From: Microcaldota archaeon
Lineage (GTDB): Archaea; Micrarchaeota; Micrarchaeia; Micrarchaeales; CABMGC01
DNA length: 55,699 bases
NCBI GenBank assembly: GCA_021850625.1
Contig: JAJZLJ010000006.1
Span: 1-55,699, forward strand
Reading direction: 5' to 3'
Shown: one piece after another, positions 1 through 55,699 of the stretch
Layout: each line of letters starts with the position of its first letter
Position numbering within the stretch: position 1 is the stretch's first letter
Position numbers and translations under genes: made by a program
The notes under the pieces: generated by a model
Databases searched by the model: none
Told to the model about the DNA's origin: nothing
The model's input: the letters and a program-made list of their open reading frames with translations, nothing else

Positions 1-825
1 TCATCGGTATCTACATCTGGTTATGGGCAATTGGAGTTTTCAGTAACTAACAGCATAAATACCGTTGTAATTGCAATGGCTATAGGTGGGAGTAGGTTAT
101 CTTCCAATCCTCCTGCTCCTTTAACTGGTTGCACGGTAAAATTAGATACTACAGATTCTTCTGGTGATGGTATTTACTATGAACTCTGCACAAACTTAAC
201 TCCAAATAATTACTCAATAACCTTCCCTTCTTATGGCAATCCCACTTCTGCAGCTGTATTTGTATATGAAACTCCAGTATTACAACCAACACCTAATCCC
301 GCGTATTACTTTACAGACTCTCCATCAACATCGGTTACTGCGACATCTGGAAATGAAATATACTTTTGTGAAGGCGGTACTTATAATCAACTATCTTCGG
401 TGTCCTGGCAACAAACAACAAATACTATATATACCTCAATAGGAACTCAATCAAGCAATATATGTACAGACTCTTTACCATCTCCGTATGATTCTATAAT
501 TGGCGTATATGGTATAACAGTTCCAACTACTACAAATACTATTTATTCCTATTCATCTACATCTCCTCCAACCTCAAATCAACTACAATTTACAGTATCT
601 AACAGCATAAACACAGTTGTAATAGCATTTACTATACTTGGGGGCAGATTAGGATCGCCTTCAATACCTTCTGGTTGTGTTGTGCAATTAAATAAAAATG
701 ATAACAGTGGAAATGGGGTATACTTTGCTACTTGTAATAATTTGCCTATCAATACATATACCATAAATTATGCACCATACGGACAGGCTACCTCTAGCTC
801 GGTATATGTCTACGAGCTTCCTTAA
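1..825 (+). CDS. Secreted repeat surface protein, 5' end cut by the window
   Basis: The reading frame is open from base 1, so the true start lies upstream; the first start-like codon inside (TTG at 31) falls within a repeat and is not a credible start. The visible 274 residues hold two copies of a module of about 85 residues (about bases 28-280 and 586-822). Each has the pattern (E/Q)F-(S/T)-V-(T/S)-N-SINTVVIA, a short Gly-rich turn, two Cys about 20 residues apart and a closing V-Y-V-Y-E-x-P. A spacer of about 100 residues with two more Cys separates them. Composition is rich in Ser, Thr, Asn and Tyr with few charges, as in exported archaeal surface proteins. I recognise no named family. The protein ends without a membrane anchor. 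Surface location is inferred. Confidence 0.7.
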   Translation, partial: SSVSTSGYGQLEFSVTNSINTVVIAMAIGGSRLSSNPPAPLTGCTVKLDTTDSSGDGIYYELCTNLTPNNYSITFPSYGNPTSAAVFVYETPVLQPTPNPAYYFTDSPSTSVTATSGNEIYFCEGGTYNQLSSVSWQQTTNTIYTSIGTQSSNICTDSLPSPYDSIIGVYGITVPTTTNTIYSYSSTSPPTSNQLQFTVSNSINTVVIAFTILGGRLGSPSIPSGCVVQLNKNDNSGNGVYFATCNNLPINTYTINYAPYGQATSSSVYVYELP

Positions 826-1092
826 TCATTAAATTCTTAGAAAATATTACTTAAACCAAAGACAAATTTAATGGCATATTGTATAATGTTAATTTTACAA
901 ATTCCTTATATTTTTAATAAAAATTATTGTTTATTTTACAATGCCCTTTATAAACAATGCTTATTTTTTGGAAAATATCATCTGCAAAATTATACTAAAA
1001 TTATTGTTTTTTGTCGTCATATACATAAATAAACCTAATTGCGTGTAATGAGTTTATATTAGTTATCTAATAATTATATAGTGGTGGGAATA

Positions 1093-2001
1093 ATGGGAAT
1101 CTATGATGAGGATGTTACTGGGGATGTTAAGCTACAAAGTCTTATAGGCTTAGCAAAGCATACTCATGGGCCTAACTGTAGAAGAATGCTTAAGCATGTG
1201 CTTTATGACAACGAAGAGATACTTCTTGAAGTAAGGCAGAGTTATCTTGAAGCATTATCTCCTATAATTCTTGTGGCTACAAATAAAAGGCTAATAACAA
1301 TGTATTCATCTTTCTGGGGACGTTACTTTGGATATGATTTATTTCATCCTACTACATACTCTATAATGCCTTACAAATATATGATAGGTGTATCAATCTC
1401 GAAAGGAAAGGTCTTATCTTCTATAAAGATACATACCCAGAGTTCTATAGATGTGGGTTCACAGATAAAGGATGAAAACGAGATTCATGGGATTCGCTCC
1501 AAAAGTGCAATGCTAATGACAAAGGTAATAGGTGAGATACTTCAATTTACCGAAGAAGAACACAAGAAGTTTTCTCTTAGGGAAGGTTCTTTAGGAAAAG
1601 AAGAAAAATTAACAAAAGTACGCTTAAATAATTCGCAGAAAGTTAATCTTAATGAACTAAATCGTTCATTGATTCAAGAGTTATCCTTAGATAGTGCAAA
1701 GGCAGTTCTTAAGCGCAATAACTCAGTAATCTTATGGTTAGGTTTAGAGCCTGATATCTATGTTAGCAAACTGCTTAACGTAAATCCTACTCAGATAAAG
1801 ATACTAAACCTTCGAGATATAGAACGATATAATGAAGATGAGGCGCTTGCTCTTGACGGTACCGTTATACTTAGTTATGATGGTGTATTATCCATTCATC
1901 TTGCCGAGTTCCTTAAGGATAAGTATGGGGTACTTACATACGTTATAAAAGGAGGCTTATACTCTATATTAGAAGACAAAAGTAAAAATATAGTTCACTG
2001 A
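1093..2001 (+). CDS. PH-like domain joined to a cysteine-less rhodanese-like domain
   Basis: I chose ATG at 1093 because GGTGG at 1083-1087 is a good ribosome binding site for it; GTG at 1081 is the alternative. Residues about 35-160 look like a bacterial/archaeal PH-like (YokE/bPH) domain: a start of the type LYDNEEILLEVRQ, then a strand with 'ATNKRLI' and a strand-rich middle. Residues about 190-300 resemble a rhodanese domain, including the closing V-I-K-G-G turn, but the position of the catalytic Cys is Ser (about residue 261, loop SYDGVLS). It is therefore probably non-catalytic and used for binding. No signal peptide or membrane segment. The gene converges on malic enzyme with a 7-base overlap. 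The PH call is moderate and the rhodanese call rests on pattern only. Confidence 0.6.
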   Translation: MGIYDEDVTGDVKLQSLIGLAKHTHGPNCRRMLKHVLYDNEEILLEVRQSYLEALSPIILVATNKRLITMYSSFWGRYFGYDLFHPTTYSIMPYKYMIGVSISKGKVLSSIKIHTQSSIDVGSQIKDENEIHGIRSKSAMLMTKVIGEILQFTEEEHKKFSLREGSLGKEEKLTKVRLNNSQKVNLNELNRSLIQELSLDSAKAVLKRNNSVILWLGLEPDIYVSKLLNVNPTQIKILNLRDIERYNEDEALALDGTVILSYDGVLSIHLAEFLKDKYGVLTYVIKGGLYSILEDKSKNIVH

Positions 2002-3263
2002 TCAAAAAGCAATCTTTCCATATTTTCATAATGCTTTATTCGCTTTGCAGCTATCTCCTTTATTCTAGAGTGTGTCAGTATTGTTCTTGCATTTTTTTCT
2101 TTTATAGCAGATATACCTACTGCTCCTGCTATGTCTACTGAAAGTTCAAAGAATTTTTTTTCATCAGAAGCGCTTGGTATAATATACTCTCTATTAAGTT
2201 TGTCCTTTACGCTTTCTGCTATAATGATGGCTGCTTCATGAAGCATCTTCATTGTGATCTTTTTAGCTCTAACCTCCAAAAGACCTCTCATTATACCTGG
2301 AAATGCAATTATATTGTTAACTTGATTTGGGGAGTTACTCTTTCCTGTAGCGACTATATAAGCCCCAGCTTTAATAGCATCCTCATAAGAGATCTCAGGC
2401 TCAGGATTTGTCAACGAAAAAACAATCGGCTTCTTATTCATTTTTCTTATCATTTCTTTCTTGAAGTAGCCCTTTTTACCTGTTGTACCTATTATTAAAT
2501 CTGCACCATTGATTGCATCATCTATGCTATAATCGATGTTTTTTGTATTAGTTATTTTAGAGAGCTCTATTTTAAACTCATTCATGTCTTTTTTCCTCCC
2601 TTTTTTTATTACTCCTTCACTGTCAAAAACATACAGATTTTTATATCCTGCAAAATTAAGAAGTTTTGTTATTCCATAACCGGCAGAACCTGCTCCAAAA
2701 ATCACTATTTTGGAGTTTTTAGTTTTGCCTGCAATCTTAAATGCATTTATTAGAGCAGCAAGAGCTACTACTGCTGTACCATATTGGTCATCGTGAAATA
2801 TTGGTATTTCGGATATCTCAGATGCCTTTTTAATTATCCTAAAAACTTTTGGGGACTCTATATCTTCTATGTTTACTGCTGCTATGCTTGGTTCTATTGC
2901 TTTTATGAATTTGATTATATCCTCTTCCTTTTTTGTAGATATGCACATAGGCACTGCGTCTACGCCTCCATATTTTTTAAAAAGCAGCGCCTTACCTTCC
3001 ATTACCGCTAGTCCTGCCTCTGGGCCGATGTCTCCTAAACCTAGTATTCTAGTCCCATCAGATATTATAGCAACAGTATTTCCCTTATTGGTATACTCAT
3101 AAGCAAGAAGCTTATTCTTTTTAATCTCCTCAGAAACATAAGCTACGCCTGGTGTATAATATATAGAAAGATCTTCTCTATTTCTTATTGCAACTTTTCC
3201 TGTGATTTCTACCTTGCCATTATTTTGGAGATGTTTTTTCAACGCTATTTTTTTATCAATCAC
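1995..3263 (-). CDS. NAD(P)-dependent malic enzyme
   Basis: Oxidative decarboxylation of malate to pyruvate and CO2 in the cytoplasm. The 422 residues fit the short prokaryotic malic enzyme. Near the N-terminus are the hallmark YTPGVA, then VAIISDGTRILGLGDIGPEAG, the metal/substrate region IEDIESP followed by FHDDQYGTA, and a Rossmann fold starting IVIFGAGSAGYG; later LTNPEPEIS. The start is GTG at 3261-3263; no better upstream start is seen. It is the last gene of a minus-strand run behind tfb and a small membrane protein (gap 11 bases), so it may be co-transcribed with them. With the citrate synthase operon and the Mqo-like protein further along, malate seems a central metabolite here. Confidence 0.95.
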   Translation of the reverse strand: MIDKKIALKKHLQNNGKVEITGKVAIRNREDLSIYYTPGVAYVSEEIKKNKLLAYEYTNKGNTVAIISDGTRILGLGDIGPEAGLAVMEGKALLFKKYGGVDAVPMCISTKKEEDIIKFIKAIEPSIAAVNIEDIESPKVFRIIKKASEISEIPIFHDDQYGTAVVALAALINAFKIAGKTKNSKIVIFGAGSAGYGITKLLNFAGYKNLYVFDSEGVIKKGRKKDMNEFKIELSKITNTKNIDYSIDDAINGADLIIGTTGKKGYFKKEMIRKMNKKPIVFSLTNPEPEISYEDAIKAGAYIVATGKSNSPNQVNNIIAFPGIMRGLLEVRAKKITMKMLHEAAIIIAESVKDKLNREYIIPSASDEKKFFELSVDIAGAVGISAIKEKNARTILTHSRIKEIAAKRIKHYENMERLLFDQ

Positions 3264-3274
3264 AAGCCCACTTA

Positions 3275-3685
3275 TTATATAACTTTTGTACCTTTATTTT
3301 TATTAAACATAAGCAAATACAGTATCATTCCAAAGATCATTGAAAATATAACTATTCCTACCAATGCATATGGCCTGTAATAATCAATCTTTCCTAATGC
3401 TGTATTAGCAGAAAGTTCTGCTTGGTGTGCATAACCTACTGCAGCAGCAGAGGAGTTATAACTCTGTTCTGATCTATTCAAGTATACATACGCTTGTGTA
3501 AGATTAGGATTAAAAAAGAGAAAACCGCTTTCATTTATGCTATTTATATAAGCAATGCTTTGGTTTATTGCAGTCCTTGCCTGTGTCGAGTTGTAGTTTT
3601 GTGTAGATATTGTTGAAGCTCCTACAGCAAAAATTAGTAAAAATAAGAAAGAAAAAATAAAAGAAAAAAACCTAAAGGTATTCAT
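3275..3685 (-). CDS. Small membrane-anchored exported protein
   Basis: About 136 residues. An N-terminal hydrophobic stretch rich in Phe and Leu acts as signal peptide or anchor and ends near AVGAST. An extracellular part of about 75 residues follows, with several N-x-S/T sites and Ala-rich helical character, then one membrane helix (about residues 107-127) and a short Lys-rich cytoplasmic tail. A TTG directly before the ATG is the alternative start. It lies between tfb and malic enzyme with gaps of 15-18 and 11 bases, so it is probably in the same transcript. I do not recognise the family and context does not fix a function. Confidence 0.6.
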   Translation of the reverse strand: MNTFRFFSFIFSFLFLLIFAVGASTISTQNYNSTQARTAINQSIAYINSINESGFLFFNPNLTQAYVYLNRSEQSYNSSAAAVGYAHQAELSANTALGKIDYYRPYALVGIVIFSMIFGMILYLLMFNKNKGTKVI

Positions 3686-3703
3686 CAAACCACAAACTTA
3701 ATA

Positions 3704-4726
3704 CTACAGATTTACATCTATCTTAAGTTCATGTTTGAGCTCCCTGTACCTATTTCTTATAGTTACCTCTGTAACTCCTGCTACGTCAGCTACCTCCTTT
3801 TGAGTTCTTCTTTCTCCTGCTAGGGCTCCTGCTATATAAACAGCAGCTGCAGATACTCCTGTAGGACTTCTTCCGCTTATAAGTCCTTTCTTCATAGCCT
3901 GCTTAAGGAGCGTCATAGCCTTTTCTTGAGCCTCTCCGCTTAACTTCAATGCGGCTACATATCTAGGGACATAAGCCGAAGGATCTGTCAAAGGTATCTT
4001 AAGATTAAGCTCATGAGCTATTATCCTATAAGTTCTTCCTATTTCCTTCTTTGAAACATTCGATATCTGCGAGATCTCATCAAGAGTTCTTGGCATTCCT
4101 GCGCTTCTACATGTTGCATATAATGCCGCGTTAACTACAGTTTCTATTGGTCTGCCTCTTATAAGGTTGTTCTTAACGCATTGTCTGTATAGCAAAGCAG
4201 TCTGCTCTCTTATATTATCTGGCAATCCCAAGTAACTAGCTACTCTATTCAATTCAGGAAGCGCAACTAGATAATTTCTCTCACTTGAGCTTGCTATACT
4301 TGCCCTTTTATGCCACTTTCTCATTCTATAGAGCTGTGCCTGCCTTTTAGATGATAACTTTGTTCCTCTTATGTCTTTGTTATACATATCTATTTCAGTG
4401 ACTAAGCCCTTATTTGGCTTCATGTATTTAATAGGTGCACCTGTTCTTGCTCTTGCATTCCTTTGATCAGAGTCAAAAGCTCTCCATTCAGGTCCACTAT
4501 CTGTAACATTTTCCTCTATGACAAGGCCGCAGTTGTTGCATATATACTCTCCTCTTTCATTATCGAATATTATGTCAATACTTCCACAAGCAGGGCATTT
4601 CTTGCTTTCACTGCCTAACTTTCCGGCCTTTGGAATAACCTTTGGGGCTTCTTCTCTGTCCATGTCATTACCATATAACATGTCATCATTTTTTTCTGAG
4701 TTGTGTGATTTTTCATTTTTAGTCAT
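3704..4726 (-). CDS. tfb: Transcription initiation factor IIB (TFB)
   Basis: General transcription factor that binds the TBP-DNA complex and recruits RNA polymerase. The 340 residues start with a charged, disordered 40-residue extension. A zinc ribbon follows (C44, C47, C63, C66, within CPACGS and CNNCGLV), then the B-reader/linker region (GAPIKYMKPNKGLVTEI), then two cyclin-like repeats, each with the typical 'GRS/GRP-ET-V-A-A-YIA/YATCR' helix. The ribosome binding site GGTGAT lies 4 bases before ATG. It heads a run with a membrane protein and malic enzyme. It must work with the unusual one-repeat TBP encoded at 11272-11604, which makes its TBP-contacting C-terminal cyclin repeat worth inspecting. 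Confidence 0.96.
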   Translation of the reverse strand: MTKNEKSHNSEKNDDMLYGNDMDREEAPKVIPKAGKLGSESKKCPACGSIDIIFDNERGEYICNNCGLVIEENVTDSGPEWRAFDSDQRNARARTGAPIKYMKPNKGLVTEIDMYNKDIRGTKLSSKRQAQLYRMRKWHKRASIASSSERNYLVALPELNRVASYLGLPDNIREQTALLYRQCVKNNLIRGRPIETVVNAALYATCRSAGMPRTLDEISQISNVSKKEIGRTYRIIAHELNLKIPLTDPSAYVPRYVAALKLSGEAQEKAMTLLKQAMKKGLISGRSPTGVSAAAVYIAGALAGERRTQKEVADVAGVTEVTIRNRYRELKHELKIDVNL

Positions 4727-4816
4727 TTTATCACCAGTTAAACATATACACTATAAAACAAACCAATTGTTTTTTAAATGTTTCTAAAAACAGCAATAAT
4801 ATTATCATGCAAAAGA

Positions 4817-4930
4817 TATTTAAATCTTTCTATCAAATTAGGTTTAATCCTTAGTAGAAAAAACCTCTATTATAGATGCTATAACTTCCTACTAATATCT
4901 TTTAAGAAAAAACACAAAAGTATTTAAATC
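4817..4930. promoter_or_regulatory. Two copies of a TATA-like 10-mer between tfb and a membrane protein gene
   Basis: The same ten bases, tatttaaatc, occur at 4817-4826 and 4921-4930 in the 242-bp divergent gap. The right copy is about 40 bases before the start at 4969, a plausible TATA position if the leader is short. The left copy is about 90 bases from the tfb start and could serve either direction. No ribosome binding site resembling GGTG precedes 4969. Assigned from sequence and spacing alone. Confidence 0.4.
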
Positions 4931-4968
4931 TTGATATTTACATATACTTACATAAAAAGGCGCATAGA

Positions 4969-5439
4969 ATGGATAAAACTATTTGGTCTGGAAAGACTAA
5001 GATATTATTGTACATATCGTTTTTAATAGGCATAATCGGGAGCGTTTTGCTACCTTTCACCTATTCGCAAACTCCTCAGCAAAATGCAGTCACTGCGTTA
5101 TGTAGTGTAATCTCTACAGTATCATTTGTACTAACTATCTTGGCATTGATGCTGTTCGTACTTGGTGGTACTTTATATGCATTTGCGCACTTTCTTCCAG
5201 CTACCGGAAACTTCAGGGGAAACATGCAAGGTTGGGGTATGGGTATGCTTATGGGCGGTATAATATCATTAATACTTTACATATTGGCACCATTCATAAT
5301 AACTAAGGTTGTTTCAATAAATCCTGCAGGAAGTACCGGTTATCTAGGTCAGCCTGGTTTGACAGGGCAGGTGTGTACTCAGTCTACCTTTGGTGGTACT
5401 ACTGCCGGTTCACCTACTATAGTATCAGGAACAGGTTAA
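4969..5439 (+). CDS. Small membrane protein with pilin/VirB2-like layout
   Basis: 156 residues. An N-terminal hydrophobic signal (about 12-31) is followed by a polar turn (YSQTPQQ), then two strong membrane helices (about 45-72 and 92-112) separated by a loop ATGNFRGNMQGWG. The tail is Gly/Thr-rich with one Cys. A cleavable signal, two glycine-rich helices and a short loop is the layout of VirB2/TrbC-type conjugative pilins, and similar proteins are annotated that way in other archaea. There is no sequence signature that proves it and no type IV secretion ATPase nearby. The next gene, also a membrane protein, follows after 62 T-rich bases, so a terminator between them is likely. Confidence 0.45.
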   Translation: MDKTIWSGKTKILLYISFLIGIIGSVLLPFTYSQTPQQNAVTALCSVISTVSFVLTILALMLFVLGGTLYAFAHFLPATGNFRGNMQGWGMGMLMGGIISLILYILAPFIITKVVSINPAGSTGYLGQPGLTGQVCTQSTFGGTTAGSPTIVSGTG

Positions 5440-5480
5440 TGTTTAGTTTTTCTTTTATTTTTAATTTATTTTATATTTAA
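5440..5480 (+). terminator. T-rich stretch, probable archaeal terminator
   Basis: Directly after the stop codon at 5437-5439 come runs such as tttagtttttcttttattttt and further T-rich DNA up to about 5480. Oligo-T tracts without a hairpin are the usual archaeal termination signal. It separates two co-oriented membrane protein genes. Confidence 0.4.
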
Positions 5481-5501
5481 TTTACAATTTTAAGTGTTTT
5501 A

Positions 5502-6233
5502 ATGGCTAATATTTTATCAGAGGTGCTTCAGACATACAAAAGTAATCTTAAATTTGTTCTGTTTTTTTCGATACCTTTTGTAATAGCATTTCTAATACCA
5601 TTATTTGCGCCTCTTCCGACATACATAAGTGCTGGGGGAATATTCATAAGAAGCTCAAGCGTTGTAGGCAATCTTAACTTCTTAAATCTTGCAGTTATAC
5701 TTATAGCTATATTTTTTTCACTGCTTTTTATAAGCTTCGCTTTTGTCGCAATAAGCTTGATAGTAAAATCAAGAAAGACGCGTTCAAAGATCTCAAAAAG
5801 AGTCATGCAGGATATAGAGCGTTATATAAGCAAGGTATTCATACTCTTATTGATATACACCTTTATACTTCTGGCAGTGAACGTTCTTGGATACTTATAC
5901 GGAAATATGGATCTTATTACTGCATTGGTTGGTTTCTTCGGTTTTATACCATTGTTTTATGCTCCTAGCGCAATAGTGGTAGATAATAAAAGTATGGGCA
6001 GGGCGGTAAAGGATAGCATAAAACTAGTTGTTAAAAATCCCGGATATTTTATACTATGGTTTGTATTAATAAGTATTATAATCTCTATTGTAGATTTCAT
6101 TATGATTGCAATAGCTGGCGCGTATTTATCTATGTATCTTACTCTTATTATAGTTTCATTGTTTATACTTCCATACTTTGTTATTTTCCAGGCAGAAGCC
6201 TATATGAGAAGATTTGCTATTCTAAAGCATTAA
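5502..6233 (+). CDS. Multi-pass membrane protein, YciC/DUF7847-like
   Basis: 243 residues with about five or six hydrophobic helices (near 20-40, 60-85, 110-130, 140-160, 180-205 and 208-230) and a basic cytoplasmic loop RKTRSKISKR near 90. The segment 'FYAPSAIVVDNKSMGRAVKDSIKLVVKNPG' in the middle is the recurring element of a broad family of archaeal and bacterial membrane proteins of unknown role (YciC-like/DUF7847/DUF4013 type), which often occur beside secretion or envelope genes. No catalytic residues can be named. It precedes tRNA-Met by 43 bases. Confidence 0.55.
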   Translation: MANILSEVLQTYKSNLKFVLFFSIPFVIAFLIPLFAPLPTYISAGGIFIRSSSVVGNLNFLNLAVILIAIFFSLLFISFAFVAISLIVKSRKTRSKISKRVMQDIERYISKVFILLLIYTFILLAVNVLGYLYGNMDLITALVGFFGFIPLFYAPSAIVVDNKSMGRAVKDSIKLVVKNPGYFILWFVLISIIISIVDFIMIAIAGAYLSMYLTLIIVSLFILPYFVIFQAEAYMRRFAILKH

Positions 6234-6276
6234 TTATAAATACTTTAAACGCAAAACCGATATATTAAATTTACCC

Positions 6277-6396
6277 GGCGGGGTAGCTCAGCCTGGTTAG
6301 AGCGCTAGACTCATATGCAAAGCACTATGAGTGATGAGCATTTATTTGCGATGACGAGAAATCTAGAGGTCGCGGGTTCAAATCCCGCCCCCGCCA
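6277..6396 (+). tRNA. tRNA-Met(CAT), probably elongator, with a 45-nt intron
   Basis: A complete cloverleaf can be drawn: acceptor GGCGGGG (6277-6283) with CCCCGCC (6389-6395), discriminator A at 6396, D stem GCTC/GAGC, anticodon stem CTAGA/TCTAG, variable AGGTC, and T arm GCGGG-TTCAAAT-CCCGC. The anticodon CAT is at 6312-6314 and the intron runs about 6316-6360, after base 37 as usual in archaea. Inside it GCAAA and TTTGC can pair. The G1-C72 pair argues against the initiator. The loop CTCATAA and stem context resemble elongator Met more than tRNA-Ile2, but both use CAT and I cannot exclude Ile2. CCA is not encoded. The 3' end overlaps the end of the convergent methyltransferase gene. Confidence 0.93.
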
Positions 6397-7208
6397 AAAG
6401 TAGCTAAAAGTTGTGAAATAAATTTGTATAGTTCTTTTATTTCATCATCAGATAACTCCGATGCTCGTTTATCAAGTATTTTTTTAATTTTTGGCGTTTC
6501 GTTTTTCTGTAAAAACGATTTGGATTCTTTTTTTGTAAAACGCCTTCCAAAACCTTCATCTCCATTCCAAAAAAACTCCATAATACTTTTTCCTACTTTT
6601 TTATCAAGATGCAAAAATATATTTTTTATGACTTTATCTCTGATGCTATTATCTACGTTCTTTGGGGTAATCTTTACAAGATGTGATAGTACTCTTGGCA
6701 TTGGTTCAAAAGCTTCTTTTGGGACATCCATAATAATCTCAACTTTATAAAAGCAGTTAAATATTGCTGATATCACTCCAAAGTTTTTATTTTCTGGTTT
6801 AGTTGAGATTAATTTTGTGAATTTGTGCGGTATTATCATAGCACAACACTCAAAATTATGCCTTTTTTCTTTAATAAGCCTTATAAAGAACTGTTGTAAG
6901 ATTTGATATGGTGGATTTGAAACTATTTTATTAAATAAGGGCAGCTTTACTGTAAGTATATCCCCAAATATCAACTCTATATTTTTTGAATCAACAAAGT
7001 TTTTTTCAAGTATATCAAAATAACCTTTATCTTTTTCAATGCTATAAACGCGTCCTGCACTCCTTGCAATAATTGATGTAAGTGTTCCTGGGCCTCCGCC
7101 TATCTCTAAAACATTATCCCTGCTTGTCAGAGAAGCGGTATTGGCTACAATCATATTTATTTTAGGATTGATAATAATATGTTGGTCCTTTTTTTTATCT
7201 GGGATCAT
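6378..7208 (-). CDS. KsgA/Dim1-family adenine dimethyltransferase paralogue
   Basis: A Rossmann methyltransferase of 276 residues with the rRNA adenine dimethylase motifs: SAM loop VLEIGGGPGTLTS (about 33-45), acidic end of strand 2 (YSIEKD), GDIL, and motif IV SNPPYQ. The canonical KsgA of this organism is encoded at 12331-13104 and has NIPYN and the typical LGQNFL start, which are altered here (NPPY and a different N-terminus). This copy may have another target, for example another rRNA position or an Erm-like role. The last six codons are read from the opposite strand of the tRNA-Met acceptor and T stem (19 bases of overlap), giving the unusual GGGGI tail. Confidence 0.75.
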   Translation of the reverse strand: MIPDKKKDQHIIINPKINMIVANTASLTSRDNVLEIGGGPGTLTSIIARSAGRVYSIEKDKGYFDILEKNFVDSKNIELIFGDILTVKLPLFNKIVSNPPYQILQQFFIRLIKEKRHNFECCAMIIPHKFTKLISTKPENKNFGVISAIFNCFYKVEIIMDVPKEAFEPMPRVLSHLVKITPKNVDNSIRDKVIKNIFLHLDKKVGKSIMEFFWNGDEGFGRRFTKKESKSFLQKNETPKIKKILDKRASELSDDEIKELYKFISQLLATFGGGGI

Positions 7209-7243
7209 ATAGAGTCCTTAATATCTAGTAAATTAATCTGTTG

Positions 7244-7744
7244 TTACAGTGCTTTTCTAACTTGCTGTGTCATATCTTCTTGTTGGCTAGTTTCGCAGTT
7301 ACGTTTAACTGCCACAAGGAATGGTATAGGAGAAGCCTCATGTTCTTGATGATTCAAAAATGAACGTTCAAGCATTTCATTTCTTCTTATTTTCTTTTCA
7401 AAATACTGCATTCCTTCAATTAATGTCCTTTCTTTTTCACTGTAGTTGTAATTTAAGAAAGATGAAAAAGAATTTATTATTTTATTAACTATCTCTGTGT
7501 TAATGCGAATATCTTGTAAGTTTGCTTCTTTTGAAGCATAAAGTTCTTCGCTTAAATCTAGGGCTTTAAAGTACTCCTTTTTAGATAAAAACTCAGATAT
7601 ATCTTGTCTTTTACCATAAACTTTACTTTTTTTTATTTGATCTGACACTATAGCTGCAATACTTTTATTGGCTCTAGCTGCTGTGTTATCAGACTGAGCG
7701 TCTAAAACTACTGGGCTTCTAGTCCCCACAAACCCTCTCGACAT
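7244..7744 (-). CDS. Uncharacterised soluble protein
   Basis: 166 residues, charged, mainly helical in character, no signal peptide or membrane segment. The N-terminal 30 residues (Gly, Ala, Ser and Arg-rich) look disordered; from about residue 40 amphipathic helices follow. Two Cys only, one near the end. ATG at 7744 follows a TATA-like A/T stretch without an obvious GGTG site, so the message may be leaderless. It diverges from an equally unrecognised gene at 7854, with 109 bases between. I know no family for it. Confidence 0.5.
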   Translation of the reverse strand: MSRGFVGTRSPVVLDAQSDNTAARANKSIAAIVSDQIKKSKVYGKRQDISEFLSKKEYFKALDLSEELYASKEANLQDIRINTEIVNKIINSFSSFLNYNYSEKERTLIEGMQYFEKKIRRNEMLERSFLNHQEHEASPIPFLVAVKRNCETSQQEDMTQQVRKAL

Positions 7745-7853
7745 ATATAAATAATTATAATAGAAAGTTATTTAAAACTTTTGTCTATAGATAAGCTATT
7801 GTATATATATCTAAATCACTAATTATAATTTGTTAATTATAATCGGTATTTTA

Positions 7854-8774
7854 ATGAGTACTGTAAAACAAGTAAAACAAACTAATCATGAACAAAATCT
7901 AATATTCAAAAAAGAGCTTCGACGTTCTAATATTGAAGTTGATCTGATTCTTCATCCTTCAAGGATTCCTGATACAAAAGAGGTAAATGAGATTATATCT
8001 AATGGCATAGAGTTAGAAGCCGCAGCTGTAGAAAATGATGTAAGAAGAACATTAACTGCTATCTCGGTACAACATGGCAAATTAACTGATAGATTTACTG
8101 CATGGGAGAAGATACATACTATGGAAGATATAAAATCAATTATACCAAAAGAGATTCTAACTCGGGTATATGGTAACAAAACAAAAACACTGCAAGATAT
8201 AAAATCTTCCTTAACGGTAATGGATTTAACTTTTGAAGAGCTAAAATATTTTTCTTCTCATGGAAATCAAGAACTTTTAAGTTTTTCAGACTATCTACGA
8301 ATATATGCCCCTATGGCTTCTTTATTGTCTGGAGTTCCTAAACTTGCAATAGATCTTAAGGATTTATTTTTATCTAAAAAAGTACTAGAAGTGCTAGAGG
8401 AGCAAAAATTAGATTCAAATATTTATGTAATGATGGAAAGATCAATTGATTCATTTACTCTCACAAAGAAATTTATTGATGGTAAAGGTAAACATATACC
8501 AATGTGTTTTCTGCCAAAAAAAGAGCTATTAATAACCGATGGCGTAGAAGCTTTTAAGGATCATCTTCGTTCTTCTATTACTGATTTTGGTGTAAATATA
8601 TTTAGTATAAACATAAACGAATTCTCTATTGTAAATGGTGTTATCTCAGAGTTCAACGGCAAAGACATATCTATGATTGTATATATACCTCAAGAAAAGT
8701 TCGATATAAAAAACACTATTGGAATATTATCTAAAAATAAAAAAGCAATAAAGGCAATACAGTTAGATAATTGA
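7854..8774 (+). CDS. Uncharacterised 306-residue protein
   Basis: ATG at 7854 is preferred over TTG at 7830, because the extra eight residues (LLIIIGIL) are of poor coding character. The protein is soluble and Lys/Glu/Ile-rich. Residues about 1-120 look helical; the C-terminal half alternates short hydrophobic strands and helices (for example NIYVMMERSID, FGVNIFSININE, ISMIVYIPQE), suggesting an alpha/beta domain. No recognisable active-site motif. It ends six bases before the convergent moxR. The A/T-rich leader again lacks a GGTG site. Possibly lineage-specific. Confidence 0.5.
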   Translation: MSTVKQVKQTNHEQNLIFKKELRRSNIEVDLILHPSRIPDTKEVNEIISNGIELEAAAVENDVRRTLTAISVQHGKLTDRFTAWEKIHTMEDIKSIIPKEILTRVYGNKTKTLQDIKSSLTVMDLTFEELKYFSSHGNQELLSFSDYLRIYAPMASLLSGVPKLAIDLKDLFLSKKVLEVLEEQKLDSNIYVMMERSIDSFTLTKKFIDGKGKHIPMCFLPKKELLITDGVEAFKDHLRSSITDFGVNIFSININEFSIVNGVISEFNGKDISMIVYIPQEKFDIKNTIGILSKNKKAIKAIQLDN

Positions 8775-8779
8775 TTATT

Positions 8780-9691
8780 TTATTGATTAGAAGCAATTAT
8801 ACCATCAACTATTCCATGTACTCCTATTCCTCCTGTTGATCTTACTGAAAGTCTATGGCTTAATACAGGTCTTGCAAGAAATTTTATATCATCTATGCTC
8901 GTCTCTGTTCTTCCTTCCAGCATCGCCTTTGCCTTGGCGCACTTCATAAACGATATATCTGCTCTTGGACTTGCTCCCATAACTACGTGCATGTCAGTTC
9001 TTGTAGCATTAACTATCTTAGAAATATAAGATACAACCTCATCTGACATCTTTATTTTTTTGGCTTCCTCTTGAAGTAGTAGAATATCTTCTGTATTTAT
9101 TATTTTTTTAACCTCTATTTTTTCTTCCCTTTCCTTTATCCTAAGCATATTCTCCTCTTCTTCCATGCTTGGATAATCAACATCAATTTTCATAATGAAT
9201 CTATCGGCAAGAACCTTTGGCAATGGTTCTGTGCCTTCTATCTTAAGCGGGTTTTGAGTTGCGAAGGCTATGAATGGCTTAGGTAGTTTCATATCATCTC
9301 CGCTTACACTTATCTGTCTTTCTTCCAAAGTCTCAAGAAGAGCGCTCATGGTTCTAGGTTGCATCCTATTAAGTTCATCAATAAGAAGTATATTTGTGAA
9401 GACCGGTCCTTTTGAGAACTTAAGTTTCTTGTCAGTTTCATCTTCGTACATATATCCAGTTATATCTCTAGGCATAATATCTGGAGTTCCTTGAACTCTT
9501 TTAAACTCTGCTTGAATAGTGTCAGCCAATGCCTTTGTCATTGTTGTTTTGGCTACTCCCGGTACTCCTTCAAGAAGTGCATGTCCATCAGCAACTATGG
9601 CTATTATCATGAGTTCTATGGTCTCTATTTTTCCTGCTATATGCTTGTGCATCTCTTCAAGAATTTCCTTATATATTTCATTAGGATTCAA
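8780..9691 (-). CDS. MoxR-family AAA+ ATPase
   Basis: 303 residues. Walker A is EGVPGVAKTTMTKA (about 41-53), Walker B ILLIDELNRM, then the MoxR signature TMSALLETLEERQ, sensor 1 ATQNP and arginine-finger region LADRF; the C-terminal lid has GASPRA. MoxR ATPases act as chaperones that insert cofactors or activate partner complexes, usually together with a von Willebrand factor A protein. No such partner is next to it here, so its client is unknown. The only possible start in the frame is TTG at 9689-9691, since TAG lies eight codons upstream. Confidence 0.92.
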   Translation of the reverse strand: MNPNEIYKEILEEMHKHIAGKIETIELMIIAIVADGHALLEGVPGVAKTTMTKALADTIQAEFKRVQGTPDIMPRDITGYMYEDETDKKLKFSKGPVFTNILLIDELNRMQPRTMSALLETLEERQISVSGDDMKLPKPFIAFATQNPLKIEGTEPLPKVLADRFIMKIDVDYPSMEEEENMLRIKEREEKIEVKKIINTEDILLLQEEAKKIKMSDEVVSYISKIVNATRTDMHVVMGASPRADISFMKCAKAKAMLEGRTETSIDDIKFLARPVLSHRLSVRSTGGIGVHGIVDGIIASNQ

Positions 9692-9841
9692 ACGAGCACC
9701 AAAAACTTTATCCTAAATAAGCATTTAAGAATATATACCTTATGCAAAGTCCATTACTCCCCCTTATTTTGTTATATAAACAAAAGGTTTATAATATCTA
9801 ATTTCATAATATCTATATTAATTTAAATACAGATGGTATTC

Positions 9842-10183
9842 ATGAGCGGTAAAAACGAAAGGATAAGTAAGGTAATCTCTACGGCTGACGCTTTAGAAAT
9901 ATTAGAAAAAAGAAAAAAAGACGGAGATTTAGGATATGAACAGCAGGTTTCTTATGATCATGTTAAAAAATTTGCAAAGTTAGAAAGTTCTAAAACAAAT
10001 AAACTTATAAAACAAATAACCAGTTTTGGAGTAACAGAAAAAAGTGCCGTACAGATAGCAGATATACTGCCAATTGATGTTCTTCAATTAAAACAGATAC
10101 TATCAGGTGAAAAAAATATGCCTGATCCAGAAACTGTTGATAAGTTATTCAAATTAATAGAAGAAAATAGGGGTAAATCATAA
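9842..10183 (+). CDS. rpoF: DNA-directed RNA polymerase subunit F (Rpb4)
   Basis: Forms the polymerase stalk with subunit E. The 113 residues show the typical archaeal sequence: ADALEILEKRKKDGDLGYEQQ at the start, the helix KKFAKL, then the HRDC-like second half IADILPIDVLQLKQIL ending in an acidic helix. ATG at 9842 is chosen; ATG at 9833 in the same frame is possible. A TATA-like atttaaatac sits immediately before. It is followed after 19 bases by a DUF655 gene, the usual archaeal order rpl21e-rpoF-DUF655-ksgA, although here rpl21e has moved to the other side and strand. Confidence 0.92.
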   Translation: MSGKNERISKVISTADALEILEKRKKDGDLGYEQQVSYDHVKKFAKLESSKTNKLIKQITSFGVTEKSAVQIADILPIDVLQLKQILSGEKNMPDPETVDKLFKLIEENRGKS

Positions 10184-10202
10184 TGCTTCCTAAAGTGATA
10201 AA

Positions 10203-10790
10203 ATGCATGAAATTGAGCAGAGAAAGGAGGATTTGGAGGAGTATGGTGTTGTTCTTGACTACTTACCTACTGGGAAGTCTTTTTCTGTCAGATCCGAACC
10301 TATAGCTCAAATACTTGGAGAAGCAAGATTCACACTTTTAGAAGCTGTTCCTAAAGTCTCAGAGATAAAGGTAGGAGAAAGAATATACATAGGAAAGGGA
10401 GAGAGAGATAAAATTTCATTGATAAAATCAAGGCTTACATATCAAAGCTTAACGGAAGGCGCAAAAAACGAGCTCCCTAATGTTATAACTATAATAATAA
10501 AAAACAATGAGAAAAGATTCATAGACTTTTTTAATAACGCGTCTCCTATAAACATACGTATGCATTCTTTGGAGTTACTTCCTGGAATAGGCAAGAAACA
10601 TCTTACCTCTATTTTAGATGCGAGGGAGGAAAAACCATTTGAAAGTTTTGAGGATATGATAAACAGAGTTCAGCTTTTACAAGATCCTATAAAATTGCTT
10701 ACTGAAAGAATACTTGTGGAGTTAAAAGGTGAAACAAGGTTCTATATCTTAACAAGGCCTCCAGCCCAACCACACACTAGACCTTATTAA
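10203..10790 (+). CDS. DUF655 family nucleic-acid-binding protein
   Basis: 195 residues of the DUF655 family, which in most archaea sits between rpoF and ksgA. The first part (residues about 10-70) is an OB-like barrel: VVLDYLPTG at the start, then EAVPKVSEIKVGERIYIG. The second part carries a helix-hairpin-helix, HSLELLPGIGKKHLTSIL (about 120-137), followed by KPFESFEDMINRV. A role in RNA or ribosome biology is assumed in the literature from synteny, but the exact function is not established. The start ATG at 10203 lies shortly after rpoF, so the two are probably co-transcribed. Confidence 0.88.
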   Translation: MHEIEQRKEDLEEYGVVLDYLPTGKSFSVRSEPIAQILGEARFTLLEAVPKVSEIKVGERIYIGKGERDKISLIKSRLTYQSLTEGAKNELPNVITIIIKNNEKRFIDFFNNASPINIRMHSLELLPGIGKKHLTSILDAREEKPFESFEDMINRVQLLQDPIKLLTERILVELKGETRFYILTRPPAQPHTRPY

Positions 10791-10897
10791 TACTCAAAAG
10801 TTTTTAAAATTGGTATATACTTATTTTTATCTATTTTTATATTTAATTTTTAAAATAGCTGCAAAATAAGTAAGAAGTAAAAAATAAAAAAGTAAAA

Positions 10898-11185
10898 TTA
10901 GAACTTCTCAAGATGCATCTGCGGTACTATTACCTTTCTTTTCATTGATTTAGAAACGTCAAACTCGACAACATAGGAGTCTCCTCTTTTTTCTACTATG
11001 GTGCCTACTCTGCCTTTATATCTAGGATGTGGTATGTTCCTAAAGTTGCTTTTCTGGGATATCACTACCTTGCTTCCAACATCAAATCTTTTTATGAGTC
11101 TTGTTATGCCTAATGTTGAAGGTTTATTGTGCCTAGCTAAATTTCTTGTTCTTCCTATAAATAATCCATGTGATCTTTGTGACAT
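10898..11185 (-). CDS. rpl21e: Ribosomal protein L21e
   Basis: Large-subunit protein of archaea and eukaryotes. I place the start at ATG 11183-11185, giving 95 residues beginning MSQRSHGLFIGRTRN, which matches how the family begins; the frame stays open upstream to 11254 but that extension would run into the tbp promoter. Other family features are the KGRVGTIVEKRG turn and a conserved C-terminal IVPQMHLEK. It diverges from tbp across a shared 86-bp gap. Normally it is the first gene of the rpoF-DUF655 operon, so this is a local rearrangement. Confidence 0.93.
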   Translation of the reverse strand: MSQRSHGLFIGRTRNLARHNKPSTLGITRLIKRFDVGSKVVISQKSNFRNIPHPRYKGRVGTIVEKRGDSYVVEFDVSKSMKRKVIVPQMHLEKF

Positions 11186-11271
11186 AGAATCAACTAACCT
11201 ATAACAGTTCAATACACATTTATAGAAAAACATATAAATACCTTTCATCTCCATTTATAAACCGTGGTGTA
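11186..11271. promoter_or_regulatory. Shared divergent promoter of rpl21e and tbp
   Basis: Only 86 bases separate the two starts. The block atataaata at 11232-11240 lies 32-40 bases before the tbp ATG and can be read as a TATA box in that direction; its complement is at a similar distance from the rpl21e start. GGTG at 11266-11269 is a close ribosome binding site for tbp. If TBP controls its own promoter this is the place to look. Confidence 0.5.
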
Positions 11272-11604
11272 ATGTCAAAAAAACCAACTCATGAAAAACA
11301 AGGAAAGAAATCAATACTTCATCCGGATTTCAAGATAGAAAACATTGTTGCTAGCGCAGATCTCGGCGTTGAGCTTGATCTTTATGCTATAGCAAAATCA
11401 TCTCCAGATGTTGACTACGAGCCTGAGCAGTTTCCTGGTGCTATATGTAAAATACATGTACCTAAAACTGCGTTGTTGCTTTTTAAGAACGGAAAGATAA
11501 TCTGTACCGGTTCTAAGACAGAAGCAGATATAAAGCGTTCAATAGATCAGGTAATAAAGATAGTGGAGCATCATGTCTTAGAAAGAAAAGAAGTCAAGGA
11601 GTAA
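11272..11604 (+). CDS. tbp: Single-repeat (half-size) TATA-box-binding protein
   Basis: Archaeal TBP is normally about 180 residues made of two similar repeats that form a saddle. This protein has 110 residues and only one repeat, about residues 22-100: IENIVASADLG, then YEPEQFPG, PKTALLLF, NGKIICTGSK and a last helix. Both DNA-kinking phenylalanines of a repeat are present (F54 and F71, 17 apart, the family spacing). It has a mixed character, with an N-terminal part like repeat 1 and YEPEQFPG plus an acidic tail like repeat 2. The stop is genuine: only 43 T-rich non-coding bases separate it from the next gene, so no second repeat is hidden by a frameshift. It would have to form a homodimer or pair with a second half encoded elsewhere. 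Confidence 0.88.
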   Translation: MSKKPTHEKQGKKSILHPDFKIENIVASADLGVELDLYAIAKSSPDVDYEPEQFPGAICKIHVPKTALLLFKNGKIICTGSKTEADIKRSIDQVIKIVEHHVLERKEVKE

Positions 11605-11647
11605 ACTTATTTTTTTTAATTTCTAATTTCTTTATTTTATTTTTATC

Positions 11648-12271
11648 TCATTTTTTAATCTTATTCTTTTCAAATTTTCTTATTATGAAAATATAAATTA
11701 GATAAAGAACAATTGCTAATCCGGCAATAGCTATTACTATTGTTCCTATACTGCTTTGGCTTAACGCATAATATCCAAAAAGCAAAAGCATCACATCCCA
11801 TATTGCGGAACCTAAAATCGAGTAAAAATAAAACTGTTTTTTAGGCATCTGTGCAAATCCTGCGGGAAAACTTATTAGTCCCCTAAGTACCGGAACCATA
11901 CGCATAGAAAAAACAGCAAGAACTCCATTCCTGTTAAACCAACTATCAAAGTTATCAAGTGTATCCTTTTTTATTCTAAAAAACGAAAGATGCTTATAAA
12001 AAATGTCCTTGCTTATAAAGTAGGCTATAAAGTAATCTATACTTATACCTATTATGCCTGCTACTATTGAGACAATCAAAACAATATAAAAATTAAAAAT
12101 TCCTTGGGCTACAAAAATACCTGCAAGAGGAAGTATCACCTCGCTTGGTATAGGCAACGAAGCAGATTCAAGTATCATAAGTATAAATATAGCAAGATAG
12201 CCATACTTACTTAGAAGAGCTCCGGCAGAAGCTCCTGTAAATATGGACAATATATTAGACATAAAAATCAT
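11648..12271 (-). CDS. DedA-family membrane protein
   Basis: 207 residues with five or six membrane segments. DedA/SNARE-associated signatures are visible: ESASLPIPSEVILPLAGIF in the first third, G-x-x-x-G helices, then RMVPVLRGLISFPAGFA and the helix beginning GSAIWD. The motif [FMR]-x-R-x(2)-P-x(2)-R is present as RMVPVLR. Members take part in lipid flipping and membrane homeostasis, sometimes linked to proton-driven transport. ATG 12262 is an alternative start. It diverges from ksgA, with about 60 A/T-rich bases between. Confidence 0.9.
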   Translation of the reverse strand: MIFMSNILSIFTGASAGALLSKYGYLAIFILMILESASLPIPSEVILPLAGIFVAQGIFNFYIVLIVSIVAGIIGISIDYFIAYFISKDIFYKHLSFFRIKKDTLDNFDSWFNRNGVLAVFSMRMVPVLRGLISFPAGFAQMPKKQFYFYSILGSAIWDVMLLLFGYYALSQSSIGTIVIAIAGLAIVLYLIYIFIIRKFEKNKIKK

Positions 12272-12330
12272 TTTATTAATGTTAAGTTATTATTATATGC
12301 AATATAATATAAAGATATCAGTGTGCTTTA

Positions 12331-13104
12331 ATGAATTTCAAAGCAAATAAAAAATTAGGGCAAAATTTTCTTATAAATAGAGATATAGCTATCTCAGAAG
12401 CTGCACATGCAGAAGATAAAATAGTTCTTGAGATAGGCCCTGGTAGGGGCATGCTTACTGAAGAGTTATGCAACGTAGCTACTCATGTAATAGCTATAGA
12501 AAAGGACGAACGCCTATTTAATTATCTAACCTCAAAGTTACAATACAAAAATCTTACATTGTTGAACAAGGATTTTTTTTCTTGCACAAATTCCGAATTA
12601 ATGCTAGATAAAGTTGATATACTAATATCAAATATACCTTATAATCTTTCAAGCAAGGTTATATCTTGGCTTCATCATAATAACATAGAAGCAATATTAT
12701 GCCTACAAAAGGAGTTTGTGGAGCATATGCTTGCCACTTCAGGTAGCAAAAACTACTCAAAACTCAGCGTTATATGTGCATTGTCTTTTAAAATAATAGA
12801 GATAATGAAAGTATCAAAAAAAAGCTTCATACCTAAACCTAAAATAGATTCACAGATTATATATCTTAAACCTTTAGCTTCATCTATAACAGAAGCCGAA
12901 GACAATATGATAAATTTCATAATGCAACATAAAAAGAAGCTACTTAAAAATGCTGTTCTTGATTCATCAAAAAATTTAAATATTTCTCATGAAAAACTTA
13001 TCTTATTTTTAAATAAAACTCCTCTTTCATCGGAGCGCGTGTTCATGCTCTCTCCGGCTCAAATACTTCAAGTGGCAAGAGAACTTTCAAAACTTCAAAA
13101 ATGA
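12331..13104 (+). CDS. ksgA: 16S rRNA adenine dimethyltransferase KsgA/Dim1
   Basis: Dimethylates two adjacent adenines in the 3'-terminal hairpin of small-subunit rRNA. The 257 residues carry the full set of family motifs: KKLGQNFLIN at the N-terminus, SAM loop EIGPGRGMLTEEL, IEKDERL, motif IV SNIPYNLSS, LQKEFVEHMLA and KSFIPKPKIDSQI. This is the canonical copy; the divergent paralogue is at 6378-7208. In other archaea ksgA follows DUF655 directly; here tbp, rpl21e and dedA lie between. Its last ten bases overlap the convergent UPF0173 gene. Confidence 0.95.
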   Translation: MNFKANKKLGQNFLINRDIAISEAAHAEDKIVLEIGPGRGMLTEELCNVATHVIAIEKDERLFNYLTSKLQYKNLTLLNKDFFSCTNSELMLDKVDILISNIPYNLSSKVISWLHHNNIEAILCLQKEFVEHMLATSGSKNYSKLSVICALSFKIIEIMKVSKKSFIPKPKIDSQIIYLKPLASSITEAEDNMINFIMQHKKKLLKNAVLDSSKNLNISHEKLILFLNKTPLSSERVFMLSPAQILQVARELSKLQK

Positions 13105-13751
13105 AATTCTGGGTTTTCCTCATCTATTATAACTCCGTTTTTGACCTCCTTTAAGAATTTCTTTTCAGCATCAGAAGAGCCATCTTTTCCAAGAAGCATC
13201 TTATAATGAATAGGGGCAACTGCCTTGGCCTTTATTTTTTTTGCAGCTCTTATCATCTCATCAGTTGTCATAGTATATGTACCTCCCATTGGTAATAATG
13301 CAAGATCTACTCTAAGTCCATCCATCTCCGGAACCTCATCCGTATCTCCTGCATGATATACTCGTTTACCTCCTATATCAAGTATATATCCTACCCATTT
13401 GTTTTCTTTGGGATGCATTGATAACCTTTCCTTTGCTGTATTGTATGCTGGTATAGTGGCAATTTTCAAGCCTGATTCATCATATGTTTTATTTGGCTCA
13501 ACGCCTATTACATTATTGTGTGTAATTTTGTCTACACTGTCTTTAGGAACAAATATCTTGGTTTTATTATCTGCAAGAAGCTTTATATCATCTGGGCTAA
13601 GATGGTCAAAATGTGGGTGGGTTATAAATATAGCATGTGCCTTTTTAACTGGTTTTTTAATTTTATATGGATCTACATAAATATTTTTACCTTCATTTTC
13701 AAAAAGAAAACTCGCATGTCCTAACCATCTTACAAACTCCATCTCCACCAT
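13095..13751 (-). CDS. UPF0173-type metallo-beta-lactamase-fold hydrolase
   Basis: 218 residues from ATG at 13749-13751, which follows a GGTGGT site; GTG 13757 and ATG 13742 are alternatives. Motifs are RWLGHASF at the N-terminus, metal site THPHFDHLSPDD, the central AGDT and IHY near the end, all as in the UPF0173 family of zinc/manganese hydrolases widespread in archaea and Firmicutes. The substrate is not established for the family. No signal peptide. Its 3' end overlaps ksgA convergently by ten bases. Confidence 0.9.
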   Translation of the reverse strand: MVEMEFVRWLGHASFLFENEGKNIYVDPYKIKKPVKKAHAIFITHPHFDHLSPDDIKLLADNKTKIFVPKDSVDKITHNNVIGVEPNKTYDESGLKIATIPAYNTAKERLSMHPKENKWVGYILDIGGKRVYHAGDTDEVPEMDGLRVDLALLPMGGTYTMTTDEMIRAAKKIKAKAVAPIHYKMLLGKDGSSDAEKKFLKEVKNGVIIDEENPEFHF

Positions 13752-13941
13752 TACCACCTATTTTTACTTTACAATAGTATTTCAATATAAAACTATTTAA
13801 ATATTCTTTATGTTTTTCTAAAAACAATTTTAATGCGTAAGATATATTAATCTGGAGTTATTCATTACTCTACTATTTTAAATTTCAAATAAGAAAATTA
13901 AAATTTTACTTTGACAATAAAACCAATAATTTATGATTGTT

Positions 13942-14463
13942 ATGTTGATTAAGAAAACAGAAGTAGCAAATAATGAACTAAAAGAAATGTTAAGAACAAT
14001 AATCTCTTCTACCACAAAGATAAGTTCTGTAGAGACACAAGTAATAACAGCTTTAGAAAAAGTAAAAATGGTTGGTATAAAAAACATAGGATATGTTTCA
14101 GGAGTAATAAGCTCTGATGGCGTAAAACATATTCCTGCAAATGTCAAGGTTTTAGAGATGTATACTGAGTTTTATAGATCATATACTCCTTTTCCTGTTT
14201 TTTCTTCTTCTGATATCTTTCATGGAAGATACGTTGAAAAATTTAATTTAACTCAATCGGAATGGGTTGGTTTTTGGAACAATATACTCAAATCTGAAAC
14301 TATAACCGATGTCTTCATGACACCTCGTTGGGAAGTTTCAAATGGAGCTACTGAAGAACACAAAACTGCAAAAGCATTAAACTTAAACATACATTATCAT
14401 CATAAACATGTAGATCTAAATCGTATTCTACGAAATATAAGACGAGATTTGGAAAGTACTTAA
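13942..14463 (+). CDS. Nucleoside 2-deoxyribosyltransferase-like (DUF4406-type) protein
   Basis: 173 residues from ATG 13942, which has a TGATTGTT leader like that of another gene at 19646; ATG 13933 is possible. After a helical N-terminus the core starts NIGYVSGVISSDG (about 48-60), then SSSDIFHGRY and a C-terminal block VFMTPRWEVSNGATEEHKTA. The combination of 'YVSG', a middle Asp/His region and 'TPxWExSxGAxxEHxxA' is typical of the 2-deoxyribosyltransferase/DUF4406 fold that acts on nucleotides or their derivatives. The exact substrate cannot be read. It ends about 90 bases before the tRNA-Val fragment. Confidence 0.6.
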   Translation: MLIKKTEVANNELKEMLRTIISSTTKISSVETQVITALEKVKMVGIKNIGYVSGVISSDGVKHIPANVKVLEMYTEFYRSYTPFPVFSSSDIFHGRYVEKFNLTQSEWVGFWNNILKSETITDVFMTPRWEVSNGATEEHKTAKALNLNIHYHHKHVDLNRILRNIRRDLEST

Positions 14464-14536
14464 CTGCGATAATTCTAATTTTATCTTTTCCATGTCGGAA
14501 ATATATTTTAATACAGCTTCCAACTTCATATTAAAA

Positions 14537-14896
14537 TTAGTTCTTTTTCAATCTGGGCCAGCGGAGAATCGGACTCCGGATCTTCACGTTGTCAGTGTGA
14601 CATTCTAAGTTTTTGTCGTAGTTTCCTAGCTCCATCATCTTCGTTGTTTCAGTAACTTTAGAATTTGTCGATCTTATCTTAGTTCTGTTTACTGGCCTTT
14701 TTCTATATCTTAAAAAGTTATAGGATTTGTTTATATTTGATTTATCAAAATCTTTCTTGAATAAATGATATGCTTCATCAAGATGGACTATATCAAATTC
14801 GTCAATATCAAAAAACCTTCTAGTTGGAGTTATAACTACGAAAGTTCCATTGTTTTTAGTAATTACTTTCTTAATATCTACTTTGAGCAAAATCAT
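14537..14896 (-). CDS. Small uncharacterised ORF running through a tRNA-Val fragment
   Basis: 119 residues. The first 60 (MILLKVDIKKV, TFVVITPTRRF, then FDIDEFDIVHLDEAYHLFKKDF) look like a real small soluble domain of unknown family. The last 20 residues are the antisense-free reading of the tRNA-Val(GAC) 3' piece at 14554-14605, so the C-terminus is probably accidental or acquired when that piece was joined to the gene. It diverges from the antitoxin gene. Together these features suggest a gene at the edge of the islet, possibly truncated. Confidence 0.4.
   Translation of the reverse strand: MILLKVDIKKVITKNNGTFVVITPTRRFFDIDEFDIVHLDEAYHLFKKDFDKSNINKSYNFLRYRKRPVNRTKIRSTNSKVTETTKMMELGNYDKNLECHTDNVKIRSPILRWPRLKKN
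14541..14579. repeat. Left copy of a 39-bp direct repeat (tRNA-Val 3' end), att-like
   Basis: These 39 bases equal 15753-15791 except for one position (a at 14560, c at 15772). They include 13 bases beyond the tRNA 3' end, the acceptor strand and the T arm. Direct repeats made of a tRNA 3' end, one intact and one partial, are what tRNA-targeted integration leaves behind. The 1.2 kb between holds a toxin-antitoxin pair and gene fragments but no integrase. Confidence 0.7.
14554..14605 (-). pseudogene. 3' portion of a tRNA-Val(GAC); 5' half not found
   Basis: Read on the minus strand: D-stem 3' strand GAAT, G26, anticodon arm TCACA-CTGACAA-CGTGA (anticodon GAC, one A-C mismatch at the loop end), variable AGATC, T arm CGGAG-TCCGATT-CTCCG, acceptor 3' strand CTGGCCC and discriminator A. 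The expected 5' part (GGGCCAG, TA, a D strand like GTTC) is absent directly upstream. Its anticodon arm differs from the intact tRNA-Val(CAC) at 15766-15836, so it is not just a copy of that gene. It may be a remnant, a tRNA interrupted by an unusual intron, or a 3' half of a split tRNA. Confidence 0.55.
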
Positions 14897-14916
14897 ACAG
14901 CAAGCTTTATATATTA

Positions 14917-14939
14917 GTTAGTATATAATTTATATTAAC
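14917..14939. promoter_or_regulatory. Inverted repeat before the toxin-antitoxin operon
   Basis: gttagtata and tatattaac are inverted copies with one mismatch, separated by five bases, 22 bases before the antitoxin start. An operator of this kind would fit autoregulation by the winged-helix antitoxin and overlaps the likely TATA region. It is very A/T-rich, so some symmetry is expected by chance. Confidence 0.35.
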
Positions 14940-14960
14940 TTATAAGTATATGTGATTTAT

Positions 14961-15239
14961 ATGTCAAGAACTGTCATGGTAGAAAAGCTTGAGCATTCGC
15001 CGACCCTAAACACAGTTCTTATGGTAGAGGCGGTTATAAAGAATTCTAAGAATTCCATTATTACGATACCTGAAATAAAGCGCGAACTACCAAGGCAGGT
15101 AAACCACAAAACTCTTATGGTCATCCTAGGGTATCTTGAGGAAAGCGGCAAGATAGCGGTGACTCTGAAGGGTATAACATGGATACATAACCCTAACCAG
15201 AATCTCAGAAACGCGATAGGTAAGGGTCTTGAGCTATGA
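14961..15239 (+). CDS. Winged-helix antitoxin-like protein
   Basis: 92 residues from ATG 14961. It is predicted to be a winged helix: ITIPEIKRELPRQV followed by KTLMVILGYLEESGKI, a hairpin (AVTLKGITWIH) and a short tail. Small winged-helix proteins of this sort are commonly paired with RelE-like toxins in archaea. The last codons overlap the toxin gene by four bases (ATGA), a sign of translational coupling. Both genes are visibly richer in G+C than the surroundings, consistent with recent acquisition. DNA binding and toxin neutralisation are inferred from arrangement. Confidence 0.65.
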   Translation: MSRTVMVEKLEHSPTLNTVLMVEAVIKNSKNSIITIPEIKRELPRQVNHKTLMVILGYLEESGKIAVTLKGITWIHNPNQNLRNAIGKGLEL

Positions 15240-15586
15240 AATCGGTAAAGGTTGTTCTCTCACCAGAAGCCGAAGAGGCGTACAAACAGCTTAATGGTCT
15301 CGCTGCGAATTCAAAGTTGGAGAGGAGCATACTCAACTCGATAAAGAAGAAGGTGGAGCTTATCAAGACGAACCAGCATTATGGCAATCCGATAGCCAAA
15401 AAACTCATACCAAAGGAGTATATACTCAAGTATGGTGTTACAAATTTGTTCCGTGTAGAGCTATCAGGTTTTTGGCGCATGCTATACACGCTTACGAATG
15501 ATGAAACTGAAGTGGTCATAGTTGCCTTTGTACTCGACATAATGGATCACAAAAAATATGACAATAAGTTAGGGTACAAGAGCTAA
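15236..15586 (+). CDS. RelE/ParE-superfamily toxin-like protein
   Basis: 116 residues with the toxin layout: a first strand VKVVLSPEAEEAYKQL, two helices with many Lys, the segment KKLIPKEYILKYGVTNLFRVEL, then the strand pair FWRMLYTL and VVIVAFVLDIMDHKKYD. The ending 'D-H-K-x-Y' is typical of archaeal RelE-like toxins, which cleave ribosome-bound mRNA. It overlaps the antitoxin by four bases. It lies inside the islet bounded by tRNA-Val repeats, so stabilisation of that DNA is a plausible function. Confidence 0.75.
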   Translation: MKSVKVVLSPEAEEAYKQLNGLAANSKLERSILNSIKKKVELIKTNQHYGNPIAKKLIPKEYILKYGVTNLFRVELSGFWRMLYTLTNDETEVVIVAFVLDIMDHKKYDNKLGYKS

Positions 15587-15684
15587 CCAATTACTGCTTT
15601 AATTCTGTTCTTTAGTTCAGTCATCTTCTCTATTGAGAACGTGTTGTTTACCTCCTTGTAAAGATCGTCTTTCTTGGTGCATTG
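15583..15684 (-). pseudogene. Remnant of the C-terminal end of a gene
   Basis: On the minus strand 33 codons run from just after an in-frame TAG (15685-15687) to a TAG at 15583-15585. The reading is protein-like (DDLYKEVNNTFSIEKMTEL, then KNRIKAVIG) with no start codon. Base composition matches the toxin-antitoxin genes. It looks like the tail of a deleted gene of the islet. The family cannot be named from so little. Confidence 0.3.
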
Positions 15685-15752
15685 CTAAATTGAGCAGAAT
15701 CTACTTAATTTTTGTTTTCGGCGTTGTGTATTTAAATTACTTATATATCTTC

Positions 15753-15791
15753 TTCTTTTTCAATCTGGGCCCGCGGAGAATCGGACTCCGG
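15753..15791. repeat. Right copy of the 39-bp tRNA-Val direct repeat
   Basis: Matches 14541-14579 at 38 of 39 positions, 1,212 bp apart and in the same orientation. This copy contains the acceptor 3' strand and T arm of the intact tRNA-Val(CAC). It is the likely tRNA-proximal attachment site of the islet. Confidence 0.7.
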
Positions 15792-15836
15792 TCTTTACCG
15801 TGTGAAGGTAACGTCTTACCATTGGACTACGGGCCC
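15766..15836 (-). tRNA. tRNA-Val(CAC), no intron
   Basis: Cloverleaf on the minus strand: acceptor GGGCCCG with CGGGCCC, discriminator A (15766), TA at 8-9, three-pair D stem GTC/GAC, anticodon stem TTACC/GGTAA with loop TTCACAC (anticodon CAC), a four-base variable region and T arm CGGAG-TCCGATT-CTCCG. Position 55 in the T loop is C instead of the almost universal T. The same C occurs in the second copy at 14554-14605, so it is not a sequencing slip. This tRNA reads only GUG. CCA is not encoded. Confidence 0.92.
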
Positions 15837-15881
15837 TTTTTAACAATATAAAATAAGTTTGTTGTTTTAGATATAAAAACA

Positions 15882-16343
15882 TTAGACATTGAAGTACTCC
15901 TTAAACTTTTGGGTTGTTGTTATTTTTTTACTAGTTTTGAACTTTTTAGCCTCTATGAAATCGTTTTCAATAAGCTCCTTTATATGGTCATATGTAGATC
16001 CTCCAAATATCTTTACCAATGAACTTTGAAGAATGCCCTCATTTTTATTAATATATGAAAGAACCCTAAGAGCTCCTTTTGTTATATCTGGTCCTCCGGC
16101 AAGACTACTAACCTTTGAAGCGTAAGGCTCTTTTAAGCTAAACATGTACTTGTCGCCAACCTTAGCTATCTCTAATGAAGTATCCTCATTTTTATACTGT
16201 TCTATGAGCTCATTTATTATAGATTCAAGTTTAACCTTAGACGTCACTCCTGTCTGTTTAGAAAGCTCATCCAAGCCTATGGCTTTAGATGCCATAAAAA
16301 GTGCAGCCTCTACTAATTTATTATAATCTAACAATCCTTCCAT
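15882..16343 (-). CDS. scpB: Segregation and condensation protein ScpB
   Basis: Accessory subunit of the SMC condensin complex. 153 residues with two winged-helix units: the N-terminal one starts LVEAALFMASKAIGLDELSKQTG, and the second contains ITKGALRVLSYINKNEGILQSSLVKIFG followed by YDHIKELIENDFIEAKK, as in ScpB. It lies six bases after scpA and is clearly co-transcribed. No smc gene is in the window. It is shorter than many bacterial ScpB proteins, which usually have a longer C-terminal tail. Confidence 0.88.
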   Translation of the reverse strand: MEGLLDYNKLVEAALFMASKAIGLDELSKQTGVTSKVKLESIINELIEQYKNEDTSLEIAKVGDKYMFSLKEPYASKVSSLAGGPDITKGALRVLSYINKNEGILQSSLVKIFGGSTYDHIKELIENDFIEAKKFKTSKKITTTQKFKEYFNV

Positions 16344-16349
16344 TTTTGC

Positions 16350-17057
16350 TCAACTTGCAAGTTGTATTATTATCTCGCCAAAAAACTCCTCCTGCAATAA
16401 AAATATCTTTCCTTTATTTGCTAGAAAGAGTAATGGTATAAATAAGCCTGTAACGACATTGTCTCTAAATTTGAACTCTGTTGAAAGGTAGGTAAATGTA
16501 GTCATGTTTTTTTTATCAACTTTATGTTTTATCTCTTCATGTAAAATCTCAACTTCTTTTTCCATGTCAAAGTCGTCAAATTTTATTGGCATCTCTACTC
16601 CTTTAAGCAATCTCTGAGTTGCTTTTTCCTCCTTTATTTTCATTGCTTCTTCTAACGCGTGTATTAATTCTACTAAAGCTATCTTTCTTTTCATAGGCGG
16701 CCTTAATCTAAGAGTAAGCTCATCTACCAAAACATTTGGCCTTACAAATGACTCTTCTTCTTGTATTTGATCTTCCTGTTTAAACAAGCTAAGCATATCA
16801 CTTTTTAATCTTAGCAAAATTGCAGCTGCAAGTATAATATTTGCAGGTATTCTTAAATCCATGACCTTAAAAGACTTTACGGCTTCTATATATTTGTCTA
16901 CTATCTCTACTATATCTATGTTCCAAGGATCCAGTTCATTATTTTTTACTAACTCTACTAATATATCCTTCCAAGTAGCATCGGTAACAAGCATAGATAA
17001 ATCTACTTTATTCATTTCAGGCTCTATACCTAAAACATGCAATTGCTCAATCGCCAT
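16350..17057 (-). CDS. scpA: Segregation and condensation protein ScpA (kleisin)
   Basis: Kleisin subunit bridging the SMC heads. 235 residues; the N-terminal part has the family pattern WKDILVELVKNNELDPWNIDIVEI followed by DKYIEAVKS and the ILLRLKSDML helix. The middle is acidic and the end is a winged helix with ATFTYLSTEF-like and FLANKGKIFLLQEEFFGEI elements. Ribosome binding and start: ATG 17057. It leads the scpA-scpB pair. The 106-bp gap to the aldehyde dehydrogenase on the other strand holds both promoters. Confidence 0.87.
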   Translation of the reverse strand: MAIEQLHVLGIEPEMNKVDLSMLVTDATWKDILVELVKNNELDPWNIDIVEIVDKYIEAVKSFKVMDLRIPANIILAAAILLRLKSDMLSLFKQEDQIQEEESFVRPNVLVDELTLRLRPPMKRKIALVELIHALEEAMKIKEEKATQRLLKGVEMPIKFDDFDMEKEVEILHEEIKHKVDKKNMTTFTYLSTEFKFRDNVVTGLFIPLLFLANKGKIFLLQEEFFGEIIIQLAS

Positions 17058-17163
17058 GATAATACTTCCTCAATCATAAATAAATATCTTTTCAAGTTTC
17101 AATATACATGAAGTTACGCCTTAATATTTAATATCTTTAATACAAACAATTATTGGTGCATAA

Positions 17164-18786
17164 ATGGAGCAGTTCAAGAATGAGTTTACTTATCGTAAGT
17201 TTATCGATGCAGGTAAGGAGCAAGAGTTTGATAATTTATTCGATAAGGCCGTTGAAAAAGTAAAAATAGAGTTATTAGGTAAAAAATATCCCATAATAAT
17301 CAACGGAGAGGAGATATACTTACAAAACGAGTTATCAGAAAGATCGCCAATAGATGGCTCTATTCTAGGGGTTTTTCAAAAAGCTTCTAAAAGCGAGGCA
17401 GTAGCTGCTATAGAATCGGCTTCTAAGGCTTTTGAAGAGTGGAGTCAGCTTGATTACAAAAAAAGAGTATCTATTTTCAAGAAGGCTGCGCAGCTATTAT
17501 CTGAAAGAAAGTTTGATGTTGCTGCTGTTCTTAGCATGGAAAATGGAAAGACTAGGTATGAATCTATAGGAGAGGTTGATGAAGCAATAGATTTTATGAA
17601 TTATTATGCTTTAGATTTTGAAAGAAATAAGGGCTATATACGAAAAGGAGTAATAAAAGGAACATCGTCTAAAGTACCTGCAGGATTTCAAGGAGCTCCA
17701 GGAAGTGAAGAAATTGTAAAGATACTAATGAAACCTTACGGCGTTTTTGGTATTATAGCACCATTTAACTTTCCAGTTTCTATATCTGCTGGGATGAGCG
17801 TTGGAGCTATGATAACTGGAAATACCGTTGTGTTCAAGCCTTCTTCTACTGATAATATGTCTATGCTAACTGGTTATTTATTATACAAAATATTTTCCGA
17901 TTCTGGTATTCTTCCTGGAGTTTTTAATTACATAACAGGTCCAGGTTCTGAGATAGGCGCTGAACTGTCTTCGAATAGGTTGGTAAGTGGAATAGCGTTT
18001 ACAGGTTCTAAAACTACTGGCATATCGATGATTGCGTCTAGTTACGCTATAGGAAAGCAGACCGTTTTTGTTGTAGAGATGGGCGGTAAAAACCCTACTA
18101 TAATATCTAAATATGCAGATATAAACAAGGCCGTATCAGGAATAGCAAGTGCTTCTTTTGGTTATAGCGGTCAAAAATGCAGTGCATGTTCAAGGGTCTA
18201 TGTTAATAAAGACATAAAAGAAGAGTTCATTAAAAAATTAATTGAAAAGGTATCATTATTCAAAATAGGAAATCCTCTACAAAAGGATAACTTTATTGGA
18301 CCTTTGATAAGTAACATTGCGCTTTTACGTTATAAAGAGGCTGTTGAAGAGGTTAAAAAATCTGGAAAACTTTTATTTGGCGGAAACATCATCGATAATG
18401 GATTAAAAGGTGCATATGTTGAGCCTGTAGTTGCAGAACTTCCTTCTGATAATATACTTTTCAAAAAAGAGTTGTTCCTTCCATTTTTAGTAATAGATAC
18501 TTACTCTGAAATAGAAGAAGCGCTTAAAAAAGCAAATGATACTGAGTATGGTCTAACTGCTGGTTTTTACAGCTCAAGAAGTTCTGAAATAAAGTATTTT
18601 TTGAAGAATATACTTTCTGGAGTTGTATATGTGAATAGGGAAGTAAGTGCAACAACAGGTGCTATAGTTGGTTTTCATACGTTTGTAGGTTGGAAAGGAA
18701 GTGGATTGACCGGAAAAGGCACTGGAAGCAGGTTCTATCTACAGCAGTTTATGAGAGAACAAAGCCAGGCTATTGTAGAGGAATGA
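17164..18786 (+). CDS. Delta-1-pyrroline-5-carboxylate dehydrogenase (aldehyde dehydrogenase)
   Basis: Oxidises glutamate semialdehyde to glutamate with NAD(P). 540 residues, the size of stand-alone P5C dehydrogenases (RocA/PutA C-domain). Visible are the N-terminal arm NEFTYRKF, the cofactor region FGIIAPFNFPVSI followed by NTVVFKPSS, FTGSKTTG, the general base in VEMGGKNP, and the catalytic Cys in GQKCSACSRVYV. The latter sequence is characteristic of P5C dehydrogenases rather than other aldehyde dehydrogenases. No proline dehydrogenase is in the window. The DUF192 gene follows immediately and may be co-transcribed. Confidence 0.9.
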   Translation: MEQFKNEFTYRKFIDAGKEQEFDNLFDKAVEKVKIELLGKKYPIIINGEEIYLQNELSERSPIDGSILGVFQKASKSEAVAAIESASKAFEEWSQLDYKKRVSIFKKAAQLLSERKFDVAAVLSMENGKTRYESIGEVDEAIDFMNYYALDFERNKGYIRKGVIKGTSSKVPAGFQGAPGSEEIVKILMKPYGVFGIIAPFNFPVSISAGMSVGAMITGNTVVFKPSSTDNMSMLTGYLLYKIFSDSGILPGVFNYITGPGSEIGAELSSNRLVSGIAFTGSKTTGISMIASSYAIGKQTVFVVEMGGKNPTIISKYADINKAVSGIASASFGYSGQKCSACSRVYVNKDIKEEFIKKLIEKVSLFKIGNPLQKDNFIGPLISNIALLRYKEAVEEVKKSGKLLFGGNIIDNGLKGAYVEPVVAELPSDNILFKKELFLPFLVIDTYSEIEEALKKANDTEYGLTAGFYSSRSSEIKYFLKNILSGVVYVNREVSATTGAIVGFHTFVGWKGSGLTGKGTGSRFYLQQFMREQSQAIVEE

Positions 18787-18790
18787 TCTT

Positions 18791-19213
18791 GTGTGCATCA
18801 CACGTTTATTATATCGTTTTGTTAAATTTAATAAATCAACAATTATAATTAAAAAAACAAAATTTACTGTTTATATTGCAGATACATTTTTTTCTCAGAT
18901 GTTGGGGCTCATGCATCGTGAAAATCTTAAGAAAAATGAAGGAATGTTATTTATAACAAATAAAGAGTCCAAATACGGTATTTGGATGTTGAACATGAAG
19001 TTTAGCATAGATATAATATGGCTAGACTTTAATGGTAAGGTAGTCGATATAAAAGAAGATGCACAACCTTCACACTCGGTTTTTTCATCAGAAACTTTTA
19101 AGCCGCGATCAAAAGCAAAATACGTCCTTGAAATAAATGCTGGGACATCAAAATCAATCGGATTATCTATAGGTAGTATTATAGACTTGCAAAACAAAGA
19201 ACTTACACATTAA
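18791..19213 (+). CDS. DUF192 family protein
   Basis: 140 residues of the DUF192 family: TFFSQMLGLMHRENLKKNEGMLF, then GIWMLNMKFSIDIIWLD, G-K-V-V-D-I and a closing YVLEINAG-x(6)-G-L-S-I-G. These are small single-domain proteins of unknown biochemistry, many of them exported; this one has no clear signal peptide, only a mildly hydrophobic N-terminus. The start is GTG at 18791, four bases after the dehydrogenase stop, suggesting an operon. Confidence 0.87.
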   Translation: MCITRLLYRFVKFNKSTIIIKKTKFTVYIADTFFSQMLGLMHRENLKKNEGMLFITNKESKYGIWMLNMKFSIDIIWLDFNGKVVDIKEDAQPSHSVFSSETFKPRSKAKYVLEINAGTSKSIGLSIGSIIDLQNKELTH

Positions 19214-19227
19214 ACTTTGGTATTATT

Positions 19228-19590
19228 ATGGAAATAGAATTTAAAAAAGTGGAAAAAGTTGTCATACATCAAATATACAAATACTCTATAAATGAGTTAA
19301 TAAAGACGCGCTTGGGTTCTGACGGAGCAAGACCTCTCTTTTGGTGCGATGGACTGGTATTCATCTCATACTCTTTCAATAATGACAAGGCGAAAGAACT
19401 AGAAATGGAAGGTGTAATTAACTTACAGTTCTTTGATTATGCAATAATGGAAAATTATACCGAGATACTTGAGTTTGAAGATTCTTATTTCAAAGCGGTA
19501 AAAGCAAGAATTATAAATTATGACCACATATCTTTATACAAAGAAATAGTCAAATGGATTAAGGAAAATGAGAATAAGGGTTTATGGTGA
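19228..19590 (+). CDS. Uncharacterised 120-residue protein
   Basis: Soluble, acidic, alpha/beta in character. Recognisable strands are KVVIHQIYKYS, GLVFISYSF and the stretch INLQFFDYAIM; a Trp-rich helix (IVKWIKENE) closes the chain. Between them lies ARPLFWCDGLVF, which holds its only Cys. I do not recognise the family. It starts 14 bases after DUF192 and probably belongs to the same transcript. Confidence 0.55.
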   Translation: MEIEFKKVEKVVIHQIYKYSINELIKTRLGSDGARPLFWCDGLVFISYSFNNDKAKELEMEGVINLQFFDYAIMENYTEILEFEDSYFKAVKARIINYDHISLYKEIVKWIKENENKGLW

Positions 19591-19645
19591 TTTACAATAA
19601 GCTTTAAAAAGATTACCTTCTTTATTTATTCATTATGTGATTGTT

Positions 19646-20257
19646 ATGGCTGCTAAAAGACCTAAACGAAGAAAACAGTTGTTCAAGAAGTTACCTTTCG
19701 GAGAAAAAGGCAAAGCTATGCAGATGTTTCTTCTAACAGAGATTCTAATAATACTTGCAGTAGGGATTGTTGGTTATTTCAAGTTCCCTATTTTCATACC
19801 TGTTCACTACGTAAATGGAGTTCCAAGCGCTTATGGACAAAGTTGGTTCTTTCCGCTTACGGCAATAATACTTTCAATAGCTCCTATCTTGGTTCTAATT
19901 GCAGTAAGACTAAGATATACACTGTTAAACAAATATCCTTATTTTATAAACATGCCAGCATTTTACTACTCTGAACTAAGCAGATTGAAAAGAGAAAAAA
20001 GAAGTTACTGGGTTAATAAGTACTTCGAGCTTGTTTTAGGCGTAGGGGCTTCAATAGGCGGTTTAATGATGGTGACTATGTTTGGAATATACGAAGGTAC
20101 CGTAAGTTATTACTTTCCACCTGAGATTTCACTATTTATGCTAGCATGGATCTTTGCAACAATAGTTTTGCTATTTTATTACCTTCGTGATCTATATATA
20201 CAGGTGCAAAATAAAGACAAAGTAAAGATTAAATTGGCAAGATCAACAAAGAAGTGA
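19646..20257 (+). CDS. DUF1648-like membrane protein
   Basis: 203 residues from ATG 19646, preceded by the GTGAT site. A very basic N-terminus (AAKRPKRRKQLFKK) is followed by four membrane helices (about 28-45, 70-92, 130-152, 163-182). After helix 1 comes FPIFIPVHYVNGVPSAYGQS, close to the DUF1648 pattern 'P-x-x-x-P-x-H-x-x-x-G-x-x-x-x-Y-G'. Such proteins include SdpI-like immunity and transport-related proteins, but no partner peptide is seen. It ends four bases before the start region of mscL. Confidence 0.6.
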   Translation: MAAKRPKRRKQLFKKLPFGEKGKAMQMFLLTEILIILAVGIVGYFKFPIFIPVHYVNGVPSAYGQSWFFPLTAIILSIAPILVLIAVRLRYTLLNKYPYFINMPAFYYSELSRLKREKRSYWVNKYFELVLGVGASIGGLMMVTMFGIYEGTVSYYFPPEISLFMLAWIFATIVLLFYYLRDLYIQVQNKDKVKIKLARSTKK

Positions 20258-20261
20258 TTAA

Positions 20262-20669
20262 ATATCTACAACAGAGGAGTTAAAAGCCTTCATAACTAAA
20301 GGAAATGTAATAGATTTAGCAGTAGCAGTTGTTATAGGTGTAGCATTCAATAACTTAATAACGGCATTTGTATCTGATATAATAACTCCTTTGATAGGAA
20401 TAGCAGGTCATGTTGATTTCTCAGCTATATCCTTTTCTATAAATGGAAGCACCTTCCTAATAGGGGCCTTTTTAAATATAGCAATAAGCTTCTTGACTCT
20501 CGCATTGGTAATATTCTTTTTTGTTGTTAAACCTGTATCTAAGATGCAGGAAAGGGCAAATGCAAAAAAACAGCCCCCATCTGCTCAAACAAAAACATGT
20601 CCAGAATGTTTATCTCAAATACCTATTAAAGCTACAAGATGCGCTTTTTGTACCTCAAAAATAGCGTAA
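20262..20669 (+). CDS. mscL: Large-conductance mechanosensitive channel MscL, apparent AUA start, zinc-ribbon tail
   Basis: Tension-gated safety valve of the membrane. The frame gives 135 residues: STTEELKAFITKGNVIDLAVAVVIGVAF (the MscL N-terminus and first helix), DIITPLIG, a short extracellular loop and the second helix. The C-terminal end is a zinc ribbon (CPEC and CAFC). No ATG, GTG or TTG lies between the upstream in-frame TAA (20259) and TTG at 20391, which would lose helix 1. At the place where family members begin 'MSTTEE' stands ATA (20262-20264), with GTGAT a few bases before as in other genes here. Either AUA is used as start or the start codon has mutated. Confidence 0.85.
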   Translation: MSTTEELKAFITKGNVIDLAVAVVIGVAFNNLITAFVSDIITPLIGIAGHVDFSAISFSINGSTFLIGAFLNIAISFLTLALVIFFFVVKPVSKMQERANAKKQPPSAQTKTCPECLSQIPIKATRCAFCTSKIA

Positions 20670-20676
20670 TCTATTT

Positions 20677-21204
20677 TTACTTTAGTTCTTTTTTAAACTC
20701 CTTTTTTATTTTCTGGAGCTTCGGAGTTATAACAACACTGCAGTAAGGTTGGTCAGAGTTATTTTTATAATATCCTCTATGGTACTCTTCAGCAGGATAA
20801 AACTCTTTTGCTCTAGAAACCTCAGTTACTATTTTTTTATTCATCTCTTTCTGAAGTTTTTCTATACTGCTATAAATAATGTCTTTTTGAGTTTCATCAT
20901 AATAAAATATTACAGATCTATATTGTGTTCCATAATCTGCTCCTTGTTTATTTAGCGATGTAGGGTCATGCATCTCAAAAAATATATCAAGCAACGTTTG
21001 AAGGTTTATCTTATTTTCATCATACTCTATCTGAATAACTTCTGCGTGTTCGGTGTTTCCATTACATACTTCTTCATAAGTAGGACTATTGGTTTTTCCT
21101 CCAGAGTAACCCGGTAACACAGAAATAACCCCTTTTATCATGCTAAATACTGCTTCTGTGCACCAAAAACAGCCCCCTCCAAACATAATCTTTTTAATAC
21201 TCAT
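20677..21204 (-). CDS. msrA: Peptide methionine (S)-sulfoxide reductase MsrA
   Basis: Repairs methionine S-sulfoxide. 175 residues with the catalytic GGCFWCTE at the N-terminus (Cys 12), GYSGGKTNSPTYEEVCNGNTEHAEV, FFEMHDPTSLNKQGADYGTQYRS and AEEYHRGYY, all as in the family. It follows msrB after seven bases on the same strand, an operon for repair of both sulfoxide epimers. No signal peptide, so it acts in the cytoplasm. Together with superoxide dismutase this points to oxidative exposure. Confidence 0.96.
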   Translation of the reverse strand: MSIKKIMFGGGCFWCTEAVFSMIKGVISVLPGYSGGKTNSPTYEEVCNGNTEHAEVIQIEYDENKINLQTLLDIFFEMHDPTSLNKQGADYGTQYRSVIFYYDETQKDIIYSSIEKLQKEMNKKIVTEVSRAKEFYPAEEYHRGYYKNNSDQPYCSVVITPKLQKIKKEFKKELK

Positions 21205-21211
21205 AAAAGAC

Positions 21212-21595
21212 CTATTTATTTGGTATAAATCTCATAGAAATAGAATTAACACAATGTCTTACATTCTTCTTTGTAAATCCCTCTCCTTCAAAAACATGAC
21301 CTAAATGTGCGCCGCAGTTTGAACACTGTATCTCGACTCTAATTCCATCTGAATCTTTTATGCGTTTAACAGCTCCTTTTATCTCCTGATCAAAGCTTGG
21401 CCAACCACATCCAGAATCAAATTTATCATCTGATCTATAAAGTGGAGCGTCGCATCTTCTACATAAATATACTCCCTTACGTTTTTCATTTTCATACTCT
21501 CCAGTAAACGGAGGTTCAGTGTTCTTATCTATTATAACTGACTTTTCCTCCTTCGTCAATATATTTAATTTTCTTTTGTTTTCATTTATAGCCAT
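21212..21595 (-). CDS. msrB: Peptide methionine (R)-sulfoxide reductase MsrB
   Basis: Repairs methionine R-sulfoxide. 127 residues: PPFTGEYEN, first zinc pair CRRC, FDSGCGWPSFDQ, second zinc pair CSNC followed by GAHLGHVF, and the catalytic Cys in VRHCVNSISMRF. Complete and of normal length. It is the promoter-proximal gene of the msrB-msrA pair. The 130-bp upstream gap is A/T-rich without other features. Confidence 0.96.
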   Translation of the reverse strand: MAINENKRKLNILTKEEKSVIIDKNTEPPFTGEYENEKRKGVYLCRRCDAPLYRSDDKFDSGCGWPSFDQEIKGAVKRIKDSDGIRVEIQCSNCGAHLGHVFEGEGFTKKNVRHCVNSISMRFIPNK

Positions 21596-21725
21596 AGGAT
21601 CATATATATTAATACATCAAGTAATTTAAATTAGATTAGATAAAAATAGATATTATTTTTCTATAATTAAATATTTTATAAATCAATATTAATAATATCT
21701 AATCTTTAGTTATCTCAATAAAAAG

Positions 21726-22445
21726 TTATATTCTACTGCATATACTATCTAACTTTGTACAGTTTTTGCAATTTTTAGCCATTTTAGGAGGCATAGTTTT
21801 TACATATATCTCATATGCTTTATCCATTAATTTTTCTATTGTTTTTGTATCCTTTTTTATTTCATGTATTTTAGGAAAAAACGGCATTTCAAATCCCTGT
21901 TTTGTTGTATATTTATTTGCAATTTTAGCAAATATTTTGCTTTCTGGAGGTTCAAAATATACCAAATATAACTTTTCTATAATGCCTATGCCTAACTTTT
22001 CAGTTATGTATGCGTATGCATTAAGTTGTGTATTATATATCGGCATCATACTGTCTTGTCCTTCCGTATATCTTGCAGTTTTATAATCTATTATAATTAT
22101 TTTTTTATCATCATTTTCAAATACGGCGTCTGGTATTCCAGTCAAAGTAATATTTTTATAATCTACTGAGAATTTTTGATTACCTTTTCCTGTAATACTT
22201 AAAAGCTCTTTTGTAGTTTTAAATATTCTAGTTATATGTCCAATATTGCTTAGCCAAACAGGCAGCTCAGCTTCTTTATCAAAATAAGATTCTACTATAT
22301 ATTTAGTATAAATATCAATAGATGAAAATATTCCAGGAAATATTTGGTATGGTAATTTTTCATGGGTACTTATCCAAAAACATCTCTCACAAAAGTCTTT
22401 ACCTGACAGGGCACCCAAATTTTTTGCAGATATTTTCATTTGCAT
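21726..22445 (-). CDS. PD-(D/E)XK nuclease, Cas4/AddB-like with probable Fe-S cluster cysteines
   Basis: 239 residues. The nuclease core reads LTGIPDAVF (metal Asp), then KIIIIDYKTAR (D-x-K) and TQLNAYAYI (the QxxxY helix), the classical RecB-family nuclease order. Two Cys near the N-terminus (FCERCFW) and the C-terminal CKNC and C-S-R set resemble the four-cysteine iron-sulfur staple of Cas4, AddB and Dna2. There is no CRISPR array or cas gene in the window, so general DNA repair is more likely than CRISPR adaptation. Confidence 0.8.
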   Translation of the reverse strand: MQMKISAKNLGALSGKDFCERCFWISTHEKLPYQIFPGIFSSIDIYTKYIVESYFDKEAELPVWLSNIGHITRIFKTTKELLSITGKGNQKFSVDYKNITLTGIPDAVFENDDKKIIIIDYKTARYTEGQDSMMPIYNTQLNAYAYITEKLGIGIIEKLYLVYFEPPESKIFAKIANKYTTKQGFEMPFFPKIHEIKKDTKTIEKLMDKAYEIYVKTMPPKMAKNCKNCTKLDSICSRI

Positions 22446-22478
22446 CTTTATACCATTAAATTAAAGTATTATATTTTA

Positions 22479-23717
22479 TTATTTATATTTTTGGCTTATC
22501 TTAGATTTATTTTTTGAACTTTTTGATTTAACATATTTAGTATCTTTATAATTTATTTTTATTCCATATAAAAGAATGCCTGCAATTATTGATACTACTA
22601 CACTTGTTGTAATTATTATTGAGTATGCACCTTGATTTATTAAACCTTCATTTAATGCTATTACTGCAATTGCAATTCCTACTGCTCCCCTTCCTGAGAT
22701 TATTCCTGCAACTTTTCTGGATCTATCCTTCTCTTTTTTGTCTATAATTGATTTTGCTAATTTAAATGATAATATATATGCAATTATAAATGCTATAAAT
22801 ACAAAAATTAATATTTCTAGCATAAGACTTATATTGCTATAAGCTATAACTGCTTCAAGACCTGCAGCGCCGAAGAATATTGGTATAAAAAAACTATCAT
22901 TTATTCTATTCAGTGTCCTAGATACATTCCCAAAATATTCATTTCCTATAATCCCTTTATTGATTATAAGTCCAGCAAAAAATGCACCTATTATATAACT
23001 TATTCCTATTGAATTAAATACCATAGAAACAAGAAGTCCAAAAATTATTAAAAATGCATAAGAAAAATGGGTGCTTCTAAATTTCATCCATATTATATTA
23101 AGAAATTTTCTAAAAGCCCATTTATTTTTATTTATTATATAATCAAACCCAAAATATAAAATTAGAAGTAATAGTAACGGCAATAATACACTGCTTAAGC
23201 CGTTTGAAGCGTTGGAGAAGTATGATAAAATTATAAAACCAATTATGTCTGATATCACAACAGAAGATATTATTATTTTACCTATGTCTCTTTTCATTAA
23301 AGAATATTTTTTTACTAATACAGATATTATTGATATTGAAGGTATGACGGTTGCCAAGGCTATTATTGATGTTTCAGTTACACCTATGTTTAATATATGA
23401 ATCAATAAAAATAATTCTATAACAAACGGTATTATGAAACTTACTATTGAAAGAGTAAATGCCTTTTTAAAGTGCATCATTAATACATCTGTATTCATTT
23501 CTATTCCAATGAGAAATACTATGAAAAATATTGCTATTGATGTAATTCCAGATATTTCATTGTTATATGTTATTATATTAAGTAAGCTTGGTCCTAAAAC
23601 AAGCCCACTTAACAATTGTCCTGCAATTCCTGGCAGATTCAATTGTTCAAATATCTCACCAGAAATTATTGCAGCTGTCAAAATTATTAATATATCAAGT
23701 ATTATGTTATATGCCAT
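22479..23717 (-). CDS. CPA2-family cation/proton antiporter
   Basis: 412 residues, about 12 membrane helices. The start has the pattern GEIFEQLNLPGIAGQLLSGLVLGP; then FLIGIEMNTDVL, the helix VISDIIGF (ion-binding Asp) and a later SGRGAVGIAIAVIAL. This is the KefB/NapA-type monovalent cation:proton antiporter fold. The C-terminus is short and Lys-rich without a TrkA domain. A second, longer antiporter is encoded at 47667-48935. Both would help pH or sodium balance, sensible in an acidophile (inference). Confidence 0.9.
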   Translation of the reverse strand: MAYNIILDILIILTAAIISGEIFEQLNLPGIAGQLLSGLVLGPSLLNIITYNNEISGITSIAIFFIVFLIGIEMNTDVLMMHFKKAFTLSIVSFIIPFVIELFLLIHILNIGVTETSIIALATVIPSISIISVLVKKYSLMKRDIGKIIISSVVISDIIGFIILSYFSNASNGLSSVLLPLLLLLILYFGFDYIINKNKWAFRKFLNIIWMKFRSTHFSYAFLIIFGLLVSMVFNSIGISYIIGAFFAGLIINKGIIGNEYFGNVSRTLNRINDSFFIPIFFGAAGLEAVIAYSNISLMLEILIFVFIAFIIAYILSFKLAKSIIDKKEKDRSRKVAGIISGRGAVGIAIAVIALNEGLINQGAYSIIITTSVVVSIIAGILLYGIKINYKDTKYVKSKSSKNKSKISQKYK

Positions 23718-23783
23718 ATGGCTTCATTAATAAACTAATTTAATAATATATAAAACTTTCCAACATATAAAATTTTCAAGAGT

Positions 23784-23939
23784 TTAATTTTTGGACTCTG
23801 CGGGATTCGCACCAGCTGCCTTCTCCACTGGGTGCGCCAAGCTCAAGCCTTTTTCATCTAGCTTTTGTTTCATATAGCCACCGTTGAATGTTATTTGCAA
23901 AACGAATATCTGTGTCTTAGCACACAGATTATAGCGCAT
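23784..23939 (-). other. 51-codon reading frame ending inside a tRNA-Ala 3' fragment
   Basis: From ATG at 23937-23939 the frame runs 51 residues and stops at 23784-23786. The last third (GANPAES and neighbours) is the tRNA-Ala-derived repeat read as protein. The middle (GGYMKQKLDEKGLSLAHPVEK) is protein-like. It could be a tiny gene, the tail of a lost element gene or chance. In the other islet an ORF also ends within the tRNA fragment. No family recognised. Confidence 0.25.
23790..23813. repeat. Left copy of a 24-bp direct repeat (tRNA-Ala 3' end), att-like
   Basis: These 24 bases are identical to 25938-25961, 2,148 bp away and in the same orientation. They cover the discriminator, the acceptor 3' strand and most of the T arm of tRNA-Ala. 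Weaker similarity continues for about 12 bases towards the anticodon stem (AAGGC.GC.GG on the minus strand), but the T stem is broken here, so this is not a working tRNA. Confidence 0.7.
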
Positions 23940-24075
23940 TTAGAAATATAAACGGATACGGTGCAATTCTAGCTGTAACCGAACCCCGTGTTTTCGATTA
24001 ACCTTTCCAAAAAGGTTACGCACCCAAACTTTTTGGTAAAGCTTTTCATAAAAAGGTTTCACATATCATCTATTC
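23814..24075. other. Non-coding or degenerate DNA at the left edge of the tRNA-Ala islet
   Basis: Apart from the short frame described above I see no gene. There are several inverted repeats: gtaacc (about 23994) with ggttac (about 24033), tgtgt/acaca around 23930, and aacctttcc/aaaaaggtt near 24020. The stretch cacccaaactttttgg and the following aaaggtttc repeat parts of these. It may be the scar of a decayed element or an untranslated RNA. I could not fold a second complete tRNA from it. Confidence 0.35.
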
Positions 24076-25374
24076 CTATGTCAAGGCCCATTCCCAGAAC
24101 GGCATATACACTATCTTTATTCCATCTACCTGCTCACTGTTATTGTAATCATAAGTAATTATAATTCCTTCCTTAAGTTTAAGCGCTTTTGCAGCTTCAA
24201 CTAATGCTGAAGTTTCCCTATCTTTTACATCAACGCTAGAAAGTTCATAACATACTTGTATTAGTTTAGTAGGTTTCCAGTCCACAACGAAATCAATCTC
24301 CTTACCTGATCTCAGTTTCAGATAATAAATATTGTCTGATACTTTTTTCCTTCTGAGCAACTCGATAAACACTGCATTTTCAAGTGCCCTTCCCTTGTCT
24401 ATATCTGTAAACAATTTTGATAATCCAATGTCAACAATGTAACTTTTTACCTGCCTAGCAAAACGCTTTCTTGGGCTTTTTAAATATTGTTCCAAGATTT
24501 CAGCAAAGAATACGGATTTAGAGTATTCTAAAAAGTTAAGAATCGTAACCCTGCTAATCTCAAAGCCCATACTGTTGAAATAATTCTGGGCCTTTGTTGA
24601 GCTGAAATAAGTTGAATAGTTACTAGCAATTATCTTAAGGAAAATGTTTAATGCCCCAGTATCCCTCAAATTATATCTCTTTACTATGTCCCTAAAGAAT
24701 ATGGCGTCAAAGTATGATGATAAAAGATCCATTTTTCTTGTAGTATCATTTGAGAGTATAACTTCTGGAAAAGAGCCATATTCAAGAAATTCGTCTAGTG
24801 CTTTTAGTATGGTACCTTTCTTTGAAGAAAATTTTATGTCACTAATCTCTACGTTTATCCCCCTTGATTTTAACATTTCACTAAAAGAGAACGGATAAAC
24901 AATATAAGAAAGATTTCTGCCTGCAAGCGCAGTTGCTATTTCACTGCTAAGTAGCTCTGATGATGACCCAGTTATTATAATTCTATACTTCTTAGTGTCA
25001 TATACCTTCCTTATCCATTTATCCCAATTCTCTACGTTCTGGATTTCGTCTAAGAACAGGTATATGGTCCCTTCAGCAGGATTAAATATTTGTGAATGTG
25101 CGATTAGAAGATCATCCATGTCTGTTGCCTTAGTGGCTATTAGGCGTTCATTTTCAAAATTGATATAAATAATATTGTCTTTTGCTACTTTTTCTTTCAT
25201 CAGCTCTTCAATATATTGAAACATTAAACTTGTTTTACCCGAACGTCTTACACCAGCAATGACAATTACTTTATTTGCATTTAAATCTAACCTAATTTTC
25301 CTTTCTATGACTTCTGGGAGTTCCATCTCTTTCCATAGAGTAAGCACATACTTAAAGTCATTAATTCTAGCCAT
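24076..25374 (-). CDS. AAA_14/DUF4143 archaeal ATPase
   Basis: 432 residues. Walker A is GVRRSGKTSL (41-50), Walker B YLFLDEIQNVENWDKW, and the sensor IITGSSSELLS. A 'YPFSFSEML' segment follows and the C-terminal DUF4143 region ends with the restriction-enzyme-like KLRSGKEIDFVVDW. This family is very abundant and mobile in archaea, usually solitary; its role is unknown, with suggestions of toxin-antitoxin-like or DNA-related activity. It lies in the islet flanked by tRNA-Ala repeats. Two palindromes sit directly before its start. Codon use is less A/T-biased than in neighbours. Confidence 0.9.
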   Translation of the reverse strand: MARINDFKYVLTLWKEMELPEVIERKIRLDLNANKVIVIAGVRRSGKTSLMFQYIEELMKEKVAKDNIIYINFENERLIATKATDMDDLLIAHSQIFNPAEGTIYLFLDEIQNVENWDKWIRKVYDTKKYRIIITGSSSELLSSEIATALAGRNLSYIVYPFSFSEMLKSRGINVEISDIKFSSKKGTILKALDEFLEYGSFPEVILSNDTTRKMDLLSSYFDAIFFRDIVKRYNLRDTGALNIFLKIIASNYSTYFSSTKAQNYFNSMGFEISRVTILNFLEYSKSVFFAEILEQYLKSPRKRFARQVKSYIVDIGLSKLFTDIDKGRALENAVFIELLRRKKVSDNIYYLKLRSGKEIDFVVDWKPTKLIQVCYELSSVDVKDRETSALVEAAKALKLKEGIIITYDYNNSEQVDGIKIVYMPFWEWALT

Positions 25375-25377
25375 ATT

Positions 25378-25431
25378 GGTATAGTATACTATACCTATTT
25401 ATATACTTTACGTTTAGTATACTGTACGTAA
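25378..25431. promoter_or_regulatory. Tandem palindromic operator-like sites before the ATPase gene
   Basis: GGTATAGTATACTATACC (25378-25395) is a perfect 18-base palindrome four bases from the ATPase start codon. A second, imperfect one at 25408-25431 has outer arms ttacgt/acgtaa. Both share the core agtatact. Their centres are 33 bp apart, about three helical turns, so one face of the helix would present both. A TATA-like tttatatac lies between. This looks like an operator pair for a dimeric repressor. Confidence 0.6.
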
Positions 25432-25534
25432 ATAAAAACGTGATGACACATAATCGGACGCCGTATTGTTTTTGTAAAGTTCCATCAACTAAACATTATT
25501 ATGAATTATCTTGTAATTATGTATTGTTGATTGA

Positions 25535-25936
25535 ATGGAAGGCAGAGATTTATTATATAAATATCTTCAGGTAAAATTTGATCTTTTAGACAATAAAATA
25601 TTAAGCGAATTGCTGACAAAAGACTATAAAGAACACCAGCCTTCAGTAATACGCGGAGTTGAAGAAGTGAAAGAATTCGCATTTAAACTTAAAAATGCAT
25701 TTCAGAGCCAACGCTTTGAAGTATTGGATGAGATACAAGATGCGGATAAAATTGTTTTCCGATATATATGGTATGGAATTCATACTGGCAAATTCTATGA
25801 ATGGCAACCAACTAATAAGGAGATAACTACACATGGAATCATTATAGCACAAATCAAGAGCAGCAAAATAGCTGAGACTTGGGAAGAATGGGATTTTGCG
25901 GGATTTGCCAGACAAATGAGTGCAGATAAAAAGTAA
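25535..25936 (+). CDS. SnoaL-like (NTF2-fold) protein
   Basis: 133 residues: helix LLYKYLQVKFDLLDNKILSELL, then DYKEHQPSVIRGVEEVKEFAFKLKNAF, and the strands DKIVFRYIWYGIHTGKF and THGIIIAQIKSSKIAETWEEWD. This is the SnoaL/polyketide cyclase type of NTF2 fold ('Y-x-x-H...G-x-E...V..R...GTHTG.F...G.....G....R.KI.E.W...D'). Substrates of such proteins vary widely. The stop codon is three bases from the 3' end of tRNA-Ala, at the islet's right border. Probably horizontally acquired with the ATPase. Confidence 0.8.
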   Translation: MEGRDLLYKYLQVKFDLLDNKILSELLTKDYKEHQPSVIRGVEEVKEFAFKLKNAFQSQRFEVLDEIQDADKIVFRYIWYGIHTGKFYEWQPTNKEITTHGIIIAQIKSSKIAETWEEWDFAGFARQMSADKK

Positions 25937-25937
25937 A

Positions 25938-25961
25938 TTTGGACTCTGCGGGATTCGCACC
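25938..25961. repeat. Right copy of the 24-bp tRNA-Ala direct repeat
   Basis: Identical to 23790-23813. This copy belongs to the intact tRNA-Ala(CGC) and would be the tRNA-side attachment site of the 2.1-kb islet holding the ATPase and SnoaL-like genes. Confidence 0.7.
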
Positions 25962-26048
25962 CGCGGCCTTTCCGTTTTTCGATTTTAATAAAACTTTTAT
26001 TAAAAGTTTTTATGCGAACGGAACGCTCTGCTCCTGAGCTAAGAGCCC
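25940..26048 (-). tRNA. tRNA-Ala(CGC) with a 37-nt intron
   Basis: Minus-strand cloverleaf: acceptor GGGCTCT with AGAGTCC, including the G3-U70 pair that marks alanine tRNAs; discriminator A at 25940. D stem GCTC/GAGC, anticodon stem TTCCG/CGGAA, anticodon CGC at 26014-26016. The intron is about 25976-26012, after base 37, with an internal hairpin AAAACTTTT/AAAAGTTTT. T arm is GCGGG-TGCGAAT-CCCGC, with G at position 55 instead of T. The same G occurs in the duplicated fragment, so it is not an error. It reads GCG only. CCA is not encoded. Confidence 0.93.
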
Positions 26049-26085
26049 ATATTAAGATAATTAGTAATTATGTTATATATACATA

Positions 26086-27450
26086 TCAATGTCTTTGTTT
26101 TTTTATTAAAAGTTTGTATTCCGCTTCATTATCGCAAAATAGCTGCATAAATTTTTCTTTATAAAATTTCTTATCAAGATACTCTGTAGCGCTAAGTGTG
26201 TATTTCAATGCTTCTTTAAGGCAAGAACTTGCACCAGGCGAAGGAGCCATAGAAAACTCTATTCCATCCCCCCGCAAATCAACTACGCCCAAAATCAATC
26301 TCCTCATCTTTTTATCTATTATCTGTGGTCTTATTCCTCCTCCTTTTTTATAAAATTTTATATCGTTGTATTTTAAACTTGGGACTATTTTATTTACTTC
26401 TTCTTTCAAGAAATAATATTTACCTAGATCTGGTATTGAATAGATAAGATTTTTCTCTATTATGTGCTGTATATCTTTATCTTCTGTTATGTTAATTAAA
26501 CTCTCAACTGTTTCTTTATCAAGGCCCAAAGCCTTTATGTATTTATATGTAGACATTATGTTTGAGTGTTCTAAAAACGGGACGATATTTACTGTAGGTC
26601 CATATCTTGTTATTTTTTTATCTGCAATATCCACATCAGCATGCACTGCAGCAAACGGTATTCCACCTTTTTGAACTCTATATACCTTTCCCTTTATAAC
26701 ATTTTTAGAATAATAAAAATTACCTCCAACAGAAAGCATTGACAACTCTTTTCCATAACCTAATTTTTTGGCGAAGTACAAACTATATCCTCCAGCTGCA
26801 AAAACAATAAATCTTCCATTATAACTAGATTTATCTGTTTTTATAACATATTTGTTATTTTTTCTCTCTACATCTATAGTTTCTTCCTTTAAGATTACCT
26901 TTATTCGTTTCTTATTTTTAAATGAGGATTTAACAAAAGAAGAAGCCAACATACCAAAATTTACCATATGTCCATCTTCAGAGTAAGCTGCAATTATCTT
27001 CTCATCTTTGCTCCTTCCTTTAATAACGTACGGTTCAACTTTTAATATTTCTGATGCATTTATTACTTTAATCTTAGGAAAAAGCGAAATAAACTTATCA
27101 TCGTATCTTTTTATTATTTCATCTACTTCTTCGCTACCTACTCCGAGTACCATTTTTTGTACCGGTTTTATCAAGTCACCAGAGTTTTGTTTCTTAATTT
27201 GTTTTGTATATTTTAGAATAAGATGTGAGGCTGTTCGCGTTTCTATTATTTTATCTGTATTATAATTGGTTTCTATATCTCCTACGTGCAAGGTTTGGCT
27301 ATTATTCCAGCTTCCAGAAGAGCCATTTCCTATTCCATTTTTTTCTATTAATAATATATTATCTATATCAGTAAATTCTGAAAGCATATACAACAATGAG
27401 GTGCCTATGACTCCCCCGCCTATAATTATTACTTCATATTCATTTTCCAT
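26086..27450 (-). CDS. FAD-dependent malate:quinone oxidoreductase-like protein
   Basis: 454 residues. The FAD fold starts YEVIIIGGGVIGTSLLYML and has the acidic strand end LLIEKN; SGSWNNSQTLHVGDIETNY follows where Mqo has its N-N-x-x-T-x-H substrate region. Later come FVVAAGGYS-like (IVFAAGGYS) and, at the C-terminus, DGIEFSMAPSPGASSCLKEA. This arrangement fits malate:quinone oxidoreductase better than L-2-hydroxyglutarate oxidase, but the two are related and I cannot separate them with certainty. It diverges from the citrate synthase operon, so oxidation of malate to oxaloacetate feeding citrate synthase is a natural reading. Confidence 0.75.
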   Translation of the reverse strand: MENEYEVIIIGGGVIGTSLLYMLSEFTDIDNILLIEKNGIGNGSSGSWNNSQTLHVGDIETNYNTDKIIETRTASHLILKYTKQIKKQNSGDLIKPVQKMVLGVGSEEVDEIIKRYDDKFISLFPKIKVINASEILKVEPYVIKGRSKDEKIIAAYSEDGHMVNFGMLASSFVKSSFKNKKRIKVILKEETIDVERKNNKYVIKTDKSSYNGRFIVFAAGGYSLYFAKKLGYGKELSMLSVGGNFYYSKNVIKGKVYRVQKGGIPFAAVHADVDIADKKITRYGPTVNIVPFLEHSNIMSTYKYIKALGLDKETVESLINITEDKDIQHIIEKNLIYSIPDLGKYYFLKEEVNKIVPSLKYNDIKFYKKGGGIRPQIIDKKMRRLILGVVDLRGDGIEFSMAPSPGASSCLKEALKYTLSATEYLDKKFYKEKFMQLFCDNEAEYKLLIKKQRH

Positions 27451-27550
27451 CCAAACGCAATTATATGATAAACTATGTCTATATTTAAATCTTACTTTTT
27501 ATAATTGATATTTGCTACTGATTATTTCGATCTAATTAATAAAACTATAT

Positions 27551-27559
27551 TATTTAAAG
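27551..27559 (+). promoter_or_regulatory. TATA-like element of the citrate synthase operon
   Basis: tatttaaag lies about 32-40 bases before the ATG at 27591, and no other A/T-rich block with a purine-rich BRE-like start is nearer. No GGTG site precedes the ATG, so a short-leader or leaderless message is likely. The six following genes are closely packed, so this would drive all of them. Confidence 0.45.
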
Positions 27560-27590
27560 TTTTCTGCTCTATGTACTTCATAGTGTCAAT

Positions 27591-28736
27591 ATGAAGAATA
27601 TTAATAAAAAATCTCAGGATAAAAACGGTGGTCTTGAAGGTGTGATAGCCGGAGAAACCAAAATCTCATATATAGACGGAGCAAAAGGGAAGCTATTCTA
27701 TCGCGGATACTCTATAGAGGATATAGCATCTAATTGTAGTTTTGAAGAAACCTCATATCTTTTAATATACGGAAAACTTCCAAACAAAACTGAGCTTGAG
27801 TCTTTTTCAGCAAAACTTAAGAGAAACAGAGAACTTTCAAAACACACAATAAAGATGATACATACATTTACAAAAAAAATGAGTTCTATGGAGGCTTTAA
27901 GGACGGTTGTCAGTTCTTTATCCTCTAATGACAAAGACTCTCGTATATCTTCATACGAAGAAAAATTAAATACTGGACTTTCAATAATAGCAAAGATGCC
28001 CACTATAGTAGCATATCATCATAGGATAAAAAACTCAAAGATGCCTATACATCCGAATCCAAAATTATCGCATGCTGAAAATTTTCTTTATATGTTAACT
28101 GGAAAATTTCAGGATATAGACGACGCAGAGATCCTAGATAAAGATTTTGTATTACATGCTGAACATGGATTCAATGCTTCATCATTTTCCGTAAGAGTTA
28201 CGGTTTCAACATTAAGTGATGTTCATTCGGCATATACTACTGGAATAGGAACACTTAAAGGACCGTTACATGGCGGAGCAGCAACCGAGGTGCTTTCAAT
28301 GTTAAAAAAGATAAATAAACCAGAAAATGTTACTCCATTTGTAAACAAGATTTTATTATCTCATGGAAGGATTATGGGTTATGGACATAGAATATACAAA
28401 ACTTATGATCCAAGAGCTAAAATATTAAAAAAAATGGCAGAAAGATTAAGTATTAAAAATAATGATACAAAATTTATTCAGATTGGGGGAAAACTTGAAA
28501 AAATAATGGCAGAAAAAAAGAACATATATCCGAATGTTGATTTTTATTCTGCTATAGTTTATCATAATTTAAGACTTTCAAATGAGTTATATTCTCCTAT
28601 ATTTGCAATGGCGAGAAGTTCTGGATGGCTTGCACATATATTAGAGCAATATCAAAATAACAGATTAATAAGGCCACTTGAAAAGTACAATGGAGCTTTA
28701 AATCTTAAATTTGTTGAAATTTCAAAAAGAACGTAA
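27591..28736 (+). CDS. gltA: Citrate synthase (type II, archaeal/methylcitrate-like)
   Basis: Condenses oxaloacetate with acetyl-CoA. 381 residues, the size of archaeal and 2-methylcitrate synthases. Motifs: GLEGVIAGETKISYIDG, KLFYRGYSIEDIA, catalytic His in GPLHGGAATEVL, second His in MGYGHRIYKTYDPRA and Asp in YPNVDFYSAIVYH; the C-terminal end has FAMARSSGWLAHILEQ. Because a PrpD-family protein is in the operon, methylcitrate synthase activity is also possible. Isocitrate dehydrogenase next door argues for the citrate reaction. First gene of the operon. Confidence 0.93.
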   Translation: MKNINKKSQDKNGGLEGVIAGETKISYIDGAKGKLFYRGYSIEDIASNCSFEETSYLLIYGKLPNKTELESFSAKLKRNRELSKHTIKMIHTFTKKMSSMEALRTVVSSLSSNDKDSRISSYEEKLNTGLSIIAKMPTIVAYHHRIKNSKMPIHPNPKLSHAENFLYMLTGKFQDIDDAEILDKDFVLHAEHGFNASSFSVRVTVSTLSDVHSAYTTGIGTLKGPLHGGAATEVLSMLKKINKPENVTPFVNKILLSHGRIMGYGHRIYKTYDPRAKILKKMAERLSIKNNDTKFIQIGGKLEKIMAEKKNIYPNVDFYSAIVYHNLRLSNELYSPIFAMARSSGWLAHILEQYQNNRLIRPLEKYNGALNLKFVEISKRT

Positions 28737-28740
28737 TAAA

Positions 28741-29826
28741 ATGAAAAAATACACAATTACCGCTGTACTGGGGGATGGGATTGGTCCTGAAGTAATAGGT
28801 TCGGCTATAGAATGCATTAATGCAGTTTCTAAAAAAAATAACATTTCAATAACTTGGGAAAAGAAAATAGCAGGAGAAGAAGCAATAACAGAATATAATT
28901 CTGTACTCCCTATCGAAACGTTAAACTCTATAAAAAAAAATAAAGTTGCACTTAAAGGACCAATAACTACTCCTCTTGGAAATGGTTTTAGAAGCGTCAA
29001 CGTGGAGCTTCGAAAAAAGCTCGGACTTTTTGCAAACATTAGACCTGCAAAAAATATTCAAGGAGTGCAAAGCAAATTTTCTAATGTAGATTTAATAGTT
29101 ATACGGGAGAACACGGAAGATCTTTATGGTGGTATAGAATTTAGAGAAAACTCTATTTCTTCAAGAAGATTAATACAATTTGCAGAACATGAATCAAAAA
29201 TAAACATACAAAGAGGAAGTGCAATAGCGTTAAAAACTATATCAAATACTGCTACAAAAAGAATAGCTGAGTTCGCTTTTTCGTATGCTCAAAAGAAACA
29301 AAGGAAAAAAATAACTATTATACATAAATCTAATATCTTAAAGTATACTGATGGACTTTTTGTAAGAGAATCTGAAAAAGTAGCTAAAAATTTTACTTCT
29401 ATATTATGTGATAATATGGTTGTAGATAATGCCTGTTCTAAGTTGGTTACAAAACCAGAACTTTTTGATATTATCTTATGTCCTAATTTATACGGTGACA
29501 TACTTTCTGACTTATGTTCCGGACTTGTCGGTGGCCTTGGACTTTCCCCAAGCGCGAATATAGGTAATACTATATCTATATTTGAACCTGTCCACGGTTC
29601 AGCTCCAAAACATGCTGGCATGAATGATGTTAATCCTTCAGCGGCAATATTATCTGGTGTAATGCTTTTAAATCATCTTGGAGAAAATGCAGCTGCAAAG
29701 TCTCTCGAAGACGCTGTTTTTTCTGTATTGAAAGATAAAAAATGTGTTACCTATGACATAGATCCGAAGAATCCTGCATCAACATCGGATATGACTATGG
29801 CGATTATCAAAAAGATAAAAAAGTGA
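28741..29826 (+). CDS. icd: Isocitrate dehydrogenase family enzyme
   Basis: 361 residues from ATG 28741, four bases after the gltA stop; an upstream in-frame start at 28711 would lie inside gltA. Motifs: VLGDGIGPEVIG, the substrate loop NGFRSVNVELRKKLGLFANIRP (the S-x-N arrangement selects isocitrate rather than isopropylmalate), IRENTEDLYGG, metal-binding NLYGDILSDL and the cofactor loop HGSAPKHAGMNDVNP. Lys after the Pro and the later Val resemble the NADP-using enzymes more than the NAD type, though the adjacent His is atypical, so the cofactor is uncertain. Produces 2-oxoglutarate. Confidence 0.9.
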   Translation: MKKYTITAVLGDGIGPEVIGSAIECINAVSKKNNISITWEKKIAGEEAITEYNSVLPIETLNSIKKNKVALKGPITTPLGNGFRSVNVELRKKLGLFANIRPAKNIQGVQSKFSNVDLIVIRENTEDLYGGIEFRENSISSRRLIQFAEHESKINIQRGSAIALKTISNTATKRIAEFAFSYAQKKQRKKITIIHKSNILKYTDGLFVRESEKVAKNFTSILCDNMVVDNACSKLVTKPELFDIILCPNLYGDILSDLCSGLVGGLGLSPSANIGNTISIFEPVHGSAPKHAGMNDVNPSAAILSGVMLLNHLGENAAAKSLEDAVFSVLKDKKCVTYDIDPKNPASTSDMTMAIIKKIKK

Positions 29827-29830
29827 AATT

Positions 29831-31192
29831 ATGACATTAGCAGAAGATATAAGCGAGTATGCGAATTCTTTGTCTTATAATAGGATTCCTAAAAAAACAA
29901 TAGATATTACTAAAGATGCGGTAATAGACACATTCGGATGTGCTTTAGGAGCTGAAAAAGCAATACCTGTACTCATTGCTAAAAAAACTATAAAAAAGAG
30001 TAATAAGGGATCATCTATTCTACACTCTACTGAAAAAGCTAGCTCAGAAGACGCAGCTTTTGTAAATGGAGTTATGGCCAGATATCTTGATTATAATGAT
30101 TCTTATGAGTCAAAGGAGTTCGCCCACCCTAGTGATAATATACTTCCATTATTTGCTGTAGCAGAAGAAGCAGGCAGATCCGGCAAAGATTTAATTACTG
30201 CTATAATACTTGCATATGAAATCCAATGCCGTCTTTCAACATCTGCAAGTTTGTGGAAAAAGGGTTGGGACCATACTAGCTATGGTCTTGTAAGTGTAGC
30301 AGCTGCATCATCTTTTCTAATGGACTCGGGAGTAAGAAAAACTACACATGCAATAAATATAGCATTAAACTCTCACATAGCTATGCGACAGGTTCGCGCC
30401 GGAGAGCTTTCGATGTGGAAGGCAATGTCTTTTCCTAACGCTGCAAAGAATGCCATATTTTCTGCAAAATTAGCAAATAATGGTATTACTGGTCCGTCTC
30501 CTATTTTCGAAGGAGAAATGGGTTTCTGGAAGCAGGTAAGCGGAAAGTTTAATTTAAATATAAATGATTTTGGTAACAAGAAGAATGAGTTTTTAATAGA
30601 CAAGCGTATAACAAAATATTATCCAGCTGAGATACGATCTCAAAGCGCAATAACTGCTGCCATAAACTTAAAAAAGAAAATAAATGATATTGATAAAATC
30701 TCAAAGATAGAAATATTAACTACCGAAAGCGGTTATAAGGTTTTGGGAAAGGACAAAGAAAAATGGAACCCAAAAACCAAAGAAACTGCAGATCATAGCC
30801 TTCCTTTTATTGTCTGTTCTGCTTTAATATATGGCAATATAACTCCAGAATCTTACTCTGAAAAAAGATTATCTGATAACAAAATAAAAAGATTGCTTGA
30901 CATAACTATAGTTAAAGAAAAAAAAGAATTTACCACTATATATCCTTCATGCATACCTAATGAGATAAAAGTAACTATAGATAATATAAATGGCAAAAAA
31001 GTAATAGACAAAAAGGTTCTTTACCAAAAAGGGCACCCTAAAAATCCAATGAACAAAGAAGAGCAGAAACAAAAATTTATTGCTCTTTCTTCTAACTCTT
31101 TAAATAAAGAAAAAACATTAATTTTACTTAAAGAATTATGTAATCTTGAAAGTATTAAAAGCATAACGCACTTATTTGATTTATGTATGTGA
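29831..31192 (+). CDS. MmgE/PrpD-family dehydratase, candidate aconitase substitute
   Basis: 453 residues of the 2-methylcitrate dehydratase family: VIDTFGCALGA, ASSEDAAFVNGVMARYLDYNDSY, HPSDNILPLFAVAE, GWDHTSYGLVSVAAA, and MWKAMSFPNAAKNAIFSAKLA. It sits directly after citrate synthase and isocitrate dehydrogenase, where an aconitase would be needed. In E. coli the residual aconitase activity called AcnC was assigned to PrpD, so this family can interconvert citrate and isocitrate weakly. No methylisocitrate lyase is nearby, which weakens a propionate role. The gap to icd is four bases. Activity on citrate is inferred. Confidence 0.9.
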   Translation: MTLAEDISEYANSLSYNRIPKKTIDITKDAVIDTFGCALGAEKAIPVLIAKKTIKKSNKGSSILHSTEKASSEDAAFVNGVMARYLDYNDSYESKEFAHPSDNILPLFAVAEEAGRSGKDLITAIILAYEIQCRLSTSASLWKKGWDHTSYGLVSVAAASSFLMDSGVRKTTHAINIALNSHIAMRQVRAGELSMWKAMSFPNAAKNAIFSAKLANNGITGPSPIFEGEMGFWKQVSGKFNLNINDFGNKKNEFLIDKRITKYYPAEIRSQSAITAAINLKKKINDIDKISKIEILTTESGYKVLGKDKEKWNPKTKETADHSLPFIVCSALIYGNITPESYSEKRLSDNKIKRLLDITIVKEKKEFTTIYPSCIPNEIKVTIDNINGKKVIDKKVLYQKGHPKNPMNKEEQKQKFIALSSNSLNKEKTLILLKELCNLESIKSITHLFDLCM

Positions 31193-31196
31193 TTTT

Positions 31197-32036
31197 ATGG
31201 AAAAAAGAGCATTTGATTTTCTTAATATATACGAATTGCCTAAAAAACCAAGAAAAAAAGGCATAATAGAGATACGAGGACCTTATTATTCCTCTATAAC
31301 TTATGATTATCTAAAGGGTATTTTACATGACTGGAGCGAGTACTTTGATGGTTATAAATTCGCCGGAGGTTCGGAGCGATTTCTTTCAAGAAACACAGTG
31401 AAAGATATTCTTAATGCATGCCATGATCATGATGTTTATGTATCTACTGGGGGTTTTGTGGAACGTATACTAGTTCAAGGCCCTAAGGCTGTAGATCAGT
31501 ACATAAAAGAGTGCAAATCTTTGGGTTTTGATGTCATAGAAGTATCTAGCGGTTTTGTTGATATTTCTTTGGATGATAAGGTTGAGATAGTAAAGCAGGT
31601 ACAGAAAATGGGTATGAAAGCAAAGCCTGAGGTTTCGTTTATGTATGATGCCGGTGGAGGTACTCATAGAGTTGGGTATGATGGAGAAATGAAAATGCGA
31701 AAATTGGATGATGTTATATTAGAGTTAAGATCTCATATCAAAGCAGGCGTTGATGTAATAATGATTGAGTCTGAAGGTCTTACTGAAGATCTTCCTCCTG
31801 AAAAATGGCGTATAGATTTAATTAAAAAAATAACCAATGAGTTTGGATTCGAAAAATTTATGTTTGAAGCATCTGATCCTCCAGTATTTAAGTGGTACCT
31901 TAAAAAATTTGGCCGTGATGTAAATTTATTTATAGATTACTCACAACTTGTAGAGTTCAATGCGTGGCGTGCCGGACTATGGGGCGATGAAGATATTTGG
32001 AAAGGCAAAAAATTTAGTTATAGATCTAAAAAATAG
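31197..32036 (+). CDS. ComA/Hsa32-family (phosphosulfolactate synthase-like) protein
   Basis: 279 residues from ATG 31197, preceded by GTGATTTT. TIM-barrel family of phosphosulfolactate synthase: YDYLKGILHDWSEYFDGYKFAGG, VSTGGFVERI, CKSLGFDVIEVSSGFVDISL, a Glu in KPEVSF, IKAGVDVIMIESEG and FEASDPP. In methanogens ComA adds sulfite to PEP to begin coenzyme M synthesis; elsewhere, as in plant Hsa32, the family has other, unclear roles. There is no ComB or ComC here, so coenzyme M synthesis is unlikely. Placement in a TCA operon suggests a reaction on a PEP- or enolate-like acid. Confidence 0.85.
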   Translation: MEKRAFDFLNIYELPKKPRKKGIIEIRGPYYSSITYDYLKGILHDWSEYFDGYKFAGGSERFLSRNTVKDILNACHDHDVYVSTGGFVERILVQGPKAVDQYIKECKSLGFDVIEVSSGFVDISLDDKVEIVKQVQKMGMKAKPEVSFMYDAGGGTHRVGYDGEMKMRKLDDVILELRSHIKAGVDVIMIESEGLTEDLPPEKWRIDLIKKITNEFGFEKFMFEASDPPVFKWYLKKFGRDVNLFIDYSQLVEFNAWRAGLWGDEDIWKGKKFSYRSKK

Positions 32037-32051
32037 CCTAATGGCGAAGAT

Positions 32052-33458
32052 ATGACAAATGCTTCTAAACAAAAAGATAAAGAAGATGTTTCTATAGATG
32101 AAGAGTTTGATTGGAAACTTTATCCAGAAACAGAAAAATTTTTATCTTCAATCGTAGCAGATTTCCTACTAAATAATCACTTTGCAAGTGAGCTTTCAAA
32201 GAAAATGTCAACAGAAACTTCAACTAAATTTTTTAATTGGATAGACTATGCAATAATTCCGGAATCTAAAACAAGCAAAGAATTACTTTTAAAGCTTGGT
32301 TTTACATTATTTGCTCCAGTAGATAAAAAATGTAAATACGGTAAGCTTTTCAAGCACAGCAGATCTTATTTTTTCCCTATTATACTTGGGAAAGAGGATA
32401 AAATTGAAATAGCGTTAAAACCAGAAGAGCTTGACAGTTTCATACAAGCTTTTGGCATTAATGCGGTTATAGATGGTAAACCATTTTCACGATTTAGGAA
32501 GGCTGTCATTTCAGTAGAAAAAAACTATGTACTTTCCGCTGTAGAACGAAGAGGGTATAATGGGTTTTCAACAGATTCCAAAAATGATATCTTAGAATAC
32601 TTAGATGTCCTAAGTATGTTTTTTTCAAGGCAACGTATATTTAATAGTGACGAAGAAGGCATTATATTCACAGAAAAACTAATTTCATCTGCACTTAAAC
32701 TTTTAGATAATGCAAGAGTATCAGATGCATTCTTCAGATCTGAAAGGGCTTATTGGCAAAGAAGAAATCTGGCTGGACAAATACAGAAAGCAAGGCAGGA
32801 TAAGCTAGGCCTTGGATGGGGTAATCAGGACCATCATACGTATCGATCTTCAAGGAAAAACTTTTCAAAGATGATACATATATTCGAGTTGATGGGTTAT
32901 AATTGTAGGGAAAAATACTACGCTGGAGATCAGGCCAGATGGGGAGCTCAGATAATGGAGCATGATGTTTGTGATATAGTTGTATTTACTGACGTTGATC
33001 TTTATCCTGAAGAAACAAAAATTGACTTTCCACACAAAGGATTAGAACAGAGAAAAATGCTTGGCACTGTCGGTTTATGGGTTGGTCTTCATGGAGAAAG
33101 TATACTTCAAGCCGGCATGCATCATTTAGAGGCTAGATTTGATTTTGAAGGTCTTAAATCTGATTTACCAAAATTTGGCATAACAGTGATGCCTCCTTTT
33201 TCAAATTTCGAGTTTTTAAAACAAGCATTTACTTTTGGTGAGATATGGAAGGTGGAAAAATCAAGGGCAGATATTTTACTTTCAAATTCTTTTATAACTA
33301 AAGATCAGTATAATATGTTTATTAAAAATGGAGCTATAGGTAGTCACATGGAAAATCTTGAAAGGACAAAAGGCTTCAAGGGTTTCAATAAAAGTTCAGT
33401 TACAAAAATTATAAAAGCTACAGATCCAAGAAAAGCTCAAGTTTCTATTGGGGCATAA
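32052..33458 (+). CDS. Unrecognised 468-residue protein, possibly two VOC-like modules
   Basis: Soluble, single chain, no signal. Two segments look alike in outline: residues about 58-110 (FFNWIDYAIIPES, then a helix ending LLKLGFTLF) and about 256-320 (WGNQDHHTYRSS, a helix ending ELMGYNCRE, then DIVVFTDVDLYPEE). 'Strand with His, helix, LGF/MGY, strands' recalls the vicinal-oxygen-chelate fold, in which the His of DHH and a Glu such as that in MHHLEARF could bind metal. I could not match it to a named family; the related-looking DUF1338 enzymes do not share its motifs. It is packed between the ComA-like and dehydrogenase genes (gaps 15 and 12 bases), so it should act in the same pathway. 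Confidence 0.6.
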   Translation: MTNASKQKDKEDVSIDEEFDWKLYPETEKFLSSIVADFLLNNHFASELSKKMSTETSTKFFNWIDYAIIPESKTSKELLLKLGFTLFAPVDKKCKYGKLFKHSRSYFFPIILGKEDKIEIALKPEELDSFIQAFGINAVIDGKPFSRFRKAVISVEKNYVLSAVERRGYNGFSTDSKNDILEYLDVLSMFFSRQRIFNSDEEGIIFTEKLISSALKLLDNARVSDAFFRSERAYWQRRNLAGQIQKARQDKLGLGWGNQDHHTYRSSRKNFSKMIHIFELMGYNCREKYYAGDQARWGAQIMEHDVCDIVVFTDVDLYPEETKIDFPHKGLEQRKMLGTVGLWVGLHGESILQAGMHHLEARFDFEGLKSDLPKFGITVMPPFSNFEFLKQAFTFGEIWKVEKSRADILLSNSFITKDQYNMFIKNGAIGSHMENLERTKGFKGFNKSSVTKIIKATDPRKAQVSIGA

Positions 33459-33470
33459 ATAGATGTTTTG

Positions 33471-34412
33471 ATGTTAAATAAAAAAAATATACATATCTTA
33501 GTAAATAATCCAGAATACTTTGACAAATATGCAATAAAGATACTTAGCAGTATTGGAAATGTAACAGCAAAAAACATTGATTATGATGAACTTTTGGAAA
33601 AGATATCAATTTTTGATATAATTATCATAAGGGTAGATACAAAAATTACAAAACAATTGCTAGACAAAGCCAAAAAATTAAGGCTAATAGGATCTGCAAC
33701 AACCGGCCTTAATCACATAGATACTAAATATGCAAAAGAAAAAGGAATAAGGATAATAAGCCTACACGGAACACACACTATATCTACTGCACAGCATACT
33801 ATGGCTTTAATATTTTCTCTTTCAAGAAAGATACCTTGGGCATTTGAAAATCTTAAGAAAGGAAAGTGGGATAGACATAAATTTATAGGAACTCAGTTAA
33901 ACGGAAAGACCATAGGCATAATAGGATTAGGTAGAATAGGATCTCAAGTAGCTAAATACTCAAAAGCGTTTGGTATGAACGTTATAGCGTATGATCCTTT
34001 TATTAAAAAAAGCAATCTTGCAACTCTAGTTACATTAAATTATCTTCTAAAAAATTCTGATATAGTATCTCTTCATCCTTCACTTACAAATAAAACAAAG
34101 AATATGATACAATTAAAGGAATTTAAGTTAATGAAGAAAACTGCATTTTTGATTAATACATCAAGAGGGGAAATCTTAGATTCTGATGCTCTTTTACTGT
34201 CTTTAAAAAAATGTATTATATCCGGGGCAGCGTTGGATGTTTTTATAGATGAACCATTACTAGGCAAAAACAATAGATTTGTAAAATATGCATTAAGAAA
34301 TAAAAATCTTTTAATTACACCTCACATAGGTGCTTCTACAAAAGAGGCCGTACATGCTGCTGGAATAGAAATAGCAAATAATATAAAAAAAGAGCTTAAT
34401 CTTCTGAAATAA
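33471..34412 (+). CDS. D-2-hydroxyacid dehydrogenase (SerA/PGDH-like)
   Basis: 313 residues from ATG 33471. Pattern of the NAD-dependent D-isomer hydroxyacid dehydrogenases: SATTGLNHIDTKYAKEKGI, cofactor loop IGIIGLGRIGSQVAK, the catalytic Arg in INTSRGEILD, Glu in VFIDEPL and His in ITPHIGAST. The length matches enzymes without the ACT regulatory domain. As last gene of the operon it may make serine precursors, or reduce a 2-oxo acid such as 2-oxoglutarate or the product of the neighbouring genes. Sequence alone does not define the substrate. Confidence 0.9.
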   Translation: MLNKKNIHILVNNPEYFDKYAIKILSSIGNVTAKNIDYDELLEKISIFDIIIIRVDTKITKQLLDKAKKLRLIGSATTGLNHIDTKYAKEKGIRIISLHGTHTISTAQHTMALIFSLSRKIPWAFENLKKGKWDRHKFIGTQLNGKTIGIIGLGRIGSQVAKYSKAFGMNVIAYDPFIKKSNLATLVTLNYLLKNSDIVSLHPSLTNKTKNMIQLKEFKLMKKTAFLINTSRGEILDSDALLLSLKKCIISGAALDVFIDEPLLGKNNRFVKYALRNKNLLITPHIGASTKEAVHAAGIEIANNIKKELNLLK

Positions 34413-34473
34413 GAATAAAAAGCAAAATCATTTAATACTTGATGTTAATTAATATTTTGTTTCATGTGGTAAA

Positions 34474-34818
34474 ATGTCATATAAAGGCGATGTTTTTATA
34501 GTTGTCGGAGTTCTTCTAATAATATTATCTTTTATTTTGGGATATGGGATGTATACTTCTCTTCATCAAGCTCAAATAACTCAACAAACACCACAAATAA
34601 ATGGTAATAACATAACTAACTCATTTAATCAATTCGCATCATCGTTAAGTTACAGCATAAATGGGCCAATATATTACACAATAGAAATAATACTTCTTTT
34701 TCTTTTTGCAAGTATAGGCTATAAAATAGCTGATCTTGGAATAAGGCTTAATTCAATACCTATAATAAATATTAAAAGTAACATATCTGACGAGAAAGAC
34801 AAAAAAACCTCGAAGTAA
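34474..34818 (+). CDS. Small two-helix membrane protein
   Basis: 114 residues: a membrane helix at about 8-28, an Asn/Gln/Thr-rich loop of about 40 residues outside, a second helix at about 67-88 and a Lys-rich tail. A GGTAAA stretch precedes the ATG. No family recognised. It follows the dehydrogenase by 61 bases, containing an apparent promoter (atttaatacttg), and converges on the VAT-N-like gene. Confidence 0.55.
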   Translation: MSYKGDVFIVVGVLLIILSFILGYGMYTSLHQAQITQQTPQINGNNITNSFNQFASSLSYSINGPIYYTIEIILLFLFASIGYKIADLGIRLNSIPIINIKSNISDEKDKKTSK

Positions 34819-34828
34819 TTGTATTTTT

Positions 34829-35386
34829 TTAAGAAGCTTGTTTTTCAGATGCGAATTCAAAATTTGTCTCATCGGTTACGCGCCCTAGCTCTTCTGGTAG
34901 TATCCTAACAACATTAAATTCCATTCCTATTCCTAAAACCTTTACATTTACAGTGCTTCCTTCTACCACTCCTTTATTCTTTAGTGTATCCCTAAAGTAT
35001 CCTTGCCAGTCTATTGGCATTGTTGTAATTCCTGATATGCCCTTTGAAGGCTCTAATAATATCTGTGTAGCATTAGATACTTTCAGTTTTGATATATTAA
35101 CACATTCTCCAAGCGTTATTCCCAATTGCTCTCTAGAGCTCTTATCTAATCTTATGTAGTCTTTATCTATATCTTCCTCATATCCTTCTATAACTGTGGC
35201 CATTACTCTCTTTTCATTATATCTTATCTCTATTATGTCTCCTGGAAGTGCGCCTGTTTTTTTATGTATCTTTTTTGTTAAAGGCACCATAAGAGTTTTA
35301 TCTTCATGTAAGGTTTCTGCAACAGCAATAATTGCGTTGTTTTTGCTACTTTTTTTGATATATTTATAATACGCCTTTTTTACCAT
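34829..35386 (-). CDS. Free-standing Cdc48/VAT N-domain-like protein
   Basis: 185 residues with the layout of the N-domain of Cdc48/VAT: a first barrel half (AIIAVAETLHEDKTLMVPLT, then TGALPGDIIEIRYNEKRVMATVI), a second half (YIRLDKSSREQLGITLGECVNISK) and a C-terminal four-strand part (ATQILLEPSKG, then FRDTLKNKGVVEGSTVNV and FNVVRILP). The chain ends there, with no AAA module in this frame or downstream. Ufd1 has the same double-psi-barrel architecture and works as a Cdc48 adaptor, so a Ufd1-like role is possible. GGTGAA precedes the ATG. Confidence 0.75.
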   Translation of the reverse strand: MVKKAYYKYIKKSSKNNAIIAVAETLHEDKTLMVPLTKKIHKKTGALPGDIIEIRYNEKRVMATVIEGYEEDIDKDYIRLDKSSREQLGITLGECVNISKLKVSNATQILLEPSKGISGITTMPIDWQGYFRDTLKNKGVVEGSTVNVKVLGIGMEFNVVRILPEELGRVTDETNFEFASEKQAS

Positions 35387-35517
35387 CTCTTCACCTAGTT
35401 ACTTTCCTAGATAAAATATATTAATATTGCTCAAATCAACCTGTAATTTTGTATCATGAGAAAAATTCATTATTCCAAGCAATTTTTATTTGTTTACTTT
35501 TATAGTATAATGTTTGT

Positions 35518-36894
35518 ATGGACAAGAAAGGGATATTACTAAACAAAGTATTTGATAAAATACTAAAAGATATAAAGCCAAGCGATATTGAAAATAAGAG
35601 TATTATATCAAATATAAATACTGTAACCTCTCTATTAAAAAAAATAGTTCCTAAAGATGTAGAAATAATGGTTACCGGTTCGGTATCACGTGGTACAAAT
35701 TTAAAAGGCAATTCAGATGTAGATATCTTTCTTCTTTTTAAGACTGGTACTACAAAGGAGTCTCTCACTAAACTTGGACTTAAATATGGTAAGGCACTTG
35801 TGAGATCAAAAACAGATAGATATGAGATAAAGTATGCTGAGCATCCTTATGTGCGTGTTTATTTAAACGCATTAGGTATAAAAGCGGATATAGTTCCGGC
35901 ACTTAAAATACAAAATGCAGAACAGATTGCAACTGCTGTAGATAGAACACCGCTCCACACTAATTTCATAAACGAAAAACTTACATCTAAACAGAAGGAC
36001 GAAGTACGACTCCTAAAGTATTTTTTAAGGTCTCACGGTATATATGGCGCAGAATCAAAAACCTCTGGCTTTTCAGGCTATTTATGCGAAGTGCTTATAT
36101 ATGATTTTTCATCTATAAAAAAACTATTAAACTGGGCATGTTCATTAGAGCTGCCTACCGTAATATATCCAAAAGATAATGAAGAGAGTAATCATGAAGA
36201 AGTGCTTAAAAAATTCAACTCTGATTTTGTAGTAATTGATCCTGTAGATAAAAACAGAAATGTTGCAGCGGTAGTTTCAAAGGAATCTCTTTCAAAGTTT
36301 ATTTTTATATCTAGAAAATTACTTGAGAATCCTTCTGTAGAACAGTTTTTTGGATTAAAATATTATTCAAGAGAGTCACGTACATATATAGAAAAATTCA
36401 TTAAGCGTTCAGATCTTGAGCTTTACTCATTAATTTTTGATATTCCCGATAAAAGCGAGGAGATATTATGGCCTCAGATTAAAAAAGTATCCGGGATAAT
36501 ACTCGATTATTTAAAGAGAAATGAGTTCACAGTATACTTTTCATTGCAATGGACTTGCAATAAAAAAGGGGTTATACTTTTTGTAGCTCCAAAGCAAAAA
36601 TTAGGATCCAGATTTTTTAAAGGTCCTGATGTGTTTAATAAAAAAGGCATAGATGAGTTTATAAAAAGTCATAAAACTGCAATGGGATTTATATTTTCAG
36701 GTACAAGACTTTTTGCATTAGATACCTCATATGTATCTACATTAGAAGATGCACTTATTAAAATAAAAAAAGATAAGCAAATATATTCTCATAAGGACAT
36801 AAATCTCTCAAAAGCACTTATACTAAAAAATAAAGTTCCAAAAGAGCTTTCTGAAAGTGCATATTATGAATTCATTAGAACGCTTTCAATATGA
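35518..36894 (+). CDS. cca: CCA-adding tRNA nucleotidyltransferase (archaeal class I)
   Basis: Adds the 3' CCA, needed here because none of the tRNA genes in the window encode it. 458 residues: the nucleotidyltransferase motif TGSVSRGTNLKGNSDVDIFLLF near residue 50, IKADIVPALK, DRTPLHTNFI, KDEVRLLKYFLRSHGIYGAE and SGFSGYLCEVL, all typical of the archaeal enzyme. The C-terminal tail and body domains are also present. It begins a plus-strand pair with polX, 25 bases apart. Confidence 0.95.
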   Translation: MDKKGILLNKVFDKILKDIKPSDIENKSIISNINTVTSLLKKIVPKDVEIMVTGSVSRGTNLKGNSDVDIFLLFKTGTTKESLTKLGLKYGKALVRSKTDRYEIKYAEHPYVRVYLNALGIKADIVPALKIQNAEQIATAVDRTPLHTNFINEKLTSKQKDEVRLLKYFLRSHGIYGAESKTSGFSGYLCEVLIYDFSSIKKLLNWACSLELPTVIYPKDNEESNHEEVLKKFNSDFVVIDPVDKNRNVAAVVSKESLSKFIFISRKLLENPSVEQFFGLKYYSRESRTYIEKFIKRSDLELYSLIFDIPDKSEEILWPQIKKVSGIILDYLKRNEFTVYFSLQWTCNKKGVILFVAPKQKLGSRFFKGPDVFNKKGIDEFIKSHKTAMGFIFSGTRLFALDTSYVSTLEDALIKIKKDKQIYSHKDINLSKALILKNKVPKELSESAYYEFIRTLSI

Positions 36895-36919
36895 TGATTT
36901 ATTTTTTTGGCGTATTTGA

Positions 36920-38647
36920 ATGAATAATAAAAAAATAGCTGAACTATTCAATGAAATTGCAGATATGCTTGAGTTATCAAAAGAAAAACGTATCTTTGAG
37001 ATAAGGGCTTATAGAAAAGCTGCATTGACCTTGGAATCCATGCAGGAAGATGTTTCTGATATTTTAGAAAAAAAAGGAATAGACGGCTTAATGGACATAC
37101 AAGGGATCGGAAAAGGTCTGGCTGAAAAAATAAAAGAGTTCGTATCTACTGGAAAAATTAAGAAGTATGTTGAACTTAAAAAAAAGTATCCTATAGATTT
37201 TTCTAATTTAACTAGAATTCAAGGAATGGGTGCAAAACGTGCTTTTGTTCTTTACACGGAATTAGGTGTAAAAAATATAGAAGATCTTAAGATAATGGTA
37301 AAGAATCATAAGGTTCGTGAGCTTAAAGGTTTTGGAGAAAGAAGTGAAAGGGAAATAGAAAATGGCTTGGCACTGCTCGAGTCTTCAAAAGGACGCCTTC
37401 TTCTTGGCACTGCGCTTCCAGAGGCAGAATCAATATTAAAACGGCTTAAGGCTTCTGGTTTAGTAGAAAAAGCAGAGCTTGCCGGTTCAACAAGAAGAAT
37501 GAAGGAGACTGTAGGAGATTTAGATATCTTAGTGACATCAAACAAACCTCAAGCAGTAATGGCATATGTTAAAACTATTCCTGAAGCTGAAAGTGTCATA
37601 GCACAAGGACCGACAAAGACCACGCTTTGGCTTAAAATAGGAATGAGCTGTGATATAAGAGTTGTTCCTCTTGAAAGTTTTGGCGCAGCAATGCAGTACT
37701 TTATAGGAAGTAAGGACCACAATGTAAAGGTGCGTCAGATAGCAATTAAAAAAGGCTACAAATTAAATGAGTATGGTCTTTTTGATACAAATGGCAAGAT
37801 AATAGCAAATGAAAATGAAGCTGAGATATATAAAAAACTTGAGATGCAGTATCCAGAACCTGAGATGAGGGAAAATAGGGGGGAGATAGAACTAGCCCAA
37901 GAAGGAAAGCTTCCAAAGCTTGTCTCTTTAGAAAATATTATTGGAGATTTACATGTTCATTCAAAACATAGTGATGGCTTAAATACTATAGAAGAAATGG
38001 TCATTGAGGCGCATAAACTTGGCAGAAAATATATTGGTTTTACCGATCATTCAAAAACTGAGTACATCGCTCACGGCATGGATGAAAAGCGTTTTGCAGA
38101 GTATTCAAATGAGATAGATTTGCTAAATGAAAAATTTTCCGGTAAAATACAAATCTTAAAAAGTGCAGAGACCGACATACTAAAAGATGGGACTCTTGAT
38201 TTTAGTAATGAGTCTTTAGAAAAAATGGATTATGTGCTAGCAAGTGTGCATACCAATATAAACATGCCTAAGGATGAGATGACAAAACGCATTATAACAG
38301 CTATTGAAAGCGGCTATGTAAATATACTTGGTCATCCTACTGATAGGATTATTAATCAAAGGCCCCCAATCAATCTTGATCTTGATAAGGTGTTTCAGGC
38401 TGCAAAGGATAATAACGTAATAATGGAGATAGATTCATATCCTGACAGATTAGATTTAAATGACGAAAACATTCTAAAGGCAAAGGAGTATAGTTTAAAG
38501 TTTTCAATAAGTACCGATTCTCATAGGACACAACATCTGTTCCTTATGCGTTATGGCATAGGCACTGCTAAAAGAGGCTGGCTCAAAAAAGATGACATAA
38601 TAAATACATATCCTATTGAAAAACTTCTAAATACCTTTAAAAAATAA
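36920..38647 (+). CDS. polX: DNA polymerase/3'-5' exonuclease PolX
   Basis: Family X polymerase with PHP nuclease for base-excision or end repair. 575 residues. N-terminal 8-kDa part (LFNEIADMLEL, RAYRKAA), helix-hairpin-helix IQGIGKGLAEKIKEF and a second one, RIQGMGAKRAFVLY. The palm has ELAGSTRRMKETVGDLDILV and CDIRVVP (the three Asp). The C-terminal PHP domain starts GDLHVHSKHSDG and has GFTDHS, VLASVH, ILGHPT and STDSH. Complete and of normal length. Confidence 0.95.
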   Translation: MNNKKIAELFNEIADMLELSKEKRIFEIRAYRKAALTLESMQEDVSDILEKKGIDGLMDIQGIGKGLAEKIKEFVSTGKIKKYVELKKKYPIDFSNLTRIQGMGAKRAFVLYTELGVKNIEDLKIMVKNHKVRELKGFGERSEREIENGLALLESSKGRLLLGTALPEAESILKRLKASGLVEKAELAGSTRRMKETVGDLDILVTSNKPQAVMAYVKTIPEAESVIAQGPTKTTLWLKIGMSCDIRVVPLESFGAAMQYFIGSKDHNVKVRQIAIKKGYKLNEYGLFDTNGKIIANENEAEIYKKLEMQYPEPEMRENRGEIELAQEGKLPKLVSLENIIGDLHVHSKHSDGLNTIEEMVIEAHKLGRKYIGFTDHSKTEYIAHGMDEKRFAEYSNEIDLLNEKFSGKIQILKSAETDILKDGTLDFSNESLEKMDYVLASVHTNINMPKDEMTKRIITAIESGYVNILGHPTDRIINQRPPINLDLDKVFQAAKDNNVIMEIDSYPDRLDLNDENILKAKEYSLKFSISTDSHRTQHLFLMRYGIGTAKRGWLKKDDIINTYPIEKLLNTFKK

Positions 38648-38704
38648 CATCCTATACTACAATTCCTACGAAAAATATATATTATAAATATAAAGTATAT
38701 TCTT

Positions 38705-39172
38705 ATGGAAAATACTGAAAACTGCATATTTTGTAAAATAATATCTGGAGAAATTCCTTCTGTAAAAATATGGGAGGATGACAAGCACATTGCGATATTG
38801 GATATAAATCCAAATACCGAAGGAGTGACGTTAATAATTACAAAAGCTCATTTTGATTCTTACGCATTCGATATGCCGAATTTAGAGTACTCTAATGCAA
38901 TGATTGCGGCAAAAACGGTAGGTAAACTTTTAGATAAAGGTTTACATGTAAAAAGAACGGCTCTAGTGATGGAAGGATTAGGGATAAATCACCTTCACAT
39001 AAAACTTTATCCTATACATGGAATAAATAAGAAATTTGAGGAGTTGTGGGCTAATGAAAGAGTGTATTTTGATAAATATCAAGGATATATAACTACGCAA
39101 TTAGGTCCACAAAAAAATACGGATGAATTGAAAGAAACTGCAGAAAAGATAAAGAAAAATCTAGAAAAATAA
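38705..39172 (+). CDS. HIT-family hydrolase, HxHxK variant
   Basis: 155 residues: CIFCKIISGEIPSVKIWEDD at the start, DINPNTEGVTLIITKAHF, and the histidine triad region GINHLHIKLYP. The triad here is H-L-H-I-K: the central nucleophilic His is kept while the third His is Lys, a variant seen in several archaeal and bacterial HIT proteins that continue '-YPIHG'. HIT enzymes hydrolyse nucleotide phosphoramidates or dinucleoside polyphosphates. Convergent with threonine synthase, with no space between stops. Confidence 0.88.
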   Translation: MENTENCIFCKIISGEIPSVKIWEDDKHIAILDINPNTEGVTLIITKAHFDSYAFDMPNLEYSNAMIAAKTVGKLLDKGLHVKRTALVMEGLGINHLHIKLYPIHGINKKFEELWANERVYFDKYQGYITTQLGPQKNTDELKETAEKIKKNLEK

Positions 39173-40234
39173 TTAGACATTTCCACCTGTTATAACTGCT
39201 ACTGTTTCTTCATTGTCTAACTTTAATTTTTTATATGCAGCTATTGAAGCCACTCCTGCAAGCTCTGCAATAATTCCATAACTTTTATAAAATGACTTCT
39301 GCTCGTTTTTCATCTCAGTGTCAGTTACAGTTATTATTGTGCTCTCTATGTCTTTCATATACTTTATTGCTTGATTTCCAAATGTAGGGAAACCTACTGC
39401 TATAGCATCTGCTGCAGTTTTAGGCTTTTTATATCTTAAAGTACCGCCTGATTTTACTGCATCATATAATGGTGAACAAGAAGAGGCTTGCACGCCTATC
39501 AATTTAGGCACACGGATTTTAGGATAGCTCTGTTTAATTTCATATAGTGATTTAAGCATTCCGCTAAACAATGTGGCATTGCCTATAGGAACTATTATAT
39601 TTCTGATATTTTTAAGCTGCTCCATTATTTCATAAACTACTGTTTTTTGTCCTTCTTTTCTATAACAATAATCTCCTGTCAAGAAAGTTCTTTTTTTAAT
39701 TGAATGCATTTCTGCAAGCTTCTGCGCATTTGTAAAATCTCCATCGACCTTTATTATCTGCGCATTTTTTGTTTCTAATATATTTCTTATCTTATCCTTT
39801 ACTGCGTTATCGCTTATATAAACTGTAGTTTTAATGTCATACAACTTTGCATAATATGCTATAGAATAAGCCATATTTCCAGTAGATGCACACACTACAT
39901 TTTTGTATCCATACTCCTTAGCCTTTGCAATTTCTATTACAGAACCTCTATCCTTGAATGATTTTGTAGGGTTTTGAAGTTCTAGCTTCAAAAAAAGATT
40001 ATTTTTATCATCGCTCTTCAAAAGCCTAGTTACTCCCACATCGTATTTTCTATATTCGTTACAATCTGGAAGGAAGTTTTTATAATCCCAAAATGACTTT
40101 GCCTGAAGAGATACTAGATCTGAGTTGTATGTATAAACTACCTCTAGGACTCCATGACATTTTTTACATATCTGTGAGTCATAATCCTCTTCATATCTTT
40201 CATTACAGCTTAGACACAAAAGTGTATACTGCAT
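39173..40234 (-). CDS. thrC: Threonine synthase
   Basis: Makes threonine from O-phosphohomoserine with PLP. 353 residues. A zinc ribbon at the N-terminus (C7, C10, C23, C26), GVTRLLKS, the PLP lysine in NPTKSFKDRGS, SGN-like loop ASTGNMAYSIAYYA, PIGNATLFSGMLKSL (phosphate loop) and the C-terminal LAGVASIAAYKKL with VAVITGGNV. Matches the archaeal ThrC. A membrane protein gene precedes it by six bases on the same strand, probably co-transcribed. Confidence 0.93.
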   Translation of the reverse strand: MQYTLLCLSCNERYEEDYDSQICKKCHGVLEVVYTYNSDLVSLQAKSFWDYKNFLPDCNEYRKYDVGVTRLLKSDDKNNLFLKLELQNPTKSFKDRGSVIEIAKAKEYGYKNVVCASTGNMAYSIAYYAKLYDIKTTVYISDNAVKDKIRNILETKNAQIIKVDGDFTNAQKLAEMHSIKKRTFLTGDYCYRKEGQKTVVYEIMEQLKNIRNIIVPIGNATLFSGMLKSLYEIKQSYPKIRVPKLIGVQASSCSPLYDAVKSGGTLRYKKPKTAADAIAVGFPTFGNQAIKYMKDIESTIITVTDTEMKNEQKSFYKSYGIIAELAGVASIAAYKKLKLDNEETVAVITGGNV

Positions 40235-40240
40235 AATGAT

Positions 40241-40936
40241 CTACTTTTTATGCACTTCTTGTTTCTTAGTCTTGCCATCTTGTGTATTTTTATGTGTTTC
40301 AAATAGCAGTATTATCAAAACAGCCAATCCTAGAAGAAGTCCTTGTATAAATCCTAAAACGGGTATCACTGGCAATAAAACTAAAATATACAAAGTAACT
40401 CCTGCATTTGAAGAGGTAGAATTTATTTTATTAAAAATATGTGTAAAGTTAATTCCATTTCTTTTTCCTGTCAATTCTGATAATGCTATTCCTGTAGCTG
40501 CTGCATAAAAAAGTCCTTCTATAAACAAGTTGCCAAAATACGAAGCTCCTAAGCTAAAACCAGGCAATACACCAGCTACTACTCCACCTATGAATCCTAA
40601 GATTACTATAATCAACGTTGGAAAAAGATTGTTCATCATTAATGATAAACTATTAAATATGGAGTTAATATAATTTGGCATTGTGTTAGAAATTAAGCTT
40701 TTTGAAACATCACCTAAGGATGAGATGTACCATGCTAAGATGAAAAAAGATATTGCAGATGAAACGCCTGAAAAGAACAGAATAAATATTGGGGATAATA
40801 ACGTCACTATTCCAAGTATCACGGCAATAATGCCGCCTATTATTAGATTTATTGCAAAGAATATAATAAACATCAAAAGGAATGACAATACATTTTTCTC
40901 TGCATACTTTATTGCAACATCAAACAACTCTGCCAT
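40241..40936 (-). CDS. Multi-pass membrane protein of unknown function
   Basis: 231 residues with about five hydrophobic helices (near 17-45, 46-70, 105-130, 135-155 and 180-213) and a Lys-rich C-terminus. The N-terminus AELFDVAIKYAEKN with FFAINLIIGGIIAVILGIVTLLSP is like the DUF4013-type membrane proteins seen in archaea, though the match is weak. Gene context (upstream of thrC, same strand) does not reveal the function. Confidence 0.5.
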   Translation of the reverse strand: MAELFDVAIKYAEKNVLSFLLMFIIFFAINLIIGGIIAVILGIVTLLSPIFILFFSGVSSAISFFILAWYISSLGDVSKSLISNTMPNYINSIFNSLSLMMNNLFPTLIIVILGFIGGVVAGVLPGFSLGASYFGNLFIEGLFYAAATGIALSELTGKRNGINFTHIFNKINSTSSNAGVTLYILVLLPVIPVLGFIQGLLLGLAVLIILLFETHKNTQDGKTKKQEVHKK

Positions 40937-41078
40937 ATAATTACCAATTAGTATTACAACAATAACTTTAATATACCGAACTTATTAGTTACATACTACC
41001 TATAGACAAAAAGCTATAAAAAGATATAACTTTATTGATATCTGTTGTAGTTAATAGCTATTGGATTTGGTAAAGAAA

Positions 41079-41834
41079 ATGAGACAAAAAAACATGACAG
41101 GGATAAAAGGACTTGACAGAATGTTACACGGGGGACTTCCTGTCGGTAATCAAATAATAATAGAGGGAGGTCCTGGATCCGGCAAAACATTACTATGTTT
41201 TGAGTTTTTATATAAAGGCGCAATAAAAGGAGAAAACGGCGTTCTATTTTCTTTCGAAGAAGATTCAAATAGCATAATCGAAAATGCAAAAACTGCCTTT
41301 AGTTCATTTACAGATATAGATTCATTAATAAAAGAAGGAAAATTAATAATATTAGGTTCAGAAGAAACAAAACAGTACATACAAAAAAATAGGGAAGGCA
41401 ATGCTTATACCTTTGGAGGATTCATATCTGAAATAGACTCTGTAACAAAAACACATGCCGCAAAAAGAATAGCTATAGACTCTATCTCGGTAATTAGGCT
41501 CTTCATAACAGATCCTTATGATTATAGGTCCTTATCTACGAGTTTACTTTCAGTTTTAAGCAGGCAAGGTATAACCTCATTAATAACAATGGAGCAAGAA
41601 GCTTCAGAAAAATCAAATATATTTTTCCAACCAGAGTCGTTTATATATGATGGTTTGATACTACTTTTCTTTACCGGTAATGATTTAGAAAATAGAATTC
41701 CTACTATAGAGATTGTAAAGATGAGAGGAACAGAACATATGTATACTGCCGTACCCTATGAGATAACCTCGTCAGGTTTCAACATTTTACTGCTCAATAC
41801 CTCTGAAAAGAGATTTGTAGATACTCCAGATTAG
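41079..41834 (+). CDS. KaiC/RadA-superfamily ATPase (RAD55-like)
   Basis: 251 residues from ATG 41079, which is preferred to TTG 41061 because GGTAAAG precedes it. Layout of the single-domain archaeal KaiC-like ATPases: TGIKGLDRMLHGGLPVGNQIIIEG, Walker A GGPGSGKTLLCFEFL, FSFEED, Walker B RIAIDSISVIRLF, and the C-terminal KMRGTEH. Family members act in recombination or signalling. No kinase or second RecA domain is present. It converges with a COG1709-type regulator. Confidence 0.85.
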   Translation: MRQKNMTGIKGLDRMLHGGLPVGNQIIIEGGPGSGKTLLCFEFLYKGAIKGENGVLFSFEEDSNSIIENAKTAFSSFTDIDSLIKEGKLIILGSEETKQYIQKNREGNAYTFGGFISEIDSVTKTHAAKRIAIDSISVIRLFITDPYDYRSLSTSLLSVLSRQGITSLITMEQEASEKSNIFFQPESFIYDGLILLFFTGNDLENRIPTIEIVKMRGTEHMYTAVPYEITSSGFNILLLNTSEKRFVDTPD

Positions 41835-41842
41835 GATCAGAA

Positions 41843-42538
41843 TCAGATATTATTAAGTCTAATTTTTATCTCTTCGGCGCTTAGTTTTGTTGTCAAAAGA
41901 GGTATCTTTTCTATCTGTGATATTTTTATTGCAAGTTTATCTACAGAATCAAGATTCTGTATAACCACGAGCTTTGGTTTTATTGGAGCTACTCTTACTA
42001 CTACCATAGGAGATCTTCCGGTGCTTACCTGGTCGAATATAAATGCACGCTCGTTAGTTGCGCCAAACAATCTTGGATACTCCGAAGGAGAAATCTCAAG
42101 GATTACTCTTAGACTATCAAGAAGTGTATATCCAAAAAGCTTCATCGAGTCTAGGTATCCTGGGTTAGTGACTATCTTAGCATCTATTAATCTTACTAAA
42201 TCCGTACCTGATATTGGAGCTGAAAAATCATGTATGTAATAAAAAAGATCATCTGTTGTTTTGACTCCTTTGCTGAATTTTTCAAGATTTCTTATTACCT
42301 CTCCTCCACGTTGGTTATCTATGGTAAAAAGGGCCTCAACAAATCTTTTTATTATACCAACTCCTGGGCTTGCTCTGCGATTACCTTCATAATCACTTAT
42401 TGTTGAGGTTGAGATCTTAAGGTAGCGCGCAAGCTCTACTTGTGAAATACCAAAAAGCTCACGCCATTTTTTCATAGTGCTGCCAGGTGTATCTGAAAGT
42501 GCAATCTCTCCAGCTATTCTTTCTTGCAAACTATCCAT
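41843..42538 (-). CDS. COG1709-type helix-turn-helix transcriptional regulator
   Basis: 231 residues. An XRE-like helix-turn-helix lies at about 22-65: MKKWRELFGISQVELARYLKISTSTISDYEGNRRASPG. A C-terminal region characteristic of this archaeal family contains DSLRVILEISPSEYPRLFGATNERAFIFDQVSTGRSPMVVVRV. The family is predicted from archaeal genomes and its targets are mostly unknown. The gene is next to, and convergent with, the RAD55-like ATPase, an association that may be functional. Confidence 0.85.
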   Translation of the reverse strand: MDSLQERIAGEIALSDTPGSTMKKWRELFGISQVELARYLKISTSTISDYEGNRRASPGVGIIKRFVEALFTIDNQRGGEVIRNLEKFSKGVKTTDDLFYYIHDFSAPISGTDLVRLIDAKIVTNPGYLDSMKLFGYTLLDSLRVILEISPSEYPRLFGATNERAFIFDQVSTGRSPMVVVRVAPIKPKLVVIQNLDSVDKLAIKISQIEKIPLLTTKLSAEEIKIRLNNI

Positions 42539-42601
42539 GCTTATACTTTAAACGGAAAACTCTTTAATAGTTTTGACGAAATACTTTTAGACAATAGACG
42601 T

Positions 42602-43387
42602 TTAACGTCGTTTTCTTTTGCCTTTCTTCTTATTCTTAATTGAAGGTTTCCTTGTTTTTTTGTTTTTGGCTTCGAGTTTTGCATATATCTCATACGCCTC
42701 TTTATTTACCTTTTCTTCAGTTTGTTTGCTATCTTTTTTACTTAAGAGTCCATAAATTGTAAGTATTATCCCAACTATGAATATTATAGAGGTCACTAAG
42801 CTTCCAGGAACAAAGGCATTTTCATACGATCCTGCTGTATTGGTAATGTTGTAGAGTGAATAAGTATAATACCTATATGTAATATTTGCATAACTGTCAT
42901 TATGGTTATAAAACTCGGCATAATATGTTCCGTTAGAATACTCTATTCTATCTTGTTGAGCTATGCTATTTCCAAAAACATAAAATGGTTTTTTGTATCC
43001 GTAACTTGAAAGGTTTGCATTATAAGGGTACGTAGTTCCCATAAAGCTATCATTTATTGCTAGATAAAGTCCATTACCCTCAATACTTGAAAGCATGTTA
43101 TACTCCTTGGTTATATTTGAGCTTACATTCTTGAATGCGTATGTCGCACTTTCATTTACGAAATAAAAATTTATTGGTACTGTGGAGGTATAACTAATTA
43201 CCAATACACTTGCATTACTTAGATCTATGCTAGCCGAAACAATGCTATTTGGTGCAACTATTATCTTTTCTACGTATGTGTTGTTATAATTTTGTTGCGA
43301 CAGTAGTTCAGGCTGTATTACTGCGCTTGCTATAAAAAAACTCAAAATTACTAGTATAATACCTATTATAACTATTCTTCTATCCAA
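42602..43387 (-). CDS. Membrane-anchored exported glycoprotein-like protein
   Basis: 261 residues from TTG at 43385-43387, chosen because GGTG precedes it by five bases; the frame stays open to 43480 but that would overlap the divergent gene. N-terminal helix RRIVIIGIILVILSFFIASAV, then about 160 residues outside with many N-x-S/T sites and Tyr, a second membrane helix (about 195-220) and a very basic cytoplasmic tail (KKTRKPSIKNKKKGKRKRR). Family not recognised. Resembles other two-helix envelope proteins in this window. Confidence 0.6.
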   Translation of the reverse strand: MDRRIVIIGIILVILSFFIASAVIQPELLSQQNYNNTYVEKIIVAPNSIVSASIDLSNASVLVISYTSTVPINFYFVNESATYAFKNVSSNITKEYNMLSSIEGNGLYLAINDSFMGTTYPYNANLSSYGYKKPFYVFGNSIAQQDRIEYSNGTYYAEFYNHNDSYANITYRYYTYSLYNITNTAGSYENAFVPGSLVTSIIFIVGIILTIYGLLSKKDSKQTEEKVNKEAYEIYAKLEAKNKKTRKPSIKNKKKGKRKRR

Positions 43388-43458
43388 ATGAGCACCAATA
43401 CGCTTTTGTAATGAAAGAATATAAATATAACAGGTAAGAATATTATTCTGGTTGTTTT

Positions 43459-44628
43459 TTGAAAACAAACAAGGATTCAAAGGTAATTAGCATATCTGCC
43501 TTCATGGAGCATCATCGCTCCCTTGAACTTTATTTTATAGTGGCCATAGCGTTTATTGCTCTTGTCATAATACTTACAGTTACTGTAAAGCCTGTAAATA
43601 CTTCGAATAGCGTAGATGGATGTATGGGTATCGTATTGTCTTCATATAGAGATAATTGTATATTGCTTTTGGCAGAAAATACGAGTTCTATACAGTTATG
43701 TAATAATCTCCCATCTCCTATAAACTCTCAATGTGTGCTTTACATAGCTGAAAATACTTCTAATGTTACCGCATGCAAGCAGGCAGGTACTGCATATTAC
43801 TCTAGTTGTGTTTCATTTATCGCAGCTTCGTCTAATTCGAGTAAGTACTGTAGTTATATTAACGACAGTTCAAGTGCTTTATGTGCATCTTCAGTTGCAA
43901 TAAAAACAGAAAATGACTCTGCATGCAATTATACCTCTAATTACTCTGATAGTTCATTGTGCAGTTCATCGCTTGATCTTTATCTTGCTTCTAAGACCGG
44001 CAATGCCTCTTACTGCACAAATCTATCTAATGTAGAAAACACCTCTTATACCTCAAAGCTAATAAATTACTCTAGTATAAGCACGCTAGTATCAAATAAT
44101 TCATTGAGCCTTGAGCTTATATCTCCCATAACTTACTTAGAATCTATTCAAAATCTATCAATAAGCCCTAGTGGACTTTGTTATTTTTCTGCGGCAGATA
44201 CCTCAAAAAATACATCTCTATGCAATAAAATAGAAAATCAAACTGCGTATAACATCTGCATTTCATCAATTTCACAAAATAACTCGACAATTTCTGGAAC
44301 AGAATCAAACAAGACCTCATACTTAAATATATCAGATAACAAGACACTATCTACTGAAATAAATAACTTCAATTACTCTATAATCTCTAAAAGTTGTTAT
44401 AATTATACTCAAGGAGATTATGGATATTGTTCTGAGGTTTCCTCTATAATAAAAGCTGTAACCACCAAGAATCTTTCATACTGTCCTAATCAGAACACTC
44501 AGATTCTTTACCAGTGCTATTATGTTATAGCAAAAGCCTATAACAATACTTTATACTGCTCATACATACATAATGCAACGGAAAATAACAATTGCATATC
44601 TGCAATAACCCAAAATCTGACTCAATAG
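43459..44628 (+). CDS. Membrane-anchored Cys-pair repeat surface protein
   Basis: 389 residues if TTG 43459 is the start; ATG 43504 (374 residues) is equally possible. One membrane helix near the N-terminus (ELYFIVAIAFIALVIILTV), then an outside domain with a repeating unit of about 25-35 residues: C-x10/11-C, V/I-x-Y/F-I-A, then Asn-rich linker. I count about nine such Cys pairs (for example CNNLPSPINSQC, CKQAGTAYYSSC, CPNQNTQILYQC). Over 25 N-x-S/T sites. Disulfide-stapled repeats would suit a harsh, acidic exterior. The oxidative folding pair DUF929/VKOR is 1.7 kb downstream. Confidence 0.7.
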   Translation: MKTNKDSKVISISAFMEHHRSLELYFIVAIAFIALVIILTVTVKPVNTSNSVDGCMGIVLSSYRDNCILLLAENTSSIQLCNNLPSPINSQCVLYIAENTSNVTACKQAGTAYYSSCVSFIAASSNSSKYCSYINDSSSALCASSVAIKTENDSACNYTSNYSDSSLCSSSLDLYLASKTGNASYCTNLSNVENTSYTSKLINYSSISTLVSNNSLSLELISPITYLESIQNLSISPSGLCYFSAADTSKNTSLCNKIENQTAYNICISSISQNNSTISGTESNKTSYLNISDNKTLSTEINNFNYSIISKSCYNYTQGDYGYCSEVSSIIKAVTTKNLSYCPNQNTQILYQCYYVIAKAYNNTLYCSYIHNATENNNCISAITQNLTQ

Positions 44629-44636
44629 GTAATCTT

Positions 44637-46064
44637 GTGGAAGTAATAGAAGGAATAATAACATGTACAAAAAATACCTCTAATAAAAAATACGTTTTTG
44701 TTGGAATCAAAGATAAAAAACTAATATTAAGGGAATTGTCAAATACGCATGATTTAAAAAATGGAGATTATGTATCTATAAATGAAAAATACGAGATAAT
44801 AAAAAAAATAACTTCAGATAAAAAAACTGAAGAAAAACTTCTTGATATATACTCAATAGCTGAAAAAATATTGGATCATAAAAAGGAGTATACAACTTCA
44901 ATAAAAGAGATTAAAAAGATCCTTTCAAGTATGTCTCAAAGTTTTTTAAACTCTTCAAAGCTTCTTATAAAAAAACTTATAACTGGCTCTCCAATAATAG
45001 TAAGATTTCATAACGATGCGGACGGCTCTTCTGGGGCATATGCATTATTTCTTGCAATAAATGAACTTATCAAACTTTTTGATATTCAATACAAGCCACA
45101 TATAACTTGGTCAATGCAAAAAACAGTCTCTTACGGTATTGAAGATTCTATGGCAGATTTATATATAACTTCTCAATACTCCTCCCTCGAAAAACCATTG
45201 CTTCTTATAACCGATTTTGGTACATCTAAACAAAGCAATGGCGGAGTAGAAAAAGTTTTAGAAAAGTTTGATATAATATGGCTGGAACATCATCCGATAG
45301 AAGAAGGTTTTAATTATAAAAAAATAATTAATTACATAAATCCATGGCTTTTTGGTGGAGATTCCAACATAACTGCCGGATTCTTATCCTGTATTTTTGC
45401 GTATTACTTATCTGGGTTAGAACTTGCTGAGCTTGAAAATGCGTCAATGATAGGCGATTATAGCATATATGCTGATCTTAAAAAGTCCGGAGCTGAGCTG
45501 TCCGCATTTCTTGATATGGTGACTAGTGATCCACGAATAATATCCTCAGTTTCTAACAACTTAACTCCTGCTGAAATAGCAGCTGTATTAAACGATAAGG
45601 AACGTTATGCTTCATTATTATCATCGGCAAAAATCAAGATGGAAGAGTCTATACACGCAGCAATGGACAAGATACGCCAGTATAAATCTAAAACCTTACT
45701 CATTTATGTATCAGATTTTTCACTTTCAAGAAATAGGGAGAGCAGATATCCTCTTCCAGGAAGATTTTCATCCAAACTACTAGATTACTTATCTTCTAAA
45801 AATACCTTGCCGTGCGTTTTAATACTTTATTTTGGTTTTTACATCTCAATTAGGGTTGACAAAAAAATAGCAGAAAAACTTGACATTCTTAAGATAATAA
45901 CTACAATTAAATCAGAACATGAAGACGATGTAGAGGCAGGAGGTGGCCACATCTCAGCAGCAAGTATGAAGGTATCGGAAGGTGCGGATAAAAAAGAGTA
46001 CATAAAACTTATAGTAAATATGATAAAAGAAAAGGATAATGGTGAAGCGCAGAATAGTTCATAG
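44637..46064 (+). CDS. RecJ-like DHH/DHHA1 phosphoesterase
   Basis: 475 residues from GTG 44637, which has GGTAAT just before it; an upstream start at 44592 would lie in the preceding gene. N-terminal 50 residues resemble an OB fold. DHH motifs follow: FHNDADGSSGAYAL, LITDFGT, WLEHHPIEEG and the DHHA1 end VEAGGGHISAASMKV. Archaeal RecJ-like proteins (GAN/RecJ2 group) are single-strand nucleases tied to the replication complex or RNA turnover. The gap to the preceding surface protein gene is 8 bases, so the two are co-transcribed. Confidence 0.85.
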   Translation: MEVIEGIITCTKNTSNKKYVFVGIKDKKLILRELSNTHDLKNGDYVSINEKYEIIKKITSDKKTEEKLLDIYSIAEKILDHKKEYTTSIKEIKKILSSMSQSFLNSSKLLIKKLITGSPIIVRFHNDADGSSGAYALFLAINELIKLFDIQYKPHITWSMQKTVSYGIEDSMADLYITSQYSSLEKPLLLITDFGTSKQSNGGVEKVLEKFDIIWLEHHPIEEGFNYKKIINYINPWLFGGDSNITAGFLSCIFAYYLSGLELAELENASMIGDYSIYADLKKSGAELSAFLDMVTSDPRIISSVSNNLTPAEIAAVLNDKERYASLLSSAKIKMEESIHAAMDKIRQYKSKTLLIYVSDFSLSRNRESRYPLPGRFSSKLLDYLSSKNTLPCVLILYFGFYISIRVDKKIAEKLDILKIITTIKSEHEDDVEAGGGHISAASMKVSEGADKKEYIKLIVNMIKEKDNGEAQNSS

Positions 46065-46265
46065 TTATTTGTATATTTATTTTTTGCTAATGCTAAAACT
46101 TATTTTATGAAATCTATATAAAAATTATTTTTACGTCTGTGCTATTATACCAAATATCTATTGCCGTGCCTTTCAATAAGTAATATAAAATAGTTAGGTA
46201 ATAATTATAATGTATATATCGCTACTACTTCATTTTCATTTTAATGATTATTTATGGTTGATATA

Positions 46266-47153
46266 ATGGAAAATAACGTAAATCAAAGTTCTTCATCTAA
46301 TGGCACAAATCAGAGTTCTACAGCTCCTTCATCAGTGAAGAAAGTAAAAACTAACAAGTTAGTTTATTTAGGGTTAATTGTAGTTATAGCAATTGTTTTT
46401 GCTGCTCTTGTACTGTTTAGTCAGTCATCAAACTCAAATAAACTTGTGTCTTTTGATAACGTATTAGTTCCGCAAAGCATTGTTTCAAAGCTTAATACTC
46501 CTAACTCATTAAACAATCTTATTGGAATAGGAACAGCGTCTTATTCTGGAGTAACTCAAATACAAAACTCCACAGAACTTACATTAAATAACAAGCCAGA
46601 GATTCTTTATATAGGTGCAGAGTACTGTCCTTTCTGTGCAGCTCAAAGATGGTCAATGATAATAGCGTTATCGCGTTTTGGTACATTCTCAAATCTACAT
46701 TTTATGACCTCTTCGGCAAGTGATTACTCCCCATCTACTCCTACATTCACATTTTATAACTCCACATATACGAGCAATTACATATCCTTTGTAAGCGTTG
46801 AACAAACAACAAACAAACCATCTTCTTCTGGTGCTGGTTACGCTCCTCTTCAAAATATAACCCGCTCACAAGAAGCACTAATGTCCCAATATGACGGTCA
46901 AGGCAGCATACCATTTATTCTTTTTGCAAATAAGAGCGCTATTGTAGGTGCAACTTACGATCCTTTAAGTGTACTAGATTTATTGAACTGGAGTACTGTA
47001 GTTTCAAATATATACAACACCTCAACTCTTCAATCACAAGCAATAATAGGTTCTGCTAATCTTATAACCACAAAAATCTGTGAAGCAGATAACAATACAC
47101 CACAAAGCGTATGTTCACAGCAGTATGTTAAACAAATAGAAAAGTTGTCCTAA
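46266..47153 (+). CDS. DUF929 thioredoxin-like exported protein
   Basis: 295 residues from ATG 46266, with GGTTGAT before it. Ser/Asn-rich cytoplasmic start, a membrane helix ([20 protein letters not shown]), then a DUF929 domain: [21 protein letters not shown], the CPFC redox motif after a strand as in thioredoxins, [18 protein letters not shown] and ICEADN. A second Cys pair lies near the C-terminus. The VKOR gene starts inside its stop codon (TAATG), so they form a thiol-oxidation pair outside the cell membrane, like DsbA with DsbB. Confidence 0.9.
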
Positions 47154-47569
47154 TGGAAACAATAAAACTCAAGAGCTTAAAAGGAGCAATGGTAGTGCTG
47201 TCTATACTAGGGTTGATTGTTTCTATATATCTAGCAGCATATCATATGCTTGGTATACCTCTACTATGTTCAACTTCTGGAATTATAAACTGTAATAATG
47301 TTATAAATAGTCCATATGGTTACATACTTGGAATACCTGTTGCAGACTATGGAATAGTATTTTTTATAGTTGAGCTTTTTGTTTTATTTTTTATAAAGGA
47401 TCCGTTTGCAAAGGTTTTTCTAAACGGGGTAGGATTAGGTGGAGTAGTATACTTTTTATACTCTGAATATATGATAGGAAATATCTGTGAGTACTGTACG
47501 TCAGTTCATATAATAACCATCTTACTTCTTATAATCTCGATATATCTTTACAAGAAGGAAACAAAATAA
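47153..47569 (+). CDS. Vitamin K epoxide reductase (VKOR)-family protein
   Basis: 138 residues, four membrane helices. Redox Cys: C39 and C47 in the loop LLCSTSGIINCNNVI and the CEYC pair (C112, C115) on the last helix; the S/N-P-Y-G turn (INSPYGYILGIPVADYG) is typical of VKOR. It passes electrons from the thioredoxin-like partner to quinone, keeping the partner oxidised. Start ATG overlaps the DUF929 stop by one base. It should support folding of Cys-rich exported proteins such as that at 43459-44628. Confidence 0.92.
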   Translation: METIKLKSLKGAMVVLSILGLIVSIYLAAYHMLGIPLLCSTSGIINCNNVINSPYGYILGIPVADYGIVFFIVELFVLFFIKDPFAKVFLNGVGLGGVVYFLYSEYMIGNICEYCTSVHIITILLLIISIYLYKKETK

Positions 47570-47666
47570 AATTAGCTTTAATGCTTATTTTATATATCAA
47601 TTTTTTATGCTAAATTTGCTCTAAACAAGTTTTTCTAAACAACATTAATAATTGTTAGTAAACTCT

Positions 47667-48935
47667 TCACTCATTCTTAAAGTTTACTGTGTCATCTCGT
47701 TGCTCTTTATTTGCAGCTCCAGCATAGAAAAAGATACCTATCGATTCTATAACGTTGGTTAAGAAAACACTTATAAATATAAGTCCTAAAACTGCGTTTG
47801 TATCGATTGGTATCGAGCTAGATACTAAAAGAAGCGCTATTATTATTGGTGATAAGCCTCTTGCTATATCAAAAGTTGAAAGTATGCGCTCACTGCTCTT
47901 TTTATCTTTTCTTACAAAAAACTCTTCAAGTACGGGCAAAGAAAGCCTTCTTATTATTAGTATTGTTATAGATATGATTATTCCAATAAGGAATATGTAC
48001 CACAATGAGAATGCACCTGTATTAAAACTTAGTATTGCTCCGATATAGACAAAAAAGAATGTGCTTATGAAAAATGTTATCTCTTTTTGATACTCGGTTA
48101 TGTGGCTAAATTCAGGCCTGACATTATAGAAGTACTTATCAAAGCTTTTGAAAAGTTTAGGGAGATTTGAGAACATTATGCCAAAAACAAAGACGGTTAC
48201 GGCTCCATTAAGTCCTAAGAACTGCGCTACTCCATAATTTGCAATTACTAATGTTATGGTAAGCATCCATGAGTACTCTTTACTATAATCATGAAATGCT
48301 TGTAATATAAAGGTCCAAATAAAAGCTGAAATGACGCCAAGTATGCTTGATAGTACAAAGAAGTAGAATACACTTGTAGCAACGCCGCTTAATGATATGG
48401 TATTTGTTTGTATTAATGTTATAAGTATTAAAGGTATTATAAGCTGGACAGAGTCTGAAGCAACACTCTCAAAAACAAGCAAATTATTCAATCTTACATT
48501 TATTTTTGCTATTTTGCTAAGTGTTGGAAATACTGCTGAGCTTGGTCCTGCAAGAGCAAAGCCTATTATTAAAGAGAGTAAAGGGCTCCAGCCTGTTAAC
48601 AGTCCTATTATTATTCCTAGTACCAGTCCTGTTGCTATAGCTAGAGGAAGAAAGAATCTAATTGATTTGAAAAGTTCAAGCTCTGATATGTCTATTCTTA
48701 GTCCAACATCAAATAAAATAAAGGCTATTGCTATTGAGCTAACCAATGAAGCTATATCTAAAAGTATGCTGCTGCCTTGTGGAACTATGAGGTGAAATAT
48801 TGGGCCTATTAGAACCCCTATTATCATCAAAGGTAATGTTACAAGTATTTTGAGTTTATAAAAAAGAGCATTCAGTATAAATCCTAGGAAAACTATGCCT
48901 GAAAAGATAAGAAAAAGTGTAGTAACATCAAGCAT
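47667..48935 (-). CDS. CPA2-family cation/proton antiporter (second copy)
   Basis: 422 residues from ATG 48933-48935; the frame is open further but that part overlaps the helicase gene and is not membrane-like. About 12-13 helices: LPLMIIGVLIGPIFHLIVP, FILFDVGLRIDISEL, the helix GFALAGPSSAVFPTL, VFESVASDSVQLIIPLI (ion-binding Asp), then a late IARGLSPIIIALLL. It belongs to the Na+/H+ exchanger fold but is distinct from the copy at 22479-23717. Its start overlaps the helicase stop by eight bases, so the two are translated from one transcript. Confidence 0.88.
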   Translation of the reverse strand: MLDVTTLFLIFSGIVFLGFILNALFYKLKILVTLPLMIIGVLIGPIFHLIVPQGSSILLDIASLVSSIAIAFILFDVGLRIDISELELFKSIRFFLPLAIATGLVLGIIIGLLTGWSPLLSLIIGFALAGPSSAVFPTLSKIAKINVRLNNLLVFESVASDSVQLIIPLILITLIQTNTISLSGVATSVFYFFVLSSILGVISAFIWTFILQAFHDYSKEYSWMLTITLVIANYGVAQFLGLNGAVTVFVFGIMFSNLPKLFKSFDKYFYNVRPEFSHITEYQKEITFFISTFFFVYIGAILSFNTGAFSLWYIFLIGIIISITILIIRRLSLPVLEEFFVRKDKKSSERILSTFDIARGLSPIIIALLLVSSSIPIDTNAVLGLIFISVFLTNVIESIGIFFYAGAANKEQRDDTVNFKNE

Positions 48936-50493
48936 TTGAAATACCCAGTGTAGATTGCCCAGCAGGTTTTGTCCTGTGAGACAACTCAATATTTATCCTA
49001 TTTATTATGGCGATCATTTTTCTTTCCCTGTTTGCTGATATATAACTATATATCTCATCTTTTGTATTGCTTGCTATTAAAATATAAATCTCTCCATCCC
49101 TAAATCTACCTGTCCTTCCCTTTCTTTGTATATTTCTTATCTCGCTAGGTATGGGTTCATAGAAAACAACAGAGTCAACATTAGGTATATCCAAGCCTTC
49201 TTCAGCAATTGAACTAGCTACTAAAACATCAAATTTTCTATCCCTAAACTCCTGTATTATGTTTTTTTGCATTTCCTGTGTCACTCCCTCTTTTTTGCCT
49301 ACAAATGCCTTTGCAGAGAGCTCATTATTATTTAGATACTCTACTATCATCTTTATTGTAGATCTATACTGCGCAAAAACTATACTGCTCCTGCCTCTAT
49401 ATTTTCTAATTATATCTATTAAGGCTATTACTTTACCATGCTCCTCTCCTCTTTTCATTGCCTCTTCAGCCGTAGATACTGCCTTCATTATATTTTTATT
49501 TGAAAGTATGTTCTCCACACTTCTGCTCTTCTTTTCTTTATTTTGCATAGCCCTCATATATGTTAAAAATGGATAAATTCCCTCTGTAGTTAATAATTCA
49601 TATGCATGACTTAGATTGAGCAGCTTAACATAACTAAACATAGCCCCCATTCTATAATTAGCGGCATTAATTTTGCTTATCTGATTTCCTGCGTCTATTA
49701 AGATACCTTTTGGTATTCTATCAAATCTTTTAAATCTAAGAAAACCCATCTTGTTTAAACTTCTGAGCGATACCTCGGCCTCTGGTTCTATCAATCTCGC
49801 TATGCTTCTTATGGTGTCAGTCATTTCAACTGGTATGGTAATTGTGTGTTTTTGTTTAACATAGCTTGAAACATCAGGATCACTGGAAACTCGTGCTTCT
49901 ATATTTTTTATATTCAAAGCCTCTACAATTCCCATTATCTTTTCCTTTTTGCTTCCTGGAGATGCCGTAAGGCCTAAAATCTTAATATCTCTTATGTTGC
50001 ATTCATTGGCAATATATGTATACGCATACTTTCCTACTGCTTTATGACATTCATCAAAAACAACAAGACCTACTTTTTCTAAAGACAATGTTCCGTCCTT
50101 TAAATCGTTTGCAACTGTTTGCGGCGTTGCCACTATTATTCTAGCTGCGTTCTCCATACTCTCTCTTTTTTTCTTCGATAAAGAACCTATCAATAAGAGA
50201 AGCTCCTTTTCATCAATCTTAAAAATTTTCTTGAAGTTATTGTAGTGCTGTTCTGCAAGAGGTTTTGTAGGGGCAAGAAATATAGAGAGTTTATTATCGT
50301 TAAGCTGTGAAGCTATCATAATGGCTCCAATCAAAGTTTTTCCTAGTCCGGTAGGCAAAACAACCAACGTATTTTCATTTCTTTTTATGGAGTTTATAAT
50401 ATTTTTCTGGTACTCTCGCACCTCAAGACCTTCGGTATTCATATACTGTGCAACTCCAGAAAACTCGCTCAATATGTCCATAACTTCTGCCAT
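48928..50493 (-). CDS. Hef/FANCM-type superfamily 2 helicase without nuclease domain
   Basis: 521 residues. Walker A VVLPTGLGKTLIGAIM, IFLAPTKPLAEQH, DECHKAVG (box II), GLTASPGS (box III), the insertion domain of about 200 residues, IVFAQYRSTIKMI, VATSS-like (LVASSIAEEGLDIPNVDSVVFYEP) and box VI RKGRTGR. This is the helicase half of archaeal Hef, which processes stalled forks. Full Hef is about 750 residues with an XPF nuclease end; here the chain stops after the helicase, with a tail TLGISNA. Ends overlapping the antiporter start. Confidence 0.9.
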   Translation of the reverse strand: MAEVMDILSEFSGVAQYMNTEGLEVREYQKNIINSIKRNENTLVVLPTGLGKTLIGAIMIASQLNDNKLSIFLAPTKPLAEQHYNNFKKIFKIDEKELLLLIGSLSKKKRESMENAARIIVATPQTVANDLKDGTLSLEKVGLVVFDECHKAVGKYAYTYIANECNIRDIKILGLTASPGSKKEKIMGIVEALNIKNIEARVSSDPDVSSYVKQKHTITIPVEMTDTIRSIARLIEPEAEVSLRSLNKMGFLRFKRFDRIPKGILIDAGNQISKINAANYRMGAMFSYVKLLNLSHAYELLTTEGIYPFLTYMRAMQNKEKKSRSVENILSNKNIMKAVSTAEEAMKRGEEHGKVIALIDIIRKYRGRSSIVFAQYRSTIKMIVEYLNNNELSAKAFVGKKEGVTQEMQKNIIQEFRDRKFDVLVASSIAEEGLDIPNVDSVVFYEPIPSEIRNIQRKGRTGRFRDGEIYILIASNTKDEIYSYISANRERKMIAIINRINIELSHRTKPAGQSTLGISNA

Positions 50494-50562
50494 ATATTTA
50501 TAAGCATATCTTTATAATATTTAAAGCTATAAAATAACTTAGCATTATATCTATTATGTTGT

Positions 50563-50672
50563 GCCGTTGTAGCTCAGTCCGGGAGAGCGTTCGGCTGAAG
50601 ACAAACTTTTTCAAAAAGGTTTGATCAAAAGCAGATACCGAAATGTCGTCGGTTCAAATCCGACCAACGGCA
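50563..50672 (+). tRNA. tRNA-Phe(GAA) with a 36-nt intron
   Basis: Acceptor GCCGTTG (50563-50569) with CAACGGC (50665-50671), discriminator A at 50672; D stem GCTC/GAGC; anticodon stem TTCGG/CCGAA; anticodon GAA at 50597-50599; variable ATGTC; T arm GTCGG-TTCAAAT-CCGAC with the normal T at position 55. The intron is about 50601-50636, after base 37, and contains a hairpin CAAAC(TTTTT)/(AAAAA)GGTTTG. CCA is not encoded. Confidence 0.95.
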
Positions 50673-50761
50673 ATTAAAATTATTGCTATACTACTATGTT
50701 AATACTTAGTTTCATACTATATCTTTTTATATTTAGGTCTTTTTATAAATACGGTGCATTA

Positions 50762-52207
50762 ATGAATAAAAATGTCTCATATGTTATAGTAGCAATCTTG
50801 ATAATAGCTGTGCTTTATGTAGCATTTACTTATACTTCTGGAGTTAAATCTGTTGCGACAAACAACAGTAAAACCTCAGTACAGCCTTCATCTTCTTCAT
50901 CTAATACAGTACTTATGTCAATTCAATTAACAGATCCTCCACATGCACCATATGGCACACAAGCAATACTTATTTCATACTCTTCATTGGCAATTAAAGT
51001 AAACGATGCTAACAACTCATCATCATGGATTTATGGAAGTGGCAGTGGCCAGATAAATCTTATGTCAATAATTAATCTATCACAGGTTATAGGAAATGTT
51101 TATGTTCCAGCTAATGCAACAATAAATCAGATAAGATTCAATGTAACTTCAGCTTCTATAGAAATAAACAACACCAACTATTCAGTTACAGTACCTAGTG
51201 GTCAAATAACTACAAATATTCGTTCAAGTGCCAAAGCAGCAGCAAACTCAAGTATATTACTAGATTTATCTCCAACAATAGCTACAATAATAACCTCTAA
51301 TTCTACTATATTTGTACTTGTACCTTCTTTAAAAGCAATAATTGTAGGTAGCACAGCGGTAAACTCAAATGCTCATAACTTGACAATAGGCGCAAGGGTT
51401 AAGCTTAACTCTTCAGAGCGTGTAAATCTAGAAAATTCGGTACCTAATTTAACTATATTGTCCTCCTCATTATCGCAAAACAATGCATCTACCTCATTCT
51501 CAGTTACAATAAAAAATAATGGGAACCAGAGTGTTGTCCTTAATCATATACTACTTTATGGCAATATAACTTCAAAGATATCAATAAATCAAACACCAAT
51601 AATACAGATAAACGGTTCTATAGATGGAAAAGAAGGAGTAAATATCTCAAATATAAATATATCATCAAAAACAGGTATCGCTGGAAAGTTAAAGGCACAA
51701 ACAAATTCTCCTCCAGCTGCTCCTTCAAGTCCAACATCAAACTCTGAAGTAAGTTCTAGTTTATCTATAACTGTAAACACATCAAACTCAAAAGATAACT
51801 CAAATATCGGATCAAGTGACAACTCAAATAGTACAATAAAAACAAATGAAACATCAGTCTCAGATAAGCAAAACTCTTCAATTTCATCAAAAGAAGGACT
51901 TAACAATACTGATAACGCATTAAATGTAGAAGAACATTTGGGGGTTAGCTTAGTAAACTTTAAGGTTCTAAACTTTTTAATAGCACAGAATGGAAATCTA
52001 ACACTTCCTAGAGCTTATGCTGAGTTCGAAAATGTAGGTTATACAATACAACCTGGTGCAACAGCAACATTACAGTTTAATGGAGCAATAGTCTTCGGAA
52101 ATGAAAATAGCGCTATATCTGCTGAAGTTTCACCTGGAAGAACTTATTCAATAAGGGTAGGAGGAGAGGAAGGAGCTTCAGCATCAGGCACTGTGGTTGC
52201 TTCATAG
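50762..52207 (+). CDS. DUF4382-containing secreted surface protein
   Basis: 481 residues from ATG 50762; the upstream part of the frame lies in the promoter (tttataaat at about 50740). N-terminal membrane helix (VSYVIVAILIIAVLYVAFTY), then a domain starting VLMSIQLTDPPHAPYGTQAILISYSSLAIKVND, which fits DUF4382. A Ser/Asn-rich low-complexity linker follows (about 345-410), then a C-terminal beta domain ending GVVAS-like. Dozens of N-x-S/T sites. Only one membrane segment, so it is displayed outside or released. First of a block of four plus-strand genes, three of them surface proteins. Confidence 0.7.
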   Translation: MNKNVSYVIVAILIIAVLYVAFTYTSGVKSVATNNSKTSVQPSSSSSNTVLMSIQLTDPPHAPYGTQAILISYSSLAIKVNDANNSSSWIYGSGSGQINLMSIINLSQVIGNVYVPANATINQIRFNVTSASIEINNTNYSVTVPSGQITTNIRSSAKAAANSSILLDLSPTIATIITSNSTIFVLVPSLKAIIVGSTAVNSNAHNLTIGARVKLNSSERVNLENSVPNLTILSSSLSQNNASTSFSVTIKNNGNQSVVLNHILLYGNITSKISINQTPIIQINGSIDGKEGVNISNINISSKTGIAGKLKAQTNSPPAAPSSPTSNSEVSSSLSITVNTSNSKDNSNIGSSDNSNSTIKTNETSVSDKQNSSISSKEGLNNTDNALNVEEHLGVSLVNFKVLNFLIAQNGNLTLPRAYAEFENVGYTIQPGATATLQFNGAIVFGNENSAISAEVSPGRTYSIRVGGEEGASASGTVVAS

Positions 52208-52302
52208 TATATTAAAATACATTTAGCCATTTGCTTGATAAAGCTTAAAGGAAGGTTTTTATTAATGCTCTACATATACTTCTAAAAATAAATGTGATAT
52301 AA

Positions 52303-52758
52303 ATGGGAAATAGAAATGTAATCTATGCAATGATAATGGCTCTAGTATTTTTTGCTTTGCCTTTCGCGGTAAACGCATCAAGTTCTATAAGCAACGGTTT
52401 GTCTTTTATTGTAATACGTCCATTAACAAATGGTTCTGTATCTTCAAATTCAAGTTCAGCTACAACAACTCCTCCAAATACTAACTCAACAAAAACAACA
52501 GTAAACACCACAAAAACTAATACCACATCAAATAACTCTACTATAAAAACAACAACTGCGGTTAACTCTTCAAAGAGTACTTCAGCACCAGTTACTTCTG
52601 CACCTGTTGTTTCTACACAAAATGGAAGTGGAGGTGTAACAACCCCTACAACATCTAGTTCAAATAATCTGGGCACCATTGTTGCTATAGTTGTTATAAT
52701 TATTATAATAATAGCCGCATATTTGCTCTTAAAGAAACCAAAGACAACAACTACATAA
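52303..52758 (+). CDS. Mucin-like surface protein with C-terminal anchor
   Basis: 151 residues: signal peptide (IYAMIMALVFFALPFAVNA), about 25 ordinary residues, then about 75 residues almost only of Ser, Thr, Asn, Pro and Val, a C-terminal membrane helix (IVAIVVIIIIIIAAYLLL) and the tail KKPKTTTT. The low-complexity part would be a heavily glycosylated stalk. This layout resembles anchors of archaeal S-layers and adhesins. No family can be assigned. Confidence 0.65.
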   Translation: MGNRNVIYAMIMALVFFALPFAVNASSSISNGLSFIVIRPLTNGSVSSNSSSATTTPPNTNSTKTTVNTTKTNTTSNNSTIKTTTAVNSSKSTSAPVTSAPVVSTQNGSGGVTTPTTSSSNNLGTIVAIVVIIIIIIAAYLLLKKPKTTTT

Positions 52759-52759
52759 A

Positions 52760-52810
52760 ATACTTAAGTTTTTTATTTTTTTTATTTTTTTATTTACTTT
52801 TTTAATTTAA
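52760..52810 (+). terminator. Oligo-T terminator region
   Basis: Directly after the stop codon at 52758 the strand carries repeated T runs (tttttta-type blocks up to nine T) to about 52815. It is the strongest T-rich tract near a gene end in the window and separates the mucin-like gene from superoxide dismutase. Confidence 0.5.
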
Positions 52811-52892
52811 TTTTTTATACGTTGTTTATTAACCTGCCTATTCTAAACACAAGTAATTTAATTTTTATATGTTTAAAGTTATTTGTGATAAT

Positions 52893-53519
52893 ATGAGCAA
52901 TAAAGATGGAGCACATAAGATAAAGGAAATGGTGGTGTCATACGAAAAAGTAAGCACTCTTATGGATCAAGATACATATAAATGGCATCATGACACTCAT
53001 TATGCCGGATATGTGAATAAAAGAAACGAGATAGAAAAGGAGCTACAAACCTCAGATAAAACAAAGGCAAATGCAAATTATAGTTTGTTACGTTCATTAA
53101 AGCTTGAAGAAACCTGGAATGCAAATGGCCAAATTTTACATGAAGTCTATTGGAGCACAATGGGCGGAGATGGAAAGTTTATTGAGTCTATGTCTATAAT
53201 AAAAAAAATAAATGAAGATTTTGGTTCATTTGATAACTTCAAGACGGAGTTTGCCGCTGTAGGAAAGGCAGGCAGAGGATGGGCAGTTCTTGTATATGAT
53301 CTTTTTAGTGATGGAAAATTAAGGTGCGTAATGTATGACTTCCATAATCAAGGCGGTATAGCAGGCTCCATTCCAATAATAGCAATAGATATTTTTGAGC
53401 ATGCATACTATCATAAATATGGTCCTGATAGGGCATCTTACTTAACTGCGCTTATTGACAATATAGACTGGAAAAAAGCTGATGAAAAATACCAAAAGTA
53501 TGTATCATTTAAAGTATAG
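52893..53519 (+). CDS. sod: Fe/Mn superoxide dismutase
   Basis: 208 residues from ATG 52893, with GTGAT just before it; ATG 52869 is also in frame. Metal ligands can be seen: His in KWHHDTHYAGYVN, His in GQILHEVYWSTMGG, and Asp and His in AIDIFEHAYYHKYG. The usual Y-x-x-Y-x-x-Y-V region is altered but recognisable. Gly-rich loop 'GKAGRGWAVLVYD' agrees with Fe/Mn type. Metal preference cannot be decided. No signal peptide, so cytoplasmic. With MsrA/MsrB it forms the oxidative defence seen here. Confidence 0.92.
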   Translation: MSNKDGAHKIKEMVVSYEKVSTLMDQDTYKWHHDTHYAGYVNKRNEIEKELQTSDKTKANANYSLLRSLKLEETWNANGQILHEVYWSTMGGDGKFIESMSIIKKINEDFGSFDNFKTEFAAVGKAGRGWAVLVYDLFSDGKLRCVMYDFHNQGGIAGSIPIIAIDIFEHAYYHKYGPDRASYLTALIDNIDWKKADEKYQKYVSFKV

Positions 53520-53612
53520 TCAACTATAGCTTCCATTCTAAAAGTTAAGCATATTAATTGTTAAATTAGAATATAATTTATATTTTTCTTTTCTATAACT
53601 ATTGGTCATTAT

Positions 53613-55673
53613 TTGCATAAAGAATTTAAAGGATTAATTATTACTATTGTTATGCTTACATTGTCACTATTGTATCTAATATTTCCATTATCTTTTTCAA
53701 GCAGCTCCTTATCGGCAAATGTAAATGTAATATGTCCTTTTAAAGTAGAACTAAACTCTTTTCCTACATACATAAAATACTCTGAAATATCCTTAAATTA
53801 CTCTATAACATCATTATATAATTGCAGCATAGGTAATATTTTTGGCTATCTAAACATAACCTCTAAAAACTCAAATTCTATAAAATATGAAAAAGTTATA
53901 AATTTATCTGGTCTAAACAAGAATTATAACTCAACAATTTTGCTAAATACTTCTTCTTTTCCAGATAACTTAACAATTAATCTTTCATTTTCAGGAGAGA
54001 ATTTTTATAATACAACTAAAAAATCGCTTTTATTGATACTACCAGCAAATATTGTAATATCTAACTTCGTAGCAGTTCCAAATCAAACAAACGTAAACTC
54101 ACAAATTATTTTTAGCATAAATCTTTCAAATATTGGAGACCTAGCTTCAAATAATATACTTATGAACTTATCAATTTCAGGTCCAGTTTCAAGTAACCTT
54201 ACCTTTGATGAGCCTGCGTTATCTCCTGGAGAAAATGAAAATATTACAATAATAGAACCTGAAAATTTAACGTCTGTTCCAGGAAGATATAATGCAACTG
54301 TATTAATAACCTTTAATACTTCTGGATATCCGAATATAAAAGGCTATTTTAAAAAAAGAATAGCATATACTATACTGCAAAATCAGTATGGCACTTCTAG
54401 TTCACCATCATCTCCATCACCTCCTAGACCAAAAACCTTTATAACTTCATTTCCGCAGCTTTCAATACTAACAGTTCCAATATACATATCTACAGAACAA
54501 GGAACCCAAACCACATCTTCTCTAAATATATTTAATACCGGTTCTGTTTCAGAGCTTTTAAACATGTCAGTTCCACAAAAATTTTCAAGCATTATATCTT
54601 TCTCTTCAAAAAATATTTATATAAATCCTAAATCTTCTCTTTCCATATCCTTGAATTTCATTGGCAGTAATATTTTAGCACCAGGTTTTTATACCATTCC
54701 AATAAACATAACTACTCATATAATAAACGGCTCAAGTGAGACAGAAGAAGAGTTTGTAACATTAGATATCTATAATAGCACATATCTAAAACCCACTATC
54801 AGTACGCAAGTCATATTAACAAATAATACCTCTGACGCATTCGGAACAATTTATATTTCTGCACCTTTTAATAAGTCATTATCTAATATAACTTTAATTA
54901 CAAAACTTCCTTTATCTTTAGCAAAAAATATTTCTCAGATCTCTGCATACGGTATTCAAAACAATTTAACTATTTCTAATGGATATTACAATATAAATTG
55001 GTATATACCTTATCTAAAAAGAGGCCAAAACACATATGCTTATTATCAAATAAAAAACATATCCGACCAGTCCTTTTTACAAAACACGCAGAATATATTT
55101 GCAGCTCAGTCAAACTTAACTCCATCAAGTAGTCTTGACATATTAAAAATAAATGTACCTACTTTCTACACCAACTCTACCAATCGTCTAACTATAACCT
55201 CTTTGTATACCGGAACTACCGACAGTAAGGTATCCTTTATATTGTCTAACTATGGGTCTTTAAACATAGAAAATCCGATACAAACATTTAATGTCTCTCC
55301 AAATAAGTTGTTTTATACCAACTTTAATATTTCAACTAACTCAAGCACAGGAACAATGTTGATAGCCCTTTTTATAAAAGGCACAAATGTTAATTATTCT
55401 TATTCTATACCTATATTAGTTACAAACAAAATAAATAACACTGAAATAAATACTAAAAAAGCTCAAAATACAATCAATTCAACAGCTTCGTCTTTTGAAT
55501 ACCTTATTAATTCAACAACAATTTATATGAGCGTTACTTTATTATTTTTATTCATACTAATAATATATTTGGTTACAAAAACGAATAAATCAAGATATAA
55601 TAAAGAAAGAAGTCAGGAACTTAGAAGAATAAAGGATCAAGTAGAACGTAATTATGATAAAAAAAGCGATTAA
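53613..55673 (+). CDS. Large secreted NEW3/CARDB-like surface protein, C-terminal anchor
   Basis: 686 residues from TTG 53613. Signal peptide or anchor GLIITIVMLTLSLLYLIFPLSF, then beta-rich Ig-like units typical of archaeal COG1361/CARDB-type proteins, for example FVAVPNQTNVNSQIIFSINLSNIGD and a later LTVPIYISTEQGTQTTSSL. A Pro/Ser hinge (SSPSSPSPPRP) divides the chain near residue 270. A membrane helix (about 638-660) and a strongly charged tail come last. Extremely rich in N-x-S/T. An S-layer-associated or adhesion role is inferred only. Confidence 0.65.
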   Translation: MHKEFKGLIITIVMLTLSLLYLIFPLSFSSSSLSANVNVICPFKVELNSFPTYIKYSEISLNYSITSLYNCSIGNIFGYLNITSKNSNSIKYEKVINLSGLNKNYNSTILLNTSSFPDNLTINLSFSGENFYNTTKKSLLLILPANIVISNFVAVPNQTNVNSQIIFSINLSNIGDLASNNILMNLSISGPVSSNLTFDEPALSPGENENITIIEPENLTSVPGRYNATVLITFNTSGYPNIKGYFKKRIAYTILQNQYGTSSSPSSPSPPRPKTFITSFPQLSILTVPIYISTEQGTQTTSSLNIFNTGSVSELLNMSVPQKFSSIISFSSKNIYINPKSSLSISLNFIGSNILAPGFYTIPINITTHIINGSSETEEEFVTLDIYNSTYLKPTISTQVILTNNTSDAFGTIYISAPFNKSLSNITLITKLPLSLAKNISQISAYGIQNNLTISNGYYNINWYIPYLKRGQNTYAYYQIKNISDQSFLQNTQNIFAAQSNLTPSSSLDILKINVPTFYTNSTNRLTITSLYTGTTDSKVSFILSNYGSLNIENPIQTFNVSPNKLFYTNFNISTNSSTGTMLIALFIKGTNVNYSYSIPILVTNKINNTEINTKKAQNTINSTASSFEYLINSTTIYMSVTLLFLFILIIYLVTKTNKSRYNKERSQELRRIKDQVERNYDKKSD

Positions 55674-55699
55674 ATGGTACCATATATAATAAAAATATC
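55674..55699 (+). CDS. Possible start of a further gene, cut by the window end
   Basis: ATG follows the preceding stop codon without any gap (TAAATG) and the frame reads MVPYIIKI to the last base. Direct abutment is common for co-transcribed archaeal genes, but eight codons cannot prove a gene. Confidence 0.25.

Follow-up and report, generated by a model that had tools for sequence, protein, structure and literature searches.

Among the Fe-S enzymes of central metabolism, aconitase is a classic case of oxygen sensitivity, and its A form (AcnA, PF00330) is a single Fe-S protein. Phosphosulfolactate synthase, ComA (PF02679), adds sulfite to C3 of phosphoenolpyruvate via a Mg-stabilised enediolate, and we know of no hydratase activity in its family. 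Characterised PrpD, the 2-methylcitrate dehydratase, performs a one-step dehydration without rehydration to the iso form (PMC9468356). HglS, of the DUF1338 family (PF07063), carries a His-His-Glu triad and an H-x3-R motif, with the substrate Arg at His+4, and is inactive on 2-oxoglutarate (PMC7286885). Proteins related to or resembling these stand together in an operon of a Microcaldota archaeon, within a window (the whole stretch of DNA that was analysed) of 55,699 nucleotides. We think it rather probable that the first four genes of this operon encode the opening half of the TCA cycle, in which two non-homologous Fe-S-free proteins replace aconitase, and that a pair of genes leading from 2-oxoadipate to 2-oxoglutarate has been appended to them. 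In the literature that we searched, no report was found of a natural Fe-S-free replacement of aconitase by two unrelated proteins.

The operon and its proposed reactions

The original prediction of a six-gene plus-strand operon at positions 27591-34412 was borne out, with gaps of 7, 4, 4, 15 and 9 bp, and the divergent Mqo-like gene and the malic enzyme gene that it had mentioned were both found in the window:

1995-3263: malic enzyme
26086..27450, minus strand: Mqo-like FAD 2-hydroxyacid oxidoreductase, divergent (Pfam Mqo, 99 bits)
27591..28736, plus strand: citrate synthase (CS), cit_synth_II subfamily (Citrate_synt, 447 bits; TIGR01800, 468.5 bits against a cut-off of 421.3)
28744..29826, plus strand: isocitrate dehydrogenase-like protein (IDH; Iso_dh PF00180, 353 bits)
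29831..31192, plus strand: MmgE/PrpD clade I protein (PrpD-I), proposed citrate dehydratase (PF03972/PF19305)
31197..32036, plus strand: ComA-like TIM barrel protein, proposed cis-aconitate hydratase (PF02679, 220 bits)
32052..33458, plus strand: U468 (468 aa), VOC-fold family, proposed Fe(II) 2-oxoadipate dioxygenase (no Pfam match)
33468..34412, plus strand: SerA-like NAD D-2-hydroxyacid dehydrogenase (HADH), proposed to convert 2-hydroxyglutarate to 2-oxoglutarate (PF02826/PF00389; 2-Hacid_dh_C, 185 bits)

The IDH gene starts at the ATG at 28744, rather than at the TTG at 28711 of the ORF list, and its product scores under the equivalog cut-offs of the NAD-IDH and other IDH models. Since the same six genes, with the Mqo-like gene pointing away from them, follow in this order in three more genomes (L028, L029 and L032), an accident of assembly is excluded. 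The Mqo-like gene also adjoins the CS-IDH-PrpD-ComA module in L015 (the same contig as L029), L128, L132, L133 and L134. Its product probably stands in for malate dehydrogenase here; the aconitase form of the operon, described below, begins with an MDH-like ORF instead.

The substrates, reactions and division of labour that we infer for these proteins are as follows. Citrate made by CS would be dehydrated by PrpD-I to cis-aconitate, to which the ComA-like protein would add water, and the resulting isocitrate would be converted by IDH to 2-oxoglutarate. U468, as a VOC-fold Fe(II) dioxygenase, would use O2 to turn 2-oxoadipate from lysine breakdown into 2-hydroxyglutarate and CO2, and HADH would oxidise the 2-hydroxyglutarate to 2-oxoglutarate. 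Since genes 1-4 and genes 5-6 would each end in 2-oxoglutarate, the whole operon would converge there. A homocitrate variant, with CS acting on 2-oxoglutarate, was considered, and no evidence for it was found.

PrpD-I, its ComA-like partner and aconitase

No aconitase (PF00330) was found in the archaeon's own genome (807,689 bases); this genome is only 83% complete, which counts against a replacement of aconitase by PrpD. Among 196 genomes of the class, the ComA-like gene and PrpD-I occupy an identical set of 11, side by side in every one, and neither aconitase nor methylisocitrate lyase (PrpB) was found in any of these. The two nearest families hold 47 genomes with IDH, 37 of them with aconitase and 10 with PrpD-I and ComA, none having both and none neither (p 2e-10, uncorrected for shared ancestry). 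Across the whole order, ComA occurs in 20 of 164 genomes and aconitase in 77, with an overlap of 0 (p 1e-6, shared ancestry again uncorrected). Both states are met within each of three genera (g5, g20 and g28), and three relatives (L157-L159) display an in-place swap, their operon running CS-IDH-aconitase A behind an ORF called MDH-like on the strength of just its first 60 residues. The PrpD-I and ComA module thus resembles aconitase A in its place in a CS-IDH operon and in its inferred net reaction, while being unrelated to it in sequence, and aconitase A was found in no searched genome that has the module. The eleven PrpD-I genomes lacking aconitase and PrpB, the exclusion and the swap strongly support the original idea of a PrpD in place of aconitase, and it is very probable that the PrpD-ComA pair performs this step.

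CS and PrpD could instead be enzymes of the methylcitrate cycle; this CS falls in the 2-methylcitrate/citrate synthase II subfamily, and relatives have, at a methylcitrate locus, PrpD-II together with PrpB and a CS. However, PrpB is present in 9 of 9 PrpD-II genomes and in 0 of 11 PrpD-I genomes, and the operon holds IDH, not a lyase, so that a role in propionate metabolism is hardly credible. The original prediction had taken an aconitase together with a methylisocitrate lyase as the mark of such a role; neither was found in the archaeon's genome (83% complete), and propionate metabolism was rejected.

PrpD-I contains the N and C domains of MmgE_PrpD (240.8 and 133.8 bits in Pfam), those of the PrpD/MmgE/IRG1 family at large, and falls far short of the PrpD equivalog cut-offs (191.9 against 950, 148 against 575 and 128 against 458 bits). 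Its clade I is monophyletic, with support of 100/99. D87, D90, H99, H148, K197 and H322, invariant in the PrpD alignment, match residues of solved enzymes. R269 is specific to clade I, being Arg in 10 of 10 members where 13 other sequences have H, N or Y; 2-methylcitrate dehydratase PrpD usually has His there and lacks the obligate ComA-like partner.

Could PrpD-I be a full aconitase alone? The ComA-like protein would then be an accessory, for example isomerising trans- to cis-aconitate, much as PrpF isomerises the methyl analogue of aconitate, or stabilising PrpD. R269, unique to clade I, would suit this, as would the NCBIfam model name for E. coli PrpD, bifunctional 2-methylcitrate dehydratase/aconitate hydratase; an accessory, however, is not expected to accompany PrpD-I in every genome, nor to adjoin PrpD in other phyla as well, and we consider this option unlikely. 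The weak AcnC activity of E. coli PrpD, on which the original prediction had built, would be insufficient alone, because PrpD is described as dehydrating without rehydrating (PMC9468356). As PrpD stops at dehydration in the cases characterised, we see in the ComA-like protein the best candidate for hydrating cis-aconitate, and somewhat favour this assignment. Adding water to cis-aconitate would resemble the addition of sulfite by ComA: in both, a nucleophile is added at the position beta to a carboxylate.

The ComA-like protein belongs to the Pfam family of ComA (219.9 bits) and is similar to 1QWG over the barrel, but it reaches only 73.6 bits with the ComA model TIGR03849, against a cut-off of 280. 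In place of the GKK and RESGKGKG stretches of ComA stand G-x-GTH and ESEG-x-TEDLP, both invariant. Its context differs from that of phosphosulfolactate synthase too, for it is linked to PrpD; a search for ComB, as the original prediction had advised, found none in the archaeon's genome and a ComB in one of the 11 PrpD-I/ComA genomes, and coenzyme M synthesis was accordingly rejected. The neighbouring pair recurs on haloarchaeal, methanotroph and Salinibacter plasmids, where the genes nearby are in some cases sulfur-related (DsrE, sulfurtransferase). These would suit sulfite addition, the reaction of known ComA, onto an unsaturated acid made by PrpD, the absence of aconitase being incidental. 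Such a sulfonate route would leave IDH without an aconitase and the perfect exclusion and in-place swap unexplained; ComB, moreover, is missing in 10 of 11 genomes and the two ComA stretches are not conserved, all of which renders the route very unlikely.

Returning to the aconitase step, the haloarchaeal and methanotroph carriers have a PrpD about 30-34% identical, in a separate clade. They presumably possess an ordinary aconitase, so that the pair may serve another role there. On a Natrinema halophilum plasmid no PrpD neighbour was found for the ComA-like gene, and in Halorussus vallis PrpD is about 34 kb distant; outside Micrarchaeota the linkage is therefore common, not absolute. A Variovorax PrpD (43% identical) has no ComA-like gene among its annotated neighbours. 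There is also a Burkholderia PrpD match (40%), in an unannotated record.

The U468-HADH pair

The original prediction had treated the last three genes as one undescribed route. This grouping was wrong, since ComA is inseparable from PrpD-I (11 of 11, plus the plasmids) and U468-HADH is found alone or with other partners. HADH adjoins U468 in 15 of 80 loci, a GlcD-like FAD dehydrogenase taking its place in 11 others, and most U468-HADH pairs are unlinked to CS or IDH. The two genes are a separate, portable pair, inherited apart from the first four.

No relatives of U468 were found by sequence in Pfam, NCBIfam or PDB. Its AF2 model (pLDDT 92.6) matched, in Foldseek, hydroxymandelate synthase 2r5v (E 1.7e-9) and the DUF1338 structure 3LHO (E 2.4e-6) with modest TM-scores, 3LHO being the nearest DUF1338 structure among the 50 matches listed (TM 0.46, target length). 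A first model from 13 sequences (pLDDT 74), superseded by the deeper alignment, had a like fold class and weaker matches. U468 is thus predicted to form a new VOC-fold family, nearest to hydroxymandelate synthase/HPPD and also to a DUF1338 structure. Residues resembling a metal site are conserved: H261-x3-R265 and H357/H358 are invariant, and E434 is present in all rows but one, which is gapped.

The likeness to HglS lies in the VOC-type fold, in candidate H-x3-R, His and Glu residues, and in context, with lysine-degradation neighbours and a D-2-hydroxyacid dehydrogenase as partner. U468 differs in having no PF07063 sequence match and low TM-scores, and in the range of its carriers, archaea and PVC bacteria, in which no PF07063 turned up. 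In Verrucomicrobia U468 adjoins lysine 6-transaminase and piperidine-6-carboxylate (P6C) dehydrogenase, which makes it probably an HglS-like 2-oxoadipate dioxygenase. The exchange of HADH for a GlcD-like dehydrogenase speaks for such a role too, as does a search of 30 U468 genomes that found no HGLS family or PF07063 protein elsewhere in them. By this analogy 2-oxoadipate is, by a modest balance, our candidate substrate, and with HADH the most likely outcome would be 2-oxoglutarate. To be sure, the family extends over Micrarchaeota, Thorarchaeota, anammox bacteria, Verrucomicrobia and environmental Chlamydiae, and two of these groups, the anammox bacteria and the Thorarchaeota, generally count as anaerobes, which is awkward for an O2-dependent enzyme. 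No lysine 6-transaminase was identified in the archaeon's genome, which counts against a lysine role; a single aminotransferase of class III is present, with 45% identity to the U468 neighbour in Scalindua. Such a role was rejected for the aldehyde dehydrogenase of the window (17164-18786), which is P5CDH-like and shares only some 28% identity with the P6C dehydrogenases that adjoin U468.

A more daring scheme would have U468 convert 2-oxoglutarate to malate and CO2; CS, PrpD/ComA, IDH, U468 and Mqo/HADH would then make up a short TCA cycle of five steps that uses oxygen. All the required genes lie together in the window and in three relatives, and in a published set of Micrarchaeota genomes only one has succinyl-CoA synthetase (PMC5864196). 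Yet bacterial U468 adjoins lysine-degradation genes, HglS is without activity on 2-oxoglutarate (PMC7286885) and the U468-HADH pairs mostly lie apart from CS and IDH, making this cycle highly improbable.

Meaning for annotation and metabolism

A wider reading, to which we give rather less than even credence, would make the ComA-family TIM barrel a metal-dependent hydratase, PrpD and ComA a portable, oxygen-tolerant, Fe-S-free aconitase of archaea and bacteria, and the U468 family new VOC 2-oxoadipate dioxygenases. If true, the 'phosphosulfolactate synthase' proteins found beside 'MmgE/PrpD' on plasmids of several phyla would receive a function, and an oxygen-resistant tool would become available for engineering. 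U468, an unnamed family spread over several phyla, would gain a testable function, and the TCA cycle of Micrarchaeota would be annotated correctly.

The operon and its genome

As originally predicted, six open reading frames lie on one strand (27591-34412, plus strand), with gaps of 7, 4, 4, 15 and 9 bp. Family scans assign them, in order, to citrate synthase (CS), an isocitrate dehydrogenase-like protein (IDH), MmgE/PrpD, a ComA-like protein, a 468-residue protein without family match (U468) and a SerA-like D-2-hydroxyacid dehydrogenase (HADH); the divergent gene beside the operon is Mqo-like. The genome assembly is 808 kb long and 83% complete; the window is its contig 29. The operon's ComA-like protein is 91-93% identical to those of the window's nearest named relatives, Candidatus Micrarchaeota bins L028 and L032. 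Family searches of this genome found no aconitase (PF00330; the same search was positive in 14 of 14 control genomes), no methylisocitrate lyase (PF13714) and no ComB (PF04029). The joint absence of PF00330 and PF13714 agrees with the earlier proposal that PrpD stands in for aconitase, and rules out a propionate route for this operon. The Micrarchaeota TCA cycle has been described as near-complete, aconitate hydratase included, with methylisocitrate lyase in seven genomes (PMC5864196); in the open-licence literature we found no report of PrpD-ComA in place of aconitase, an absence that is weak evidence.

Two PrpD clades and the ComA-like gene

The 196 genomes of the class hold 20 PrpD matches, 11 in the operon-type clade I (at least about 48% identity; one, truncated by a contig end, has 258 residues) and 9 in clade II (37-42%). 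Clade I is monophyletic in the PrpD tree (support 100/99), with Arg at residue 269 in all 10 aligned proteins, where the 13 others carry His, Asn or Tyr, while D87, D90, H99, H148, K197 and H322 are invariant throughout. A ComA-like gene accompanies PrpD at every clade I locus, as do CS and IDH save where one locus is cut by a contig end; none of the 11 genomes has aconitase, nor methylisocitrate lyase bar one 20-bit match below cut-off. Clade II loci combine PrpD with CS (except in G142, whose stretch shows none), never with a ComA-like gene, and methylisocitrate lyase lies within or near the locus in nine of nine genomes: these are methylcitrate cycle loci. Aconitase is present in eight of the nine, and in the ninth only as a stop-ridden fragment. 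In G114, a genome with PrpD-II and methylisocitrate lyase and no IDH match, the remnant (C20:423-689, three in-frame stops) is a decaying aconitase. At clade I loci L132 and L134, IDH is only about 37% and CS 42-44% identical to the window's; there CS and IDH have been exchanged and PrpD-ComA retained.

Among the 196 genomes the ComA-like gene occurs in precisely the 11 with PrpD-I. It belongs with PrpD, and its original grouping with the last two genes does not hold, U468-HADH being a module separate from genes 1-4. E. coli PrpD dehydrates in one step without rehydrating, and uses citrate weakly (PMC9468356); replacing aconitase therefore needs a hydratase. We propose that PrpD-I would turn citrate into cis-aconitate, to which the ComA-like protein would then add water, making it by analogy a candidate cis-aconitate hydratase. 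ComA itself attaches sulfite to phosphoenolpyruvate at C3, beta to the carboxylate; this is a nucleophilic addition, and water addition to cis-aconitate is a step of the same type. The ComA-like protein reaches 73.6 of 280 bits against the ComA equivalog, hence is no member, and where ComA has its GKK and RESGKGKG stretches it carries invariant G-x-GTH and ESEG-x-TEDLP.

Among 20 full-length ComA-like plasmid genes (39-48% identical), 17 have a same-strand MmgE/PrpD gene no more than 7.2 kb away (11 of these within about 0.75 kb), in haloarchaea, Methylosinus and Methylocystis, and Salinibacter; one has PrpD 34 kb distant, one has none nearby, and one lies in an unannotated record with no listed PrpD match. 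This linkage makes a two-gene functional unit likely. Such hosts (haloarchaea, methanotrophs, Salinibacter) presumably have aconitase, so the pair may serve another role there. At L161-L166, L169 and L170, plasmid loci of the same groups, MmgE/PrpD adjoins or lies near 'phosphosulfolactate synthase', and some pairs adjoin DsrE, sulfurtransferase, Dps or respiratory genes.

The U468-HADH module

U468 occurs in 14 of the 196 class genomes (once as a 30-residue fragment), independently of aconitase. Among the best 80 of 218 homologous stretches, from Micrarchaeota, Planctomycetes including Brocadia, Verrucomicrobia, Chlamydiae and Thorarchaeota, 15 have a SerA-like dehydrogenase as neighbour, as in the window, and 11 a GlcD-like FAD dehydrogenase. 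Both types oxidise D-2-hydroxyacids, and this points to such an acid as the product of U468. In Verrucomicrobia, the genes upstream of U468 encode L-lysine 6-transaminase (583 bits against a cut-off of 520.8) and L-piperidine-6-carboxylate dehydrogenase (788 against 730).

The best structural matches of a deep-alignment model (pLDDT 92.6, pTM 0.91) are hydroxymandelate synthase and HPPD (E 1.7e-9, with a low global TM of about 0.25-0.39); DUF1338 structure 3LHO follows at E 2.4e-6, with an rmsd of 6.9 and a target-length TM of 0.46. The DUF1338 protein HglS relies on His70, Arg74, His226 and Glu294 (PMC7286885). In the U468 alignment H261-x3-R265, spaced like His70/Arg74, and H357/H358 are invariant, and E434 is present in all rows but one gapped, providing His and Glu candidates; PF07063 (DUF1338) itself was found in none of 30 U468 genomes. 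HglS converts 2-oxoadipate to D-2-hydroxyglutarate. An HglS-like U468 would do likewise, and HADH would then yield 2-oxoglutarate, also the product of the operon's IDH. Among the U468 hosts, anammox bacteria and Thorarchaeota usually live anaerobically, which sits uneasily with this HglS-like reading; a short oxygen-using cycle via 2-oxoglutarate and malate is a possible alternative, though a disfavoured one.

Around the module, a 253-residue gene that clusters with the window's RecA/KaiC-like frame (41061-41834) lies between U468 and HADH in G116 (L020 11190-11951). The sole class III aminotransferase match of the window's genome (L184 4042-5403) is 45% identical to a U468 neighbour in Scalindua (L075), and in L021 a gene 64% identical to the window's P5CDH-like aldehyde dehydrogenase (17164-18786) lies near U468-HADH.

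Exchange at the aconitase position

In the two nearest families, 47 genomes with IDH divide into 37 with aconitase (including G089, whose divergent matches may be isopropylmalate-type enzymes) and 10 with PrpD-I and ComA, none having both or neither. Across 164 genomes of the order, ComA (20) and aconitase above cut-off (77) never overlap (p 1e-6, uncorrected for shared ancestry). Both states are found inside genera g5, g20 and g28, so that more than one swap is likely. In three genomes (G124, G173, G195) whose CS and IDH are orthologous to the window's (51-57% identical), CS-IDH is directly followed, at the PF00330 position, by a frame of 927-943 residues, aconitase A, and preceded by one with a malate dehydrogenase-like N-terminus. 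In the window's lineage, PrpD-ComA occupies the aconitase slot, with the divergent Mqo-like gene as a possible substitute for malate dehydrogenase; no other finding argues so directly for function, namely that the pair would replace aconitase.
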